Assembly: GCA_963205385.1 (NCBI GenBank)
Contig: CAUJKE010000115.1
Coordinates: forward strand, 25,817-89,816
Source: Planctomycetota bacterium
GTDB lineage: Bacteria; Planctomycetota; Planctomycetia; Pirellulales; Pirellulaceae
Length of the DNA stretch: 64,000 nucleotides
Direction: 5' to 3'
The position numbers and the translations under genes are program-made. Positions 1-64,000 of the stretch are shown here, one piece after another (positions within the stretch are counted from its first letter, which is position 1; each line of letters opens with the position of its first letter). Below the pieces are notes generated by a model. The model saw nothing but the letters and a program-made list of their open reading frames with translations, did not search any database and was not told the DNA's origin.

Positions 1-2
1 TG

Positions 3-995
3 CAAGCGAGCGTTGCCTCGGTCGCCCAAGCCGGCGACGTCGGCGAGCTGTTCCGCTACAACATCGCAACGCCGGTCAAGCTCCAGCGCAGCGGCTCGGC
101 CATGCTCCCGATCGTCAACGAATCGGTGGAAGGCGAGAAAGTCTCCATCTACAACGAAGCCACCCACGCCAAGCATCCGCTCAACGGTCTGCGGCTGAAA
201 AACACCACCGACCTGCACTTGATGCAAGGGCCGATCACCGTCTTCGACGACGGCGCTTACGCCGGCGACGCCCAAATCATGGACTTGCCGCCCAAGAGCG
301 AGCGGTTGATCAGCTACGCGATGGATCTCGATACGGAAGTCGCTCCGGCCGACAAGGGGCAGCCGACCAATCTCGTGAGCGTCCGCCTGGTGAAAGGGAC
401 GCTGCACACCGTACATAAACACGAGCGAACGAAAGAGTACACGATCAAAAATAGCGGCAAGGCCGAGAAGACGGTGCTCGTCGAGAAGCCGCTCGATACC
501 GCGTGGACTCTGGTGGAGCCCAAAGAGGCCACCGAAAAGACGCGCGACCTGTACCGCTTCGCCGTGAAAGCCGCCCCCGGCAAGCCGGAAGTGCTGACCG
601 TGAAGGAAGAGCGGACCTCGAACGAGGCCATCGCCGTCACCAACCTCAACGATCCGCAGATTCGCATTTACTTGAATTCGAGCGCCGTCAGCGACAAAGT
701 GAAGGCCGCGCTCGCGGAAGTCATCGAGCGGAAGGCCAAGATCGACGAAGTGGTTCGTGAGCGTGCCGAGATGGAGCGGCAGATTCAGGTCATTGGCCAA
801 GAGCAGGAGCGCATTCGCGGCAACATGGCCCAAACGCCTAAGGAATCCGAACTCTTCCGCCGCTACCTGACCAAGTTCACCGAGCAGGAAGATCAGATCG
901 AGGCCTTAAGAACGAAAGTGACCGCGAGCATCGAAGCCGAACAAAAGCTGCGCAAGTCGCTGGACGACTTCCTGATCGGTTTGGATCTGGCGTAA
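3..995 (+). CDS. DUF4139-type protein, 5' truncated by the window edge
   Basis: The reading frame is open from base 3, so the start lies outside the window and about 330 C-terminal residues are visible. The early part (FRYNIATPVKLQRSGSAM, then blocks about ambiguous support of epitope-like beta strands) matches the C-terminal DUF4139 beta domain of mucoidy-inhibitor A-like proteins. The last 110 residues are charged and helical (AEVIERKAKIDEVVRERAEM) and probably form a coiled coil. No catalytic motif is visible and the biochemical role of the family is not established. The protein is probably exported, but the N-terminus that would show a signal peptide is missing. Family assignment is moderately sure; function is unknown. 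Confidence 0.7.
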   Translation, partial: QASVASVAQAGDVGELFRYNIATPVKLQRSGSAMLPIVNESVEGEKVSIYNEATHAKHPLNGLRLKNTTDLHLMQGPITVFDDGAYAGDAQIMDLPPKSERLISYAMDLDTEVAPADKGQPTNLVSVRLVKGTLHTVHKHERTKEYTIKNSGKAEKTVLVEKPLDTAWTLVEPKEATEKTRDLYRFAVKAAPGKPEVLTVKEERTSNEAIAVTNLNDPQIRIYLNSSAVSDKVKAALAEVIERKAKIDEVVRERAEMERQIQVIGQEQERIRGNMAQTPKESELFRRYLTKFTEQEDQIEALRTKVTASIEAEQKLRKSLDDFLIGLDLA

Positions 996-1045
996 CGGTG
1001 CGTTCGCGCAATAGCAAGCACCTGTTTTCACGCTCGCCACAAAAC

Positions 1046-1092
1046 CACGCCCCCATCCGCCTGGTGCGGATGGGGAGCAAGTGGGTGAGCTA
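1046..1092 (+). repeat. Hairpin repeat family H, copy 1
   Basis: A perfect 10-bp stem (CCCCATCCGC / GCGGATGGGG, 1051-1060 and 1066-1075) with a 5-nt loop is followed by the tail GAGCAAGTGGGTGAGCTA. Other copies of the same element are at 2574-2625, 2642-2676, 39684-39722, 39765-39812, 48947-48992 and 49014-49062. Here it lies between two convergent genes, and the last bases of the tail (1090-1092) form the TAG stop of the minus-strand radical SAM gene. It may act as a bidirectional terminator or be a REP-like element. Confidence 0.75.
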
Positions 1093-2490
1093 AAGCCCTG
1101 ACTCCGGCATCTTGAGTTCCACCAACTCCTTCTCCGGCGGCGGCGATGATGATGGCGGCGGGGCGTTGCGGGTGTCTTTCCAGTTTTCCATGCGGAAGTG
1201 CCGCGTGTAAGCGCCGTAGTCGTTGAAGAAGAAATACTTCGCTAAGCGATAGGCCCAACTCTTCTCGGGGATTTCGTGACCGGGATTGAATTGCGACGAG
1301 CGCGTCGTCATCGCCGCGAGCTCTTCCAGCACATGGCCGCGGGCGGTGGTGTCGCGGGCGTCATGTTTCTCGGCCAGTGCGAGGAGTAAATCGGGCCGTT
1401 CGAGCACCACGCAGCCGCGCGTCGCCTGGGCCGTGAGTTCGCGGAAGTCACGCAGGAACTCCGAATTGTTGAACGTCTCTTTCAATGGGCGATCGTCATG
1501 GATCGACTCTTTGGCGAGTTGAATGACGGGGCACGGTTCGATATCGCCCCAGGGGCTGATATGGTGCGTGAACCCGGTCGCCGCCGGGCAGAGCGCGCGC
1601 CCCTCGCCGTCGTAGTAGGCGTCGACGATGATGATCGGCTTCTTCGCCCGCATTTCGACGACGAACTTGCGGACCTCATATTGCTGCTCAGGCGTGAGGG
1701 ACAGTTCAGGCTTCGCATCTGGGCCAACCGGGCGATAGATGTGGAACCAGGTGTACATCACCCCCATCTCAATCAACCGATCGACCCACTTCTCACTCAC
1801 GAGGTCGAAGTTCGTCTGGCAAACGCTCGTGCAGACGCCGGTCATGACGCGGTGCTTGAGGCACGCTTCGAGTCCTCGCATCGTGTCGCTAAACACATGC
1901 GCTCGCCCGCGGCGCTCGTCGCTGACGATCTCGTTCCCTTCCACGCTAACCAGCGGCGTGACGTTGCCGAAATCGCGCAGCCGCTTGGCGACGTCGTCGG
2001 TGATGAACTGGCCGTTGGTGAACACCTGAAAGTAACAATCAGGATGCTGCTCGAAGATCGTCAGCAGGTCGTGGTGCATGAACGGCTCGCCGCCGAGGAT
2101 GCCAAAGAACGAATTCCCCATCGCCTTGGCTTCGGAAATCAGGCGATGCATGGCGTCGACTTCGATCTTGGACTGCTTGGCCGCTACATCGACCCAGCAC
2201 CCCTGGCAGCGGAGGTTGCAACTGTTGATGATCGAAATGTAGAGAAACGGCGGAAAGAACTCCCCCCGCGCCAGCCGCCGCTTGTGCCGCAGAACCGACA
2301 GCCCCCCCTTGAAGCCCATATTCCAAGCCAGTTTCCAAACCAGGCGTTTATCGGTTTCCAGCAGCAGTCGTTTGGCCATCCGGAAGTACATGCGGGAACT
2401 CTCAGACGCGGGAGGGGACAGAGGCAGGGAGTTGCAACCCTCCAGTATAGCAAACCACAGCGCCAATTTCGCCTCATCGCGCGTGGTCAT
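1090..2490 (-). CDS. Radical SAM protein with SPASM-like C-terminal Cys region
   Basis: The 466-residue product carries the radical SAM signature CNLRCQGC (Cys91, Cys95, Cys98, CxxxCxxC), followed by a GGEP-type motif (GILGGEPFMHHD) for S-adenosylmethionine binding. A later ISPWGDIEPCPV segment resembles the auxiliary cluster region of SPASM-type enzymes. It should be a cytoplasmic iron-sulfur enzyme that generates a 5'-deoxyadenosyl radical; the substrate is not evident. The start at 2490 has GGAAG about 8 nt upstream; an internal ATG at 2391 (MYFRMAKRLLL) is a credible alternative because the first 33 residues are poorly conserved-looking. Downstream of the restriction-modification island on the same strand, but with normal high-GC codon use, so probably not part of it. 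Confidence 0.85.
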   Translation of the reverse strand: MTTRDEAKLALWFAILEGCNSLPLSPPASESSRMYFRMAKRLLLETDKRLVWKLAWNMGFKGGLSVLRHKRRLARGEFFPPFLYISIINSCNLRCQGCWVDVAAKQSKIEVDAMHRLISEAKAMGNSFFGILGGEPFMHHDLLTIFEQHPDCYFQVFTNGQFITDDVAKRLRDFGNVTPLVSVEGNEIVSDERRGRAHVFSDTMRGLEACLKHRVMTGVCTSVCQTNFDLVSEKWVDRLIEMGVMYTWFHIYRPVGPDAKPELSLTPEQQYEVRKFVVEMRAKKPIIIVDAYYDGEGRALCPAATGFTHHISPWGDIEPCPVIQLAKESIHDDRPLKETFNNSEFLRDFRELTAQATRGCVVLERPDLLLALAEKHDARDTTARGHVLEELAAMTTRSSQFNPGHEIPEKSWAYRLAKYFFFNDYGAYTRHFRMENWKDTRNAPPPSSSPPPEKELVELKMPESGL

Positions 2491-2573
2491 CCAATTCTTC
2501 CAGCGTCCCCTTGGCTACGTCGCTTTGGGGCGATCGATCAATAAGTTTCCGATTTTCCCGCCGGCCAAAAGAT

Positions 2574-2676
2574 CACGACCCCATCCGCCTTGTGCGGATG
2601 GTGAGCGAGTTGGTGAGCTAGTAGCAAGATGCACCAACACCACGACCCCATCGGGCTCGCCCCGATGGTGAAGAAG
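2574..2676 (+). repeat. Hairpin repeat family H, copies 2 and 3 in tandem
   Basis: Copy 2 (2574-2625) has stem CCATCCGC/GCGGATGG and tail GTGAGCGAGTTGGTGAGCTA. Copy 3 (2642-2676) has a different stem, CCATCGGG/CCCGATGG, and a shortened tail. They lie between the methyltransferase and the radical SAM gene, both on the minus strand, exactly at the downstream edge of the lower-GC restriction-modification island. The sequence in between has no gene. Confidence 0.75.
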
Positions 2677-2750
2677 TCCTTTGGGCTGGAATTCAAGCGT
2701 CCGAAGATGGCGAGCGTTTCAACGTTGCGGTGGTGCGGTTGGCCCTTTGG

Positions 2751-4319
2751 TCACAAAAAAGCAAACAGGCTTCGTGGTTTGTCAATGCGAAGCCCTGCGA
2801 TTGTTGCCAATCTGCCACAAGGCAGGTTTGCCAATTCCGCCGGTTCCACCTTGTGAAGTCCACCGCCATAAACCCTACCTTCGCTAATGAAGGTTCCGCC
2901 CTCAATTTCATTCATGGCATCGAACAAGCGATGATAAAGCCCCGGGTCTGCTGCCAACGCTTGTCGCAAGATCGGCTTGGGGTATAGCAGCAAATAGACA
3001 TTGGCGGCGGTAGCGTTGGACTTGTTCCAAATGAACCGAAATGGTTTTCCGGTGGTCCCATTTATCCGGCCCATGTAAGTACAAAGGAACGGGGCGGCGT
3101 CCCGGCGTTCTTGCGAATACCAAGGGGTCCGGCGGCTTGCTAAGTATCCCAAATGAACCGCCTTATCCTTTCCTTCGCAAAGGTACTTCCAAAACAAAGG
3201 GTAGCGGCTTTGGATTTCGGTTTCGGCAAGGCGGCAATCAATGAGTCCAAGCAGTCTATCAATCTTGGGGTATCCGTCGGGGCTTGATTCCACAATTGTA
3301 TCGGTCAAGTAACGGGGACTGGGAAGTATTGGGCGCAGACAAGCCTGCGGAATTCCAAACCGTTCCGCTTCTTCAACGGGCAGTATGAAGAAGGAATTAT
3401 CACCCGTTGCAAGCCCTCTCTTAATCGAAAACAAATCGCCCAATTTTGCTTCATCGTCCCGGTTAGGGGTTTCGACTGTGGTGGGCAGCGAAGTCCACTT
3501 CGCCTTCTGCATCAATTGGTCAAGCGTAATAGTTTGGGACTGCCTCGGCGAAGTGAGAGAACCGCCAAACGTGAATTCGGCGGCGTGGTGAGGTGGTGGT
3601 GAGGTCTTGCGAAAAACGACAACGGCGGAAGAAACCAACGCGTCATCAAACTGAACATCGGACGGACAAAACCGATGAATTCGCACAAGCGTCACCTTGT
3701 CAAGCAAGTAGTGCTTCAAGGCCACGCCGTAGTTCACGTCCATGAATTCCGAAGGGATCAGCCAAACCGCCAACCCACCTTCTTCAAGCCACGTATGGGA
3801 AAGCAAAAGGAAATGGCAATACAAACCCGCAAGCCCGCTAATCTCAATTCCTAGCGTGGAACGGACAAGCCCTTGCAAGCGGACTTTGTCTTCGGCTTGC
3901 AAGTGGTGGTGTCGGACGTAAGGGGGGTTCGTAAGGATCAAGTTGTAAGCTTTGCTTGGGGTGGGTTGCTTGGTGAAATCGCCATTTATTATGGTCAATC
4001 CCACCGGCCCCCAAATGTCTTCCGCCGTCTTGGCGAAGGCGGAATCAATTTCAATTCCAGCCGCCCCGGCAATTCTCTTTTGGGGGAAAGTGTCCAACGT
4101 GGCGGCAAAGAATGACCCCGTACCAATTGCAGGGTCTAGGAACCGAATCGGACCGCGTTTACCTTTCAACAAAGTCTTCGCATACTTGGCGATTTCCAAA
4201 GCAAGAACCGGCGGCGTGGCGAATTGGCCAAGCTTGTTTCGCTCCAAGGCACTCTTGAGGGCGTCAAGACGTGTTTGTTCGATCCGGCGGGTGTTCTCTC
4301 GGGCGTCTATAGTCGACAC
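2751..4319 (-). CDS. N6-adenine DNA methyltransferase of a type II restriction-modification system
   Basis: The 522-residue product has the SAM-binding motif I LDPAIGTGSF (residues 61-70) and the catalytic motif IV NPPY (131-134), typical of adenine-N6 methyltransferases of the Eco57I/class I N6 group. The C-terminal half should hold the target recognition domain. The start is GTG at 4319, 3 nt after the stop of the endonuclease gene, with a G-rich stretch upstream, so the two genes form one transcription unit in the order R then M. Codon and base use is distinctly more AT-rich than that of the neighbours, pointing to horizontal acquisition. It would protect host DNA from the adjacent endonuclease. 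If the partner is truly XamI-like the target would be GTCGAC; that is inference from the partner only. Confidence 0.88.
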   Translation of the reverse strand: MSTIDARENTRRIEQTRLDALKSALERNKLGQFATPPVLALEIAKYAKTLLKGKRGPIRFLDPAIGTGSFFAATLDTFPQKRIAGAAGIEIDSAFAKTAEDIWGPVGLTIINGDFTKQPTPSKAYNLILTNPPYVRHHHLQAEDKVRLQGLVRSTLGIEISGLAGLYCHFLLLSHTWLEEGGLAVWLIPSEFMDVNYGVALKHYLLDKVTLVRIHRFCPSDVQFDDALVSSAVVVFRKTSPPPHHAAEFTFGGSLTSPRQSQTITLDQLMQKAKWTSLPTTVETPNRDDEAKLGDLFSIKRGLATGDNSFFILPVEEAERFGIPQACLRPILPSPRYLTDTIVESSPDGYPKIDRLLGLIDCRLAETEIQSRYPLFWKYLCEGKDKAVHLGYLASRRTPWYSQERRDAAPFLCTYMGRINGTTGKPFRFIWNKSNATAANVYLLLYPKPILRQALAADPGLYHRLFDAMNEIEGGTFISEGRVYGGGLHKVEPAELANLPCGRLATIAGLRIDKPRSLFAFL

Positions 4320-4322
4320 GGT

Positions 4323-5276
4323 CTAAACCCCCAGTTGTTCAAAGTCTTCAATTCGATGTTCCCACACCCAATCAATCAATTCAGCCGCTTCGTATCCCAA
4401 GTAGCCCGCATCGAAGTAACCGCAAAGGAACAAGACGAATTCAACGTCATTGCCATACTTGGCCCTTAATTGGTGTGCCTTGGTGGCTTCTTCCTTTTGT
4501 CGTTTGTTCGTGTTTGCGAAATCTCCTGCCGATTTTGCTTCAACCAGCAAGGGCAAGCGGGACGGGCGCAAGACCTTGGGTTGAATGACGGCGTCAACTG
4601 GAATCTTCACAAGCCTTGGCGTTTCACCAACAACCAGGTTCATGCCAAACCAGAATGTACCCGGTTCCATGTCCGTAATCGGAAGCGTTGCCGGGTGCGG
4701 CTTCTTTCGGTAGCCCTTCTCAATCAAGTAGGCTTCAATCTTGTCTTTCTGCCGCTTCTCTTGGGCGTTGCGAATGATTGGATTGGCAACCGCACCGCAA
4801 AGGCGGTCCGCAACGACTGTTGACGCCCGGTGTCGTTGTTTGGGCGTTGGCTTCGCACCATGCGCAAGCCAAGGAAAAATGTCCCGGTCCAACATGCGGT
4901 CAATAATCCGAATCAACCGGTTGAGATTGTCCACAAGATCGGCTTCCGCCATTCTTACGGACATCTTGCCTCTTTCCATGTTTCCCACAAGGCCCTTGTT
5001 CGCGTCCGCAAGCCCGATTAGCCGATCCACAGCAAGCGGCGGACAACACGCCATGCGAAGCGTGGGAAGTACGGCGGGCTTCTCCCGGAGAACAGCGGGA
5101 GTTATCGCCGCAAAATCGCCGGTTGCCATAAGCGCATCTTCAACGTCTTGCGTCACCCGAACCCGGGTTTCCCGAAATGCTTTCGGGGCCGAATCCATGA
5201 ACCATTGGTTGAACAAGTCCACCGAAGCGGCGGTGTCGTCTTTCCAAAGGTGGGTCTTGTCGCGATTGACGGGCAT
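4323..5276 (-). CDS. Type II restriction endonuclease, XamI-like
   Basis: This 317-residue protein sits immediately upstream of the adenine methyltransferase and shares its low-GC codon use, which by itself suggests a restriction endonuclease. The sequence (for example ALMATGDFAAITPAVLREKP and LRMACCPPLAVDRLIGLA) looks to me like the XamI endonuclease family. A possible PD-(D/E)xK-like core is in the last third (a Glu-Phe-Val-Leu-Phe strand after an LLVEAKSAGDF segment, where ExK is visible). The start at 5276 is chosen because AAGGA lies 5 nt upstream; a longer frame upstream to 5390 encodes an unlikely extension. Family recognition is from memory and should be taken as likely, not certain. 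Confidence 0.65.
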   Translation of the reverse strand: MPVNRDKTHLWKDDTAASVDLFNQWFMDSAPKAFRETRVRVTQDVEDALMATGDFAAITPAVLREKPAVLPTLRMACCPPLAVDRLIGLADANKGLVGNMERGKMSVRMAEADLVDNLNRLIRIIDRMLDRDIFPWLAHGAKPTPKQRHRASTVVADRLCGAVANPIIRNAQEKRQKDKIEAYLIEKGYRKKPHPATLPITDMEPGTFWFGMNLVVGETPRLVKIPVDAVIQPKVLRPSRLPLLVEAKSAGDFANTNKRQKEEATKAHQLRAKYGNDVEFVLFLCGYFDAGYLGYEAAELIDWVWEHRIEDFEQLGV

Positions 5277-5581
5277 TGGATTCCTTACCCGGCGGGCGGA
5301 CTCGCATAAAAACCGTATTCTACTGGCGAACATCGCGGGGACGCCACACCCCGAACAAATCGGGTTCACCACGGCGGGGCGGTTGCCCACGTCTTCCCCG
5401 TTTCGTGGTTTTTATTGGCGGAACAAAAACAGGGGCAACCGAACTAGCCCGGGGCGTTTCCGCTGGAATCTTCGGGCAAGGAAATGTCCGCCGTCAGCGT
5501 GTTTTCGAGTACGGTAATATATTCCAACGCCCATTCGCGAACGAAGCGCGTGTTGCTGACTACGAGTTCTGGGTGTAGGCA
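5277..5581. other. Gap upstream of the endonuclease with a 53-bp copy of the PNPOx gene 3' end
   Basis: No gene is seen here. Bases 5484-5536 are identical to 6204-6256, which encode the C-terminus of the PNPOx-fold gene (WALEYITVLENTLTADI). The copies are in the same orientation, 720 bp apart, and bracket the SUKH gene. This is the kind of footprint left by an insertion or a tandem duplication that brought in the SUKH/restriction cargo. AT-rich stretches near 5300-5330 could hold the promoter of the restriction genes, but no clear -35/-10 pair is visible. Confidence 0.8.
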
Positions 5582-6103
5582 TTATCCTTCGAACGGCTTG
5601 AACACCATGCACTCTTTCCTCGGATATCCACTAGCCAGGGCCTTGATTTTCTTATTCAGCACGCCTGCCAGGAATTTTGACATGGAACACTTCTGTGCTT
5701 TGAATCCTTCGCCGCGTTCTTCTCTTTGCACGACGGTCCACTTGTCTGGTGTTCCCTTCGTGAGCCAATAGTATGTGTTGCCATTCTCGTCGTTGGCGAA
5801 GTACAACAGCCCTCCGGCTTCAGGAAAGACGGGATAATCTACATCGTCCGGATATTCCCGCAGCTGATCGCCCATTTCCTGGGCAGCGATGACGAGATTC
5901 GAATACGGATCCTTCGCGAAAGGATTCAGCACGCGATAGAAGCCTGCAAACAATCCCGTTCCATAGGTGGTGATAAACTCACGGTAGTCAGCCGGCAGTT
6001 CGGTCCCCAGTTCCTTTTCGATCGCGTCCCATTTCTTGGCAGTCCCCGCTTCGAGCGGCTTCTTTGGTGGCGCAATCAGTTTCTTCAAGTCCTCGACTGA
6101 CAT
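5582..6103 (-). CDS. SUKH / SMI1-KNR4 family protein
   Basis: The 173-residue product has the SUKH domain layout: an N-terminal helix (KKWDAIEKELGTELPADYREF), where ELGTELPADYREF is the diagnostic first motif, a GLFAGFYRVLNPF strand-turn segment, and a later LLYFANDENGNTYYW motif. SUKH proteins are frequent immunity proteins against contact-dependent or polymorphic toxins in bacteria, but some have other intracellular roles. No toxin gene is adjacent. It lies between the two copies of a 53-bp direct repeat and next to a restriction-modification pair, so it is probably mobile accessory cargo. Cytoplasmic; no signal peptide. Confidence 0.85.
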   Translation of the reverse strand: MSVEDLKKLIAPPKKPLEAGTAKKWDAIEKELGTELPADYREFITTYGTGLFAGFYRVLNPFAKDPYSNLVIAAQEMGDQLREYPDDVDYPVFPEAGGLLYFANDENGNTYYWLTKGTPDKWTVVQREERGEGFKAQKCSMSKFLAGVLNKKIKALASGYPRKECMVFKPFEG

Positions 6104-6178
6104 TTGCGATCTCCCGTTGTGAAGCTACGGAGCCATTGTTGCTTTGGTCTCGCGTCTCTGCCTCGCTTAGCCATTATT

Positions 6179-6664
6179 TCAGCCAGATTGCTCCGGCAAT
6201 TCGATGTCCGCCGTCAGCGTGTTTTCGAGTACGGTAATATATTCCAACGCCCATTCCTGCATATATCGCACCTGCGTTGGTCTGATGCGGTACATGATCA
6301 ACTCGGGGTTATCGAGCGAACCGAGATACTGGCGGAGCAGGGGGTTGTGATCCCAGATCTCTTGCAATAACACGCGGTCGGTGACGAGTTCGACGATGCC
6401 GGTCAGCCGGACCTGGTTGTGGCCTTCGTCCATGTAGCAGAGTTCGACTTTGGGATTGGCGGCGAGCTCGACCGTCTTGTGATACGAACGGAGATTCGCC
6501 ACGTAGACGGTGAACTCGTCGGTGCGCACCGGCGAGACGGGGCGCAACCGCGGCTGGTCCCCGTCGATCGACGCCAGCATTGGGAAGCGATCCGCCTGCA
6601 CCACCGCGAGCGCGAGTTCGCGCGCGCGGGCGGGAGCGATCGGTTGGGGCGTGGGTTTGGTCAT
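6179..6664 (-). CDS. Pyridoxamine 5'-phosphate oxidase-fold protein
   Basis: The 161-residue product has the split beta-barrel flavin-binding pattern of the PNPOx family: FPMLASIDGDQPRLRPVSP, then FTVYVANLRSYHKTVELAAN, then VELCYMDEG. Family members bind FMN or F420 or haem; the real substrate cannot be read from sequence. The start at 6664 has GAGG upstream and gives the usual family length. It is 11 nt downstream of the phosphodiesterase gene on the same strand, so the two are likely cotranscribed. The last 53 bp (6204-6256) are duplicated at 5484-5536. Confidence 0.82.
   Translation of the reverse strand: MTKPTPQPIAPARARELALAVVQADRFPMLASIDGDQPRLRPVSPVRTDEFTVYVANLRSYHKTVELAANPKVELCYMDEGHNQVRLTGIVELVTDRVLLQEIWDHNPLLRQYLGSLDNPELIMYRIRPTQVRYMQEWALEYITVLENTLTADIELPEQSG
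6204..6256 (-). repeat. 53-bp direct repeat, parental copy inside the PNPOx gene
   Basis: Identical to 5484-5536, same orientation. Because this copy is in frame inside an intact gene, it is the likely source and the other is the derived copy. Confidence 0.85.
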
Positions 6665-6675
6665 TTGCGCCTCGC

Positions 6676-7608
6676 TTATTTCTTGGTCGCCTTCAAGCCG
6701 CGCGGCGCGCCGTCGAGTTTCCAATCGTCCTCGATCTTCACGCCGAGATGGGTCAGCACGGTCGCGCAGGGGTCGACGAGATAAGTCTGCTCCGCAAACT
6801 TGCCGCGCTCGGCGCTGTCGCCACTGACAATGAGAAAGCTGTTGAGAATTTCCGGCACCTTGTGCCCGCCGCCATGGCCGGTTCCCTTGCCGCCGTGGTC
6901 GCTGGTGACGACGATGATCCAGTCTTCCTGTGCGCGCGTTTTGCGGTGGGCAAGTGCTTCCAGAAGTGCGCCGACGTGCGTGTCAACGTTTTCAATTGCG
7001 GTGAGGTATTGCGGAACGGTGGGATGAAAACCGTACTTATGACCTGCCACGTCCACCTGGCCAAAGTAGACGAAGATGCAGTCGAGCTCGGGGTTGGCGA
7101 GTTCCTTCGCAGCGGCGGCGCCCATCGTGGCATCGAATTTGACGTAATCGTGGGTTTGGTCCTCCGCTTTTTCATGGACATCCGCGCCGCTGACGATATA
7201 GTCCTCAACCGGCGCCCAGGTCACGAACGACGCCGTGCGGGCGTTGGGCTGCTGCCTCTTCAGCAGCGTGAACAGGTGCGGATACGCTTCATAGTTGCGT
7301 CCCTTGAAGCTGTTGTCGTGCACGCCGTGCTTATCGGCCCACACGCCGGTCAGAATCGTGGACCAACCGGGGCCGCTGATCGTGTCGTTCTTCTGATAAC
7401 GCTCCCCCAGGATCAAGCAGTCGTCGGCGTAGATGCCGTCGGCCAGGAGCTTGTCCAGGTTGGGGGTGTTGGCCTTGGTGAGGGCGTCGAAGCGGGTACC
7501 GTCGATGCCGATGTACAGAGCCTTCTTCTCTTTGGTCGGTTCGGCCGCTTGCAGGGCGGTAACCAGGGTCGCGAACAAAAAGAGGGCGAGTGAGATTTTA
7601 CGCAGCAT
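6676..7608 (-). CDS. Secreted alkaline-phosphatase-superfamily phosphodiesterase
   Basis: The 310-residue product starts with a signal peptide (MLRKISLALFLFATLV, cleavage likely after LQAA). The mature protein shows the metal-binding pattern of the type I phosphodiesterase/nucleotide pyrophosphatase group: KKALYIGIDGTRFDAL with the first Asp, a TNTPNLDKLL-like segment, GPGWSTILTG with the nucleophile Thr or Ser, VTSDHGGKGTGHG with Asp-His, and a final HLGV. It should be a periplasmic phosphohydrolase with two metal ions. AAAGGA is upstream of the ATG at 7608. It is transcribed away from mnmG and leads the PNPOx gene. Confidence 0.85.
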   Translation of the reverse strand: MLRKISLALFLFATLVTALQAAEPTKEKKALYIGIDGTRFDALTKANTPNLDKLLADGIYADDCLILGERYQKNDTISGPGWSTILTGVWADKHGVHDNSFKGRNYEAYPHLFTLLKRQQPNARTASFVTWAPVEDYIVSGADVHEKAEDQTHDYVKFDATMGAAAAKELANPELDCIFVYFGQVDVAGHKYGFHPTVPQYLTAIENVDTHVGALLEALAHRKTRAQEDWIIVVTSDHGGKGTGHGGGHKVPEILNSFLIVSGDSAERGKFAEQTYLVDPCATVLTHLGVKIEDDWKLDGAPRGLKATKK

Positions 7609-7820
7609 GAGGCGTCCTTTGCGGTGGGATGGCGGGAAAGCGGGAGAGACTAGCTTCCGAATAGTGTAACGGTTTCCGTCGCAGCAGGCACACTCCCGCG
7701 CGCGGTCCGCGGGAATTCCGAGCGGCGCGGCCGCTCCGCGAGTGTTCGAAGAACGGCCGCCGGAGTCCGCGTACAACTGTGCCCTCGTCACTTTCCACCG
7801 GCCCAGATACGATAAAGCGG

Positions 7821-9668
7821 ATGTCGATCCACACTTACGATTACGACGTGATTATTGTCGGCGCTGGCCACGCGGGGACCGAGGCGGCGCTGGCGGCGGC
7901 GCGGCTGGGGGCGAAGACGGCGCTGCTCACGACGAACCTCGATACGGTCGCCCAAATGAGCTGCAATCCAGCGATCGGCGGCGTCGCCAAAGGGCAGATT
8001 GTCCGCGAGGTCGACGCGCTGGGGGGCGCGATGGGACGCGCCATCGACGCCACCGGCATTCAGTTTCGCATGCTCAACCGCCGCAAAGGCCCCGCGATGC
8101 ACAGCCCCCGCGCGCAAGCGGACAAGAAAGGCTATCAGTTTGAAGTCAAACGAATCATCGAGGAGCAGCCAAACCTCGATCTGCGGCAGGAAATCGTCGA
8201 GGACTTGCTCGTTGAACAGCACGCCGCCGACGACGAGATCACCGCGGCGTCGCGCATCATCGGCGTCCGCTGCCGGGGCGAAGTAATCTACCGCGCGCGG
8301 GCGGTTGTGCTCACGACGGGAACTTTCCTGCAGGCGATCATGCACACCGGCGAAGCCAAAACGCCGGGGGGCCGGGGGGGCGAAGGAACGACGTCCGGCA
8401 TCAGCCAGGCGCTCGATCGACTTGGGTTTGAAGTCGCCCGTTTCAAGACCGGCACGCCGCCGCGACTCAACGGTCGCACGATCGACTACGCTCAGACAGA
8501 AGTCCAGCCCGGCGATGACGAGCCGCGCCCGTTTTCCTTTCTGACGGACAAGTTGTCGCTCGAACAACTCCCTTGCCATATCACCTACACCAACACCGCG
8601 GCGCACGAGATCATTCGAGCGAACTTGCATCGCGCGCCGATGTATAGCGGGCAGATTGAATCGCGCGGCCCGCGCTATTGTCCTTCCATCGAAGATAAAG
8701 TCGTGCGGTTCGCGGAGAAGACCTCGCACCAACTGTTCCTCGAACCCGAAGGGCGAAACACGCACGAGGTCTACGTCAACGGCATCTCGACGAGCCTCCC
8801 GCGCGATGTGCAGGAAGCGGTGCTCAAGCTGATTCCTGGCTTGGAACGCGCGCAGATCATGCGGTTTGGTTACGCGGTGGAATACGACTTTTGCCCGCCG
8901 GAGCAGTTGTGGCCCACGCTGGAAACCAAGCGCGTCCTGGGGCTGTACTTCGCGGGGCAGATCAACGGCACGACCGGCTATGAAGAAGCGGCAGCGCAAG
9001 GACTCATCGCTGGGGCGAATACGGCGCTGAAGCAACTGGGGCGTGAACCGCTGATCCTCGCCCGCGATCAAGGCTACATCGGTGTGTTGATCGACGACCT
9101 GGTCACCTGCGGCGTCGATGAACCGTATCGGATGTTCACGAGTCGGGCGGAATTTCGGCTCACGCTCCGGCAAGATAACGCCGACCGGCGGTTGACTCCG
9201 GTGGGGCATAAACTGGGGTTGGTCGATAGCGAGCGTTGGGATCGGCTTGCGCGTAAGGAGTCTGAGATCACGCGGGTGCTCCAAGTTCTGCATAGCGCGC
9301 GGCAGGGGGAAGGAACGCTTGCGAAGTATTTGCGCCGACCCGAAGTCACGTGGCCGGAGGTGGCGGCGCTTGCGCCGGGACTTGCGGACGTGGCCGCGGA
9401 CGTCGTCGAGCAGATCGCGTACGACCTTAAATACGAAGGCTACGTGACACGCCAAACGCAGCAAGTCGAACGCCAGCAGCGCTTGGCGGAGAAGCTGATT
9501 CCGGTGAGTGTGGACTATGCGCGGATTGGGCAGTTGCGTCAGGAGGCGAAGGAAAAGCTTTCGCGAGTTCGCCCACTTACCCTAGCCCAAGCCAGCCGGA
9601 TCAGCGGAATCACGCCAGCGGACATGGCTTTGCTGCTCGCACACCTCGAAGGACGGCTAAAAAGCTAG
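7821..9668 (+). CDS. mnmG: tRNA uridine-5-carboxymethylaminomethyl modification enzyme MnmG
   Basis: A 615-residue match to MnmG/GidA. It opens with an FAD-binding Rossmann motif ([17 protein letters not shown]), has the family signature [19 protein letters not shown] and the later motif [19 protein letters not shown], and ends with the C-terminal helical domain that contacts MnmE and tRNA (YAGYV-like [14 protein letters not shown]). With MnmE it modifies U34 of tRNAs that read NNA/NNG codons. ATG 7821 is chosen because the conserved N-terminus begins there; the upstream frame to 7779 is not conserved-looking. mnmE is not in the window. Confidence 0.97.
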
Positions 9669-10148
9669 CTGCCGCGGGCTGCCCTCCATGCGTGTTTTCC
9701 CCAGTTTTCGGGCAATTTGGGCCAACTGTCGCGCAACTTCCCAATACGTCAGGGGGTTAGCGCTCCAGCATGAAGATTCGGGGTGCTTGTCCTAAAGTAT
9801 TGGTTGCCATAGACTTGCAGCAAGACAATCAATCTTGACGCGGCAATTTGGATCGCTATAATGCCTGCGATTGGCAAATTCGGTAATCTTGGAAGAGCCG
9901 GACGGCCCAATCGATTTGAGCGGTTCCGGTAAGTGTGCGGACTGCGCACGTCGCGAAGAATGCCTAAACGGAGCGGGTGAGGTCTCCGACGTTGACGGAT
10001 GAATACATTAGGATCGGGGACTAGCAACGACGTGGCGTATCACGGAGGTTGCGGGAGTTGGCTCGACGCCCCCGACTGCAAGCATGCAGCCCAGCGGCTC
10101 CCAAACAAGCTAGTCCGACCATCGGGAAGGAAGGATGGTTCTTTGGCC
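9669..10148 (+). other. Intergenic region and long leader of the response-regulator gene
   Basis: After the mnmG stop the strand holds no convincing gene. A strong promoter-like pair lies at 9835-9862, leaving about 280 nt of leader before the ATG at 10149. Within the leader a short frame (TTG 9871 to TGA 10002) encodes a peptide with a CADCARREEC cluster, and its stop overlaps an ATG at 9999 that is in frame with the response regulator. Either the leader is untranslated and structured, or there is a small coupled peptide; the sequence does not decide. No match to a riboswitch class was recognised. Confidence 0.5.
9835..9862 (+). promoter_or_regulatory. Sigma-70-type promoter for the two-component pair
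   Basis: TTGACG (9835-9840), a 16-bp spacer and a perfect TATAAT (9857-9862). It is the best -35/-10 match seen in the window and points toward the response regulator, with transcription expected to begin near 9869. Confidence 0.7.
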
Positions 10149-10736
10149 ATGTCCACAAAGACAGTGTTTACGACAGGTGAAGCGGCGAAGATCTGCAAGG
10201 TTAGCCAGCAGACGATTATTCGCTGTTTCGACAACGGAACTCTGAAGGGGTTCCGCGTTCCCGGGAGCCGGTTCCGCCGGATCCCCCGCGATCAACTATT
10301 CGCATTCATGCGGGATAACGGCATCCCCACCGATGCGTTGGAGAGCGGCAAACGCAAGGTGCTGATCGTCGACGATGACGAAGAGTTGGTCGAGTTGCTC
10401 TCGGACACGTTCGCCCGCGACGGTCGTTTTGAAATCAAAACGGCCAACAACGGCTTCGACGCGGGCATGCTCGTCAAGGAATTTCGTCCCGACCTGGTGA
10501 TTCTGGACGTGATGCTGCCAGACATCAACGGGAAGGAAGTTTGCCAGCGGGTGCGGAGCGACAGCACGCTGGAAATGGTGAAGATTATTTGCATCTCCGG
10601 CATGATCGAGCAAGACAAGATTGCCGATCTGAAGGCGTCCGGGGCGAACGACTTTATGAACAAGCCGTTCACCGTGGACAAACTGCTCGATCGCTGCTGC
10701 GACCTGCTCGAGATCGAGCGGGGCGTGACTTCGTAG
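10149..10736 (+). CDS. Response regulator with N-terminal excisionase/MerR-type helix-turn-helix
   Basis: The 195-residue protein has an unusual domain order. Residues 5-58 form a winged helix of the excisionase/MerR type (TTGEAAKICKVSQQTI, then a wing GFRVPGSRFRRIP). Residues 69-190 are a receiver domain with acidic pocket D75-D76, phosphoacceptor D120 (LVILDVMLPD), a Ser at 150 and the conserved Lys172 (NKPF). The output domain thus precedes the receiver. The start at 10149 is where the HTH begins, with GGAAGGAAGGA about 15 nt upstream; ATG 9999 in the same frame would add 50 unconserved-looking residues. It is followed 70 bp later by a soluble histidine kinase, its probable partner. Confidence 0.85.
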   Translation: MSTKTVFTTGEAAKICKVSQQTIIRCFDNGTLKGFRVPGSRFRRIPRDQLFAFMRDNGIPTDALESGKRKVLIVDDDEELVELLSDTFARDGRFEIKTANNGFDAGMLVKEFRPDLVILDVMLPDINGKEVCQRVRSDSTLEMVKIICISGMIEQDKIADLKASGANDFMNKPFTVDKLLDRCCDLLEIERGVTS

Positions 10737-10806
10737 ATTCAACTCGGCTGATAAAGTTGCGACGCGGGAGCCGAGAGGCTCCCGCTTGTCGTGCGCGGGG
10801 TAGGCC

Positions 10807-11559
10807 ATGACCGACGATATCGCCGCGAAACTCAAACGCCTGGCCGAGTTGGAAACCGAGTTTGACGCCGCGGTCGAACGCGCGAAGATCGCGGCGACGT
10901 ATCAATTGGCGTACGGGCTGAGCCACGAGTTCAACAACCCGCTGGCGAACATCTCCTCGCGCGCCCAAGCCTTGCTCGTCGACGAGCACGATCCCGAACG
11001 CCGCCGCAAGCTCGCCGCCATCAACGTCCAGGCGTTTCGCGCGCACGAGATGATCGCGGATTTGATGCTCTTCGCCAAACCGCCCCAGCTGGAAAGGGCG
11101 TCGTGTGACGTGGTGGAACTACTCGCCCGCGCCAAGCAGGAGATGCAAAGTACGGCTGACCAACAGCAGACGGAAATCGCACTCGCTCCGTCAGGTATTC
11201 CCAATTCACAATTCAACGTCGATGCCACGGCGCTGCTCGAAGCGGTGAAAGCGGTGGTCAAGAACGCCCTTGAAGCACTCGGCGAAGGAGGGCGCATTGA
11301 ACTGACGTTGCAAACGGCCGAACACAATCATGCACCAGCGGTCGCCATCGTCATTGCCGACAACGGCCCCGGCATTGCGGAAGACGTTCGCCCGCACATC
11401 TTTGATCCATACTTCAGCGGGCGTGAAGCGGGGCGCGGCTTGGGGCTGGGGCTGTGCAAGTGTTATCGCATTCTCGACGAGCACGGCGGCGCGGTGGCCG
11501 TGGATTCTACGATGGGGCAGGGGACTGTGTTCAAGTTGATTCTGCCGTGGTCGAAGTGA
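10807..11559 (+). CDS. Soluble sensor histidine kinase
   Basis: The 250-residue product has a HisKA dimerisation domain with the H-box LSHEFNNPLANI (phosphorylated His40) and an HATPase_c domain with N-box KNALEAL, G1 box DNGPGIAEDV and G2 box GRGLGLGLCKCYRI. There is no transmembrane segment and almost no N-terminal sensor domain (about 28 residues), so it is cytoplasmic and must get its signal from another protein or from dimer partners. It lies directly downstream of the response regulator and is expected to phosphorylate Asp120 of that protein. Confidence 0.9.
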   Translation: MTDDIAAKLKRLAELETEFDAAVERAKIAATYQLAYGLSHEFNNPLANISSRAQALLVDEHDPERRRKLAAINVQAFRAHEMIADLMLFAKPPQLERASCDVVELLARAKQEMQSTADQQQTEIALAPSGIPNSQFNVDATALLEAVKAVVKNALEALGEGGRIELTLQTAEHNHAPAVAIVIADNGPGIAEDVRPHIFDPYFSGREAGRGLGLGLCKCYRILDEHGGAVAVDSTMGQGTVFKLILPWSK

Positions 11560-11817
11560 TGTAACGTTTACACGCGGCGCGGCGAAAATGTCTCGTTGAT
11601 ATCACGCGCGCGGCGCGCGATTTCATATTTCGTGTGCTAGCACGCGAATCTTCCGCAAGATTGCGGACTTACGTTCAAGTTTCGCGTCGCTCGTGGTGAC
11701 ACGGAAGGTCACAACCAATCATTGCCACGCGCTTCGGCACAGTCGTTGCGTATGGTTCTCTTGTCGCCGGCCATAAGTTTGGAAGCCCCGCGCCGGCCTA
11801 ATCAGGAGGAGATTGTG

Positions 11818-12594
11818 ATGAAATCGCTCGTCAAAATGCTCGTTGTGACCGTGGAAGTGGTCGCCTTCGGCTGGCTAGCAGTCGCGGTAGCGCGAGGCCA
11901 GGAGTTCGCGTCCACCGTGCTCACCGCAACGCCCACTGCGGCGCAAAGCCCGTATGCGAACGACCGGCCGGTGCGTGTTTCCATGACCAACAAACTCGGT
12001 CAGGTGACGACGCTCGAATACCGCACGCCGGTGAAGATTGTCTCGCAAGGGAGTGCCCAGGACGACCGCGTCGTGGCGATTGATTCTCGCCCCGCCCGCG
12101 ACACGGACTTGTGGCCGGCATACTCACCCCCAGGCAACTATGCCGCCGTGGATGCCTCGCTGCCGGAAATTACTTCGCTTCGCAATGTTTCTACAACGCC
12201 CACGGAGCGATATGCCGCGCCGCCGGTGCGGCAGGTGAACTACCAAACCGCCAGCTTGCAACCTAGCGCTCCGACTGCACGCAGCGTGAGCTATTCAGCC
12301 CCGTCGGTCGTGCCTGTGGCCAACACGGTCATGCTCAATGGCTCAACGAACTGCGGCAATTGCGGCGCCCCTACGATGGTCAGCTATCCACCGCCGACGA
12401 CCTATAGCGTTCCCAACTACCAGGCGCCGATCACCGGCGTTCCGCGGACGGTCTATAGCCCGATGGTGCAGCAGATTCCCGTCACGCCGGTAGCGCAGTC
12501 CAACGTGCAAGTTGGGGCCGGCATCTGGGGGCAGCCTGTGATTTATCGCCCTGGGCAACCGCTGCGAAACGCTTGGCGCTGGTTGACGCCGTAA
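11818..12594 (+). CDS. Secreted Pro/Ser/Thr-rich protein of unknown function
   Basis: The 258-residue product has an N-terminal signal peptide (VKMLVVTVEVVAFGWLAVAV, cut near ARGQ). The mature part is low in charge and rich in Pro, Ser, Thr, Tyr and Val, with a single CxxC pair (NCGNCGAP) and Tyr-Pro repeats near the C-terminus (PPPTTYSVPNYQAPITG). No catalytic motif is visible. A very good AGGAGGA site 5 to 8 nt upstream fixes the start at 11818. It is a stand-alone gene with a 258-bp upstream region that contains the palindrome GTGCTAGCAC (11634-11643). It could be a cell-surface or periplasmic structural protein; this is a guess. Confidence 0.75.
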   Translation: MKSLVKMLVVTVEVVAFGWLAVAVARGQEFASTVLTATPTAAQSPYANDRPVRVSMTNKLGQVTTLEYRTPVKIVSQGSAQDDRVVAIDSRPARDTDLWPAYSPPGNYAAVDASLPEITSLRNVSTTPTERYAAPPVRQVNYQTASLQPSAPTARSVSYSAPSVVPVANTVMLNGSTNCGNCGAPTMVSYPPPTTYSVPNYQAPITGVPRTVYSPMVQQIPVTPVAQSNVQVGAGIWGQPVIYRPGQPLRNAWRWLTP

Positions 12595-12741
12595 TTTGCC
12601 CGCGCGGACGTCGCCAGACTTCCGCTCTTTCGACGACCCGTTATTTAGCAAGCTGGGAGAAGTTCCGTTCACCAGAACACTGGGGAGTTCTGCCGCAGGC
12701 GGCGAAGTCAGGGAAGAGTTCGCCGTGTGACGCCTACCATC

Positions 12742-13758
12742 TTACGCCAAACCCCGTTTCTTCAGCTCCATGACGACGCCGGCGACAATTCGCGCCACAT
12801 CTTCGTTATCAACATCGTCGCCAATCGGGCAGCCGCTGTCGGGCTCGGAAGTAAAGCCTTCCGCCGCCAAGAGGCATTGCAACTGATCGCGCAGCTTATC
12901 GAGCGACTGCACCTGGCTGAGCGCTTTGGGAGAGCGCCCCTCGCCTGGCTCGAACCCGCGCAGCCGCATCGCCTGGCGGAACCCTTCGGGGAACTCGGCG
13001 GAGTAGAGCATCGCGTCGAACAGTTTGAGCAGCCGATATTGCAAATCGCGCGCGGCCTCGATGCGGTGTTCCAGCGTGAGGTCGTAGAGCTTCCGCGTGA
13101 TTTCCGGGACGACGCCGCTCGTGGCGTTGGTGCCGCCATCGCAACCGATCAACAGCATCGGCATCAGCGCCGCGTCCCAACCGGTGAGAAAGCTGAACTC
13201 CGGCCGGAGCGGTCGCACCGCGGCGATCATCCGCATCATGTGCGGCAAGTCGCCGGAGCTATCCTTGATCGCGACGACCCGCTCGCACTCTTCGGCCAGG
13301 CGCTGCACGGTCGGCACGTCGATCGGGGACGCGAACATCGGGATGTTGTAGAGCGTGATGTCGATCGGCGAATGATCGGCGATCTCCTTGAAGTACGCAT
13401 ACACGCCGGCCGGCGAGAGCTTGTAGTAAAACGGCGAGACAATCGCGACCGCCCGCACGCCCAGGTCGTGGTAATACTCGCAGGCGGCAACCGTCTCCTT
13501 GACGTTCGCTTCGGCCGCGCCGGCAAGAATGGGGACTCGCCCGCGCGTTTGATCGGCGATGATCTCGATGATCCGCCGCCGTTCCTCGACCGTGAACCGG
13601 GTGAACTCCCCGGTTGAGCCGTTGGGATACAGCCCGTGCACACCGTGGTCGATCAGCCAGTCGATATAACGCCGCGTTTCCGCTTCGTTAATGTCGCCGT
13701 GGCGGTCGAGCGGAACAATGTTGGGCGTGAAGATTCCGGACAGACGTGAAGAAGCCAT
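12742..13758 (-). CDS. Dihydrodipicolinate synthase/N-acetylneuraminate lyase family aldolase
   Basis: The 338-residue product is a class I aldolase TIM barrel of the DapA/NanA superfamily. It has the substrate carboxylate-binding motif GSTGE (47-51), the catalytic Tyr137 in ITLYNIP and the Schiff-base Lys165 in [10 protein letters not shown]. The specific substrate (pyruvate plus an aldehyde) cannot be assigned; dapA itself, sialic acid lyase and several sugar-acid aldolases look alike. The length is slightly over the DapA norm of about 290 because of a C-terminal extension. The start at 13758 is chosen because the barrel begins there ([13 protein letters not shown]). It stands alone and is divergent from the membrane glycosyltransferase. 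Confidence 0.88.
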
Positions 13759-13975
13759 GCTTAAATCCTGCTGCTCTGGTCGCAGGGAAGGTGAGAGAGG
13801 GGCATCGAGTTGGTTTCGGATCAATCGCGGTAGGATCTGCCGGTCACTTGCAGGCGTCGCTACAATGCGTAGACTCGCTTTCACTTTTCGGCGGACTTCC
13901 CATGATAATCGGCACATTCTTCCACAGTAAGTGCTCATTCGGGCAACTCGCCCCGCGACGCGGAGATATTCGCCG

Positions 13976-16183
13976 GTGAGCGCCAAACGTAGCAAGCGGA
14001 AGTCCGTCCCGACAACTGCCCCGTCATCTCCCCCCACATCCGCCGGCGCGTCATCCCCCGCCGCGGCCCCGTGGCAGCGGAGCTTGCCGGCGGTGGTGGT
14101 CGTTTGCATTTTGGTCGCGTGCTACCTGTTCGTCTTTTATCGCGCGCTCGATTTTCGCTTGGAAACGGCGCTCGGCATCTTGGCGCCGGATGCCATTGTG
14201 AGCGATTGGTTTGGCGAAAAAGGCGCGCCGCTGGCGTTCTTTGATCGCCTCCCGCTGCTGCTGATGGCCGTGGCCATCGTCGCGCTGGGCTGGACGACAG
14301 GAACTGTGTTCATTCGCGGCTGGAAGCTCGATCAACACCTGACACGGCTGGAGACGGAGCTATTTAGCATCGGCGTCGGCATGAGTTTGTGGTCGATCTG
14401 GACGTTGCTCGTTGGCTTGTTCGGCTTATTGTCACAAACGTGGCTCGTGTGGCTCCCGGGGATCGCGACCGCGTCGCTCGCAGGCTTTCAACTGGCCAGC
14501 CGGCAAGAACGTGAGCCGGCGACGGTGGCGCCGAAATGTGGAGGGCGCGGCGATTGGCTCTGGCCGAGTATGCTCGTGCTCGGTGTACCGTTTGTTCTGT
14601 TCTACCTCTGGGCGAGCTTACTCCCGCCGGTGACGCCGAGCGATTTCGACGCACGCGAGTATCACCTGCAAGTTCCCAAGGAATGGTTCCTCGCGGGGCG
14701 CGTGACGTTCTTGCCGCACAATATCTACGGCAACATGCCGCTGGGGGCGGAGATGTTTCCGCTCTTGGCCATGACGATTGTTCCCGGCGACGATGGCTGG
14801 TGGTACGGCGCTTTGGTCGGCAAGTGTGTGATGGCGATTTTGAGCTTGTTCACCGGCGTCGCTCTCTTTGCCGCGGGACGAAGAATCGGTTCGAACACCG
14901 CCGGCGTGGTCAGTGCGCTGGTCTATATCTCCACGCCGTGGATCTATCTGGTGAGCGTCTCCGGGCGCAACGAAGGAGTGCTGGCGTTTTATTTGGTGCT
15001 CGCGGTCTATGCCGTGTGGTTGTGGCGGCGCGCCAGCGGCGAGTCGCCGGCGCCAGGGGCGACCATTTCGCATCTGCTCAAACTGGCCGGTTTCATGGCT
15101 GGTTCGGCGGCGGCGATTAAATACCCGGCGCTGTTGTTCGTTGTCGCGCCGCTGGTGCTCGCGGTGACTTTTGGCCAGCGGCGCTTCGATTGGAAGTCCG
15201 GCCTGGTCTTCATGATCGGCGTGTTTGCCGCTAGTGGCTTGTGGTACGCCAAGAACTGGGCGCTAACCGGCAATCCGGTTTATCCGCTGGCCTATGCCGT
15301 TTTCGGTGGCGAGACGCGCACCGTCGAGAACAATGCCCAGTGGAGCGCGGCCCATCAGACGCCGCCGTTTTCCGCCGACGAGTTGGCGACCAGTGCGAGT
15401 CGCGTGCTACTCACAAGCCAGTGGCTTAGTCCGCTGCTGTGGCCGCTCGCCGCGCTGGCAGCGCTGGCGGTTCCGTATCGAAAAACAGCCGTTTGGTTGG
15501 CGGCGCTCTTGGTGTTTTGGCTCGTCACGTGGTGGCTCTGCACCCATCGCATCGACCGCTTCTGGGTTCCGAGCCTCGTGCTGGTCGCGTGGCTCGCAGG
15601 CCTCGGCGCGACCTGGTCGCAGCATCAATTGTGGCGGCAAGTCGTGATCGCCATGCTGTTTTGGGGACTGGTCGCGAACTTCCTGCTGCTGAGCTCCGCC
15701 TGGTATGAAGAACCGGCGCAAGACGACTTGCCAAACAACCGCATCTTCGTCGCGCTCGACTGGCTGCGGCACGACCGGTTCGTCTCTCCGGCGGCGCATC
15801 GCTATTTGAACGCACACGCCCCCCGCAACTACAACACCCTCCTCGTCGGCGACGCCGAACCGTTCGACCTGACGATTCCGGTGATCTACAACACCTGCTT
15901 CGACGAAGTCGCCTTCGATCGCATCTTCCAAGGCCGCACCCGCGAACAGCGCCTGCAAACGCTCCGCGACGAGCGGATCGCGTACATCTACATCAACTGG
16001 GCCGAGATCCAGCGCTATCGCAGCGACGGCAACTACGGCTTCACCAACTACATCACGCCCCGCCAGGTGCATCAAGAATTGGTCAGCGAGCAGCAGCTCT
16101 TACGCCCAGTGGACGTCCCCGGCCTCAAGCCCAGTCGCGGCGAATTGTTTGAAGTGATCGGGGTTGTGCCGAAGCCGGAGTAG
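13976..16183 (+). CDS. Multi-pass membrane glycosyltransferase, GT-C/family 39-like
   Basis: The product (735 residues from GTG 13976; 750 from GTG 13931) has about 12 hydrophobic segments. An acidic motif in the first periplasmic loop ([16 protein letters not shown], roughly residues 225-240) is placed like the catalytic Asp of ArnT/PMT-type GT-C glycosyltransferases, which use lipid-linked sugars. The last 190 residues form a soluble periplasmic domain. GGAGAT upstream supports the GTG at 13976. It may add sugars to lipid or protein on the outer side of the cytoplasmic membrane. The position next to hopanoid genes is suggestive of an envelope role but is not evidence of hopanoid glycosylation. 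Confidence 0.75.
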
Positions 16184-16357
16184 GCCCAGCAGACCCGACG
16201 CTCCGCGCGCGAAATCATCTCCCGGAGCGAGCTACGCATGGTGCTAGCACCGCAATGATTGCTCTTGTCGATCCCGCCCACTTGGCATAAGTTAGCTCCA
16301 CCTCGACGCGGTCGAGGGCACGTCACGGAAGACTTGCAACGTAAGTGAGAGCCGGGA

Positions 16358-18460
16358 ATGAATCGACTTGGAGAGCCGTTGTTTTCGCCGCCGCGCTGGG
16401 ACGTTCAAGCAACGACCAGCTATCGCGAAGGCGCAAGCGTAGAAACCACCAACCTCGCCGGCGCCAACGTAGCACCCGCTATCGAGCGCACGCGCGCGTG
16501 GCTGCTCGCCCAGCAACATCCAGACGGCCATTGGTGCGGTGAACTGGAAGGGGATACGATCCTCGAGAGCGAGTACATTCTGCTGCTCGCGTTTCTGGGC
16601 CGCGAGCATTCGCTCGAAGCAACCCAGGCGGCCAACTATCTGCTCGCGCAACAACTCCCCTGCGGCGGTTGGGGCATGTATCCCGGGAGTGGGCCGGAGA
16701 TTAGCGGGAGCGTCAAGGCGTACTTCGCGCTCAAGCTGACCGGGCACGATCCCGACGCCCCCTACATGCGCCGCGCGCGGCAATGTATTCGCAAGCAGGG
16801 CGGCGCGGATGCCGTCAACAGCTTCACGCGGTTTTATCTCGCACTCTTGGGACAGATTTCGTACGAGCATTGCCCGGCCGTTCCACCGGAGATCATGCTG
16901 CTGCCGAAATGGTCGCCGATCAACATTTATCGCATGAGTGCCTGGAGCCGCACGATTGTCGTGCCGCTGTCGATCATGTGGGCGCATCGCCCGGTCCGCG
17001 CGGTGGAACCAGAGCGCGGCATTCGTGAACTGTTTCTGAAGGAGCCTGCCGAGTGGCCGGCGCTCCGTTGCCCGGGACTACAACAGCGCACCGGCTTCTT
17101 CTCGTGGGACAACTTCTTTCGCACGGCCGACCGGACGCTAAAGAACCTCGAACGCCGCGGTCTGCGACCGCTGCGCGAGCGCGCGTTGAGCGCGGCGAAG
17201 TCGTGGATGGTCGAGCGGTTCGCCAAGAGCGAAGGGCTGGGGGCGATTTTCCCGCCGATCATCTGGAGCATTATCGCCCTCAAATGCCTGGGCTATGCCG
17301 ATGATAGCCCGGAAGTCGAATACAACCAGCGGGAACTGCAGAAGCTGACGATCCAAGAGGGGCAGTTACTGCGCTTGCAACCGTGCAAGTCACCGGTGTG
17401 GGATACGGCGATCGCGCTGCGGGCGCTCGATGCAGCCGGCGAGGAGCCGAGTTCGCCGGCGGTGGAAAAGTCCGTGGATTGGCTGCTGGCCAGGGAAGTG
17501 CGGCAGAAAGGGGACTGGGCGGAGTATGTGCAGGCAGAACCGGCAGGCTGGTACTTCGAACACGCCAACGAGTTCTATCCGGACGTCGATGACACGATCA
17601 TGGTGCTGATGGCGCTGCGCCGGCAGTTGCCGGAAGTGACGGCGCTCGCGGCGCCTGGGGAATCCAACCCAGCTTCCAGTTCGCTACTGGTGGAGCACGC
17701 AGCGCAAAGCAGAAAGGTCGCCCGCGCGCAGATTCTGCAGATTGAAAAGATCATGCGTCCATCGCGGCGGGCCATCGATTGGCTGCTGGCGATGCAGAAT
17801 CGCGACGGCGGTTGGGGCGCGTTCGATAAGGATAACGACGCCGAGTTCCTCTGCCATGTGCCATTTGCCGATCACAACGCGATGATCGACCCGAGTACGC
17901 CAGACATCACCGGCCGCGTTCTGGAAGCGCTCGGCCACTGGGGCTATCGCCCCGGCCACCGCGCGGTTGATCGGGCCGTTGCTTACGTTCGGCAGCAGCA
18001 GGAGTCCGATGGAAGTTGGTTCGGCCGTTGGGGTGTGAACTACATCTACGGCACATGGCAATGTTTGGTCGGTCTGCGCGCGATCGGCGTCGCGCCGTTC
18101 GATCCAGCTATGCAACGGGGGGCGAAATGGCTGATGGTCATGCAGCAAGCCAGCGGCGCGTGGGGCGAATCGGCGGACAGTTATGAAGATCCCGACTTGC
18201 GCGGGCAAGGTCCGGCGACTGCTTCGCAAACCGCTTGGGCCCTACTGGGATTAATGGCGGCGGGGCACGCGGACCATGCGGCCGTTGCGCGGGGCGTGCA
18301 ATGGCTCACGCGGACGCAGCGCGCCGACGGCGCGTGGGACGAGCCCTACTTCACCGGCACCGGCTTTCCCCGCGTGTTTTACTTGCGTTATCACTACTAT
18401 CCAATCTACTTCCCGCTGCTCGCGCTCGGTCAGTATCGCCAGTTGAAGGAGCGCGCATGA
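16358..18460 (+). CDS. shc: Squalene-hopene cyclase
   Basis: A 700-residue protein with the catalytic acidic motif DVDDT (409-413), which protonates squalene, and repeated QW-type motifs (for example [34 protein letters not shown] and [18 protein letters not shown]). It cyclises squalene to hopene or diplopterol on the cytoplasmic membrane. The length matches the family. The start has GAGAG upstream. The stop codon overlaps the ATG of hpnH in ATGA, so the two genes are translationally coupled, which is the expected hopanoid gene order. Confidence 0.97.
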
Positions 18461-19596
18461 GCGTCCCGTTTTCGCAAGCCTGGACGGTCGCCACCTACGT
18501 CCTCAAGCAACAACTGCTGCGCCGCAAGCGCTATCCGCTGGTGCTAATGTTAGAGCCGCTTTTTCGCTGCAATCTGGCTTGCGCTGGCTGCGGCAAAATT
18601 CAGTTCCCGGCGGAAGTGCTCAAGCAAAATCTCTCGCCTGAGCAGTGTTTCGCGGCGGTGGAAGAGTGCGGCGCGCCAATCGTTTCGATTCCCGGCGGCG
18701 AACCGCTGTTGCATCCGCAGATCGCCGAAATCGTCGCGGGACTCGTGGCGCGGAAGAAGTTTGTCTACCTCTGCACGAACGCGATCAAACTCGAAGCAGC
18801 CCTCGATCAATTCCAGCCTTCCAAGTATCTCGCGTTTTCGGTGCATCTGGATGGCCAGCGCGAAACGCACGATCAAGCGGTCTGTCGCGACGGGATCTAC
18901 GACATCGCGGTTCAGGCGATCAAGGCGGCGCGGCAACGCGGCTTTCGCGTCACCACGAACTCCACGTTCTTTCTGGGGACCGACACGGTCGCGATGCGAA
19001 AGTTCTTCGACGAGATGATGACGCTCGGCGTGGAAGCGATGATGATCTCGCCGGGGTACAGCTACGAAAAGGCGCCCGACCAAGAACACTTCCTGCGCCG
19101 CGAGCAAACCGAGTCGCTCTTTCGCCGCCTCTTAGAGCACGGGCGAAAGACATGGCGCTTCAATCAAACGCCGTTGTTCCTCGAATTCCTGCAAGGCAAA
19201 TACGACTTGGAATGCACGCCGTGGGGGAATCCCACCTACAACATCTTTGGCTGGCAGAAACCGTGCTATTTGCTGGGCGAAGGGCATGTCTCTTCGTTTC
19301 GCGAACTGATGGAAGACACCGCCTGGGAGAACTACGGCCACACCAGCGGCAACCCCAGTTGCCGCGATTGCATGGTGCATTGTGGTTATGAACCGAGCGC
19401 CGTGAGTGCGACGTTTGGCTCGCTCCGCGGGTTCATGCACACCGCGCGCGTCACGCTGCGCGACTGGTGGCGGCGTGAAGAGTCCGGTTCCACGGAAAGC
19501 GTGGAAATTCCCGCGGCGGCCGCGGTTTCCGCTCCGCATCTTCCCAGCGGAGCGCGCCGTTCCGCGGATTTCGTGGAATTGCCGGTGCTGCGCTAA
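18457..19596 (+). CDS. hpnH: Adenosyl-hopene transferase HpnH (radical SAM)
   Basis: The 379-residue product has the radical SAM motif CNLACAGC (Cys38, Cys42, Cys45) followed by the GGEP motif ([11 protein letters not shown]). It is a close match to HpnH, which adds the 5'-deoxyadenosyl radical to diploptene to give adenosylhopane, the first step of C35 bacteriohopanepolyol side chains. AAGGAG lies 7 nt upstream of ATG 18457, and the gene overlaps shc by 4 nt. C-terminal Cys residues ([14 protein letters not shown]) are also family features. The last 45 residues are variable. Confidence 0.95.
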
Positions 19597-19695
19597 TGAA
19601 TGGAGAGAGCGCTGCCGTCGCGTGCGGCGCGGCACCGCTTGAGGTATAATCCAAGGCCCCACTTGCCTTCATTCCTCCTACCTCAGCAGGCGCTC

Positions 19696-20910
19696 ATGAA
19701 TCGCAAAGAGTTTCTTCAAGTCGCGACCGCGGGAACACTCGCCGCCGGCTGGATGGCGTCCACCGCAGGCGCCCAGACGAACAAGGCGGACGACGCCCCA
19801 GCAGCACTCCAGTTCACGAGCTCGCCTGTGCTCACGAACGTTGGCGACGACGGCCTGACGGTGATCGTCGGCGTTAATCAAACCTCGGCGGCCAAAGTGG
19901 AGTATGGCGAAACGCCAGAACTGGGCCAGGTTGCGTATGGCGCCGCCGGCGGTCTCCGTTCTTACGCCGACCGCGTCCACAAGATTCGCTTGACCGGCCT
20001 TAAGCCAGGCGCGAAATATCACTACCGCGTCGTCGCGCAGCAAGTGAAGTTCCACAACGCTTACAAGATCGAGCGGAGTGCGGAGATCGCGGACCAGACG
20101 CGGGAATTCCGGACGCTCAACAGTCGCGGCGACAACTGCCGTTTTGTGATTTGGAACGACACGCACGACCGCGCGGAGACGCTCGCCGCCGTACACGCGG
20201 CGACGGAGAAACTGCGCCCCGATTTTTTGGTCTGGAATGGCGACATCTCCAATGACATCAGCAGCGAGGAGCAAATCACGCGGCTGTTTCTGTCGCCGGG
20301 CAAAGACTTGCCGTATGCCGCGAACACGCCGCTAATGCTCGTGCGCGGCAATCATGATGTGCGCGGCGCGGCCGCGCGCGAGCTTCCGCGGTATACCGAC
20401 ACGCCTGGCGAACTCCCTTACTATTCGTTTCGTCACGGACCGGTCGCCATGATCGTGCTCGACACCGGCGAAGATAAGCCGGACGACCACCCCGTCTACG
20501 CGGGGCTGAACGACTTCCGCGCGTTTCGCGCTATGCAACGTCAGTGGCTGGCGAGCGAGATCAAAAAGCCGGAAGTCGCCACCGCGCCGATTCGCGTGGT
20601 TTGCTGCCACATTCCGCTCGCCTGGTCGCGGCCGCAGGATGCTGGCTGGTGGTGCGCCGATGGCTGCGACCAATGGCACGACTTGCTCGTGCAAGCCGGC
20701 GTCTCGCTCGTGATCAGCGGGCATACCCACCAGTGGGCGCACCTGCCGCCGGAAGGGGATCGCCCCTACCATCAGTTGATCGGCGGCGGGCCGGCGCTTG
20801 CGCAGGCGACTTACATCCTGGGAGAATGCGCCGGCGGAAAACTCATCATCGATCAACGACGCCTACAAACCGACGCCTCGCTGGCGAAGATCGAATTACC
20901 CGCGGCATGA
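19696..20910 (+). CDS. Secreted metallophosphoesterase with an N-terminal fibronectin-like domain
   Basis: The 404-residue product begins with a signal that resembles a Tat peptide (NRKEFLQVATAGTLAAGW; the twin Arg is Arg-Lys). A beta-sandwich domain (residues about 40-140; TGLKPGAKYHYRVV) precedes a calcineurin-like metallophosphoesterase with the expected dimetal motifs: WNDTHDR, VWNGDISND, LVRGNHDVRG, CCHIPLAW and ISGHTHQWAH. This is the purple-acid-phosphatase-like domain order. It sits between hpnH and an HpnG-like gene, 99 bp after hpnH, but it is not a known part of the hopanoid pathway. The substrate is unknown. Confidence 0.85.
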   Translation: MNRKEFLQVATAGTLAAGWMASTAGAQTNKADDAPAALQFTSSPVLTNVGDDGLTVIVGVNQTSAAKVEYGETPELGQVAYGAAGGLRSYADRVHKIRLTGLKPGAKYHYRVVAQQVKFHNAYKIERSAEIADQTREFRTLNSRGDNCRFVIWNDTHDRAETLAAVHAATEKLRPDFLVWNGDISNDISSEEQITRLFLSPGKDLPYAANTPLMLVRGNHDVRGAAARELPRYTDTPGELPYYSFRHGPVAMIVLDTGEDKPDDHPVYAGLNDFRAFRAMQRQWLASEIKKPEVATAPIRVVCCHIPLAWSRPQDAGWWCADGCDQWHDLLVQAGVSLVISGHTHQWAHLPPEGDRPYHQLIGGGPALAQATYILGECAGGKLIIDQRRLQTDASLAKIELPAA

Positions 20911-20960
20911 ATTGCCGGCGGCGTCATGAGTTCGCCGCGCTTTGCTGCTACAATGGAACC

Positions 20961-21851
20961 ATGTTGCAATGGGTATTACATCAGTGGTTACGTCAAACGG
21001 CGCACCAAAAGGTGATGGAGTCCGTCGCCGCCGCGGCGCAGCAAGTGCGCGACGGGGCGACGGAACCTGAGGCGGACGAAACGAGCGAACCGACGCCGCC
21101 GTGCGATATCGCGCTCTTGTTCGCGCTGCAAATTGAAGCCGCGGGCATTTTGGATGCCGCGCCGCACCTAACGACGCTCCGCAATGCCACGTTCGTCGAA
21201 CATCTGGGAGCGTGGCAGAAGAAGCAGATCGTGGTCGCGGAGTGTGGGGTGGGGCAGAAGGCCGCCGCGCAAGCCACGGCGGATGTGATCGCGCTCCACC
21301 AACCGCAGTGGGTCGTTTCGGCAGGCTTCGCCGGCGCGCTTGTCGAGGAACTGCCGCGCGGGCATATGCTGATGCCGGATGTGATCGTCGATGAAGAAGG
21401 AAGCGAGTCGAGCGTCGGCTTCAACCTCTCGGCGGAAGCGCTCGCGCAGTCGCCTAAGCTGCACGTCGGCAAGTTGCTCACGGTGAACGAAGTGGTTCGC
21501 ACTGCAGAACAGAAACGAGCCCTTGCCGAGCGATATCAGGCCGTGGCGGTCGATATGGAAACCGCCGCGATTGCCCGCGTCTGTCGCGAGCAGAAGACGC
21601 GGTTCCTGTCGATTCGGATCATCAGCGATGCGCTGGATGACGAACTGCCGCTGGAGATTGAAGCCTTGATGCAGCCCGGCACGCTCGCCCGCAAAGCGGG
21701 GCGTTTGGCCGGCGCGCTGTGGAATCGCCCCAGTAGCGTCAAGGACATGTGGCAGTTGCGCGAGGACGCGATTAAGTACGCCGATCGCCTGGCGAAGTTC
21801 CTGCGCGGCGTGCTGCCGCAGTTGCCGGGACATGTGGGGAATTTGGAGTAA
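20961..21851 (+). CDS. hpnG: Nucleoside phosphorylase/nucleosidase, HpnG-like
   Basis: The 296-residue product has the purine nucleoside phosphorylase fold: a glycine-rich CGVGQKAAAQA segment, VVSAGFAGALVEELPRG, and the ribose-binding VDMETAAIARVC with the catalytic-type Met-Glu pair. In hopanoid clusters HpnG removes adenine from adenosylhopane, acting right after HpnH. Location just downstream of shc and hpnH supports that assignment; the same fold is also found in MTA/SAH nucleosidases, so identity is probable rather than certain. The first 50 residues are an extra, charged N-terminal extension. Start ATG 20961. Confidence 0.75.
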   Translation: MLQWVLHQWLRQTAHQKVMESVAAAAQQVRDGATEPEADETSEPTPPCDIALLFALQIEAAGILDAAPHLTTLRNATFVEHLGAWQKKQIVVAECGVGQKAAAQATADVIALHQPQWVVSAGFAGALVEELPRGHMLMPDVIVDEEGSESSVGFNLSAEALAQSPKLHVGKLLTVNEVVRTAEQKRALAERYQAVAVDMETAAIARVCREQKTRFLSIRIISDALDDELPLEIEALMQPGTLARKAGRLAGALWNRPSSVKDMWQLREDAIKYADRLAKFLRGVLPQLPGHVGNLE

Positions 21852-21872
21852 CAGGCACCGCAATCCTGCCCC

Positions 21873-24410
21873 CTACTTCGCCCCATGATGCTGGCGCACT
21901 CGCCACGCATTGTCTTGCCAGGTTTCGACCGTGAGCGACGTCGGCGTCGCGATGAACTGCACGGCGTTTTCGTGGGCGGTGTGGACGACTTCCGCGCCAT
22001 AGCTGCGATACGCATCCATCACCACGCTGGCGTCGCGGGCGCGCGAGCCGCTGATGATGACCCACTGGGGCGTCGACCACTGGGCGAAGCCGCGCGGGTT
22101 GCTGCGGGCGCTGCCGTGATGCGGCGCCATCACCATGTCGCAGTGCAGCGGAAGTTCAGCGAGCACGTCATCGAGCCCCGGCGTTTCCAAGTCGCCAGGC
22201 AATAGGATCCGTTGGCCTGCGAATTCCACCAGCAGGACGAGGCTATTGGCGTTGTCGCTCCCCGGCACGCCGCGCCGCGGCGGATGGAGGATCTCGCCGT
22301 GAACCGCGCCGCCCAAGTTGAGCGTGTCGCCGCCGTGAAGCGTGACGATCGGCACGTGCCGCGCCGTGATCGCCTCGTGCAGCATCTTGACGCCTTGAGG
22401 CTCAAACTGAAACATGACCGGCGAGACGAAGACTCGCTTCACGGTGAAGCGCTCGAGCAACTCCGGCAGCGCGTTGTAATGATCGGCGTCGGCGTGCGAG
22501 ATCATGACGGCGTCCAGCGTTGTAATGCCGCGCGACCAGAGCACGGCCGAAATCGTTTCCGCCCCACCGCCCGGCGTTCCCATGTGACCGGCGTCGTACA
22601 GCAACGTGCCGCCGTCGGGAAATTCCAAGAGGACGCTTGTGCCATGCCCGACCGCGATGAACGTGCAACGGAGTTCGGGCTCTTTTGCCGTCCATTGACG
22701 AAGCGGAGAACGCACGCTGGCGGCAAAGCCAATCGCCGTCCAGACGACCAGGATCGTGAGCGTCCATAGCTTTTTCGAAGGGAGTCGCGGCGAAACAACG
22801 TAGATCGCCAGCACGAAATAAAACCCCAGCACCCACCACAGCGCCGGCCCCGGCAACCACTGGTAACTCCCCGGAAAGCGCTCACCGTAGGCAATGCTCC
22901 CTTCGACGAAGCTCAACAAAAAGTCACACACCCACCCGCAAACCGCGCCCACCGGCGGCAGCAGCCAGCCGATCGTCAGTGTCGCAAAACCGAAATAGAG
23001 CGCCAATGAGATCGGCAGCCACAGCAGCGAGTTGAGCACCAGCGCCGCAGGCGACATGACGTGAAAGCGATACATGGTCAGCGGCAAGGCAATGGTCCAC
23101 ACAACCGCGCCGGTGAGCCACAACCGGAACCCATACGACGCCGCGGCGGTGGAAAATCGCCACCACAGGGGGCGCGTGCTCGCGATGAGTCGGTCGAGCG
23201 GATCGGCAGGACGTTTTCGCACCAACAGTGGCCCCGCGTAGATCAAGGTGGCCACCGCCAGGAACGATAGCTGCGTGCCGACTTGAAACAACTGCGTCGG
23301 ATTCATCAGCAGCACCACCAAACCGCCGGCGGCGAGTGCATTCAGCGGCGCGGCGGAGCGTCCGAGCCAGCGGCCCAGCGCGAAAATACTGACGAGAATC
23401 GCCGCGCGCACCACCGGCGGATGCGCTTCGGTGATGAGTGCGTAGAGCGTTACGAAAACGATTGCCGCGACAATCGCCCAGCGGCGGCTGAGCAAGCCGG
23501 TGCGCGTGAACATCCAAAAGCCATACGCCAGGATGCCGACATGCACACCGCTGATCGCGAGGAGGTGAATCATGCCGGTCAGAAAGAACCGCTGCGTTTG
23601 TTCGTAGCCCAGTTGCTCGCGCGCGCCGACGAGCAGTCCCGCGGCGAGCCCGGCGCGCGCCGGGTGAATGTGTTGCCACAGTTCGCGGTGCAACGTTTGC
23701 CGTAACTTTCCAAGTAACCGCCGGGGCCTCCACGCGCTGCCTGATTTCAAAATCGTGACGCAGTCCGGCGAGGGGCTTTGCAGGCGCACGAGTTGACGAT
23801 CGACCCGTTCGTGCGCCGCGGCATCGAACTCGCCTGGGTTGGCCGCCGGCGGGACGCGGTTCATGAGCGCCAGGATCGCCAGTCGATCGCCGGCTTGCAC
23901 GGTTAGCAAATGGCCATCGACAACGAGCGTGGCCTGGCCGCTAGCGGTTCGCCAGGCGGTTCCGTCGCGCACGGCGAGCACGCGTATGGAGACCTGGCAC
24001 GTATCCCCTTGCGGAATCGAGCGGAGCGGGTCGAGCTTGGGCGCCGATCGCCAGCGGACTCCACTCATGGCCTCCGCTTCGAGACAGACCGGCGTCACGT
24101 CGAGCGTCGCATAACGCCCGATCTCGTCCTCTGGATACAGGTGCCAACACGCATGATGCCACGCCGCCATGCCAGTCGCGTAGCCGAGCAGCAGCCACAC
24201 AAACGCCACGCGGTGCGCGCGCAGCACAAACAACAGTAACCAGATGAGTAGCGCCGCAATTGCCAGCCGCCACCAGACGCCTGCGGCAAGCTCGCAGTAT
24301 CGATCCGCCACGACGCCGGCGATCGCGGCTGCTAGCAGCACGACCAGCGGTTGCCGCTGGGCGGCGGTCGCATTGGCGGATAGCAGTTCTGGATCGATGA
24401 CAGTGGACAT
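21873..24410 (-). CDS. comEC: ComEC/Rec2-family DNA-uptake channel protein
   Basis: The 845-residue product has the three parts of ComEC: an N-terminal hydrophobic and OB-like segment (residues about 20-230, DUF4131 type), a central competence domain with about 7 membrane helices (beginning near HLLAISGVHVGILAYGF), and a C-terminal metallo-beta-lactamase domain with the motif SHADADHYNAL and a later APHHGSARSN. It forms the inner-membrane channel for single-stranded DNA in transformation, with a possible nuclease domain. The start at 24410 is chosen because upstream codons to 24524 are not conserved-looking. It is convergent with the HpnG-like gene. Confidence 0.92.
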   Translation of the reverse strand: MSTVIDPELLSANATAAQRQPLVVLLAAAIAGVVADRYCELAAGVWWRLAIAALLIWLLLFVLRAHRVAFVWLLLGYATGMAAWHHACWHLYPEDEIGRYATLDVTPVCLEAEAMSGVRWRSAPKLDPLRSIPQGDTCQVSIRVLAVRDGTAWRTASGQATLVVDGHLLTVQAGDRLAILALMNRVPPAANPGEFDAAAHERVDRQLVRLQSPSPDCVTILKSGSAWRPRRLLGKLRQTLHRELWQHIHPARAGLAAGLLVGAREQLGYEQTQRFFLTGMIHLLAISGVHVGILAYGFWMFTRTGLLSRRWAIVAAIVFVTLYALITEAHPPVVRAAILVSIFALGRWLGRSAAPLNALAAGGLVVLLMNPTQLFQVGTQLSFLAVATLIYAGPLLVRKRPADPLDRLIASTRPLWWRFSTAAASYGFRLWLTGAVVWTIALPLTMYRFHVMSPAALVLNSLLWLPISLALYFGFATLTIGWLLPPVGAVCGWVCDFLLSFVEGSIAYGERFPGSYQWLPGPALWWVLGFYFVLAIYVVSPRLPSKKLWTLTILVVWTAIGFAASVRSPLRQWTAKEPELRCTFIAVGHGTSVLLEFPDGGTLLYDAGHMGTPGGGAETISAVLWSRGITTLDAVMISHADADHYNALPELLERFTVKRVFVSPVMFQFEPQGVKMLHEAITARHVPIVTLHGGDTLNLGGAVHGEILHPPRRGVPGSDNANSLVLLVEFAGQRILLPGDLETPGLDDVLAELPLHCDMVMAPHHGSARSNPRGFAQWSTPQWVIISGSRARDASVVMDAYRSYGAEVVHTAHENAVQFIATPTSLTVETWQDNAWRVRQHHGAK

Positions 24411-24607
24411 CGGGCAGGCTTCCCGGCCGCAAAATTGCCATGTTGAGGCGAATTTACGGCGGAAACCGGCGTTTTGCAACGATTTTTCCGGCCTGCGCAA
24501 AAATTCCGCGCCGCGTGACCGCACGTGTCACGACTTCCGCGATAAGTCTGTTGTCGGGGGCGAGAACGGTGCTCGCCGCGATCAACACTTACGAACAGGA
24601 TGCTGCA

Positions 24608-24856
24608 ATGTTGACCAAATACTATGTGGAATCAGGCCGGTACCTCCGCGTGATCGTGCTCGCCACGGATGCCCTGGACGCGATGCTCAAAGCGTTTACG
24701 CTGGAACAGGACGAAGACCGCCCGCTGCGCTTGGCCGACCTGGTGATCGTCAACGAGCGGGGCTTTGTGTGGGATCGCGACAATCACGAACTCTACGGCG
24801 ACGAGTTCGTGCTGCCGACGGCACTGTTGCTAGGCGCCTCGGAGGATGCCCGTTGA
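24608..24856 (+). CDS. Small protein of unknown function (82 aa)
   Basis: The frame has normal high-GC codon use and a plausible AGGATG site upstream of ATG 24608. The product (MLTKYYVESGRYLRVIVLAT...) has an alternating strand-helix pattern with an acidic middle (LEQDEDRPLRLADLVIV) and no Cys pairs, signal peptide or membrane segment. I recognise no family. It is divergent from comEC and convergent with trpB. Confidence 0.65.
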   Translation: MLTKYYVESGRYLRVIVLATDALDAMLKAFTLEQDEDRPLRLADLVIVNERGFVWDRDNHELYGDEFVLPTALLLGASEDAR

Positions 24857-24869
24857 AGGCGAGACAACG

Positions 24870-26081
24870 TTAGGATCGCAACCGCGCGACTTCGGCCGCA
24901 TCCTTTTCACCACGGCCGGAGAGACAGACGACGACATGCTCATCCGGCGCGCGTTGCGCCGCAATCTCCATCGCGGCGCTAATGGCGTGCGAGCTTTCGA
25001 GGGCGGGGATGATTCCTTCGCACCGCGCGAGCGCGTCGAACGCGGCCAGCGCTTGAGTGTCCTGGCAGAACGTATAGCGGACGCGGCCGGTGTCTTTCCA
25101 ATAGCTATGCTCGGGGCCGACGCCGGGATAGTCGAGTCCCGCGGAGACCGAATGCACGTCGCACGTTTGCCCGTCCTCGTCCTGCATCACATAACTAAAG
25201 CTGCCGTGCAGAACGCCTGGCGAGCCATAGGTCAGGGTTGACGCGTGGTCGCCTGCCTGACTGCCGCGCCCGCCGGCTTCCACCCCGACGAGTTCCACCT
25301 CTTCATCCTCCACAAACGGATAGAACATGCCTGCGGCATTGCTCCCCCCGCCGACGCAGGCGACCACGACATCCGGCAAGCGGCCGATGCGTTCGAGCGA
25401 TTGCGCGCGGGCTTCGCGGCCGATGACCGCTTGAAAGTCGCGCACGATTTGCGGGAACGGATGCGGCCCGACGACCGAGCCGATGATGTAGTGCGTCGTC
25501 TCCACGCTCGACATCCAATCGCGCATCGCCTCGTTGATGGCGTCCCGCAATGTTCTGGAACCGCTCGTCACCGGGCGAACTTCCGCCCCGAGCAACTTCA
25601 TGCTGAACACGTTGGGCGCTTGACGACGGATATCTTCTTCCCCCATGTACACCACGCAAGGGAGTCCGAATCGCGCGCATGCCGTCGCCGTCGCGACGCC
25701 GTGTTGCCCCGCGCCGGTTTCCGCAATCACGCGCTGCTTTCCCATTTGCAGCGTGAGGAGCGTCTGTCCCAGCGTGTTGTTGATCTTGTGGGCGCCGGTA
25801 TGGTTGAGATCTTCCCGCTTCAGCCAGATTTTCGCGCCGCCGGCCTTCGCGGTCAGGCGCGGGGCAAAGTAAAGCGGGGAAGGGCGGCCAACGTAGTTTT
25901 GCAACAAGTCGTCCAACTGGGCCTGAAAGGCGGGATCGCGCTTCGCCTTGGCGTACTCCGCCGTCAATTCCTCCAGCGCCCGCGTGAGCGTCTCCGGTAC
26001 ATACCGCCCCCCAAAGTCGCCGAACCGGCCGCTAACATCGGGAACCTGAGACGAAGCCTTGGACGCCGGGGAAGTACTCAT
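24870..26081 (-). CDS. trpB: Tryptophan synthase beta chain
   Basis: A 403-residue TrpB with the pyridoxal phosphate Lys99 in [17 protein letters not shown], the phosphate-binding glycine loop VGGGSNAAG and the conserved N-terminus [15 protein letters not shown]. It joins indole and serine to form tryptophan in the TrpAB complex. No trpA or other trp genes are in the window, so the pathway genes are dispersed, as is common in planctomycetes. The start has the family length. Confidence 0.97.
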
Positions 26082-26812
26082 GAGCAGGTTTTTCGCGGGG
26101 AAGTGGGAGCAAGGGAATCCTCCATTTTGGCCAAAGCGGCAGGCCGGTCAAGGCTGGTGAGGGCTGAGAAATGTTTCATAGATCACTATGCGCTGGTATG
26201 CTCTGGGAATTGCAATTCCCTGTCACTCCCTAAAAACGTGAGTTCCATGAAGCCCAGGCGGCTTGCCGCAGGCCTGCCAACGCCGCCATGCCTGGAGACG
26301 TGCCAGGGCGACCGTTTCCAAACCGCCAGCAGTCCCTCGGCCTTGCGAGTCGAACATGACAAGCCGAGAGAAAAGGACGGCAACATGCATGTCCGGCAGC
26401 ATGCCGCGCCGGCCGATGTGAATTCGACTGCTGCTACGGTTATCAGATTTGCAACCTTCAGAACAGTTGATAATCTGGAGGTGTCGGCGGGCCAAATGAA
26501 CTTGACCGCGAATTGAGCTATGATGCTACTTACATGCAGCAACACGCCGCGAAGGAAATCCTCGTAAGTATCGCCGACGGCGGCGCTAGCCATCTCGGTA
26601 GAGCGGATAAGTTATTACGGCGATTGACATGATCACCAATGCCGCCGCGCGCCAGTGCGGTGGGCGCGGCACATGAGGGAGGGTTGAATTGAGAGCATGA
26701 AGCGCGGCTTATTGGCGATGCGCGTGGCCTGGCCGGAAACTCGGTTGGAGCGTATCGCAAAGCTGCGCCAGCAAGTGCCACCAACGGTAACGTCCTCCGG
26801 AGTTCGCACAAA
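26082..26812. other. Gene-free stretch with a dispersed repeat (family A, copy 1)
   Basis: No credible gene is visible between trpB and 26813. Bases 26305-26386 belong to repeat family A (core GTCCCTCGGCCTTGCGAGTC, then GAACATGACAAGCCGAGAG), repeated at 27551-27612, 28769-28822 and 31031-31076. A frame open from 26693 continues into the next gene without a start codon other than TTG, which suggests that the 5' part of that gene has been lost. Confidence 0.6.
26305..26386 (+). repeat. Dispersed repeat family A, copy 1
   Basis: Longest copy of a 45 to 80 bp element found four times within 5 kb (see 27551-27612, 28769-28822, 31031-31076). The shared core is CTCGGCCTTGCGAGTCGAAC. No inverted-repeat ends or target duplications are obvious. 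Confidence 0.65.
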
Positions 26813-27172
26813 TTGAAAAGCATCGAAAGGGCAACACCAGAACTGTTGGATGCTATTCGGGCTCACAGTCGCACCATTAAGATCGTTCAGGAAGGCTCTG
26901 AGGAAGCTAGATATTTGGATTTTATCGGGGCAGACGCGAACGTAGGCGGTGCAACGATGAGGCATATTCTGCTGCGTCAGAACCCGGGCAAAGCTGCGGC
27001 TTTGGAAGAGTTCTTGCACGGTACACAACATCGGCTGGGGATCGTCGCGCGGCTGGGAATTAACGGCGCGGAGGCGCACGTGAAAGATTTCATGATTCGA
27101 CATCGTCGCTTACTTGGCCTTGGTGATGAAGATGTCGATAGCTTGCGTCGGCTTATGGATGCAGGCTTATGA
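26813..27172 (+). CDS. Probable polymorphic-toxin C-terminal domain, zincin-like, N-terminus missing
   Basis: The 119-residue product (TTG start, weak GGAG upstream) has a metallopeptidase-like helix pattern ALEEFLHGTQHRLG (Glu, His and a second His) near the middle, followed by AEAHVKDFMIRHRRLLGL. This resembles zincin-like toxin tails of polymorphic toxin systems. The reading frame is open to 26693, without a signal peptide or a repeat domain, so it looks like a toxin tip that has lost its delivery part. A 93-residue ORF, a natural immunity candidate, starts 22 nt downstream. Family assignment is tentative. Confidence 0.5.
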   Translation: MKSIERATPELLDAIRAHSRTIKIVQEGSEEARYLDFIGADANVGGATMRHILLRQNPGKAAALEEFLHGTQHRLGIVARLGINGAEAHVKDFMIRHRRLLGLGDEDVDSLRRLMDAGL

Positions 27173-27193
27173 AACAGATTAGGAGATAGGCAA

Positions 27194-27475
27194 ATGAACG
27201 AGCCATTTCGAATGAACGTTCAGGAAGTGTTTCACTTTCCAGATGGGGCCACGGTCTTCGCGGGAGAAGTAATCGATGGACCTGACTACATTGTCGGTGG
27301 TCTCTACGAAATCTCGGTCGATGGCGAACAACTTGGAAGCATCAGACTCAATGGTGAACGGTCGAGAGGCCGTATTCCCAACGTTCGCTCTGTTGATACA
27401 ACTCAGAAACCGTCATTTGACGCCGATTCCCTGCGCGGCCGAGAAGTCGTTTTTGCAATTTTGGAGCGTGTGTAG
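27194..27475 (+). CDS. Small beta-rich protein, candidate immunity protein
   Basis: The 93-residue product has a good TAGGAGA site before ATG 27194. Its pattern (VFHFPDGATVFAGEVIDG, then GGLYEISVDGEQLGSIRLNG) resembles a translation-factor domain-2-like beta barrel, but I cannot confirm a family. It lies 22 nt after the toxin-like tail, the usual spacing and order for a toxin/immunity pair. Codon use is more AT-rich than in the flanking housekeeping genes. Confidence 0.55.
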   Translation: MNEPFRMNVQEVFHFPDGATVFAGEVIDGPDYIVGGLYEISVDGEQLGSIRLNGERSRGRIPNVRSVDTTQKPSFDADSLRGREVVFAILERV

Positions 27476-27550
27476 CAATTGACGGCGGAGTGGCAAAGAC
27501 GGGCCCATTAGGAGCGCCTATGACTTGCCGGGGCTAACGTGTCAAAACGA

Positions 27551-27612
27551 CAAGCAGTTCCTCGGCCTTGCGAGTCGAACAGGACAAGCCGAGAGAAAAC
27601 GACGGCAACATT
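27551..27612 (+). repeat. Dispersed repeat family A, copy 2
   Basis: Shares CTCGGCCTTGCGAGTCGAAC and CAAGCCGAGAGAAAA with copy 1, with a few substitutions. Confidence 0.65.
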
Positions 27613-27718
27613 CATTGCATTATCCAGTACGAATAACCTGATTGCATCAACGAGATCGTCACCACCGCGCGGGAACTTTGGCTCCCTCGCGCCAGCGATT
27701 CCCCAGGGTCGTTCACGA

Positions 27719-27761
27719 CCCTTCGCCGCGCAGCGGTCTTAGGCCCGTGCTTGAGCACGGG
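27719..27761 (+). repeat. CCCGTGC hairpin repeat, copy 1
   Basis: A 7-bp perfect stem CCCGTGC/GCACGGG with loop TTGA, preceded by CGCAGCGGTCTTAGG. The same leader and stem occur at 49123-49169; a copy in the opposite orientation is at 48792-48809. Confidence 0.6.
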
Positions 27762-27835
27762 TTTGCATCTTGTCAGTCAACGCTTCCGCCTTCGCGGTGA
27801 TCGTTGGTCATTAGGCCATGGGACTCGTCGCTGCG

Positions 27836-28594
27836 TCAGTTGGCCGGACGATCGGGCCACTTTGCACCAGCATCTATCCAGGCTCGCACGAGAGTAAGCT
27901 GTTCATTCGCCAGGCGATGCACGTCGGCTCTCGCCATGTCCTTTCTCTCGCCTGACAGAATCACGATCAACGGGCTATCCTTGCTGCTGCCCGGCACGAC
28001 CCATGGAGTTGTTCCCGCGAAGAAATCTTCCTTGCGATCCACACGAAATCCGCCAACCTGCTTGCTGGGGCCGTGACAGTGTAGGCACGACTTTTCAAAG
28101 ATCGGATAAACGTCGCTCCAAAAGGCTACCTGTTGATTGGACGCTGGTGCTGTCTCCGCAGAAGCGATTGGCCCTGTTTGATCCGCAGCGTACTCGGGAG
28201 GGCAGACTCCTGCGATTGATTCTGTAATCGGTTTCACGCTAGTTTGCGCCGCCCAGCCAAAAAGCGCTAAGACGGCTAAGAGTACCGATGCGGTCAACAG
28301 GCCGCTAATATAGGAGGACTTCGAAGGCGAGGTTGTTCTCCCGAGTCGGCGTTTTACCGTAACAACAATCCACTGCCAGTGCAGGCAAACATGCACAACA
28401 ACGAGCACGAGCAGGCCGAGACTGATCCAGAAATGAACGGCGCCCCATTGATGCCGAGTCAGCCCCCACAGACTCAACGCCTTGTTCGATCCTGGAGGCA
28501 ATGGAAAGCGAAGGATGTATCCGGTCGCAATCATCGCCACCATTAACACAGCGGCCAGCACGTCAACATGCAGGTTGTCGAGAATTCGTTTCAT
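27836..28594 (-). CDS. DUF4405-like membrane domain fused to a planctomycete cytochrome c domain
   Basis: The 252-residue product has three or four N-terminal membrane helices (HVDVLAAVLMVAMIATGYIL; GAVHFWISLGLLVLVVVHVC; SGLLTASVLLAVLALFGW) with conserved His residues that could bind haem b, in the DUF4405/cytochrome b561 style. The C-terminal half has a haem c motif, CLHCH, followed by VGGFRVDRKEDFF, typical of the PSCyt1 domain frequent in planctomycetes. It probably moves electrons across the membrane interface to a periplasmic partner. AAGGGAGG upstream fixes ATG 28594. A single CxxCH motif means one haem c. Confidence 0.8.
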   Translation of the reverse strand: MKRILDNLHVDVLAAVLMVAMIATGYILRFPLPPGSNKALSLWGLTRHQWGAVHFWISLGLLVLVVVHVCLHWQWIVVTVKRRLGRTTSPSKSSYISGLLTASVLLAVLALFGWAAQTSVKPITESIAGVCPPEYAADQTGPIASAETAPASNQQVAFWSDVYPIFEKSCLHCHGPSKQVGGFRVDRKEDFFAGTTPWVVPGSSKDSPLIVILSGERKDMARADVHRLANEQLTLVRAWIDAGAKWPDRPAN

Positions 28595-28768
28595 CCGTGA
28601 ACCTCCCTTCGGCGGAGGCATGCTTTATCAAATACATGTCATTGCTCTTTAATTTGCGAGCGGAAGACAAGAACCCATGTCATTGTACTCCTGCGGCCGC
28701 AGAAATTACAATCTTGCTCACAAACCATCGGCACGCTGGCGCAGGCGGAACCGTCAGAGACGCCGTCC

Positions 28769-28822
28769 CAGGGCTACCGTTTCGAAACGGCCAGCGGTCC
28801 CTCGGCCTCGCGGGTCGCCTGT
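28769..28822 (+). repeat. Dispersed repeat family A, copy 3 (diverged)
   Basis: Contains GGGCTACCGTTTCGAAACGG and CCAGCGGTCCCTCGGCCTCG, matching the 5' part of copy 1 with a few changes. It lies 70 bp upstream of the transglutaminase gene. Confidence 0.55.
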
Positions 28823-28890
28823 GCCACTTGGCGGCGGACCAGAGTAAGATAGAAGGCGAACCGCAATCCCATTGTTTTAGGACGGAGCCC

Positions 28891-30420
28891 ATGACGCGAA
28901 TTTTTCATAACCGCCCCTGGTGGATCGTCGGCGTACTTCTCATCGCAAACTTAGGTTGCCAGGAGACCACGGCCCCGGCGCAGCAACCGGGCACGGCGCA
29001 GGTGAGCGAGCGCGTCGCACCGCTGTCGCCGCGCGAGACGTGGGACGTCTATTTCATTGGGGATGCCAAGGTCGGCTATTCGCATACCAAGGTTGAAGCC
29101 CTCGCAAACGGCCAGGTGCAAACGACGAACTTCAGCGAAATGACGATGCAGCGGTTCGGCCAAACGATCACGCAGCAGGTCACGGTCTCCGCGGTCGAGT
29201 CCCAGGACGGGCAGCCGGTTAGCTTCTCCGCCGCGATGAAAGCAGGCCCCGCGGAAATGAAAACGACCGGCAAATGGGCCGCCGGCAAACTCACGCTCTC
29301 CTCCACGACGCTCGGCAAGGCCCAAACCAGCACCATCGACTGGCAGCGAGCCTACGGCGGCGTTTTCGCAGGCGAGCAAACGCTCGTCGCCCAGCCGATG
29401 AAGCCAGGCGAAAAACGCACGCTCCAGGCGCTCATCCCGATCATGAACACCATCGGCGAATTGCAGTTCACCGCGCACGACGTAGAACAGACAAAACTCC
29501 TCGAGGGCGCAGCGGACCTGCTCAAGATCGACTACGTCACGGTGATCTCGGGAACGAAGATCGACACCACGATTTGGGTTGATGAGCATGGGGAGATTCT
29601 CAAGTCGTACCTGCCGCAACTCAAACAGACCACCTATCGCACCACGCAGAAAGTCGCGCTGTCCAAGGAGGGCGCCGGCGCGTTCGATCTTGGCACCTCC
29701 ACGATTGTTAAAGTCAAACGCCAGCTTGATCGCCCGCACGCGACGAAGAAGATTGTCTACAAGGCGACGCTCCCCGACGGCGACATCAAAGATCTGTTCG
29801 TCTCCGGGCCAACGCAGCAAGTGAAAGTGCTCGACGAGCACACGGCCGAAGTCACCGTCACCGCCATCACGCCGGACGAGCCCAAGCAGCTAAGCACGCC
29901 GGAGGCGCCGCCGACCGACGACGACTTGAAGCCGAACAATCTGATTCAAAGCGACGACAAAACGGTCATCGCGCTCGCCAACTCGGTCGCTCAAGACGAG
30001 CAAGATCCTGGGAAAATCGCGCTCGCCTTGGAAGGACTGGTGCACCGCACCATAACCGCGAAGAATTTCACGCAAGCCTTCGCCACGGCGGCGGAAGTCG
30101 CGCAATCGAAGGAAGGGGACTGCACCGAACACGCCGTCCTGCTCGCAGCCCTCTTGAAAGCCCGCGGCATTCCCGCCCGCGGCGCGATGGGGCTGGTCTA
30201 CTATCCCAGCGGCGGCGGCTACGCGTATCACATGTGGACGGAAGCCTGGATCAAGGACCGCTGGATCCCACTGGACGCCACCCTCGGTCGCGGCGGCATC
30301 GGCGCGGCGCATTTAAAACTCGCTCATTCGAATTTGAAAGGGGCGGATGCGTATAGCGCCTTCCTCCCGGTCTTCCGCGTGCTGGGGCAGTTGAAGTTGG
30401 AAGTGGTGGAGGTGGAGTAG
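28891..30420 (+). CDS. Transglutaminase-like lipoprotein
   Basis: The 509-residue product starts with a lipoprotein signal (IVGVLLIANLGCQ; acylated Cys23) and so is probably anchored to a membrane outside the cytoplasm. The C-terminal third has the transglutaminase-like catalytic core in order: Cys in EGDCTEHAVLLAALLKARG, His in YAYHMWTEAW and Asp in WIPLDATLG. The N-terminal 350 residues are beta-rich and of unknown function. Such proteins usually act as cysteine peptidases or amidases. GGACGGAG lies upstream of ATG 28891. Confidence 0.85.
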   Translation: MTRIFHNRPWWIVGVLLIANLGCQETTAPAQQPGTAQVSERVAPLSPRETWDVYFIGDAKVGYSHTKVEALANGQVQTTNFSEMTMQRFGQTITQQVTVSAVESQDGQPVSFSAAMKAGPAEMKTTGKWAAGKLTLSSTTLGKAQTSTIDWQRAYGGVFAGEQTLVAQPMKPGEKRTLQALIPIMNTIGELQFTAHDVEQTKLLEGAADLLKIDYVTVISGTKIDTTIWVDEHGEILKSYLPQLKQTTYRTTQKVALSKEGAGAFDLGTSTIVKVKRQLDRPHATKKIVYKATLPDGDIKDLFVSGPTQQVKVLDEHTAEVTVTAITPDEPKQLSTPEAPPTDDDLKPNNLIQSDDKTVIALANSVAQDEQDPGKIALALEGLVHRTITAKNFTQAFATAAEVAQSKEGDCTEHAVLLAALLKARGIPARGAMGLVYYPSGGGYAYHMWTEAWIKDRWIPLDATLGRGGIGAAHLKLAHSNLKGADAYSAFLPVFRVLGQLKLEVVEVE

Positions 30421-30531
30421 TTGCAAGATTTTGCCGGGGTGGCGCGGGCGATTCTGTCGCAGGTGGCCAGGAGCTTGCCGGAGTGCTGCCCAAACGAGTT
30501 CGCCTGTGCACTCTGCCGTTGTGATACCCCA

Positions 30532-31008
30532 ATGCCTGGTATAAATCCGTATGAATCCCCGAATTCAGTCGGCCCGCAGCCGTTAGCAAAGTCGTCCCAC
30601 TGTGTCTATAGACTTGTCTTTAGACTTGCACGAACTGCCTCACTCGCCGCTATTGGCTATTGTGTATATTTTGCAGGTATCTATGTTGCTGCGCATGTTG
30701 AACCATCTGTTTCCCTGTCGGAAGTCAGCTGGACGGGGGGCGGCGTTGTCGCCTTTGCTTTTGCATCGTCGGAAATCTTCTACCTTGAAGCGTGCAGACT
30801 TAATACTTCTTTCATTCGACGGTTGATTGTGTCTTGCGCGTTAACCATTTTTAGTCTTGTGGCCGCTGATCCGCTCTGCACGCTGGTTGGCATAGAACTG
30901 CGGCGAAACCGCTCCCCATTGGTTTTGCCCCGGTTTGGAATTGGCCTGCCTGTCTTTGCCATGGCGGCGCTGCTTGCGCGTCGATGGTTGAGCAGGGGAA
31001 GGGCATGA
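30532..31008 (+). CDS. Small membrane protein with planctomycete xNPYxSP N-terminus
   Basis: The 158-residue product starts MPGINPYESP, the short N-terminal motif found on many planctomycete membrane proteins, followed by about four hydrophobic segments (residues about 25-45, 58-78, 95-115 and 130-150). No catalytic residues are apparent. It begins 111 bp after the transglutaminase gene. The function is unknown; the motif is useful mainly as a taxonomic marker. Confidence 0.7.
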   Translation: MPGINPYESPNSVGPQPLAKSSHCVYRLVFRLARTASLAAIGYCVYFAGIYVAAHVEPSVSLSEVSWTGGGVVAFAFASSEIFYLEACRLNTSFIRRLIVSCALTIFSLVAADPLCTLVGIELRRNRSPLVLPRFGIGLPVFAMAALLARRWLSRGRA

Positions 31009-31030
31009 GTCGTTTGCGATAGCATGGCCC

Positions 31031-31076
31031 CAAACGGCCACAGCACTCCCTGGCCTTGCGAGTCGAACATGACATC
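31031..31076 (+). repeat. Dispersed repeat family A, copy 4
   Basis: Contains CCTTGCGAGTCGAACATGAC as in copy 1, then diverges. It is followed 65 bp later by family B copy 1, so the two repeat families meet here. Confidence 0.55.
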
Positions 31077-31140
31077 TTGAGCGACCCCAGCGAGCGCCTA
31101 CCAGTAGGTTTTCCACAAGGAGTGACATGAACTTCGGCCC

Positions 31141-31335
31141 GACATCGTCGATCCTGCAAGCAACGTACTTGCGAAGTGCTGACTTCGACTCGTGAATCAG
31201 GACTGCTGCACTCATGGTGATCGTTTAGAATGAAAGCCGCGTTCACTCGCCCATCCGCACTGGCAAGCCAGCGGCAGCCCGCGGTAAGCTCGACTGTGCC
31301 GCCTTGCCGAGGTGTTGTTCTCGGGCTTTCCGGGA
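31141..31335 (+). repeat. Multi-stem repeat family B, copy 1, upstream of fabI
   Basis: The element contains a perfect stem-loop CGAAGT-GCTG-ACTTCG, an inverted pair around TTTAGAATGAAAGC (GTGATCG / CGTTCAC, imperfect here) and a TGGCAAGCCA hairpin. The same blocks in the same order occur at 35991-36205, and the later blocks at 33697-33785. The rest of the interval 31009-31395 has no gene. It ends 60 bp before the fabI start. Confidence 0.7.
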
Positions 31336-31395
31336 CGATCGGTGGGACGTGACATAGACCGTTCAACTGGACCAAATCAAAGGCGGCGAAATACG

Positions 31396-32169
31396 ATGGC
31401 AAATCTGACGAACTTGAATGGAAAGAAAGGTCTCGTGGCGGGCATCGCCAACGAGCACAGTATTGCCTACGGTTGTGCGAAAGCTTTTCATGACGCGGGG
31501 GCGGACCTCGCCATCACGTACCTCAACGAGAAGGCCGAACCGTTCGTTCGGCCGCTGGCCGAGGGACTCGATAGCCCGATTATCGTACCATGCGACCTGC
31601 GAGTTGCAGGTCAACTCGAGGCGGTGTACCAGCGTATCTCGGACCAATGGGGCGAATTAGATTTCGTTCTGCATTCGATCGCTTTTGCCCCGCGTGAAGA
31701 TCTGATCAGACGAGTCGTCGATTGCTCCGAAGACGGCTTTTTGCTTGCCATGCGGCTGTCCTGCCACTCGTTTATGCGGATGGTCCAGCTAGCTGAGCCT
31801 CTGATGCCTAACGGCGGCTCGCTGCTAACGGTAACGTTCTACGGTTCAGAAAAAGTCGTGGCCGACTACAACTTGATGGGTCCGGTCAAAGCTGCCTTGG
31901 AGTGCGCTGTTCGCTACATGGCGGCGGAACTTGGTCCGCAAGGAATTCGGGTCAATTGCATTTCGCCAGGACCCATCAAGACGCGGGCCGCGTCCGGCAT
32001 CAGCCGATTTGACGAGCTGCTTGAGAAGTCGGCTAGTCGCGCCCCGAAACGTCAATTGGCTACGATCGAGGAGGTCGGCGCCACGGCCGCGTTTCTGGTG
32101 GGAGATGGCGCCCGCTCGATCACCGGAGGCGTCCACTATGTGGACGGAGGCTACAACATCATTGGCTGA
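31396..32169 (+). CDS. fabI: Enoyl-ACP reductase, FabI type
   Basis: The 257-residue short-chain dehydrogenase fits FabI: NAD binding at GLVAGIANEHSIAYG, the Tyr149 of VTFYGSE, and the catalytic pair Tyr158 and Lys165 with the 6-residue spacing typical of FabI (YNLMGPVK). It reduces trans-2-enoyl-ACP in fatty acid elongation. It is followed 39 nt later by a MaoC-Pta fusion gene, and the two probably form an operon. Codon use is slightly less GC-biased than in the housekeeping genes. Since a GC-rich planctomycete may have another enoyl-ACP reductase elsewhere, this copy may be an acquired one. Confidence 0.88.
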   Translation: MANLTNLNGKKGLVAGIANEHSIAYGCAKAFHDAGADLAITYLNEKAEPFVRPLAEGLDSPIIVPCDLRVAGQLEAVYQRISDQWGELDFVLHSIAFAPREDLIRRVVDCSEDGFLLAMRLSCHSFMRMVQLAEPLMPNGGSLLTVTFYGSEKVVADYNLMGPVKAALECAVRYMAAELGPQGIRVNCISPGPIKTRAASGISRFDELLEKSASRAPKRQLATIEEVGATAAFLVGDGARSITGGVHYVDGGYNIIG

Positions 32170-32208
32170 TCGTGGTGCAAACCGTCGCCGCGATTAGGAG
32201 TGAGTTCC

Positions 32209-33636
32209 ATGGACTACATCGAAAACCGGACCTTCAACGAAATCTCTATCGGCGACGTGGCGAGCTTGACTCGTGTGCTGACCAGGGATGACATCTTGCT
32301 GTTTGCCGCCGTGTCTGGCGACGTAAACCCCGCCCACGTTGACGAAGAATTCGCGCGCAGTGATATCTTTCAAAAGATCATCGCACATGGCATGTGGGGC
32401 GCCTCGCTGATTTCGACGGTCCTTGGTACCGTGTTGCCAGGTCCTGGCGCCATCTACGTCGGCCAGACGCTGCAGTTTCGCCGGCCGGTCGCGGTCGGAG
32501 ACACAATCACTGTTACCGTCAAAGCACAGGAAAAACACGCGGACAAGCGACGCGTGATATTCGACTGCCAATGCACGAACCAGGCCGGCGAGGTCGTCAT
32601 CGCGGGGACGGCCGAAGTGATCGCCCCGGCGGAGAAGGTTAAACGACCGAAGATGATGCTCCCCGAAGTGCAGGTTCATGATCAGTATGCCCGCTATCGT
32701 GAACTAATGCGACTTGTGGAGGGATTGCCGCCTATTCGGACGGCGGTCGTGCATCCGGCCGACGATCTTTCCGTTGTTGCCGCCCTAGAAGCCGCAAAGC
32801 TCGGACTAATCGACCCTGTCTTGGTCGGCCCAGAGGCGAGAATTCGCGCGGTTGCGAAGGCCAACGGTCGCGAAATCGACCGTTACACCATCGTTCCCAC
32901 GCGACACAGTCATGAGGCGGCGGAGCGCGCCGTGGCCATGGCCCGTGCAGCCGAAGTCGATGCGCTAATGAAGGGCAGCCTGGCGACTGAGGAGCTAATG
33001 GCGGCGGTCCGCGCGGCAGACACGGGTCTCCGCACGGAGCGGCAGTTGAGCCATGCCTTCGCGCTCGACGTGCCCCACTTTCCTCGCCCGCTTTTTTTGA
33101 CGGATGCGGTCGTCAACGTGAACCCGACGTTGCTCGATAAGCGCGACATCATTCAGAACAGCGTTGAGTTATTGCACGCGCTGGGACAGGATCTTCCGAA
33201 GGTTGCTATCCTGGCCGCGTACGAACGAGTCGAACCGCACGTACGCTCCACGATAGAAGCGGCGGCGCTCTGCAAAATGGCCGATCGCGGCCAAATTACC
33301 GGCGCCGTTCTCGACGGACCACTGGCGTTCGACACCGCCACGTCCGCGGTTGCCGCCCAGGAGAATGCGGTTGAATCGCCCGTCGCCGGCGCGGCGGACA
33401 TCGTGCTAGTGCCAGCTCTAGTGGTCGGTCAGATGCTCGTACAACAGTTGGAAACGTTGGCTGGCGTGCGGGCCGCGGGTCTTGTTCTGGGTGCGCGCGT
33501 TCCCATCGTGCTTTCGGGACCAGGCGACACGGAGGGTACGTTGACCGCGTCGTGCGCCCTCGCGGTACTTTTGGCACACGCACAAAAGCGGCGTGCAACC
33601 ATCGAGAAGCCGGTGCGCGCGGTACCGTCCCCCTAG
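32209..33636 (+). CDS. Bifunctional MaoC-type enoyl-CoA hydratase / phosphate acyltransferase
   Basis: The 475-residue product joins two domains. Residues about 10-140 are a MaoC-like hot-dog hydratase with the hydratase-2 motif SGDVNPAHVDEEFA. Residues about 165-465 are a phosphate acetyl/butyryl transferase domain (for example LKGS-like ALMKGSLATEELM and a LVPALVVGQMLVQQLE segment). Such fusions are annotated as enoyl-CoA hydratase/phosphate acetyltransferase and often sit with an acetate kinase gene and a FabI gene. Here fabI is upstream but no acetate kinase gene follows. AGGAG 8 nt upstream supports ATG 32209 over the GTG at 32200. Confidence 0.87.
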   Translation: MDYIENRTFNEISIGDVASLTRVLTRDDILLFAAVSGDVNPAHVDEEFARSDIFQKIIAHGMWGASLISTVLGTVLPGPGAIYVGQTLQFRRPVAVGDTITVTVKAQEKHADKRRVIFDCQCTNQAGEVVIAGTAEVIAPAEKVKRPKMMLPEVQVHDQYARYRELMRLVEGLPPIRTAVVHPADDLSVVAALEAAKLGLIDPVLVGPEARIRAVAKANGREIDRYTIVPTRHSHEAAERAVAMARAAEVDALMKGSLATEELMAAVRAADTGLRTERQLSHAFALDVPHFPRPLFLTDAVVNVNPTLLDKRDIIQNSVELLHALGQDLPKVAILAAYERVEPHVRSTIEAAALCKMADRGQITGAVLDGPLAFDTATSAVAAQENAVESPVAGAADIVLVPALVVGQMLVQQLETLAGVRAAGLVLGARVPIVLSGPGDTEGTLTASCALAVLLAHAQKRRATIEKPVRAVPSP

Positions 33637-33696
33637 CACCACATGAAATCGCGAGTGAAGCGTGAAATCACATGGGTATTCGTCAAGGTGAAACAG

Positions 33697-33785
33697 TCAG
33701 TGAACGTCTAGAATAAAAGCCACGTTCGCTCGTCCACCCGCACTGGCTAGTCAGTGGCCCCTGTCGGTAAGCGTGACTATGCGAC
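33697..33785 (+). repeat. Multi-stem repeat family B, copy 2 (5' truncated)
   Basis: Carries the GTGAACGTCTAGAATAAAAG block and an ACTGGCTAGTCAGT hairpin, as in copies 1 and 3, but lacks the CGAAGT stem-loop block. It ends 45 bp upstream of the first HEAT-like gene. Confidence 0.65.
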
Positions 33786-33830
33786 TCCGCCGCTCCACGA
33801 GTTGATTCGATTCGCGAATGGGAGAAACTG

Positions 33831-34898
33831 ATGCACGCGAACCTCATGTTTCCACTTTTCCTCGTGTTATTGTTTACCGTTAACTCCTTGGCGGGTGAAC
33901 AGGTTAAAGAAAGCGAATCGCTCGAAAACAGGCCACTGATTCTTGAGATGCACGCATGGCGGATTAAAGACGGCAAGCTACATCGCATGGATGCGGAGGT
34001 GCAATTGCCGCGCGAAACGGTCGGCTTGGCGTTGGATCGCCGTCGGGCAGGTGGGCGCAATGGATTGATTCAATTCAGCACGCGACAAGGGGACGTCTTG
34101 TGGCGCAATTCGGTTCATGTGCGTGAGATTCAACGAGACCGGGTGGACATCAAATTTGAGACGTGCATTTCCGAAGGAGATTTTCGGCTTCAAGGAAGAT
34201 TCGAGGCCACACCGTCTCCAACCGATAAGGCCGTGGAAAATGTCAACAAGAAACAACGTTACGGTTATCAGGCCGTGCCGTTGGATAAGTGTGTGACAAG
34301 GACGGCGGGCGGTGGTTGGCGTCTGGGCGCAGACCTGGAGTGGGTGCGAGATGACGGATGGTTCGACGCGCGCATGGAGATGAAAGATGCTCCGCTCGCA
34401 TTACTCATTTGGGTGCGCACCGAACAGGATCCCCTGCCGGACATCATCAGAGCTTTAGAACGCAAGAATTCATCCTTCTTTCCCGCTGCGATAGCGGCAG
34501 GTTGGCGCAGCGCGGACGCGGATCCTGCGGTTCCATTTCTCATCGATGCGTTAAACGACGATGGCACTACAGAACGTCGCTTGGAGAATGCCAGAGAGGA
34601 CAAGACGGGTTGGCGGCCCCGCGCGGCGGCGGCGGAAGCGTTGGGACGGATTGGGCCCGTGGCCAAGGAGGCGGTGCCGCGGTTGACCGAGCTATTGAAA
34701 GACGAATTCGAAGGCGTGCGCTATCAAGCCGCCATCGCGCTCGGCGAGATTCGGCATCCCGACCCAGAGGCGATCGCGGCGCTGGAAGCGTTGGCCAAAT
34801 CAACCAACGACGTTCGCCTGCGCGAGTTCGCAGAGGACTCGCTCTGCCAACTGCAACGCGCCGCGCGCAAGGAAGCCAAAAAGTCTGCAGCGCCATAG
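33831..34898 (+). CDS. Secreted protein with C-terminal HEAT-like repeats, paralogue 1
   Basis: The 355-residue product has a signal peptide (FPLFLVLLFTVNSLAG) and a beta-rich N-terminal domain (EMHAWRIKDGKLHRMD, ISEGDFRLQG) that may bind a partner. The C-terminal 100 residues hold two HEAT-like helical repeats (AAEALGRIGPVAKEAVPRL and AAIALGEIRHPDPEAIAALE). The tandem neighbour at 34979 is a paralogue with the same layout. The 3' part of the two genes (34608-34898 and 35693-35983) is almost identical at the DNA level while the rest has diverged. Function is unknown; HEAT repeats point to protein binding. Confidence 0.8.
   Translation: MHANLMFPLFLVLLFTVNSLAGEQVKESESLENRPLILEMHAWRIKDGKLHRMDAEVQLPRETVGLALDRRRAGGRNGLIQFSTRQGDVLWRNSVHVREIQRDRVDIKFETCISEGDFRLQGRFEATPSPTDKAVENVNKKQRYGYQAVPLDKCVTRTAGGGWRLGADLEWVRDDGWFDARMEMKDAPLALLIWVRTEQDPLPDIIRALERKNSSFFPAAIAAGWRSADADPAVPFLIDALNDDGTTERRLENAREDKTGWRPRAAAAEALGRIGPVAKEAVPRLTELLKDEFEGVRYQAAIALGEIRHPDPEAIAALEALAKSTNDVRLREFAEDSLCQLQRAARKEAKKSAAP
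34608..34898 (+). repeat. HEAT-module direct repeat, copy 1
   Basis: Matches 35693-35983 over about 290 bp with roughly ten mismatches by eye; the flanking sequence upstream in both genes is clearly diverged. Confidence 0.8.
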
Positions 34899-34978
34899 GT
34901 AGGCGGGGTATAGTTCATCGACGGAAACTTCAAGCTCGTCATCGAGCGCTAACTAAACTGAGTCGCAAGGAGATTACC

Positions 34979-35983
34979 ATGAAGTCCATCGTTATCCTTC
35001 CGCTGGTTTTGGGATTGGTATTTGGCGCTAGGGCGCAGGGCGATGAAACAGTGCCTGCGAAAGAGACACCGGAGTACAGGCCGATCTTTGTCGAAATACA
35101 CGCGTGGCGGATTAAGGATGGGAAGTTATATCGGATGGATACGGACCTCGAATTGCCCCGTGAAATTGTTGAACTCGCTGCGGCGAAGAAGCTACCAGAG
35201 ACGCGTGGACGTTTTCGTTTCAGCACTCGGCAGGATGGTGTCTTGTGGCACAACTCCGTACAAGTGAGAAGTATTGATCATGACCGCGCGGATATCAGAA
35301 CCGAAACGAGCATTTCGGAAGGTGACTTTCGCGTCCAAGGGGCGCACGAATCCGTGATCAGCTCAGAACTCGACAGAGTCGCGGCCAACCATTCGACTAG
35401 CTGGCCATTGGTTGGAGGATTCCAGTGGTTTCGCTATTTTAGCGGGTTTGACAGACGAATGCAAATGGAGGAAGACTTGCTCAGAGTTTACACATGGGTT
35501 CGGCTGGAACAGGATCCGATGCCAGAACTCATCAAAATATTCGAGCGCAAAGATTCCTTGTTTTTTTCGGCCGCGCTGTGCGCAGGGTGGCGCAGCGCGG
35601 ATGCCGAGGCGGCAGTTCCTTTTCTCGTCGACGCATTGAGTGCTGATGGTTCGACGCGGCGCCGAGTGCGCGATCGGCCAGGCGACAACACCGGTTGGCG
35701 CGCCCGCGCGGCGGCGGCGGAAGCGTTGGGACGGATTGGGCCCGTGGCCAAGGAGGCGGTGCCGCGGTTGACCGAGCTGTTGAATGATGAATTCGAAGGC
35801 GTGCGCTATCAAGCCGCCATCGCGCTCGGCGAGATTCGGCATCCCGATCCAGAGGCGATCGCGGCGCTGGAAGCGTTGGCCAAATCAACCAACGACGTTC
35901 GCCTGCGCGAGTTCGCAGAGGACTCGCTCTGCCACCTGCAACGCGCCGCGCGGAAGGAAGCCAAAAAGTCTCCGGCGCCATAG
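34979..35983 (+). CDS. Secreted protein with C-terminal HEAT-like repeats, paralogue 2
   Basis: The 334-residue product mirrors its upstream neighbour: signal peptide (SIVILPLVLGLVFGARAQ), the IHAWRIKDGKLYRMD beta domain, a middle segment with FERKDSLFFSAALCAGWRSAD, and the same two HEAT-like repeats. AAGGAG lies 7 nt upstream of ATG 34979. The nearly identical 3' module against a diverged 5' part indicates gene conversion or a recent module exchange. Compared with paralogue 1 it lacks about 20 residues in the middle. Confidence 0.8.
   Translation: MKSIVILPLVLGLVFGARAQGDETVPAKETPEYRPIFVEIHAWRIKDGKLYRMDTDLELPREIVELAAAKKLPETRGRFRFSTRQDGVLWHNSVQVRSIDHDRADIRTETSISEGDFRVQGAHESVISSELDRVAANHSTSWPLVGGFQWFRYFSGFDRRMQMEEDLLRVYTWVRLEQDPMPELIKIFERKDSLFFSAALCAGWRSADAEAAVPFLVDALSADGSTRRRVRDRPGDNTGWRARAAAAEALGRIGPVAKEAVPRLTELLNDEFEGVRYQAAIALGEIRHPDPEAIAALEALAKSTNDVRLREFAEDSLCHLQRAARKEAKKSPAP
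35693..35983 (+). repeat. HEAT-module direct repeat, copy 2
   Basis: The counterpart of 34608-34898, at an offset of 1085 bp. The similarity continues a few bases past both stop codons (ATAGGTA). Confidence 0.8.
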
Positions 35984-35990
35984 GTAAGCG

Positions 35991-36205
35991 GCGATATCGT
36001 CGATCTCCAAAGCAACGGACTTGCGAAGTGCTGACTTCGACTCGTGAATCAGGGCGGCCGCACGCGCGGTGAACGTCTATGATGATAGCCGCGTTCACTC
36101 GCAACTCTACACTGGCCAGCCAGTGGCAAGCCGTCGGCAAGCCTGAGTGCGCCACGCCGGCGCGCCCTGGTGTTGGCGGATCGGGGCTTTTTCAGGGAGC
36201 GGGGG
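35991..36205 (+). repeat. Multi-stem repeat family B, copy 3
   Basis: The most complete copy: CGAAGT-GCTG-ACTTCG stem-loop, GTGAACG/CGTTCAC inverted pair around TCTATGATGATAGC, then the ACTGGCCAGCCAGT hairpin, ending near GGATCGGGGCTTTTTC. Copy 1 is at 31141-31335 and a truncated copy 2 at 33697-33785. Confidence 0.7.
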
Positions 36206-36502
36206 GCGGCGGGCGGCGCGAAATGGCGGCAAGCGGCGAAGCTTGTGGCTGAGGAAGGCGGGAAGTTTTTCTTGAACCGAGAGTGGCCGGGGTGTGTCTG
36301 GGGTGATGGCGTTGGGGGCGGAGCGGTGGGAGAATTTCGCTAGCGGACGCGCGGGGCGGCGAGCGCGGGGGGAACTTTTATCGCTGAAAGAAGTGCGTGC
36401 GAGAGCGGTAGTTAAGGGATGGGGCGGCGTTCGCCGGAGTTTGGGAAGGGGGCGGCGTGGGGCGTCCGAAGCCTGGCGACTGCTCCGCCTGCGAGGCACT
36501 GA

Positions 36503-36531
36503 TTGCCAGGCCCCCGCGAATTGCGTAGTAT
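36503..36531 (+). promoter_or_regulatory. Possible promoter for the ubiquitin-like operon
   Basis: TTGCCA (36503-36508), a 17-bp spacer and TAGTAT (36526-36531). It would give a leader of about 190 nt that contains the palindrome and 17-mers at 36614-36681. The match is fair, in a background where chance matches are expected. Confidence 0.35.
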
Positions 36532-36613
36532 GGGGCTGTTGTGAAAGCGGCGGCTAAGATTGTCGTGATTCGAACGAATAAGACGTGACCGCTCGCAGGC
36601 CACAAGTTAATTA

Positions 36614-36681
36614 CGGGAATTTCCCGCAGGTAAATGGGATCAGAGGCACTAATCATTCACGCGCACTAGTCATTCACGCGC
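36614..36681 (+). promoter_or_regulatory. Palindrome and tandem 17-mers in front of the Ubl gene
   Basis: CGGGAATTTCCCG (36614-36626) is a perfect inverted repeat about an odd centre. ACTAATCATTCACGCGC (36648-36664) and ACTAGTCATTCACGCGC (36665-36681) are tandem 17-mers differing at one base, and a third partial unit (CTAGTCATGC) follows. They are positioned like operator sites of a repressor or activator for the operon that starts at 36730; no regulator gene is adjacent. Confidence 0.45.
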
Positions 36682-36729
36682 CTAGTCATGCTTGTGCAGC
36701 GCGACATTCGTCCGCAGGAGTAACGGAAC

Positions 36730-37029
36730 ATGACGGACCAAGCCAAGCCCGCCGATCGCCAAGGGACGCGGGTCACATTTCTCGATCAAACCGGGGCCAA
36801 GAGTGTGGAGGCGGTGATTGCCGACACTGTCTCGGTCAAGCGCATTTTGCCCAACATCATCACCAAGATGAATCTGCCGGTGATGGGGCCTGACGGCCAG
36901 CCAATGAGCTATTCCCTCGACCACAAGGAAGGGGGCAAGCGGTTGCGTGAAGATCAAACGTTGCCTACGGCTTCCGTCCGCGACGGCGACCACTTGATTG
37001 TGTATCCGGAAATTGTCGCCGGGGCTTAA
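36730..37029 (+). CDS. YukD-like ubiquitin-fold protein (Ubl), the likely modifier
   Basis: The 99-residue product is a single beta-grasp domain. After a short N-tail it shows strand-strand-helix (RVTFLDQTGAKSVEAVIAD, VSVKRILPNIITKMNLP), the middle strand (MSYSLDHKEGGKRL) and the final strand DGDHLIVYPEIV, with the TLPTASVRDGDHL turn typical of YukD-like Ubls. It ends VAGA: Gly98 is followed by one Ala, so a peptidase would have to remove the last residue to expose a C-terminal Gly. Position at the head of an operon with E2, JAMM, E1 and RING genes makes it the likely conjugated modifier. Cytoplasmic; AGGAG upstream of ATG 36730. Confidence 0.85.
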   Translation: MTDQAKPADRQGTRVTFLDQTGAKSVEAVIADTVSVKRILPNIITKMNLPVMGPDGQPMSYSLDHKEGGKRLREDQTLPTASVRDGDHLIVYPEIVAGA

Positions 37030-37059
37030 CTCAAGGGATAGCTACGCAAGGATAGGCTC

Positions 37060-37806
37060 ATGGCGGAATCTCCTCGTAATCGCCGACTTCGCGCCGATCA
37101 CCGGGCATTGGAAACGTTGAAGCGCGAAAGCAACATCTTCGATTTCGTCGCCCGCGGCGAGATGCCGGATACGTATCTCTTGGTATTCAACGGGCGAGGC
37201 GTCTATCGGAGCGATCCCGCGGCGCCGGTCATGCCTAACGACCGCCACGAAGTTTATCTGCGCTTGGGGGCGGCCTATCCGCGGATGATGCCGGAACTGA
37301 CCTGGCGTTCGCCGATCTTTCATCCCAATATTTCGTCCAGCGGCGTGGTTTGTCTCGGCGGGTATGGAACGTATTGGGTGCCGAGCTTGAGCCTCGACGA
37401 GTTGTGCACCATGCTGTGGGACATGATTCGCTTCGAGAACTACGATCCCAATAGCCCGTACAATCGAGAAGCGGCAATTTGGGCGAAGCAGCAAAAGGAT
37501 TATCGCTTCCCACTCGACGCACGTCCGATCCGCGACCGCGTGGCGCAACAGCCGCGGGCCAGGCAGCCAGCAAAGCCGCAGCCAGCGACGCCGCAGCCAG
37601 TCAAGCCGCAGCTAAACAAGCCGCAGCCGCACTCGACGCCGCCAACCGTATTGTCGCCAACTTCATCGCCGGCGCCACCTTTGCCGCAACCAGTCGCTAA
37701 TCACGGGCCAACCTCCGACGGCATCCTGTTCCTCAGCGAGGAGATCGTGGAGGCGGAGGTTTTAGAAGATAGCGACAGCACGGCGGAGATCCTGTTCATC
37801 GATTAG
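37060..37806 (+). CDS. E2 ubiquitin-conjugating enzyme-like protein, catalytically intact
   Basis: The 248-residue product has a UBC core in residues about 5-150: PELTWRSPIFHPNISSSGVVCLG with the HPN oxyanion motif (88-90) and the catalytic Cys98 exactly 10 residues after the His, then a Trp-Val-Pro (WVPSLSLDEL) and a Tyr-Asp-Pro-Asn segment like the PN motif of eukaryotic E2s. A Pro/Gln/Lys-rich linker (about 165-215) leads to an acidic tail with two hydrophobic patches (GILFLSEE and AEILFID). It should take the Ubl from the E1 as a Cys thioester. AAGGA is upstream; it follows the Ubl gene by 30 nt. Confidence 0.9.
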   Translation: MAESPRNRRLRADHRALETLKRESNIFDFVARGEMPDTYLLVFNGRGVYRSDPAAPVMPNDRHEVYLRLGAAYPRMMPELTWRSPIFHPNISSSGVVCLGGYGTYWVPSLSLDELCTMLWDMIRFENYDPNSPYNREAAIWAKQQKDYRFPLDARPIRDRVAQQPRARQPAKPQPATPQPVKPQLNKPQPHSTPPTVLSPTSSPAPPLPQPVANHGPTSDGILFLSEEIVEAEVLEDSDSTAEILFID

Positions 37807-37840
37807 GGAGCGGAGAACTTGCCCGCTGAATGAGAAGCTC

Positions 37841-38374
37841 ATGTCTCCGTCGCCTACAACTTTACTTTCCGAATTTGGCATTCAGCAGCGTGGGAAGGCG
37901 ATAGGCGTCATCTATGCGGATGCGCCGGTGGTGCTGATGCAGGGGAACGCGTTGGACGCACTCGTGGCCTATTCGATGGAGGATTTGCAGCGCGAGCAGG
38001 GCGCGTTTTTGTTAGGGGTGCGGCATACTAAACCCTCGGCGCCGCACGGCGCGGTGGAAGTTCGCCACTTTGTGCGGGCGACCGAGACCCGCAATTCCAG
38101 CGGCGCGATCGCCTTCACGCCGGATACGTGGGCGGCGTTTCATCAGACGGCCCGCGAGCAATACCCGCAGGAAACGTTGCTCGGCTGGCATCACACGCAT
38201 CCCGGCATCAACGTGTTTCTTTCGCCGTACGACCTGTTCATCCACCGCCACTTCTTTCGCGAGCCGTGGCACATCGCGCTGGTTGTCGATCCATGCCGGC
38301 GCGAGTTTGGGTTCTTTCAATGGCGAAAGAACGAAATTGTCGATTGCGGGTTTATTTGCGTGGAGAGCGCCTGA
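37841..38374 (+). CDS. JAMM/JAB metallopeptidase, soluble
   Basis: The 177-residue product has a complete JAMM zinc site: Glu52 (REQGAFLLG), then GWHHTHPGINVFLSPYD with His118, His120, Ser128 and Asp131 in the HxHx7Sx2D spacing. It has no signal peptide or membrane segment. In Ubl operons such enzymes trim the Ubl precursor to expose the C-terminal Gly or remove the Ubl from targets. A paralogue with membrane anchors follows at 39874. It starts 34 nt after the E2 gene. Confidence 0.9.
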   Translation: MSPSPTTLLSEFGIQQRGKAIGVIYADAPVVLMQGNALDALVAYSMEDLQREQGAFLLGVRHTKPSAPHGAVEVRHFVRATETRNSSGAIAFTPDTWAAFHQTAREQYPQETLLGWHHTHPGINVFLSPYDLFIHRHFFREPWHIALVVDPCRREFGFFQWRKNEIVDCGFICVESA

Positions 38375-38496
38375 CGGCAAAATGGCGTTTAGCCGCGTGC
38401 GGTTTGCTCGCAGCCATCGCTAAGACAACGAACATCACCAACGAACATCATCAACGATCCAACTTTCCTTCGCCTGGCGCAACGGCAAGATTCCCC

Positions 38497-39651
38497 ATGT
38501 CCATCTTCCGCATTGACGACAACGATCATTACAGCCGCTTGCAGTTGATCGCGTGGTGGCGGCAAGAGCGGCTCGCGGCGGCCAGGATTGTGGTCGTGGG
38601 GGCGGGGGCGCTGGGGAACGAAGTGCTCAAGAACTTGGCGCTGATCGGCGTGGGGCAGGTGTATCTCGTCGATTTCGATGAGATTGAGCGCTCCAATCTC
38701 ACGCGCTCGGTCCTCTTTCGCCGCCGTGATTGCGGGCGACCCAAGGCGGAGGTCGCGGCGGAAGCGGTTCACGACTTAAACCCCGATACGCACGTCACCG
38801 CGGTGATGGGGAACGTCATTACCGATGTTGGCCTGGGCATTTTTCGCGACGCCGATGTCGTGATCGGCTGCCTCGACAATCGCGAGGCCCGACTGTGGGT
38901 CAATCGGCAGTGCTGGAAAATGAACACGCCATGGATTGACGGCGGCATTCAAGAACTCAACGGCGTGGTCAAGACGTTCCTCCCGCCGCACAGTGCGTGC
39001 TATGAATGCGCGATGACCGAGAACGATTACCGGCTGATCAACTTGCGCTATAGTTGCCCGTTGCTGAGGCGCGAAGACCTGCTCGCTGGCAAAGTGCCGA
39101 CCGCGCCGACGATCTCGTCGATTGTCGGCGCCTGGCAGGTGCAAGAGGCGCTCAAGATTCTGCACGACTTGCCGGTGGAAGGGGGCATCGCCCACGTTTA
39201 CAACGGGCAATCGAACCAGGTGTATACCACGCGGTTTCAGGTGAAAGAGGATTGCCTCAGCCATGAGACGTATGACGAGATTCTCGAACTGCCGCTCGCC
39301 GCGGAGCGTCACACGGCGGACGAGTTGTTCGCGGCGCTGCGCAAGCAGTTTCCGGGCGATGAAGCATTGGAACTGCTGCTCGATCGCGACCTGGTCGTCA
39401 CGCTCCGTTGCCAGCCTTGCGGTTATGAATTGCCGATCAACCGCGCGCAGCAAGCGGTGAGCCAGCACGAGGCGAAGTGTCCCCAGTGCGGCGGCGCGAC
39501 CACGCCCGAGATGGTGCATAGCATCCAACCCGGCACACCGCTGGCAGGCCAATCGCTTCGTTCGCTAGGCGTGCCGCCGTATGATATCGTGCGCGTGGCC
39601 AGCGGCGAGCGCGAAGTGTTCGCGTTGTTGAATGGGGATCGGCCGCCTTAA
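38497..39651 (+). CDS. E1/ThiF-family Ubl-activating enzyme with C-terminal zinc ribbon
   Basis: The 384-residue product has the adenylation domain of E1 enzymes: GAGALGNEVL (35-44), acidic Asp59, SNLTR (66-70), RPK (81-83) and CLDN (125-128). A CYEC pair (168-171) and a RYSCPL motif with Cys187 follow; Cys187 is in the place of the catalytic Cys of E1s, but this is inference. Residues about 300-335 form a zinc ribbon (CQPC, CPQC). The final 45 residues (SLRSLGVPPYDIVRV) look like a small beta-grasp domain, as in the E2-binding UFD of eukaryotic E1s. It should adenylate the Ubl and pass it to the E2. Confidence 0.9.
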   Translation: MSIFRIDDNDHYSRLQLIAWWRQERLAAARIVVVGAGALGNEVLKNLALIGVGQVYLVDFDEIERSNLTRSVLFRRRDCGRPKAEVAAEAVHDLNPDTHVTAVMGNVITDVGLGIFRDADVVIGCLDNREARLWVNRQCWKMNTPWIDGGIQELNGVVKTFLPPHSACYECAMTENDYRLINLRYSCPLLRREDLLAGKVPTAPTISSIVGAWQVQEALKILHDLPVEGGIAHVYNGQSNQVYTTRFQVKEDCLSHETYDEILELPLAAERHTADELFAALRKQFPGDEALELLLDRDLVVTLRCQPCGYELPINRAQQAVSQHEAKCPQCGGATTPEMVHSIQPGTPLAGQSLRSLGVPPYDIVRVASGEREVFALLNGDRPP

Positions 39652-39683
39652 GACGCACGGGCGACTTGCGTTGAGCGGCCGGG

Positions 39684-39812
39684 AGACTCATTCACCATCC
39701 GCACAAGGCGGATGGGGTCTTAGGCAGAACTTAGCGGGGAGCGTGGTTTAGCAGATCAGAGGTTAGCACACCAACTTATTCACCATCCAGGCAAGCTGGA
39801 TGGGGTCTATAG
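39684..39812 (-). repeat. Hairpin repeat family H, copies 4 and 5, inside the Ubl operon
   Basis: Two copies in opposite orientation to copies 1-3: 39684-39722 (stem CCATCCGC/GCGGATGG) and 39765-39812 (stem CCATCCAG/CTGGATGG). Both lie in the 222-bp gap between the E1 gene and the membrane JAMM gene, where they could reduce read-through into the distal three genes or stabilise the upstream mRNA. Confidence 0.75.
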
Positions 39813-39873
39813 CAGTCACAACGCCAAGGATTTATTTACTAGATCGTCCCCGTGGGGATGAGAACGAGTTAGC

Positions 39874-41286
39874 ATGGATCTCGATATTCAATTTGGCGAT
39901 GTGCAAGAGCAAGCGCCGGAGCGGCATCTGCGGCCGGATCGCAATGCACACTTTGCCGTTGCTGGATATGAGAATCCCACGCCGGGCGAACTGCCGGTGT
40001 TTCTCGATTTGGACGTGCTGCTGGATATGGAAGTCCATGCGGCCAGCGATACGTCGGTCGAACTTGGCGGCGTGCTGCTCGGCGGGCAATATCACGATGA
40101 GGATGGCCAACCGTTCGTTGTGATTACCGATAGTCTGCGGGCGCAGCATTATGAAAGCACCAAGGGGAGCTTCAAGTTCACGAAGGATACGTGGACCCAG
40201 ATCAATCGCCAGCGGAACGACTTTTCGCCGGAGTTGGCGATGGTCGGCTGGTATCACACGCATCCCGATTGGGGCGTGTTCCTGTCCGGCATGGACATGT
40301 TCATCTGCAACCATTTCTTCAACAAGCCGCTGGATGTGGCGTATGTGATCGATCCCTGCCGGGGCGATCGGGCGTTTTTTCAGTGGACCAACCAGCCCCG
40401 CCAGCGCTGTCAACGCACCGGCGGGTTTTATGTCATCGCGTCACGTTATCGCCAGGCCGAACTCGAAATGGCGGTTGCTCGTTTGCAAGGATCCAAAGAT
40501 ATGCCCAGCGATCCACGAACCTTTGGTCCATTTAGCGGAGGCGCGCCAGTGGTTAACATTTCGCAACCGCAGTCCCCCTATCAACACGTCGCTGTGATGG
40601 GGATGCTCACGATCCAACTCTGTTTGCTTGTGCTGTTAGCGTGGCGTTTGCTCGCGCCGCCGGCCGCGCCGCCGGCAGGCGAAAGCCCTGAACTTGCGAA
40701 AGTCGCCAAGCAACTCGAAGCGCTCGCCACGCTGACCGAATCCCAGCGCCAGCGCGAGGCCGAGGCGGTGGTGCTCGATAAAGTACTCAAGGAATTGCAC
40801 GGCACGCCGCAGGGATTGGTGCAAAATCTCACCCAGCGCGAACAAGAAAACGCGGCGCTTCAGGCCGCCATCTTGGGCCAGAACGCGCTTGCCGAGAAGC
40901 AGCGGAACGAACTCCTCGCGCTGAAGGCGGAGACGGCGACCACCACCAAACAACTGCTGACCTGGAAAGACGACTATAAGCAACTCAAGGAGTCGCACGA
41001 CAAACAAATAGCCAGCCTCAAGACGGAGTTGAAGAAGTACAAACCGGCGGAGAAGTCTGACGACGGGGATACCGCGAGCGCTCTGGCCAGCAACTGGACC
41101 TGGTATTGGATTGGCGGGGCACTCGTGGCGCTCGCGGCGCTAGGCTGCGTGGCGGCGACGATGTCGATTCGCCAAACGCCCGCCTTGTCGCCGGAGGAAG
41201 ATATCGCCGCCCGTCCGTTTGTGCCTGAGCAAGCGCCAGCGGACCATCAAGCGAACCCCGAGGAGGCCACTAAACCCAAGCATTAG
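39874..41286 (+). CDS. Membrane-anchored JAMM/JAB metallopeptidase with long coiled coil
   Basis: The 470-residue product has an N-terminal JAMM domain (Glu63; GWYHTHPDWGVFLSGMD with His128, His130, Ser138, Asp141), so the zinc site is intact. A hydrophobic segment at about 239-260 (LTIQLCLLVLLAWRLL) is followed by a helical coiled-coil region at about 272-392, a second membrane helix at about 409-430 (WYWIGGALVALAALGCVAA) and a 40-residue acidic tail. The layout places the catalytic domain at the membrane, probably on the cytoplasmic side, with the coiled coil on the opposite side or folded back. It may cleave Ubl from membrane-bound targets. Confidence 0.85.
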   Translation: MDLDIQFGDVQEQAPERHLRPDRNAHFAVAGYENPTPGELPVFLDLDVLLDMEVHAASDTSVELGGVLLGGQYHDEDGQPFVVITDSLRAQHYESTKGSFKFTKDTWTQINRQRNDFSPELAMVGWYHTHPDWGVFLSGMDMFICNHFFNKPLDVAYVIDPCRGDRAFFQWTNQPRQRCQRTGGFYVIASRYRQAELEMAVARLQGSKDMPSDPRTFGPFSGGAPVVNISQPQSPYQHVAVMGMLTIQLCLLVLLAWRLLAPPAAPPAGESPELAKVAKQLEALATLTESQRQREAEAVVLDKVLKELHGTPQGLVQNLTQREQENAALQAAILGQNALAEKQRNELLALKAETATTTKQLLTWKDDYKQLKESHDKQIASLKTELKKYKPAEKSDDGDTASALASNWTWYWIGGALVALAALGCVAATMSIRQTPALSPEEDIAARPFVPEQAPADHQANPEEATKPKH

Positions 41287-41316
41287 TGTTAGCGAGAGCG
41301 ACCTCGCACAAGTGGG

Positions 41317-41982
41317 ATGACTTTTATGTTTACTAAATCTCGAACCGAGCGGTTGCGGCGCGAGCATGACGCGCTCGTGGCGCTGCGCGCGGCGAGCACC
41401 ATTCTCGACTTTCAAACGGAGAAAGACCCGCCGGAGTTGTATACGGTCACGTTTCGCGGCCGCAGCGTTTGCCGGGCGAGCTCCGTGCGCGGGGGAGGAG
41501 AGATCTGCACCGTGCATCGCGTCGAGTGCAGGCTACCGTTTGCCTATCCGCGGGATGTCCCGGATCTGCGTTGGCGCACGCCGATCTTTCACCCCAACAT
41601 TTCGCACGACGGATTCATGAGCCTCCGCGAGCTCGGCATCCAGTGGAACGCGCAGATCATGCTCGATGCGCTCTGCGAGCGGCTGTGGGACGTGGCCCGC
41701 TTTGCCTATGTGAACTCGGCTGAGGTTCTCAACTACGCGGCGCAGCGCTGGCTCGACGAGCAGCCAGCGCACACGCTACCGCTCGATCCTCGCCCGCTGC
41801 GCGATGTGCGCCCCGCGCAGAGTTCCAACATCGTCGGGTACACGTTCACGCCAGACCGCAAGCTGGTGTTGCCGGCGGCGCGCGAAGCGCTCGACGTGCT
41901 ATTCATCGACGAAGACACGCCGACGCCTGAACTCCCGCGGCGCGCGGACGATGATGAAGTGTTTTACATTGGGGATGAGTAA
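41317..41982 (+). CDS. E2-fold protein with catalytic Cys replaced by Ser (pseudo-E2)
   Basis: The 221-residue product is a second UBC core. It keeps the HPN motif (FHPNISHDG, His92), but the residue 10 positions after the His, Cys in the first E2, is Ser102 (FMSLRELG, codon AGC). Trp110 and the later LDALCERLWDVARFAY match the first E2. The tail again has hydrophobic patches within an acidic context (VLFIDED and EVFYIGDE). A Ser-for-Cys change fits either a non-catalytic partner like eukaryotic UEV proteins or an oxyester-forming enzyme. ATG 41317 is used; ATG 41326 is a close alternative. Confidence 0.87.
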   Translation: MTFMFTKSRTERLRREHDALVALRAASTILDFQTEKDPPELYTVTFRGRSVCRASSVRGGGEICTVHRVECRLPFAYPRDVPDLRWRTPIFHPNISHDGFMSLRELGIQWNAQIMLDALCERLWDVARFAYVNSAEVLNYAAQRWLDEQPAHTLPLDPRPLRDVRPAQSSNIVGYTFTPDRKLVLPAAREALDVLFIDEDTPTPELPRRADDDEVFYIGDE

Positions 41983-41991
41983 GTCGCGGAC

Positions 41992-42804
41992 ATGCACCAC
42001 ATGGATGGATTCCCCTGTTTTATCCTGCTAGTGATCATCGCCGGCTCGCTCGCGGCCGCGTGGTTTGGCCGCACGCGCACGCGCGAAGTGCAGGCCGCGT
42101 TCGCGTCGGTCGCGCGGTGGTATCGCGGCGTGTACCTGCGCAATAGCTGGCTCGTCCCGCCGGTGATGGTCATTCCCTATGGGGATGAAAAGATCGTTGT
42201 GTCCGTCACCAGGCATGCCTTGGGGCGGAAATGCACCCAGGCCCGCATCCCGTGGGCGGCCAACGATGCTGTCGTGCAAATTCGCTCGAATCAAGCCTAT
42301 CTCCGCGGCGCCACGAGCGGGCATATGCTGCTCTTGCATCAAGACGAGTGGGACCGGCAATTCGTCGTCGAGACCAACGACGATGCAGCCGCGCGGCAGT
42401 TGCTCACTGGCGGCGTGCAAAGCGCCGTGATCATGCTCTCGCGCATTCGCCAGACCGGCGGCGTCGATATTTCGATTGGACTGGGCGAGTTCGTCGTGCA
42501 AAAGCTGGCCGTGCTCGATCAACCGGCCGAACTCTCCGCGTTTGTGCGGCATGTGTTGGAACTGTACGATCAAGCGTCCCTCTCGCGCTCTTGGGGCATC
42601 GACTTCATCGATCACACGCAGGCCCAAGTGCTCGAAGACGCGAAGTGCCCAGTCTGCGGCGACCTGATCACCGAAGGGATGGTGTTTTGCACCCGCTGCA
42701 AGACGCCGCACCACCGCGATTGCTGGACCTACTGTGGCAAGTGCGCCACCTACGGCTGCGGCGAGACGAATTTCGTCTATCCCCGCGTGGCCAAGCCGCG
42801 GTAG
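41992..42804 (+). CDS. Membrane-anchored RING-type zinc finger protein, candidate E3
   Basis: The 270-residue product has an N-terminal membrane helix (FPCFILLVIIAGSLAAAW, residues 7-24), a middle alpha/beta domain of unknown type (about 55-200), and a C-terminal RING-like finger: Cys219 and Cys222 (CPVC), Cys233 and Cys236 (CTRC), His241, Cys244, Cys248 and Cys251 (CGKC), which gives C-x2-C-x10-C-x2-C-x4-H-x2-C-x3-C-x2-C, enough ligands for two zinc ions in the cross-brace pattern. As the last gene of the Ubl operon it is the likely E3. The stop overlaps the convergent Nudix gene by 28 bp. Confidence 0.85.
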   Translation: MHHMDGFPCFILLVIIAGSLAAAWFGRTRTREVQAAFASVARWYRGVYLRNSWLVPPVMVIPYGDEKIVVSVTRHALGRKCTQARIPWAANDAVVQIRSNQAYLRGATSGHMLLLHQDEWDRQFVVETNDDAAARQLLTGGVQSAVIMLSRIRQTGGVDISIGLGEFVVQKLAVLDQPAELSAFVRHVLELYDQASLSRSWGIDFIDHTQAQVLEDAKCPVCGDLITEGMVFCTRCKTPHHRDCWTYCGKCATYGCGETNFVYPRVAKPR

Positions 42805-43211
42805 GCTTCCACGGCGGCGAGGAGCGGGTCGATGGTTTGCGCTTGAATTCGGTGCGGCGGATTCCACGGCACCCACACAAAGCCATCGTGCTCGGTGCAC
42901 TGGATGGGGACTTCGTGGATCAGCCGCCCCAGGAAGATGACGAGCGTCTTGGGGACGCGCTCGCCCAGTCCATAGCGCCGCCCGTCTACTTCGTAGCCGA
43001 GCGTGAAGCGGAAACCATCGTCGAGTTCGAGATCCGCCGCGCGAATGCCGGTCTCTTCCTCCAGTTCACGCAGCGCGCACTGCCGTTCCGTTTCGCCGGC
43101 GTCGAGGTGCCCCTTGGGCAGGTCGAGCCGGCGGGGATGCCGCATTAACAGAAACGACTCGACCGGCGTGCTGCGAAACACCAGCACGCCGCAGGCTTTG
43201 ACTTCGTGCAT
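42777..43211 (-). CDS. Nudix hydrolase
   Basis: The 144-residue product has a complete Nudix box, GX5EX7REUXEEXGU, from Gly34 to Ile56 (GHLDAGETERQCALREL and the following EEETGI). It hydrolyses a nucleoside diphosphate linked to another group; the particular substrate is unknown, with diadenosine polyphosphate or mRNA-cap-like families as candidates. It overlaps the 3' end of the RING gene in a convergent arrangement and lies 11 nt downstream of the TolB-like gene on its own strand. Confidence 0.9.
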   Translation of the reverse strand: MHEVKACGVLVFRSTPVESFLLMRHPRRLDLPKGHLDAGETERQCALRELEEETGIRAADLELDDGFRFTLGYEVDGRRYGLGERVPKTLVIFLGRLIHEVPIQCTEHDGFVWVPWNPPHRIQAQTIDPLLAAVEAYRGLATRG

Positions 43212-43221
43212 GGCGGGGGGG

Positions 43222-44286
43222 TTACTTGGGAAGCTGGAAATCCGCGATGAAAAGCTGGCTGCTATGGTCGTCGGTGCGGGTGCTCGTCCACATCAACTGC
43301 TTACCGTCCGGCGAGAAGACCGGCAGAACGTCGGCGCTGGAGGAATCGGTGATGCGAACCGGCGGCTCGATCGTGAACTTGCCATCCTTCACCGTATACC
43401 TGGCGAGCCACAGATCGAAATTCGGCCGCACGGTCGGATCCGAATGATCCGCGGCGGACCAAATGAGGTACGGCGCGGTGGGATGCCAATAGGGGCCCCA
43501 GTTCACGCCGGTGTTGTCGGTAAGGGCGGTTTCATGTTTTCCGTCGATGCCGATCACGTAAATTTGCAACTGGTCCGGTACTTTGCGGTCACTGCGGAAC
43601 ACGACCCACTTCTCATCCGGCGAAATGAACGGCCCGCCGTCGTAGCCGGGGACGTTGGTCAGTTGCCGCACATTGGTCCCATCGGAGTTCATCACATAGA
43701 TGTCGGGGTCGCCATCGCGGTCGCTGCAAAACGCAATCAACTTGCCGCTGGCCGAGTACGCCCCTTCAGCGTCGTAACCTTTTTCCTGGGTGAGTTGCTT
43801 CGTAATGTTCCCCTGGAGATCCGCCTCGAAGATGTCCAAATGCGGATCGAAATCCCACTTATAACTAGCGCGGCGACCCAGACGCTTGTTCTCGGCGTCA
43901 ACTTTACGGGCGGCGGCTTCCGTTTCGTCCAGATTCGGATCGAGATGGCTCGACGCGAAGAGAATCTTCTTGCCGTCTGGCGAGAAAAAGCTGCACGTTG
44001 TTCGCCCGCGACCGGTGCTGAGCCGCCTGGGGACGATCTCGTCGCCGGTCAGCGGCTGCGTATAAATTTGATAGAACGGATAGTCGAGCGGCACGGCCTG
44101 ATAAATAATCTGCTTCCCGTCCGGCGAAAAATACCCTTCACCCGCCTTGGCCATGCCACTGTTCACCTGGCGGATGTTTTTCAGGTAGGTACTCTCAACC
44201 GATTTCGCTTCGTCGGCCCGCGCGGCCGTGGCGGCGAAGAATGAAATGCTGAGCAAGGCGGAGAAACAGACTATCGTGCTGCGCAT
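43222..44286 (-). CDS. Secreted TolB-like beta-propeller protein
   Basis: The 354-residue product has a signal peptide (IVCFSALLSISFFAATAARA) and a series of PD40/WD40-like blades (EGYFSPDGKQIIYQ, CSFFSPDGKKILFAS, AFCSDRDGDPDIYVMNSDG and LPVFSPDGKQLMWTS), the repeats seen in TolB and in the propeller domains of prolyl oligopeptidase-type proteins. There is no catalytic peptidase domain here. A periplasmic protein-binding or ligand-binding role is likely. It precedes the Nudix gene in the same operon. Confidence 0.85.
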   Translation of the reverse strand: MRSTIVCFSALLSISFFAATAARADEAKSVESTYLKNIRQVNSGMAKAGEGYFSPDGKQIIYQAVPLDYPFYQIYTQPLTGDEIVPRRLSTGRGRTTCSFFSPDGKKILFASSHLDPNLDETEAAARKVDAENKRLGRRASYKWDFDPHLDIFEADLQGNITKQLTQEKGYDAEGAYSASGKLIAFCSDRDGDPDIYVMNSDGTNVRQLTNVPGYDGGPFISPDEKWVVFRSDRKVPDQLQIYVIGIDGKHETALTDNTGVNWGPYWHPTAPYLIWSAADHSDPTVRPNFDLWLARYTVKDGKFTIEPPVRITDSSSADVLPVFSPDGKQLMWTSTRTDDHSSQLFIADFQLPK

Positions 44287-44499
44287 AGCGGGAAATCCTG
44301 AAGGTGGGAGTGGGACCGGTCGGCGGCAACCGCTGTGCGCGGCTGCGCCCTAAAGATTATACTCAACCCAGGCGAGAATCGACAGCGGCGCGCGGGTGCG
44401 GTTCGTAAGCGGGTCGCCAACGCGAAGGGGTGAAGGACCGAATTTCGAGCAATTTAGTGCTTTGGATTGAGGCTTTGGAATGATGAAGGACGACGCTCC

Positions 44500-45054
44500 A
44501 TGAAGATCTACACCAAGACAGGCGACGACGGCACGACGGGGCTTTTCGGCGGGCCGCGGGTGCCCAAGGACGACCTCCGCATCGCGGTCTATGGCGAAGT
44601 CGACGAACTCAATGCGTGCATCGGCATTGTGCGGGCGGAAGCGCCGACGTCCGCCATCGACGCGGTGTTGCTGCGCATTCAGCATGAACTGTTCGCCGTC
44701 GGGGCGGAACTCGCCACGCCGGATCCCGACGCGCACGAAATGCGACTCATCGGCGCGGCGCATATCGAAGCCCTCGAGGCGGCCATCGATCGCAACGAAG
44801 GCTTCCTCGCCCCGCTGACGCAGTTCGTCCTTCCCGGCGGCACCAAAGTCGCTTCGCAGTTGCATGTCGCAAGGTGCGTCTGCCGGCGGGCGGAACGAAA
44901 GCTCATCACGCTCGCCCGCGCCCAGCCGGACTGTTCCTTTCAAACCGTCTTGATCTACCTCAATCGCTTGAGCGACCTGTTGTTCGTCCTCGCCCGCATC
45001 GCCAACGCGGTCGCCGGCTTTCCGGATGTGCCATGGGCCAAGCCAGAGAAATAG
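44500..45054 (+). CDS. Corrinoid adenosyltransferase, PduO type
   Basis: The 184-residue product has the PduO/EutT-like ATP:cob(I)alamin adenosyltransferase pattern: the N-terminal KIYTKTGDDGTTGLFGG phosphate-binding loop, VYGEVDELNACIG, and VCRRAERKLITL near the C-terminus with the nucleotide-binding Arg residues. It makes adenosylcobalamin from cobalamin and ATP. GAAGGA 9 nt upstream supports ATG 44500. It is followed 73 bp later by priA, but no functional link is expected. Confidence 0.93.
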   Translation: MKIYTKTGDDGTTGLFGGPRVPKDDLRIAVYGEVDELNACIGIVRAEAPTSAIDAVLLRIQHELFAVGAELATPDPDAHEMRLIGAAHIEALEAAIDRNEGFLAPLTQFVLPGGTKVASQLHVARCVCRRAERKLITLARAQPDCSFQTVLIYLNRLSDLLFVLARIANAVAGFPDVPWAKPEK

Positions 45055-45127
45055 CGCCTTGACCAGCGCGCAGCGAGGCCTGAGCTGCTGATGTCAACCA
45101 CTGTGTTCCGTCCCGCAAAAGATTCGC

Positions 45128-47419
45128 ATGTCTCCTTCATCTCAGCAACGGCAACTGTTCGACGCTGAGCCTCCCCCGTGGGAACTCGACGAACAAGCTG
45201 AGCAGCTCGTGGCGGAAATCGTTTTCTCCGGCGCGCCGTGGGGACCGTACGATTACTGCGTGCCCGACAATTTGCGTGCGCGCCTGCAACTAGGCAAACG
45301 GGTCCGCGTCGCGCTAGGCCGGGGCGAGCGGCCGATGACCGGGTACTGCGTCAAGCTGGAAAACCGCCCCGCAGGCGCGCGCCAACTCAAGCCGATTCTG
45401 CAAGTGATCGACGAGCAGACGCTTCTCTCCCCGCACATGCTGCGGCTCACGGCCTGGCTGGCGGACTATTACCTTTGCCACTGGGGCCAAGCGCTCGATG
45501 CGGCCGTCCCCGCCGGCGTGCGGTGGCAAGCCGGGACGCGCGAAGTCAAGTTCTTTCAACTCGCGCCGCACGCGCGTTCGCAAGACGCCTCGCTCAAGCT
45601 CACGGAGAAACAACGCGCCATCATCGAGGCCCTGGAGCAATCCACTCGCCCGCTCACGCTGCAGCAACTTATGCAGCGCGCCAAGGTGACGAGCGCCCCG
45701 ATTCAGACGCTCCGCAAGAAGCAGTTGTTGGAAGTGACGTCCGAGCGCATCATGCAGACCGACCTGGACGACGCGCCGCTGCCGCGCGAAGCGAATCACG
45801 ACTTGCACGCGGATCAACGGACGGCGCTTGCCACGATTCTCAGCACGCTCAACAGCGGCCAGCATCGCACCATCCTGATGCACGGCGTCACCGGGAGCGG
45901 CAAAACCGAAGTTTACATTCGGGCCATCGAAGAGGTCATCCGCTTTGGCCGTCAGGCGATTGTGCTGGTTCCCGAGATCAGCCTCACGCCGCAAACGCGG
46001 CAGCGGTTTCGCTCGCGGTTTGAGCGGGTCGCTGTGCTGCATAGCCATTTGAGCGACAAGGAGCGGCATTACCACTGGCAGCGCATTGCCCGCGGCGAGG
46101 TGGAGGTGATCGTGGGCGCGCGGAGCGCGATCTTCGCCCCCACGCCGCATTTGGGACTCATCGTGATCGACGAAGAGCACGACGGCAGCTTCAAGCAAGA
46201 CTCCGCCCCGCGGTATCACGCCCGCGACGTGGCCGAGTATCGGGCCAAGGCGGAAGGTCTGCCGCTGGTGCTCGGTTCCGCGACCCCTTCGCTCGAAAGC
46301 TGGCATCGCGCGCACAGCGGCGAGTATACATTGCTGACAATGCCGGTTCGCGTATATGCTCGCCCGCTGCCGCATGTCGGGACCATTGACTTGCGGGACG
46401 AGTTTCAAAACCGTTCCTCGCGCGGCGCGGTGAGCCGGCCATTGCATCAGGCCATTCATCAGGCTCTGCGCGAAGAAGGGCAGGTGATTTTGCTGCTTAA
46501 CCGCCGCGGTTTTGCGACCAGCATTCAGTGTCCCGCGTGCGGGCATGTGGTGGAGTGTCCCAATTGCAGCATCGCGCTGACGCATCATCGGGTGGAAGCG
46601 AAAGCGGTCTGCCACTACTGCGATTATCTTATCGACGCGCCGGTCCGTTGTCCCGAGTGCAACTTCGACGGCATCCGCTACGCCGGGCTGGGGACGCAAA
46701 AATTGGAAGCGGAGATTCGTTCGCGGTTCGCCGATGTCCCAGTGCTCCGCATGGATAGCGACACGATGCAAAAGCCCGGCAGCCATGAAGAAGCGCTGGC
46801 GCGGTTTCGCGACGGCGAAATCAAGATTTTGCTCGGGACGCAGATGATCGCCAAGGGGCTCGATTTTCCGAACGTGACGCTGGTCGGCGTGATCAACGCG
46901 GACACGGCGCTCCACTTCCCAGACTTCCGCGCTTCCGAGCGGACGTTTCAACTCGTAACGCAAGTCGCCGGGCGGACCGGGCGAGGCGAGAAAGGGGGCC
47001 GCGTTCTCGTGCAGACATTCAGCCCCGAACATCCCGCGATTGTCGCGGCGCTGGAGCACGATTACGAGCGTTTTGCCGCCGGCGAGTTGGAAGTGCGGCG
47101 ACGATTCAACTACCCGCCGTTCTCGGCGATGATTCGGCTGCTCGTACGGGGCGGACTCGAAACGGCCGCCGAGGCTTTCGCCGACCAACTCGCCGACCGC
47201 GTCCGTCAGGCGACGAAAACTTGCGAAGTGGAAACGCGCATCCTCGGCCCCGCGCCGGCGCCGCTCGCGAAGTTGCATGGCAAGTTTCGCTTTCATATTT
47301 TGCTGCAAGCCGCCGACGCCGCCGACTTGCGCCGCGTGGTGCGCGAGGCCGCCCGCGATTTGAAACCGCCGGAGGACGTTTTCTGGGCCGTGGACGTCGA
47401 TCCGCTGGATATGTTGTAG
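45128..47419 (+). CDS. priA: Primosomal replication restart helicase PriA
   Basis: The 763-residue product is a standard PriA: 3'-end DNA-binding domain (residues about 15-110), Walker A GVTGSGKTEVYI (about 258-270), DEEHD helicase motif II, ATP-dependent helicase motifs such as QVAGRTGRGEKGGRVLVQT, and the zinc-binding segment with CPACGHVVECPNC and CHYC, CPEC between them. It reloads the replisome at stalled forks. The 3' end has a degenerate copy at 48284-48343, and just downstream is a remnant of a DUF202 gene, marking a local duplication. Confidence 0.95.
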   Translation: MSPSSQQRQLFDAEPPPWELDEQAEQLVAEIVFSGAPWGPYDYCVPDNLRARLQLGKRVRVALGRGERPMTGYCVKLENRPAGARQLKPILQVIDEQTLLSPHMLRLTAWLADYYLCHWGQALDAAVPAGVRWQAGTREVKFFQLAPHARSQDASLKLTEKQRAIIEALEQSTRPLTLQQLMQRAKVTSAPIQTLRKKQLLEVTSERIMQTDLDDAPLPREANHDLHADQRTALATILSTLNSGQHRTILMHGVTGSGKTEVYIRAIEEVIRFGRQAIVLVPEISLTPQTRQRFRSRFERVAVLHSHLSDKERHYHWQRIARGEVEVIVGARSAIFAPTPHLGLIVIDEEHDGSFKQDSAPRYHARDVAEYRAKAEGLPLVLGSATPSLESWHRAHSGEYTLLTMPVRVYARPLPHVGTIDLRDEFQNRSSRGAVSRPLHQAIHQALREEGQVILLLNRRGFATSIQCPACGHVVECPNCSIALTHHRVEAKAVCHYCDYLIDAPVRCPECNFDGIRYAGLGTQKLEAEIRSRFADVPVLRMDSDTMQKPGSHEEALARFRDGEIKILLGTQMIAKGLDFPNVTLVGVINADTALHFPDFRASERTFQLVTQVAGRTGRGEKGGRVLVQTFSPEHPAIVAALEHDYERFAAGELEVRRRFNYPPFSAMIRLLVRGGLETAAEAFADQLADRVRQATKTCEVETRILGPAPAPLAKLHGKFRFHILLQAADAADLRRVVREAARDLKPPEDVFWAVDVDPLDML

Positions 47420-47449
47420 GCTCTTGACTAGCTCCGCGCGCCAGCAACG

Positions 47450-47506
47450 CCCTCGCAATGCTCGGCATAGCCCTGGCCGTGTATCTGGTGAACTCGCTGA
47501 AGTAAG
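47450..47506 (+). pseudogene. 3' remnant of a DUF202 gene
   Basis: Bases from about 47450 to 47506 match 48681-48740, the 3' end of the intact DUF202 gene (both end AVYL-V-SLK then a stop). The similarity continues about 50 bp past both stops (CTACTCT, CGGCTGGAA). The 5' part of the gene is absent here, so this is a dead duplicate left between priA and the hicB start. Confidence 0.75.
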
Positions 47507-47686
47507 CCATACATCCAGCCTCTATTTTCGCTACTCTTGTTCGGCTGGAAACGCGTGGCGTACTGGGGCGTTTCGACGAACATGGGGCAAGGTTTGAATC
47601 GCACTTAGCCGAAGCCTGTGGTATCCTGGATGTTTCAGGCGAGAAGCCTGCGGCTGGATCGAACGTGGTTTTGGGAGGCTTGTGTC

Positions 47687-47899
47687 GTGCGATATCGTGT
47701 CCTCATTGAGCAAGATGAAGATGGCGTCTACATCGCCGAAGTCCCCATCCTGCCTGGCTGCCTTTCGCAAGGCAAAACACGCTCGGAGGCGATCGACAAT
47801 ATCAAGGAAGCGATTGCCGGGTATTTGGAAAGCCTGGAAGCGCATGGCGAACCGGTTCCACCGTCCATAACCGAAGAGGTTGTGGAGGTTAAACCATGA
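47687..47899 (+). CDS. hicB: HicB-type antitoxin
   Basis: The 70-residue product has the HicB N-terminal fold with the motif RYRVLIEQDEDGVYIAEVP, PGCLSQGKTRSEAIDNIKEA, typical of HicB antitoxins of the short type that lack a DNA-binding C-terminus. The GTG start at 47687 has GGGAGG upstream. It overlaps the downstream hicA by 4 nt (ATGA), with antitoxin first. It should neutralise HicA and lies between two copies of a DUF202/priA duplication. Confidence 0.88.
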   Translation: MRYRVLIEQDEDGVYIAEVPILPGCLSQGKTRSEAIDNIKEAIAGYLESLEAHGEPVPPSITEEVVEVKP

Positions 47900-48120
47900 G
47901 CGCGCTGCCGGTGGTTTCGGGGCGCGCAGTCGTCCAGGCGTTGGGTAAGGTTGGGTACGCGCTGGACAGGCAACGCGGCAGCCACATGATTTTGCGACAG
48001 CAAATCTCACCCCACCGGCGCGTGACGGTTCCCGATCATGAAGAAGTTGCCAAAGGGACATTGCGCGCGATCATTCGACAGACTGGCTTGACCGTTGAGG
48101 AATTCAACGACCTGCTGTAA
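47896..48120 (+). CDS. hicA: HicA-type mRNA interferase toxin
   Basis: The 74-residue product is a HicA/YcfA-like double-stranded RNA-binding fold: VVSGRAVVQALGKVGYALDRQ, then the catalytic His in GSHMIL, and VTVPDHEEVAKGTLRAIIRQ. HicA cleaves mRNA and blocks translation until bound by HicB. The pair is complete and apparently intact. The spacing after hicB and the 4-nt overlap indicate one transcript. Confidence 0.88.
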   Translation: MSALPVVSGRAVVQALGKVGYALDRQRGSHMILRQQISPHRRVTVPDHEEVAKGTLRAIIRQTGLTVEEFNDLL

Positions 48121-48283
48121 CCCAACAACGTCGCGAGAACAGTGAACGGGAGTTGATTCCCGTTAGAGATTTTCAACCTCGTTTCCTTCGGTGGCAATTC
48201 TTGGCGAGCCAACATCCATCCAGCACTCATCGACCACTACCAAAACATTCACGACCCTCACGAAATTCAAGCTCCACGACCAC

Positions 48284-48343
48284 CGCCGACGCTGCCGCAT
48301 CGCGCGGCGTGGTGCGCGAGGCCGCCAGCGGTTTGTTTCCACC
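48284..48343 (+). pseudogene. Degenerate copy of the priA 3' end
   Basis: About 49 of 60 positions match 47311-47370 inside priA (for example CGTGGTGCGCGAGGCCGCC shared). It lies just before the intact DUF202 gene, in the same order as the intact priA and the DUF202 remnant, so the two junctions are copies of one another. Confidence 0.6.
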
Positions 48344-48359
48344 TCATAGGTCACCCCCT

Positions 48360-48740
48360 TTGTCCACACCGCCTTCATCGTCTGATCCCCGCGTCTTCTT
48401 CGCCGCCGAACGCACGCTCCTGGCGTGGGTCCGCACGAGCCTGGCCGTGATGGGGTTTGGGTTTGTCGTCGCCCGGTTTGGTTTGTATATGCGCGTCTTG
48501 GCTGGGGAGAAAGTCACGGAGGCGCAGCGGATCACCACGACGACGATCGGCGTGGGGTTGGTGGTGCTCGGCGTCGTCGCGCTCCTCTTCTCCGCGGTAC
48601 AGCACGTGCGCTACGTCCGCACCCTCCCGCGACACGATCGCCCCCGCGTCCACTGGCTCGACTTCGCCTTCTTCTTCTCCCTCGCCCTGGCCATGCTCGG
48701 CACGGCCCTGGCGGTGTATCTGGTGGTCTCGCTGAAGTAG
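48360..48740 (+). CDS. DUF202 family membrane protein
   Basis: From TTG 48360 the product has about 126 residues with the DUF202 signature FFAAERTLLAWVRTSLAVMGFGFVVARFG (Ala-Ala-Glu-Arg-Thr-x-Leu-Ala-Trp), a second membrane helix (TTTIGVGLVVLGVVALLFS) and a third near the C-terminus. DUF202 proteins are inner membrane proteins of unknown role, occurring in yeast vacuolar transporter chaperone complexes in other settings. The start is uncertain: the TTG is favoured because the conserved domain begins right after it. Confidence 0.75.
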   Translation: MSTPPSSSDPRVFFAAERTLLAWVRTSLAVMGFGFVVARFGLYMRVLAGEKVTEAQRITTTTIGVGLVVLGVVALLFSAVQHVRYVRTLPRHDRPRVHWLDFAFFFSLALAMLGTALAVYLVVSLK

Positions 48741-48791
48741 GCCGGACTTCCCGCCGCTGTATTTGCTACTCTCGCGCGGCTGGAAGCGTTA

Positions 48792-48809
48792 CCCGTGCTC
48801 AAGCACGGG
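48792..48809 (-). repeat. CCCGTGC hairpin repeat, copy 2
   Basis: CCCGTGC-TCAA-GCACGGG, followed by CCTATTACTCG; the opposite orientation to copy 1 at 27719-27761. Confidence 0.6.
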
Positions 48810-48946
48810 CCTATTACTCGCCTGACGGCGGGGAAGGACCGTGAACGGCCCTGAATACCGCCATTATTGACCATGGAACCGATCACCGTTCCCCTACCAA
48901 TAACGGCGATTATGAGCCCCGCTGCGCAATCGCCACTTCCGCCCCG

Positions 48947-49062
48947 CGACCCCATCGGGCTCGTCCCGATGGTGAGCAAGTGGGTGAGCTAAACGCTCGC
49001 CGCCCCTCCTCCGACACGACCCCTTCGGGCTCGTCCCGATGGTGAGCGAGTCCCTGAGCTAC
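48947..49062 (+). repeat. Hairpin repeat family H, copies 6 and 7
   Basis: Copy 6 (48947-48992): stem CATCGGG/CCCGATG, loop CTCGT, tail GGTGAGCAAGTGGGTGAGCT. Copy 7 (49014-49062): one arm altered to CTTCGGG, so the stem is partly broken, and the tail is GAGCGAGTCCCTGAGCTA. The tail is more constant than the stem in copy 7. Confidence 0.75.
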
Positions 49063-49122
49063 TCTCCCGCGTCACCGCCCGCCAATCATCGCGTCAGCGA
49101 TGCTCCCCCGGTGTTCACGCTC

Positions 49123-49169
49123 CTTTTCCGCGTAGCGGTCTTAGGCCCGTGCTTGAGCTTACGCACGGG
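49123..49169 (+). repeat. CCCGTGC hairpin repeat, copy 3
   Basis: CGCGTAGCGGTCTTAGG then CCCGTGC and GCACGGG separated by TTGAGCTTAC, a longer loop than in the other copies. Confidence 0.6.
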
Positions 49170-49177
49170 TACGAACT

Positions 49178-50878
49178 CTACAGTACGCGAAACTTCACGC
49201 TCCTTTGCCCGCACTTCTTTGCCTTTTGGTCCTCGACCGTCACCTGCAGCGTGTACTCGCCGGGGGCGAGGTCGCGGGGGATGTGCATGGGGTAACGGAT
49301 GAAGTAGTCGTGGCGGCGTTGGCGGCAGACTTCGCTGGCGGTGGGGAACTCGTGTTCGGCCAGGCGGCGACCGGCGGCATCGAAGACGCGGTAACTGCTG
49401 ACGAACTCCGTCGCGTAGCCTTGGGAAGTCGATTCGGAAGCGAAGTTCTCCACTTCCATGTACAGCAGCACTTCCTGATCCGGCTGGAACTCGTACCTGG
49501 CGAACTCCTCGTAAGTCCCCCAAATCGAAACCTGCTTGCAGAGCACGACGTTGGTCAAGTCGAGCGTCGCCGCAGCGGAGAGATGATCGACAGCCTCGCG
49601 GAGCGAGCGCAAGGCGAGCGCGGCGCGGCGATCCTTCAGCGGCGTCCCCTCGTCGGCGAGCAGCACGTGCAAGCCATGCAGTTGGGCGTTCCAATACTCT
49701 TGTTCGTCGGCGTCCGCGTCGGGGAGCGCGCGCAAGGCGTCGTTCTTACGATCGGCCAACAGGTACAGGATGCGCAGCGACGCTTGATAACGGGCCGCCT
49801 CTTGCGGCGTCGGCTGGCCGTGTTGCAGATCGTGCTCGAGCGCGCGAATGGTCTCCGCGAGTTGCGTGGACCACGGAATCGTTTCGGTCGCATCGGTCGC
49901 TTCGTCCGTGGCGAGATCCGGCGTGGAAGTCTTGGCGCTCGCGGCGAGCGACGGCGGCGCGGAGGCAGCGCACTGCCCGCCTGCGTCCTGTTCGCAGTCC
50001 GTACACTCCGCGGCTGAAACGTCGCCGGTGGGTCGCTGCGTGGTGTGAATTTTGGGTTCGGAAGTTTCCGCAGGCTTGCCGGCGCCGCTGGTCTGCACCT
50101 TGCCGCCAAAGATGCCGCTGGCGGTCGCTTGCGGCGCGCTCCGTTTGGCGTACAACACGCGATCGGCCAGCGAAGGTTCACGCACGTTGGCGCTGGCGGT
50201 GGAAGCTGTCGCGGCGGAATCGGTCGCGGCGGACGGCGATTCGCTGGGTGCTTGTTCGTTGGCAGGCGAAGCCGGGGCAGGGGAGGGGGACGATGAGGGT
50301 TGCTCGGGTGCAGCTTCCGTCGCAGCCGCTGGTTTCACCGGCGATGGAACCACGTGGGCGAGCGCCGTTTCGGGATACGCGACGCTAGCCGTAGCGGCGC
50401 CCTTCTTCTCCGCCAACTGTTCTTGCTGCAGCACGAGCGTGGCGTTGAACTGCCGCAAGAATAGCATAGGAACCGGCTCCCCTTGTTGCAGTGTGCGCGC
50501 GAGTTCGTCGTATTTCTGGGGCGTCGTGTCCGGCAGTGCTTTGTAACGGGCAAGCGTTTCGGTGACGAGCGCTTGATACTCGGGGGTCGAACCGCTGGCG
50601 TTTTGCGCGCCGCCGCCAGCGAGCGCGGCCGGTTGCGCGAGTTTAGTATCTGCGTCTTTCGCGTACTGCTCCGCACTGACGACAGGCGCCGGCGAAGTGG
50701 CCGAGGAAGCCTTCGCGTCCGGCTGCTTCGCTTCGCTCGCGACGGCCATCTCGCGGTCGAGCGTCTTCGATAAATCGGCGCGGGCTTTGTCCTTCGAACC
50801 CCAATGAGCGCACCCGGCGACAAACACCACCAGGGTGCTCAGCACGATCCAAGCGACGGATGGTCGGGCGGTCGTCAT
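49178..50878 (-). CDS. Lipoprotein with low-complexity middle and C-terminal beta domain
   Basis: The 566-residue product starts with a lipoprotein signal (IVLSTLVVFVAGCAHWG; acylated Cys22). A very Ala/Pro/Ser/Glu-rich disordered region follows (residues about 40-330) with a small cysteine cluster (ECTDCEQDAGGQC), then a helical segment with TPQEAARYQASLRIL and a C-terminal beta-sandwich (about 440-566; VLLYMEVENFAS and APGEYTLQVTVEDQK). No enzyme motif is visible. A role at the cell envelope is likely. ATG 50878 is chosen because upstream codons to 51064 have no signal peptide. Confidence 0.75.
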   Translation of the reverse strand: MTTARPSVAWIVLSTLVVFVAGCAHWGSKDKARADLSKTLDREMAVASEAKQPDAKASSATSPAPVVSAEQYAKDADTKLAQPAALAGGGAQNASGSTPEYQALVTETLARYKALPDTTPQKYDELARTLQQGEPVPMLFLRQFNATLVLQQEQLAEKKGAATASVAYPETALAHVVPSPVKPAAATEAAPEQPSSSPSPAPASPANEQAPSESPSAATDSAATASTASANVREPSLADRVLYAKRSAPQATASGIFGGKVQTSGAGKPAETSEPKIHTTQRPTGDVSAAECTDCEQDAGGQCAASAPPSLAASAKTSTPDLATDEATDATETIPWSTQLAETIRALEHDLQHGQPTPQEAARYQASLRILYLLADRKNDALRALPDADADEQEYWNAQLHGLHVLLADEGTPLKDRRAALALRSLREAVDHLSAAATLDLTNVVLCKQVSIWGTYEEFARYEFQPDQEVLLYMEVENFASESTSQGYATEFVSSYRVFDAAGRRLAEHEFPTASEVCRQRRHDYFIRYPMHIPRDLAPGEYTLQVTVEDQKAKKCGQRSVKFRVL

Positions 50879-51136
50879 ATGCGTTCCACACAATGAGGAT
50901 AAAACAACGGCGGGGCGGGGATAGTACGGCACGCCGTCGATGACGACAAGATGGAATCTGACAGCTCCCGCAAATTGGCCAAATTGCCAAATTCGCCCCG
51001 GCAGAAGATTGGACTTTCCGCGACTGATCTTCCACAATAGAACGGTGCGCGACGCTCGCGACACGCATTGCTACCTGACGTTCGTGTGCCGCGTTCCGCA
51101 GAACCCGTAAGCTAAGACGCCATAAGGAGTTCCGTC

Positions 51137-52204
51137 GTGAAGTTCCACCTCAGCCGCCGCGCCGCCCTCAAAACGCTCGCGGCAAGTTTGGGAGCTGCTG
51201 CCCTATCGGAGGGGACAATATTGCCTGGTGCTTTGCCGCAGGCGTATGCCGCGAAGAAGAACGAGCGGTGGGAGCAGGCGATCAAGCGCGGGCTGGACTG
51301 GGTTGCACGCACGCAGTCGAAACTGGGACAATGGACCGCAGGCAATTACCCCACGGCGATGACCGCGCTCGCCGGCACGGCCCTGATTGCCTCGGGTTCG
51401 ACAACGACCCAAGGCCCGTATGCCAAACATATTCGCCGCGCGGTGGACTACCTCGTTAGCAAGTCGCGGGAGAACGGCCTCCTCGGCGACCCGGTGACAG
51501 ATAACCGTTACACGTACGGTCACGGGTTCTCGATGCTGTTTCTCTCGCAGATTCTCGGCGAAGAGGAAGACGAGCAGCGTCGTGAAGAATTGATTGACGT
51601 GCTCACCCGCGCGGCGAATTTTAGTGGCAACGCCCAGACGCCATCGGGCGGTTGGGGTTATGTCAGCGCTAAGGACGGCAACAACTTCGACGAAGGCTCG
51701 ACGACCATCACCCAGGTGCAAGGCTTGCGCGGTTGTCGCAACGCAGGCATCGAGGTTCCCAGCTCGATCATCGACAAGGCGAAGAAGTACATCTACGACT
51801 GCCAGAATCCCGACGGCGGCATCTCCTACAGTTCGCGCAACCACGGCACGAGTCGCCCTGCCATCACCGCCGCCGCGATCGCTTGCCTGTACAACGCAGG
51901 CGATTACCACGACAAACACGTGCCGCAGATGCTCGAGTACGCCCAGAAGAATCTCAGCGGACTCTCAGAAGGCGGCAACGCCTTTGGCCACTGGCATTAC
52001 ACCTATCTATATTACTCGCAGGTCATGTATCGCCAGGAGAAGCAGGACTGGGAGCCGTATCGCGACAAACTCTACGAGCGAATCGTGAGCGAACAAGCCA
52101 GCGACGGCAGTTGGGAAGGGAGCATCGGCCCGATCTATGTCACGGCCTGTAACTTGATCATGCTGCAGCTCGACCTGGCGTATCTGCCGATTTATCAACG
52201 GTAG
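51137..52204 (+). CDS. Tat-exported terpenoid cyclase-like repeat protein
   Basis: The 355-residue product begins with a twin-arginine signal (LSRRAALKTLAASLGAAAL) and then has alpha-barrel repeats of the prenyltransferase/squalene cyclase fold (TPSGGWGYVSAKDGNN, NPDGGISYSSRNHG and ASDGSWEGSIG). The catalytic DxDD acid of the cyclases is not present, so it is not a second cyclase but a fold relative of the type common in planctomycetes. It is exported folded to the periplasm. Function is unknown. GTG start 51137. Confidence 0.82.
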   Translation: MKFHLSRRAALKTLAASLGAAALSEGTILPGALPQAYAAKKNERWEQAIKRGLDWVARTQSKLGQWTAGNYPTAMTALAGTALIASGSTTTQGPYAKHIRRAVDYLVSKSRENGLLGDPVTDNRYTYGHGFSMLFLSQILGEEEDEQRREELIDVLTRAANFSGNAQTPSGGWGYVSAKDGNNFDEGSTTITQVQGLRGCRNAGIEVPSSIIDKAKKYIYDCQNPDGGISYSSRNHGTSRPAITAAAIACLYNAGDYHDKHVPQMLEYAQKNLSGLSEGGNAFGHWHYTYLYYSQVMYRQEKQDWEPYRDKLYERIVSEQASDGSWEGSIGPIYVTACNLIMLQLDLAYLPIYQR

Positions 52205-52242
52205 CGGAGTTAATACGTCCTTCGATAATAGTACGTTGCCGC

Positions 52243-53325
52243 TCACGCCGTCTGTTCCGCCAGCTTCAAGAACAGCATCTCAATTGCCAGGCGGGCGCGG
52301 TCGCGCTGCGAATGCGAACCTTTGAGTGAGAGGTCGGCTTCGAGCAGCCACTGATACAGCTTGACGGCCCGGCGGCGGGTGATTTTTTTGAGTTGCTCTT
52401 GGGCCCGCTCGTTCGCGCCAGGCGGGAAGTTGCGTACGCCGGCCTGTTCGAGCGCTTTGCCCAGCGTGAGGCGGGCCTGGCGGCGCTCGCTGGCTTCGTA
52501 AATCCGCGTCGCGGTCGCGAAGCGGCGGAGCGACCACGAGATTTGTCCGAAGATCGCTTGCGGTTCCGACCCGCTGCGGAGTAAATGATCGAGCTCGGTC
52601 AGTCCCGCGGCGGCCTTGCCAGCGGCCACGTCGTCGAGCATCTGCCACGCGGTCCGCATCCGCCACCCGCCGACGACTTCCTTCACCAGCGTCGGCGAAA
52701 CTTTGCCGCCGGGCTTCACAAACAGTGCGAGCTTGCCGAGGTCTTGATCCATCACGCCGAGATGCGGGCCAACGATCTGCACGAGCTCATCCGCCGCGGC
52801 CCCTTCGAGGACGATGTTGTGCCGCGACTTGCCCCACGCGATAAGCCACTTGCTAATCTTCGGAACATCGGGGTCTTTGTTGCGCGCGCCGGTCGGGACG
52901 GCGCATTGCACTTGCCGGCCGTGGGCGTCGATGGCCTTGTAGAGCTTGGTGTTGGACGGCCAGCTATCGACCGCGAGCATGAGGATCGCCGTGGACTTGG
53001 GCTTGGCGACATAATCCTCAAGCTTCGCCCGATGCTCGGTGACGAAGCCATCCGCGTCCTCAAGCATCACCAGGCGCTGGCCGCCACCACCAAAGAGCGA
53101 CCCCGTGGAAAGCTCATCGCTCACATCCCGCCACGGCGTTTTCGGGCCGAACGTCGTCAGTTGAACGTCGTCTCGCCCCGCCGCCAGGCGTTCGCGGAGC
53201 TTGGCGAGCACCAACGAGCGCAAGAACGATTCATCCCCCATCAGCACAATCACCGCCGCCGGGGGATACTTCTCCGGGGCCGCGAGGTAGTCAAAGGCAT
53301 GCACAGTATGCGACATGTCGGCCAA
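52243..53325 (-). CDS. holA: DNA polymerase III subunit delta
   Basis: The 360-residue product fits HolA: an N-terminal ATPase-like domain (AVIVLMGDESFLRSLVLAKL) without a Walker A Lys, a lid and a C-terminal collar domain (GSEPQAIFGQISWSLRRFATATR). It opens the sliding clamp as part of the clamp loader. Start ATG 53325 (or 53316) gives the family length. It is convergent with the Tat-exported protein. Confidence 0.9.
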   Translation of the reverse strand: MADMSHTVHAFDYLAAPEKYPPAAVIVLMGDESFLRSLVLAKLRERLAAGRDDVQLTTFGPKTPWRDVSDELSTGSLFGGGGQRLVMLEDADGFVTEHRAKLEDYVAKPKSTAILMLAVDSWPSNTKLYKAIDAHGRQVQCAVPTGARNKDPDVPKISKWLIAWGKSRHNIVLEGAAADELVQIVGPHLGVMDQDLGKLALFVKPGGKVSPTLVKEVVGGWRMRTAWQMLDDVAAGKAAAGLTELDHLLRSGSEPQAIFGQISWSLRRFATATRIYEASERRQARLTLGKALEQAGVRNFPPGANERAQEQLKKITRRRAVKLYQWLLEADLSLKGSHSQRDRARLAIEMLFLKLAEQTA

Positions 53326-53766
53326 TGTAACCCTTTGTCCGGCAGGCGAAAAGCACAGCGGGCGAAACAGCCACCAAGGGGTGGTTCGTGACTGAAGGCG
53401 AATTTTCAGGCAAACGGATGGTTTGTTGTAAGTGGCTTATAACAAATACGTTACGTACATTTCGTTGGAGCGAGAGGAGTGCGCGCAGGGCCTAATAATC
53501 GCCGCTGATGGAGGGGAGGGGGGATTTTTTACCACGAAGTCACGAAGGCACGAAGAAGAAGGGAGAAGGAAGAAGGAGGAGGACAGGGAGAACGGGTTTC
53601 TTTCTTATCCCCGCATCTCATCTTGTTTTGTCTTTTCTTTTCTTTCTTGTATTGTCTTTCCTTCGTGCCTTCGAGTCTTGGTGGTAAATCCGTCTTCGTC
53701 AAGTTGCCAATCGCGGCCGCTTTCTCGCGCTGACGCATTCGCAATAGTCGCGTTCGCTCCCGGCGG
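53326..53766. other. Gene-free stretch with an imperfect inverted-repeat element
   Basis: Bases 53525-53692 contain an inverted-repeat element (see that entry). Translated frames read as TKSRRHEEE-type strings, a known spurious product of such elements. The part before 53520 shows nothing else recognisable. Confidence 0.6.
53525..53692. repeat. Inverted-repeat element (CACGAAG type)
   Basis: Left end TTTTTTACCACGAAGTCACG and AAGGCACGAAG (53525-53557); right end CCTTCGTGCCTTCGAGTC and TTGGTGGTAAAT (53658-53689), which is its imperfect inverse complement over about 33 bp. The middle is a purine-rich run on one half and a pyrimidine-rich run on the other, so the whole may fold as one long hairpin. 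It resembles widespread planctomycete intergenic elements of the MITE or REP type. Confidence 0.65.
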
Positions 53767-54600
53767 CTAATGGTACAAGAACAGCGGTACGCTGGTGCGC
53801 TGAATGGTGTGCCTGGTGGTTGAGCCGAATAGCCATTCCGCGATGCCGGAGTGGCCGTAAGCGCCCATCACAATCAGGCCGGCTTTTCGTCCCAAGGCTT
53901 CGTCGAGAATGATCTGGCTGGGAGGGTCGCCGCTGAGGAGGGCCACATGGTGGGCGCGCACGCCGTGGAAGTCGAGAAACTCGACGGCGCGCTGCGCGAT
54001 TTTGCTGGCAACGATGCGGTCCTGGGGGTCAATCGCCAAGACGTGGACGCGGCCGCTTTCCAAGAGTCCCGTCGCCACCGCGGCCTGAAGCGCGCGGGCC
54101 GCCGAGGCGCTGCCGTCGTAGGCCACCAGAACATCTTCGCCGCCGACATTGACCTCCGGCACCGCGACAACGGGGCGGGGCGGGTTGCGGAGCAATTTGT
54201 GCAAAGTCTGGCACGCGCGGGTCGAGGATTCGAACTCGAAATGGGTCTCTTGCCCGAGCACGATCACATCGTAGCGTTGGGCCTCGATGGCGATTTGCTC
54301 TGCCGGCAAGCCCATGTCTTCGAGCAGTTTATGCGAGACTTGGGCCTCCGTCGCGCGGAGCGCGAATTTGGAGAGCAACTGATCGCACCGCTCGCGGGCA
54401 TCGTGCAGCAGGAGATCGTAGGCCACCTTGTAACTGGGATGGAGTTGCTCGGGGAGCGTCCGATCGCGCAGCATCGGTTCGCAGATGACCGCCACGCCGG
54501 TCAGCAGGCAATCGAAACGCCGCGCCCACGCGATACCGAGTTCAACGGCGGCGGCGCTGAATTTGGAATCGTCTAGCCCGACGAGTATCGACTTGAGCAT
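53767..54600 (-). CDS. Tandem universal stress protein
   Basis: The 277-residue product has two Usp domains: residues 1-140 (MLKSILVGLDDSKFSAAAVELG) and 145-277 (DVLVAYDGSASAARALQAAV). The second domain ends with the ATP-binding motif GAYGHSGIAEWLFGS, G-x2-G-x9-GS, whereas the first has a degenerate version, so only the C-terminal half is expected to bind ATP. Start ATG 54600 is chosen over a GTG 9 nt upstream. It lies 15 nt from the esterase fusion on the same strand. Confidence 0.9.
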   Translation of the reverse strand: MLKSILVGLDDSKFSAAAVELGIAWARRFDCLLTGVAVICEPMLRDRTLPEQLHPSYKVAYDLLLHDARERCDQLLSKFALRATEAQVSHKLLEDMGLPAEQIAIEAQRYDVIVLGQETHFEFESSTRACQTLHKLLRNPPRPVVAVPEVNVGGEDVLVAYDGSASAARALQAAVATGLLESGRVHVLAIDPQDRIVASKIAQRAVEFLDFHGVRAHHVALLSGDPPSQIILDEALGRKAGLIVMGAYGHSGIAEWLFGSTTRHTIQRTSVPLFLYH

Positions 54601-54615
54601 GAAGGCCACTTTCTG

Positions 54616-56835
54616 TTACTTGAGTTGTTGGTCCAACCAATCATACACTTCTTGCCGAATCTCGGGAGGGAAGTCGTGGGCGCAAGCGGGGTAGCGGGCG
54701 ACGAGATGCTTGGGCTGGCCGAGCAAGTCGTAGACTTTTTGTGCTTCGGCGACCGCCTTCTTCACGCCGGTGACAGCGAAGTTATCGTCGTTCAGCGGCG
54801 CGTTGATGAACACCGGTCGCGGGGCGAGCGCGCCGAGGACTTCATAAAAGTCGAACGGCATCTGGTCGGGATCGCTCGCGTACCGCTCACGAATGCGGGG
54901 CATGTACCGATCCTGCGTCCACCCCTTCAAGTCGCCGTTGTAATAATCGTGAAACGGCGTGAAACCGCAACTCGTGACCACGCACTTGATCCGCTGATCG
55001 AAGCACGCCGTGAACATGCCGTTATGCCCGCCCAGCGAATGGCCAATGACGCCGATGCGATCGGGATCGACGTACGGCAGCGATTCGAGCGCGTCCAGGC
55101 AACGGATATTATCCCAAATGGCTTTCATCGTGCCGGATTGGTAGTGCGAATGCGTCGTCTTGAGATCGAACGGGTTCTCGCCCATCGTGGGATAATCGGG
55201 GCAAATGCAGACGTAGCCGCGCTCGGCGAGTTCGCGGGCGTACGCGCGATTTTCCTTTTCTTCTTCGCCGGTAACGATCTTCTTGCCGTGGGGGATCGAA
55301 GTCGGATGCAAGCAGAGCATCGCGGGCGCTCGTTGGTTCGTTCCCTCCATCACGCTCGTGGGGACGAGTACGGTCACGTTCAGGGAGTCATTGTCGTTGG
55401 CGCGGCTCTTCAGGCGGGCGGAGAATTGACCATATTTCTCGTGAGCAACGGTCTTATCACCCCAGACAATTTCCGTCGCCCGCGCGCGCGACGAGGGCAA
55501 CGCGCCCACCACTTGTTCCATCGAGCGGAGGACATGCCAGCGCCGCTGCGCCCATTCGAGCGGCGTCTTGACGGGCCGCAAGTCACCGGCGGCAGTGGCA
55601 TAGACCAGCAGTTGTTGGTGATTGGCATATGCGCCGAGTGCTGCGGTGCTGGGCTGGTCGGGCATGACGTGGGCCTGGTTGACGAGCAAGTTCTCAAACA
55701 GATACAGCCCATTGCGACTCGGCGCGAGGAGGTCGAGATCGCCATCGCCGTCGATGTCGATCGTCTTACCATCAAGATCGATTCCCGCCGGTCCTGGCTC
55801 TTGAATCGGAAACCGGGTCCATGTTTTGTGTTGGGCGTCGTACTTGTACCAATAGATAACGAGCGGATCGTACTCGCCTGGATCGTTCCCCTCATGCCCC
55901 ATGTACCGCTTGCCGGCGATGAGATCGAGCGCACCGTCGTTGTCGATATCGGCGAGGATGGGGGCGTGACATTGGGACCAGGAAGTATCGAGCGGCGCGA
56001 GTTCGAGCGACTGCAAGGATTCGTAACTCTTGGTGTTCGCCGTGTAGACACCGGTGCGATGGCCGCGTCCCCAAATCAAGAGCGTATCTTGATGGGGGAG
56101 CGTGAGCGCATGAATGGGAACGCTCGCATCGGCATGCAGGCGACGAACGTGCTCCTGATCGCCAAACAGGCGAAAGGCCCAGCGGCCTGCGCGAGGGTCG
56201 CGGGGACGAGCGAAGATTCCGCGCGTCGTGATGAGCTCGCCTGTGGCGTTGTCCCAGCCAATTCCGTGCCCCGCGACTTCTTGTGGCAAGTCATGTTTCA
56301 GCCACTTTGGCGCCAGCGTGCCGCCAGCTCGATGTTCTGGCGCGTATTCATACCATGCCGCGAAGTCCGTGCCGTTGGGAAGGATGTCCAAATCACCGTC
56401 GCCGTCGAGATCGTGCAGGCGGCCGGTTTCGCTGTGGCCGGGCTTGTCGATGATGTGGGCGATCCAATCTTGCTGGCCGAGTTTTTCGCCTGGATGCTCG
56501 ATCCAGTAAATGGTCTCGCTGCGATAGTTCACGCTGATGATGTCGAGCCAACCGTCGCCGTTGCAATCCATGGGCAAGTTGGAATAGTCGTCGAATCGCC
56601 CGCGAATGATCTCGACGTCGCGGACTTTGTGTTGTTTCCAGGTCGGCGCTTCATACCACCAGCCGCCGCTGAAGATGTCGAGGTCGCCATCATGATCGAT
56701 ATCAAACGCCGCGCAAGCGGGGAACTCGCTCTGCGCGTTGATGGTGTGCATTTTCCACGCGACTTCGGCGGCGACGCTACTGGAAGCGCAGGTCAGCAAG
56801 CAGGAAGCAAGTACGAGGGAAAGGAACGTTTTCAT
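54616..56835 (-). CDS. Secreted fusion of FG-GAP repeats with an acetyl-xylan-esterase-like hydrolase
   Basis: The 739-residue product has a signal peptide (FLSLVLASCLLTCASSSVAA) and then at least five Ca2+-binding DxDxDG-type repeats (DIDHDGDLDIF, DCNGDGWLDII, DLDGDGDLDIL, DIDNDGALDLI and DIDGDGDLDLL), the FG-GAP/VCBS beta-propeller. The C-terminal 240 residues are an alpha/beta hydrolase with the nucleophile elbow GVIGHSLGGHNG (Ser near 599) and a late His (PACAHDFPP), as in acetyl xylan esterase or dienelactone-hydrolase-like proteins. The propeller may bind polysaccharide. It shares a transcription unit with the Usp gene. Confidence 0.85.
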   Translation of the reverse strand: MKTFLSLVLASCLLTCASSSVAAEVAWKMHTINAQSEFPACAAFDIDHDGDLDIFSGGWWYEAPTWKQHKVRDVEIIRGRFDDYSNLPMDCNGDGWLDIISVNYRSETIYWIEHPGEKLGQQDWIAHIIDKPGHSETGRLHDLDGDGDLDILPNGTDFAAWYEYAPEHRAGGTLAPKWLKHDLPQEVAGHGIGWDNATGELITTRGIFARPRDPRAGRWAFRLFGDQEHVRRLHADASVPIHALTLPHQDTLLIWGRGHRTGVYTANTKSYESLQSLELAPLDTSWSQCHAPILADIDNDGALDLIAGKRYMGHEGNDPGEYDPLVIYWYKYDAQHKTWTRFPIQEPGPAGIDLDGKTIDIDGDGDLDLLAPSRNGLYLFENLLVNQAHVMPDQPSTAALGAYANHQQLLVYATAAGDLRPVKTPLEWAQRRWHVLRSMEQVVGALPSSRARATEIVWGDKTVAHEKYGQFSARLKSRANDNDSLNVTVLVPTSVMEGTNQRAPAMLCLHPTSIPHGKKIVTGEEEKENRAYARELAERGYVCICPDYPTMGENPFDLKTTHSHYQSGTMKAIWDNIRCLDALESLPYVDPDRIGVIGHSLGGHNGMFTACFDQRIKCVVTSCGFTPFHDYYNGDLKGWTQDRYMPRIRERYASDPDQMPFDFYEVLGALAPRPVFINAPLNDDNFAVTGVKKAVAEAQKVYDLLGQPKHLVARYPACAHDFPPEIRQEVYDWLDQQLK

Positions 56836-56909
56836 GGAAAAGTCTCAAGGTTCGTGTCGGCAACTCGCAGTGCGCGATGCAATCCTCACGGGGTGCGCGA
56901 AGTCTACGT

Positions 56910-57665
56910 CTACGGCGTGTCTTTCGCTGCGTGGCGCAATTCATTATGCACGCGGGCGACGTCCCACATGTAGTGGCCAATTTTGTGCGTTTCAGCGGCC
57001 TGAACATGCCTGGCGGCGAGCGCCGGCTGGCCCGTCGCTTCATACCACAGTCCCACATAAAGATGGGCATAAAACAAGCGCGAATTCTTGGCGGCTTCCG
57101 AAGGGGCGTCGGCGCTCGCGGCCTTCAGCACATCTTCCGGCTTCAACTTGCCGCGATACAGGTCATAGATCTCCATCATCGGAACGCGGGCATCGTTTTG
57201 GATCGGGAGCATGGTTTTCTGCGCCTCGGCGACCCCCTTGTCGCGGGCGACACACAGATACCGCCAGACCGAATTCTCGACATCGTTGTCGTGATAGGTT
57301 TGATACAGTTCAAATTGCTTCGCGCCGGCGGCGAAGTCGCCTGCGTAGTAGAGCGCGATGCCGCGCTCCCATTGCTGCGGAGCGAACTTGGGAGCGAGCT
57401 TGATGTAGTGATCAAAATCCGCCACCGCTAGTTTCACTTTGCCAAGGCAGAAGTAGGTTCGCGCGCGCCAGTAGTAGGCTTCCGCCAAGGCTGGGTTCTG
57501 CTGGATGGCTGCATCGAAGGCGTCGAGCGCGGCAGAGTAGGCGCGCGTCTCCGCTTGCTCCATCCCTTCGCGGAGGAGTTCTTCACCGCCCTCCGCCGCG
57601 GACGAAATGGGGACGATTCCGCCGATGAGAATGAGCCCGGCAACCAGCCAACGGAAACGATTCAT
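56910..57665 (-). CDS. Secreted TPR-repeat protein, NlpI-like
   Basis: The 251-residue product has a signal peptide (RWLVAGLILIGGIVPISSA) and helical tetratricopeptide repeats (AYSAALDAFDAAIQQNPALA, WRARTYFCLGKVKLAVADF and IALYYAGDFAAGAKQFE) followed by a region like the C-terminus of NlpI (KIGHYMWDVARVHNEL). It probably acts as a periplasmic adaptor. It ends 74 bp upstream of the esterase fusion on the same strand and may be in one operon with it. Confidence 0.82.
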   Translation of the reverse strand: MNRFRWLVAGLILIGGIVPISSAAEGGEELLREGMEQAETRAYSAALDAFDAAIQQNPALAEAYYWRARTYFCLGKVKLAVADFDHYIKLAPKFAPQQWERGIALYYAGDFAAGAKQFELYQTYHDNDVENSVWRYLCVARDKGVAEAQKTMLPIQNDARVPMMEIYDLYRGKLKPEDVLKAASADAPSEAAKNSRLFYAHLYVGLWYEATGQPALAARHVQAAETHKIGHYMWDVARVHNELRHAAKDTP

Positions 57666-58115
57666 GAGGTGCTACCAATCTGCATGCGTTGATGATCCCG
57701 CGGACGCTAGCAGCGCGGGGCGGTGTCCTTATTTTGGCCAGAACCGATGCGCGTGTTGCTCATCATGAGACGAAGGCGTGTCTCAAATCAAGACGCCAGT
57801 CTCAATTCAAGACAATGGCTGGACAAATTTCTCTTCACAAATAGGTGTTGTCACAACAAACGGCCGGCGCTTAAGCCGATGCCCCGGCGCAACTTGGGAG
57901 TTTCTTGAGCGGAAAATATCGGAATTTCTCATACCGGCGGCATCGCCTTTGCACCTATTGTTACGCATCGCACGGCAGAGGAACAGCAGCGCGGTGCTGC
58001 AATCTGACGCGTGTCGAAAGCCAGGCGAGCTTCACAGACGGCTGCCTGGTGTATTTTTAGTGACGGGTGCTAGCAAGCGACCCAGTCGCGCAGTGCTTGT
58101 CATGGAGGAATGGTT
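57666..58115. other. Long upstream region of csrA
   Basis: No gene is seen between the TPR gene and csrA, which diverge here. It holds AT-rich tracts and a half palindrome GTGCTAGCA at 58067-58075. Bases 58104-58109 (GGAGGA) form the ribosome binding site of csrA and also carry two GGA motifs, the kind recognised by CsrA itself. No promoter consensus stands out. Confidence 0.5.
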
Positions 58116-58376
58116 ATGTTGGTTTTGAGTCGCAAAGTCGGGGAACAACTGGTCATCGGCGGCAATATTCGCGTGGTGGTGCACCGCATCTCCGGCAATC
58201 GGGTGACGATCGGCATCGAAGCCCCTGACGACGTGCGCATCGTTCGCGGCGAACTTGAACTGCACGAAGCGGAATTGTCCCGTTTAGAAGCCGAAGAGGC
58301 GGCGGCCGAATATGCAGGCCGCTTTGCCCACGATGACACGGCCGTAGCGACGCTCCCTCGTCGTCGAGTCCGTTAA
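58116..58376 (+). CDS. csrA: Carbon storage regulator CsrA, extended form
   Basis: The 86-residue product begins MLVLSRKVGEQLVIGG and has the VTIGIEAPDDVRIVRGEL RNA-binding region of CsrA, with the conserved Arg of RNA contact. A C-terminal extension of about 30 residues (EAEEAAAEYAGRFAHDD, ending RRRVR) is longer than in E. coli. It binds GGA-bearing mRNA leaders and controls translation. GGAGGA 7 nt upstream supports ATG 58116; an ATG at 58110 is too close to it. The GGA repeats at the RBS allow autoregulation, an inference. Confidence 0.92.
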   Translation: MLVLSRKVGEQLVIGGNIRVVVHRISGNRVTIGIEAPDDVRIVRGELELHEAELSRLEAEEAAAEYAGRFAHDDTAVATLPRRRVR

Positions 58377-58453
58377 CACCCGGGCCCTGTCAGCGTGGAA
58401 CGTGACTCGGTTTGACTGTCTGGCGAGTATTCGCAAGCGCCGATGCTCGGGTA

Positions 58454-59164
58454 TCAGCAGTTCGGATTCGCGCAAGACAGTCGAATCGAGGTCACGCTGA
58501 TCTTGCCATCGAAGCACTCGGCGACATCGGTGCCAGCGCTCCGCGCGCGGTCGTGATAAACGCCACTGAAGTGCCAGCGCCCGTCGCGTAAGTCGTAAGC
58601 GATCGCGAGCGGACTAGGATCGAGTTCGCAATCGGAAATCTCAGGCAGTGTGTTATCCGCGAGCGTTTCAGGATCGGGGTAGTTCACATTCCAAAAGGAA
58701 CCGCCGGGGAGCTTTCGCGCGTGTAACATTTGCACGATGTGCGACGTCCATGCGACGATTCGCGCGGGTTGGAGCGTGGAACCACGACGACGATATTGTG
58801 AGAGCGCCATGGCCGGTCGTCCAAAGATGGCCGCTTCCCGCGCGGCCGCGACGGTTCCGGAATGCCACACATCAACGCCGAGGTTGCCGCCATCGTTCAC
58901 GCCACTGAGGATCAGATCGACATCCGGGGCAATATGAAAGAGCGCGAGCCGAACGCAATCAGCAGGCGTGCCATCGACTGCGAAGCGATTGGGGCCGCGC
59001 TCTTCAACATGCAGCGGCCGCGACGTGGTCGTTTGATGACTGCAACCGGACTGGTGCTGATGCGGCGCGACAATGATGGTCTCCCCCAGCGATTGCACTG
59101 CTTCCGCGAGCGCCGCAATCCCAGGGGCATCGATGCCGTCATCGTTGGTAAGCAGGATTTTCAT
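58454..59164 (-). CDS. surE: 5'/3'-nucleotidase SurE
   Basis: The 236-residue product is a clear SurE: TNDDGIDAPG with the metal-binding Asp8 and Asp9, HQSGCSHQTT with the Ser and His, and LSGVNDGGNLGVDVWHSGTV. It removes phosphate from nucleoside 5'- and 3'-monophosphates as a stationary-phase survival factor. It is 25 nt downstream of the DegT-family gene on the same strand and is probably cotranscribed with it. Confidence 0.94.
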   Translation of the reverse strand: MKILLTNDDGIDAPGIAALAEAVQSLGETIIVAPHQHQSGCSHQTTTSRPLHVEERGPNRFAVDGTPADCVRLALFHIAPDVDLILSGVNDGGNLGVDVWHSGTVAAAREAAIFGRPAMALSQYRRRGSTLQPARIVAWTSHIVQMLHARKLPGGSFWNVNYPDPETLADNTLPEISDCELDPSPLAIAYDLRDGRWHFSGVYHDRARSAGTDVAECFDGKISVTSIRLSCANPNC

Positions 59165-59189
59165 AGGCAGATTTTCGTGGACGGATTAT

Positions 59190-60329
59190 TTATTGCAATG
59201 CTGTGAGGACTTTGCGCAATGCCAAGACGACGCGGTCAACAGTTTCCGTAGACGACAACAACACCGGATGATGCAAGAGCACCGTTGCTTCCGCCGCCTC
59301 GCGACTATGCGGCAGGTTGCCGACGCGGCGACAGCGCGTCGCGGACCGGCCAACAAAGCTGCGAAACCCGGCGCCGATCGCGACCCCTTCGGCTTGCATC
59401 GCGGCCACAAAACTTTCGCGAGGCGCGCCGTCAAGCGTAGCGGGGGCGTAACTCCACGCAAATTTATAGTAGCCTGACGAGCCGCGTTCAGGCGGTGACG
59501 TCACAGGGATCAGGCCGGGCAAAGCGGCGGTCAACATTCGCAGTCGCGTGGCGTTTGCGAGGCGGAGGGCGTTATCAACAGGAAGTCGCCGTAACTGCGG
59601 GCAGAGCACGGCCGCTTGAAGCTCCGAGAGCGGAAAGGCGTTGTTGCCTCGCTCGCACGCGATCTTCGCCCGCTGCGCGATTTGCGCATCGTTGGTGACA
59701 ATCGCGCCCCCGCGGCCGGCGGTGAGTAACTTGCTGCCGCCAAAACTCAGGACGCCAACATCCCCCCAAGTTCCCGCCACGCGACCCTGTACTTCGCTCC
59801 CCGGCGACTGGCAAGCGTCTTCCACCACGGCGATGCCGCGCGCACGGCAGAGCGCGACCAGACGCTCCATATCAGCCACGCCACCATGCAAATGCGAAAC
59901 GAGGACGGCCTTGGTCTCTGGGGAAATCGCGGCTTCCACTTGTTCGACAGCCAGACACCAGGTGTGCGGTTCGATATCCACCAGCACCGCCCGCGCGCCA
60001 ATAGCTTCTACGGCCCGAAAATTACCGGGAAAATCGTAGCCGGCCAGGATCACTTCATCGCCGGGGCGGACCTTCACGCCGCGCAGCGCGAGTTCCACCG
60101 CGAAGGTTCCCGAGCAACAGGCCAGCGCGTGCTCGACGTGGTGAAGTTTCGTCAGTTCCGCGCACAGTTCCGCGACATGCTGGGCGTCGTACTTTCCCCA
60201 GCTCCCGTCTTCGTAAGCGGCCAGGAGCGCCGCGCGAACGTCGTCGTCGGCGCGCGGCCAGGCCGGAGGCCCCTCCGGGAATATCGGCGCGCCGCCATCC
60301 AGCGCGAGTTGTTTCAGGTCGTTGGCCAT
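59190..60329 (-). CDS. DegT/DnrJ/EryC1-family aminotransferase
   Basis: The 379-residue product is a PLP-dependent sugar aminotransferase: GTFAVELALRGVKVRPGDEV near the N-terminus, VVEDACQSPGSEVQGRVAG with the PLP-contacting Asp, and the Schiff-base Lys in SFGGSKLLTAGRGGAIV. Family members act on nucleotide-linked keto sugars for envelope polysaccharide or on other keto substrates. Here no sugar-nucleotide genes are adjacent, so the substrate is open. It precedes surE in a two-gene unit and diverges from the CobW gene. Confidence 0.92.
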   Translation of the reverse strand: MANDLKQLALDGGAPIFPEGPPAWPRADDDVRAALLAAYEDGSWGKYDAQHVAELCAELTKLHHVEHALACCSGTFAVELALRGVKVRPGDEVILAGYDFPGNFRAVEAIGARAVLVDIEPHTWCLAVEQVEAAISPETKAVLVSHLHGGVADMERLVALCRARGIAVVEDACQSPGSEVQGRVAGTWGDVGVLSFGGSKLLTAGRGGAIVTNDAQIAQRAKIACERGNNAFPLSELQAAVLCPQLRRLPVDNALRLANATRLRMLTAALPGLIPVTSPPERGSSGYYKFAWSYAPATLDGAPRESFVAAMQAEGVAIGAGFRSFVGRSATRCRRVGNLPHSREAAEATVLLHHPVLLSSTETVDRVVLALRKVLTALQ

Positions 60330-60452
60330 TCAATCAGCGCCACGCTCGGCAGGGGATCGAGAGGATATCACGGCAAACTTGCGACGCCATCGGCCGCGGG
60401 CTACACTCAGTCGTTCTTCTAACTTAACAGCGGCAGAGGCGTAAGTGGTTCC

Positions 60453-61559
60453 ATGAAACGAATGCGATTTGTGATGATCGGTGGTTTTCTCGGTGCTGGC
60501 AAGACCACCGCGATTGCCCGCCTGGCGAAACACTACGTCGCTGCGGGGCTGAAGGTCGGCGTGGTGACGAACGATCAGGCGTACGACCTGGTCGATACGC
60601 ACTCGCTGCGGGCCCAAGGTTTTCGCGTGGGCGAAGTGCCTGGCGCCTGCTTCTGCTGCAAATTTGACGATTTAATCTCGACGGCGTCCGAGCTATCCAA
60701 GGATGAAGTTCCCGATGTGATCATCGCGGAGCCGGTGGGGAGTTGCACGGACCTGGTGGCGACCGTCATTGAGCCGCTCCGCGCGCTGCATGGCGAACGG
60801 TTTGAACTCGCCCCGCTCGCGGTGCTCCTCAAGCCGGAGCATGGCCAAAAGATTCTTCGCGGCCAGGCGGGACTCGGCTTTTCAGCCAAAGCGGCCTATA
60901 TCTTTCTGAAGCAGATTGAAGAGGCCGACATCGTGGTCATGAATAAGGTTGACAAGCTCACGACCGCCGAGCGGGAAGAACTGCTTAAGCTCCTCGCGTC
61001 GCGCTGGCCGGATAAGCGCGTTCTGGCCGTAAGCGCCAAGCAAGGGGAAAGCTTCGACGCTTTGATTGCCGCACTAGGCGAACCGGGCGATGTGCATGAG
61101 CGGTTCATGGAGGTCGATTACGACGTATATGCGCAAGGCGAAGCGGAACTCGGCTGGCTGAACTGCCAGGCAAAACTCACTGCCTCCGGTGGCGAACTGG
61201 CGCTCGACGTGATCCTCGTGCGTTTGGTCACGCTGCTCCGCGACGCGCTCAGCGAAGCCGGCGCCGAGCCGGCGCATCTCAAAGTGCTCGGTCAAATCGA
61301 CGAAGACACGGCGATCGCCAATCTCGTTGGCTCGGGTGCGGACGTCGAATTGTCCCTCGCTTCCCACGCGAAGGCGCCGGTGTTGGAATTGATTATCAAC
61401 GCCCGCGTGGCCGTGGCGCCGGAGGAACTCGAAGCGCTCGTGCGCGGGGTTGTCGGCAAGTTGGCCGACGAATTCGCGGCGACCGCGCAAATCCACGGCA
61501 TGCAACGCTTCCGTCCCGGCCGCCCGGTCCCGACACATCGGGCAAGCGCTTCGAGCTAA
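60453..61559 (+). CDS. CobW/COG0523-family GTP-binding metal chaperone
   Basis: The 368-residue product has the P-loop GGFLGAGKTT (10-19), the CxCC metal motif (Cys66, Cys68, Cys69 in GACFCC), a G-protein switch II and an NKVD motif for guanine recognition, followed by the CobW C-terminal domain. Such proteins deliver a metal such as zinc or cobalt to a target enzyme using GTP. No metal-responsive site or target gene is visible nearby. The start at 60453 gives the family's usual N-terminus. Confidence 0.9.
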   Translation: MKRMRFVMIGGFLGAGKTTAIARLAKHYVAAGLKVGVVTNDQAYDLVDTHSLRAQGFRVGEVPGACFCCKFDDLISTASELSKDEVPDVIIAEPVGSCTDLVATVIEPLRALHGERFELAPLAVLLKPEHGQKILRGQAGLGFSAKAAYIFLKQIEEADIVVMNKVDKLTTAEREELLKLLASRWPDKRVLAVSAKQGESFDALIAALGEPGDVHERFMEVDYDVYAQGEAELGWLNCQAKLTASGGELALDVILVRLVTLLRDALSEAGAEPAHLKVLGQIDEDTAIANLVGSGADVELSLASHAKAPVLELIINARVAVAPEELEALVRGVVGKLADEFAATAQIHGMQRFRPGRPVPTHRASASS

Positions 61560-61568
61560 CCCATAGTT

Positions 61569-62831
61569 CTATGGTTTCCACCAATCGTCGAGCTTCTTGG
61601 TGAGTGCTGCCACCACTTCGGGATGCGCGGCAGCGACGTTCTTGGTCTCGCTGGGATCCGTCTTGATCGCGAACAACTCGGGATGTTGGCCATCGACCGG
61701 CAGGATCAATTTCCAGTCGCCGTCGATGACCCAACGATAGAGTAAACTTTTGGCGGGGGCGTCGATATCGGCCACGTCGTGCTCAAAGATCTCGCCGTAA
61801 AGCGTCTCGGTCGGGATTTTCTCCGGCGTTTCAATCGCGATCGCCGGCGCCATCCCTTTCGCTGGCTCGATATGACAGGCTTCAAGGATCGTCGCGGCGA
61901 ACGAAATACTGCTGACCGGCGTCGTCGTGTTCAGGTGCGGCTTAACATGCCCCGGCCAGCGGAACATGATCGGCGTGCGAATGCCGCCTTCGTACGGCGA
62001 GCGCTTGCTGCGGGGGGTGAATTTAGGACTGGTAGGATCTTGAATCCAGCCATTGTCAGCGGCATAGATCACCAGCGTGTTGTCGCTAAGCTTCTGTTCA
62101 TCAAGGTAGTTCAGCAACTCGCCACAAGTCTCGTCCCACCACTCGCACATGGCGTAATACTTGGCGACATGGATCGAGTCGACCTTATCCTTATACTTAT
62201 CGAGCAAACGCTGCGGAGGGTTGTGGGGTTGATGCGGGAGCATCGGCGCGTACCACACGAAGAACGGCTGATCTTTTGATTCCGCGATGAAGTCGAACAC
62301 AGGCTGCAAACCTTCGCGGCCAATTTTGAGGCCGACGTCTCCATGTCGCCCACCCCGCTTGGGATCGCCATGCGTCATACCTTGCGTGAAGCCCCCTTCA
62401 GCCGGATTGCCTTCCCACCACTTGCCCGCTTGAAACGTGCGATAGCCATGCTCCGCTAGCAAGCGGACGAAGTTCGGTTCGCGCCGCACGTGCTTGAGCA
62501 TCGCCTGGCGCGGCGTTCCTTGGGGCGGATCGTTTCCCGTGATGCCGTGCTGGTGGGGATACTTGCCGGTGATGAGCGTCATCAAGCTCGGACGACACAA
62601 GCTGATCGGGACGTAGCCGCGCGTGAACGTCAAGCTCTGCTTCGCGAGCTTGTCGAGCGCTGGCGTTTGAATTTGCTCATGACCGAGAAAGCCGTAATCG
62701 GTCCAAGCTTGATCGTCGGAAAGGATTAGCACCACGTTCGGGCGATCCGCGGCGCTGGCGACGCTGGTCAGCATTAAGCAGATAGCAGCTAGCGACGCCG
62801 CGATGGCGGACGAAAAACGCAAACCAGGCAT
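61569..62831 (-). CDS. Secreted sulfatase
   Basis: The 420-residue product has a signal peptide (SSAIAASLAAICLMLTSVAS) and the type I sulfatase fold: PNVVLILSDDQAWTDYGF with the metal Asp pair, and the formylglycine motif region SLCRPSLMTLITGKYPHQHG. The usual CxPSR is here CRPSL, so the Cys that becomes formylglycine is present but the following Arg is missing in that place, as in some planctomycete sulfatases. It probably removes sulfate from algal-type polysaccharide or another sulfated ester. GAGGA supports ATG 62831. It diverges from the next gene by 123 bp. Confidence 0.9.
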   Translation of the reverse strand: MPGLRFSSAIAASLAAICLMLTSVASAADRPNVVLILSDDQAWTDYGFLGHEQIQTPALDKLAKQSLTFTRGYVPISLCRPSLMTLITGKYPHQHGITGNDPPQGTPRQAMLKHVRREPNFVRLLAEHGYRTFQAGKWWEGNPAEGGFTQGMTHGDPKRGGRHGDVGLKIGREGLQPVFDFIAESKDQPFFVWYAPMLPHQPHNPPQRLLDKYKDKVDSIHVAKYYAMCEWWDETCGELLNYLDEQKLSDNTLVIYAADNGWIQDPTSPKFTPRSKRSPYEGGIRTPIMFRWPGHVKPHLNTTTPVSSISFAATILEACHIEPAKGMAPAIAIETPEKIPTETLYGEIFEHDVADIDAPAKSLLYRWVIDGDWKLILPVDGQHPELFAIKTDPSETKNVAAAHPEVVAALTKKLDDWWKP

Positions 62832-62954
62832 AAGAGGGTTCCTCGCAAATGCAATCTTTTCTCTTGACGCCGACAGGGGCCCGTTCGTATGGTCCCCGCC
62901 AGACTTGCCCCCAGTGTAATTGCTTCTTGGCCCAAAGTCTGCCACGCACCGCCT

Positions 62955-64000
62955 ATGAATTCGCAGAGACCGCCAATTGTTCGCCCCCTGGACTTGCGAC
63001 TCTGGAGTTGCGCGCTGGTGCTGCTGTGGTGCGGCGGCATGTTGCTGGGGACGAGCGGGTGCACCGGCGACAAGTTCTTAGACATTCGCAAACGCCCGTA
63101 TAATCCGCTCGAACAGCAACTGAATCTCGTCCCCGGCAAAGCGCCAGAACCGACCGACCGCACCCGCCAACTCTTGCGGCGGTTCGATCTGCTCAAGCCG
63201 TATGAGAAAGACGCCGCCGTCGCGCTCGCCGAGCTAAGTGCGGAGATCACGCGCGATCCGGCGCCAGAAAAACTGCATGCCTTCGCGGAATTGTCCTACG
63301 TGCAAGGCAAACGCGCGGAGGGGATGTTCCATGAAGATGACGCGCTCGATTTGTACGGCGCGAGCGTCGCGCATGCGTATTGGTACTTGCTCGATCCCGA
63401 TTTCGATCGCTTCCGCAATCCGTACGATCCCCATTTTCGCCGCGCGTGCGACCTGTATAACGGCGCCCTGGAAGCCAGTCTGCGCCTGGTCAAGAAGCAA
63501 GGCAAACTCCTGCCGGAGCAGACGACGACGATTGAGACCGGGCGACATCAATACGAGATTAAGATTGTCTGCCGTGGATCGTGGAAAGCCGCGGACATCG
63601 AACGGTTGGAATTTGTCAACGACTATCAGGTCAAGGGACTGATCAACCAGTATCACACGTATGGACTTGGCGTGCCGTTGATCGCGGTGCGCAAGAGCCA
63701 TCCGGGACTTGATCGGGCGGAAAAGTATTATCCGCCGGGATTGAGTTTTGCCGTCACGGCTTTCCTGCGAGTCATGCACGACTCGCATAGCGGGACGGCG
63801 GACGATGGCAAAGTCAAGCACTGCGTGCTGGAACTCCACGACCCGCTCAGAGCCACCGACATCGAGGTTGCCAATCGGCGGGTGCCGCTCGAGTCCGACC
63901 TCAGCATGCCGCTCGCGTTCTATCTGAATAGTCCGCGGTTGAAGGAGAAAAACTTCGCCACGCGGGGCTTGCTCGACACCAACCTGGTCGCGCCCTACCG
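62955..64000 (+). CDS. Probable lipoprotein or exported protein, 3' end outside the window
   Basis: The frame is open from ATG 62955 to the window edge (about 348 residues seen). The N-terminus has a hydrophobic segment with a Cys (LVLLWCGGMLLGTSGC), an imperfect lipobox. The next 300 residues are mixed helix and strand with several Asp/His-rich segments (AHAYWYLLDPDFDRF) and no complete catalytic motif so far. The end just short of the window edge (LLDTNLVAPY) is where a second domain would begin; I suspect an alpha/beta hydrolase from similar planctomycete proteins, but nothing in the window shows it. Confidence 0.6.
   Translation, partial: MNSQRPPIVRPLDLRLWSCALVLLWCGGMLLGTSGCTGDKFLDIRKRPYNPLEQQLNLVPGKAPEPTDRTRQLLRRFDLLKPYEKDAAVALAELSAEITRDPAPEKLHAFAELSYVQGKRAEGMFHEDDALDLYGASVAHAYWYLLDPDFDRFRNPYDPHFRRACDLYNGALEASLRLVKKQGKLLPEQTTTIETGRHQYEIKIVCRGSWKAADIERLEFVNDYQVKGLINQYHTYGLGVPLIAVRKSHPGLDRAEKYYPPGLSFAVTAFLRVMHDSHSGTADDGKVKHCVLELHDPLRATDIEVANRRVPLESDLSMPLAFYLNSPRLKEKNFATRGLLDTNLVAPY

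Follow-up and report, generated by a model that had tools for sequence, protein, structure and literature searches.

A recurrent seven-gene cassette for predicted ubiquitin-like conjugation, with a pseudo-E2 and predicted membrane-anchored RING and JAMM proteins, in Pirellulaceae and relatives

Introduction

Does a planctomycete bacterium encode an entire ubiquitin-like (Ubl) cycle within one cassette, and what might be the role of the second, cysteine-less E2 that accompanies it? The question is raised by a 64,000-nt stretch of DNA (the window) from a Planctomycetota bacterium of the Pirellulaceae (GCA_963205385.1, contig CAUJKE010000115.1, 25,817-89,816, forward strand), in which a first-pass annotation had proposed a full set of activation, conjugation, ligation and removal genes. 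Planctomycete, actinobacterial and acidobacterial Ubl operons have been related to that of Caldiarchaeum (PMC4197634, on Burroughs, Iyer and Aravind 2011), and the Caldiarchaeum subterraneum cascade has been reconstituted in vitro, with a JAMM protein (Rpn11) trimming the precursor (PMC5654768). Bacterial operon types 6a-6e likewise combine E1, E2 and JAB components, with type 6e carrying an inactive RWD-like E2 fold (PMC1779556). These and the other papers cited by PMC number were available to us as excerpts, and the comparisons below extend as far as those excerpts.

Results

Seven genes encode a predicted conjugation and deconjugation set

The cassette spans 36730-42804 on the plus strand in the order Ubl-E2a-JAMM1-E1-JAMM2-E2b-RING. 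All seven open reading frames were found where the first-pass annotation had placed them; they are given here with one upstream neighbour that we do not claim as part of the cassette:

28501..30420, +, neighbour: transglutaminase-fold protein, lipoprotein-like as judged by eye
36730..37029, +, Ubl: YukD family, 99 aa, ending ...PEIVAG-A (PF08817, 7.7e-16)
37060..37806, +, E2a: active-type E2, 248 aa, HPN and an aligned Cys98 (UQ_con, 3.8e-12)
37841..38374, +, JAMM1: 177 aa, soluble, intact HTHP...SPYD (Prok-JAB, 6.7e-06; JAB, 7.7e-06)
38497..39651, +, E1: 384 aa, single ThiF adenylation domain (ThiF, 1.6e-56)
39874..41286, +, JAMM2: 470 aa, intact HTHP...SGMD (JAB, 6.4e-10)
41317..41982, +, E2b: pseudo-E2, 221 aa, Ser102 at the catalytic position (UQ_con, 1.2e-07)
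41992..42804, +, RING protein: 270 aa, N-terminal span, TtfA/DUF3137-like domain, C-terminal Prok-RING_1 (PF14446, 2.3e-12)

The intergenic gaps measure 30, 34, 122, 222, 30 and 9 bp in gene order, so that the spacing of under 125 bp described earlier applies to five of the six, the exception being the 222 bp between E1 and JAMM2. In the profile-HMM search that the annotation had proposed as a check, the seven products matched YukD, UQ_con (twice), JAB (twice), ThiF and Prok-RING_1, all above the curated Pfam cut-offs (for example, 59.1 bits against 27 for YukD and 47.1 against 29.1 for Prok-RING_1). The two E2 folds also bear out their earlier description, with a canonical Cys98 in E2a and Ser102 in E2b. 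The proposal that the cassette encodes a complete E1-E2-E3-deconjugation set, whose activity is predicted, finds support in the profile matches, in the active-site residues and in two structure models. Several features went unmentioned in the first-pass annotation: that the Ubl has an AG end, that the pseudo-E2 belongs to a family, that the tails of the E2s are conserved, and that the E1 and the RING protein carry a predicted ubiquitin-fold and a TtfA-like domain, respectively.

The gene order recurs among related loci

Using the pseudo-E2 as query, so that its own presence is by construction, we identified 15 other loci that are uncut within the cassette, and in the gene-order comparison across Planctomycetota all 15 share the order Ubl-E2-JAMM1-E1-JAMM2-pseudoE2. 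Because the same order recurs in 15/15 loci, the arrangement is more than chance; the recurrence likewise led us to reject the idea of a unique arrangement. The first pass correctly noted paired E2s, paired JAMMs and parts anchored in the membrane, but the combination, which had been thought uncommon, recurs in Pirellulaceae and their relatives. A RING gene comes next in 13 of the 15 loci, and is absent from this position at L060, L066 and the cut locus L061. The gene maps favour long, little-overlapping open reading frames and may hide genes; missing genes were therefore searched for again separately.

Planctomycetota have at least four related layouts, the seven-gene cassette among them. In all three five-gene relatives, the pseudo-E2 is missing along with the soluble JAMM1, and not with JAMM2. 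The distribution is patchy: at 1e-20 the pseudo-E2 profile matched 13/196 genomes of the order, of which several have other layouts, and E1 matched 22/294 genomes of the phylum at 1e-40.

The transglutaminase protein (Transglut_core, 6.1e-18; own-genome match of 7.2e-145 over 28966-30417) is encoded ~6.3 kb upstream of the cassette in the window and upstream of it in 10 other loci, and was not found at others, such as L049, L057, L065, L066 and L085; it is at most a candidate functional part of the cassette. Downstream, six loci carry NUDIX, TolB-like or cobalamin adenosyltransferase genes. Since neighbouring genes are often common to the loci, these data argue for vertical inheritance of the cassette.

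The modifier ends in AG

Ubiquitin, ThiS and MoaD end in GG, unlike the Ubl of the cassette, in which AG takes this place. The same AG is found in 42/42 family Ubls (the window's included), followed by 0-9 residues in 41 of them; the remaining frame, at L038, runs 51 residues beyond AG and may be misread. A C-terminal tail is present on 6/17 Ubls that accompany JAMM1 in the seven-gene set versus 0/3 without JAMM1, a weak test of trimming. This Ubl is the sole YukD domain that we found in the whole genome, and its neighbours are E1, E2, JAMM and RING genes, with no sign there of the linkage of YukD to type VII secretion systems; as the genome's single YukD domain belongs to the cassette, we rejected a secretion-system identity for it.

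The E1 carries a predicted ubiquitin-fold domain

The E1 lies in an open frame that starts upstream, at 38128, and its Cys187 is invariant (alignment A2). The zinc ribbon noted earlier is indeed present at the C-terminus, where the structure model (pLDDT 91.2, pTM 0.90) places it inside a predicted ubiquitin-fold domain. Fold comparison puts this extra domain outside the region matched by ThiF and MoeB. For several SUMO and NEDD8 E1s the alignment ends at model residues 258-341, and where alignments are long the rmsd is 4.2-8.1; the modelled placement of the domain is therefore only roughly like that in these enzymes.

One JAMM and the RING protein have hydrophobic spans

The JAMM metal site (E, HxHP, SxxD) is intact in both JAMMs of the window. 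The hydrophobic-span check gave no membrane span in JAMM1; JAMM2 has spans near residues 239-257 and 413-431, and at least two spans were present in 24/24 JAMM2 proteins. Its coiled coil was judged by eye, EzrA and SMC matches being sub-threshold. The RING protein, for which the structure model is confident, as it is for the E1, has one N-terminal hydrophobic span, with the TtfA-like domain adjoining the membrane. Pfam describes membrane helices in bacterial members of PF14446, and here the PF14446 protein is encoded beside E1, E2, Ubl and JAB genes.

The pseudo-E2 is a family and both E2s have conserved tails

E2b combines a UQ_con match above cut-off with Ser102, and the catalytic Cys is absent in 82/113 of its homologues. 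Eukaryotic UEVs (Mms2, TSG101) similarly have a UBC fold without the catalytic Cys and pair with active E2s; by analogy, a heterodimer of E2b with E2a is putative. Since the best 60 PDB matches of the pseudo-E2 profile are named as E2 enzymes, several in engineered or bound forms, this comparison gives no sign of a particular relationship to UEVs. The E2 tree was built on domain-trimmed rows (175, then 167 after near-duplicate removal); it excludes L080 and L082, which duplicate the contigs of L064 and L056, and the L081 pseudo-E2 is absent from it.

E2b bears two conserved tail motifs (alignment A1), a pattern present in 17/22 pseudo-E2s, plus L051 in its correct reading frame, the misses being L059, L065, L066 and L081. 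In E2a, a linker that is Pro-rich by eye leads to the C-terminal TAEILFID, and a conserved hydrophobic-acidic C-terminal peptide ends 20/20 active E2s, against a background of 26/1597 ORFs >150 aa that includes these E2s as well as numerous spurious ORFs. The binding partners that we predict for the pseudo-E2 and for both E2 tails are guesses.

Discussion

Comparison with known systems

As in Caldiarchaeum subterraneum, a Ubl, an E1 with a C-terminal UBL domain, an E2, a RING protein and a JAMM protein are encoded together (PMC5654768), the catalytic Cys and ubiquitin-like domain of our E1 being predicted from alignment and model. The excerpted account of Caldiarchaeum describes a modifier that matures to GG, one E2, one JAMM and a small RING protein, whereas in the cassette the Ubl is of the YukD family, with AG in place of GG throughout the family, a pseudo-E2 is added, and both the RING protein and a second JAMM have membrane spans. 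With Bil (BilABCD) it shares a Ubl, E2, JAB and E1 in one operon; however, Bil is marked by the two Ubl domains of BilA, the CEHH motif of BilB and the two adenylation domains of BilD (PMC11354881), and the cassette has one Ubl domain, an HPN E2 and one adenylation domain, with RING, pseudo-E2 and JAMM2 in addition. Membership of Bil was rejected on the 99-aa Ubl with one YukD match, the HPN...C E2 and the single ThiF match. In type 6e, the inactive fold accompanies a poly-Ubl and a JAB-E1 fusion, with no active E2 listed in the excerpt (PMC1779556), whereas our pseudo-E2 has an active E2 as a close paralogue within its own operon. Bub also has E1, E2 and JAB components, a likeness at the level of component types (PMC13373217).

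Related planctomycete operons have already been published: those of Burroughs, Iyer and Aravind 2011 come from the same phylum and are considered here through the account in PMC4197634; the observations on the E2 tails, the AG end and the TtfA-like domain were made in the present work. We found no planctomycete pseudo-E2 cassette in the titles and opening parts of abstracts searched, which did not cover Burroughs, Iyer and Aravind 2011, nor such a cassette in the excerpts of PMC11354881, PMC1779556, PMC5654768, PMC4197634, PMC4327156 and PMC13373217.

Proposed function and alternatives

The cassette probably serves to couple the Ubl to proteins at the cytoplasmic membrane and to release it from them later. 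Set beside the observed genes, recurring order, intact active sites, Cys-less family, spans, shared neighbours and models, the following six steps are what we infer. Soluble JAMM1 would trim any residues past ...AG, after which E1 would adenylate the AG carboxylate and then hold the Ubl as a thioester on Cys187. E2a would dock on the E1 ubiquitin-fold domain and receive the Ubl on Cys98. The RING protein, anchored by its N-terminal span, would bring charged E2a to targets, which its TtfA-like domain may hold. The pseudo-E2 could be a non-catalytic partner of E2a or of the RING protein, by analogy with UEVs, and the tails of both E2s may bind Ubl or E1. Finally, the membrane-anchored JAMM2 would strip membrane targets of their Ubl. 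The Ubl targets may, as we infer, be membrane proteins. A more specific version, tentative and on balance unlikely, is membrane-protein quality control or signalling, in which a UEV-type pseudo-E2 and active E2 would work on the membrane RING, the TtfA/CCDC47-like domain would hold clients, membrane JAMM would reverse the mark, and the short hydrophobic-acidic peptides on both E2 tails would read the AG-ending modifier.

The same conjugation machine could instead use the pseudo-E2 as a reader of conjugated Ubl at the membrane, passing it to JAMM2 and not partnering E2a. The JAMM2-pseudoE2-RING order, which places it in the membrane half, would suit this role, as would the proposal by Iyer 2006 of Ub-moiety binding by those bacterial E2 folds that are inactive (PMC1779556, in excerpt); yet the joint loss with JAMM1 in the five-gene relatives points the other way, and we regard a reader as possible, if rather doubtful. 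Anti-phage defence in the manner of Bil or type II CBASS, with phage or effector proteins being tagged, appears improbable. Relatives of E1, E2 and JAB do occur in defence systems, single components gave PADLOC matches (E1-E2, 9.4e-21; BilD, 3.4e-09; BilC, 5.8e-04), and the patchy presence and a related compact set on a mobilizable Crinalium plasmid are in keeping with it. However, the loci have upstream transglutaminase and downstream NUDIX, TolB-like or cobalamin adenosyltransferase neighbours in common, no phage record matched E1 at 1e-30, and the excerpt on Bil names neither a RING protein nor membrane anchoring (PMC11354881). Very unlikely, finally, is a Ubl that serves as a sulfur carrier or non-covalent regulator while the E2 and RING genes have some other function, since the one cassette brings together two JAMM domains, a RING and an E2a whose Cys is intact, and its E1 has an extra C-terminal domain that lies beyond the ThiF/MoeB match.

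If the chemistry of membrane tagging and untagging holds, the cassette would give bacteria an E1-E2-E3-DUB set in which a catalytically dead E2 has a dedicated place and both writer and eraser are membrane-bound, retained among the same neighbours across several genera. The origin of pseudo-E2s and membrane RING ligases, and the role of bacterial Ubl tagging outside phage defence, would then become testable in bacteria, and the predicted cycle would be a bacterial counterpart of membrane-protein ubiquitination in human cells. Both the AG end and the tail peptide of the E2s offer simple mutational handles. On a cyanobacterial plasmid, two small proteins lie beside a related E1; neither has the AG, and one ends in GGY.

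Recurrence of the seven-gene cassette

The seven ORFs that the first-pass annotation had placed on one strand of the window were all recovered at those positions on the plus strand, and profile searches of the seven products gave Pfam matches over the curated cut-offs in every case (7/7). The E1 start is taken as ATG 38497, with the open frame extending further upstream. Intergenic gaps had been described as mostly below 125 bp, which holds for those of 30, 34, 122, 30 and 9 bp and fails for the fourth, at 222 bp. This widest gap (window 39652-39873) carries a short sequence in two similar copies, judged by eye, ending GGATGGGGTCT.

A profile search of genome contigs with the pseudo-E2 alignment yielded 20 loci (L numbers denote contig stretches around E1 or pseudo-E2 matches in other genomes), 18 from records titled planctomycetes and two (L047, L048) titled just 'bacterium'. 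All 15 loci uncut within the cassette (L047-L053, L055-L057, L060, L062, L064-L066; the Ubl of L062 is partly cut) have the order Ubl, Cys-bearing E2, JAMM1, E1, JAMM2 and Cys-less E2 on the same strand. One to three RING genes follow the pseudo-E2 in 13 of these 15, with none after the cassette in L060 or L066. The parts present in the five cut loci keep the same order, and no RING gene was found behind the pseudo-E2 of one of them, L061. In the order to which the window's genome belongs, 13 of 196 genomes, its own included, gave a match to the pseudo-E2 profile at 1e-20; eight of the other 12 were examined as loci (L080-L087), and the seven-gene set is present in L080, L081 and L082, the first and last being repeats of the L064 and L056 contigs. 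The window cassette is real, conserved and of conjugation type; its mechanism we infer from its parts.

Alternative layouts

Gene order tabulated across Planctomycetota, as the first-pass annotation had proposed, shows that the seven-gene set recurs and that other layouts exist. An E1 search across 294 sampled Planctomycetota genomes gave matches in 22 at E <= 1e-40, the window's own included, and 22 loci were fetched around the E1s of the other 21. Two further layouts appear among these loci, some of which are cut by contig ends. One is a compact quartet, E1-Ubl-E2-JAMM; the other, longer and also found in L086 and L087, runs Ubl-E1-JAMM-FHA membrane protein-RING proteins-E2. E1 is the sole recognised component of L030. 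A fourth layout, the five-gene set Ubl-E2-E1-JAMM2-RING, occurs in L083, L084 and L085, from which JAMM1 and pseudo-E2 are absent, the gene ends leaving no space for them. The window's two E2s aside, all E2s from the E1 loci (19/19) keep the catalytic Cys.

By domain search, L035, of the longer layout, encodes a membrane-type protein with an FHA domain, along with a RING protein that carries a fused trypsin-like protease domain; L031, L032, L034, L037 and L038 look similar by eye. The window's genome also encodes a second, more distant ThiF-family protein (G000:C148:3892-4362; 35% identity over residues 21-175).

Pseudo-E2 family, E2 tails and the Ubl end

The catalytic Cys is missing from 82 of 113 pseudo-E2 homologues in the protein database, its place being taken by N (26), R (24), K (11), S (7), D (4), F (3), H (2), T (2), A (1), E (1) or Q (1). 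HPN and a downstream LCERLWDVAR-like helix are retained in the Cys-less homologues; the L081 pseudo-E2 has lost the HPN Asn along with the Cys. In an E2 tree of 167 rows, all 98 Cys-less rows fall on the same side of one weakly supported branch (43).

Every active E2 of the seven- and five-gene sets (20/20) ends in a DILFIE-like peptide, against a background of 26 such ends among the 1597 ORFs of the fetched loci that exceed 150 aa. Pseudo-E2 tails bear DVLFIGEDTPxP-like and terminal DDVLYIGDE-like motifs; a pattern search matched 17 of 22, or 18 with L051 in the correct frame. Since three compact quartets (L027-L029) carry a similar E2 end, the partner of the tail is probably Ubl, E1 or JAMM. 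The peptide presumably resembles SUMO-interacting motifs.

All 42 distinct family Ubls, the window's included, have AG at the identical place; 22 stop there, 19 continue for 1-9 residues, and the L038 frame runs 51 residues beyond. AG would be the mature Ubl end, and JAMM1 the putative enzyme trimming to it.

Relation to described operons

This kind of operon is already known: Zuin 2014 (PMC4197634), citing Burroughs 2011, places Caldiarchaeum-related operons in Actinobacteria, Planctomycetes and Acidobacteria, and Hennell James 2017 (PMC5654768) reports reconstitution of the Caldiarchaeum cascade. Among the bacterial genomes that it analysed, Grau-Bove 2015 detected none with a complete toolkit. 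No description of the seven-gene order, of the pseudo-E2 family or of the motifs was found in the portions of the literature searched, which did not cover Burroughs 2011.

Neighbouring genes and inheritance

Upstream of the cassette, the window (28501-30420) and 10 other distinct loci have a transglutaminase-fold, lipoprotein-like gene. Downstream, the window, L056, L058, L063, L065, L081 and L083 have NUDIX, TolB-like or cobalamin adenosyltransferase genes. At 1e-30, E1 found no counterpart among phage records and a single plasmid match, a compact set:

L088, NC_019754.1, Crinalium (cyanobacterial) mobilizable plasmid: E1, two similar small proteins, E2 and a Mov34 protein, adjoining a conjugation gene

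Neither small protein beside this E1 has AG; one ends GGY. The shared neighbour genes, together with the single plasmid match and the lack of phage matches to E1, point to vertical inheritance of the cassette with losses.

A conserved divergent gene of ~235 aa also lies upstream of the cassette in L048 (1330-2019), L053 (1125-1826), L064 (1826-2545) and L065 (3621-4346); a Pfam search with the L048 copy gave no match. In the window, 33831-35983 holds two adjacent HEAT-repeat ORFs, the first with a Pfam HEAT match, whose C-terminal sequences are nearly alike by eye.
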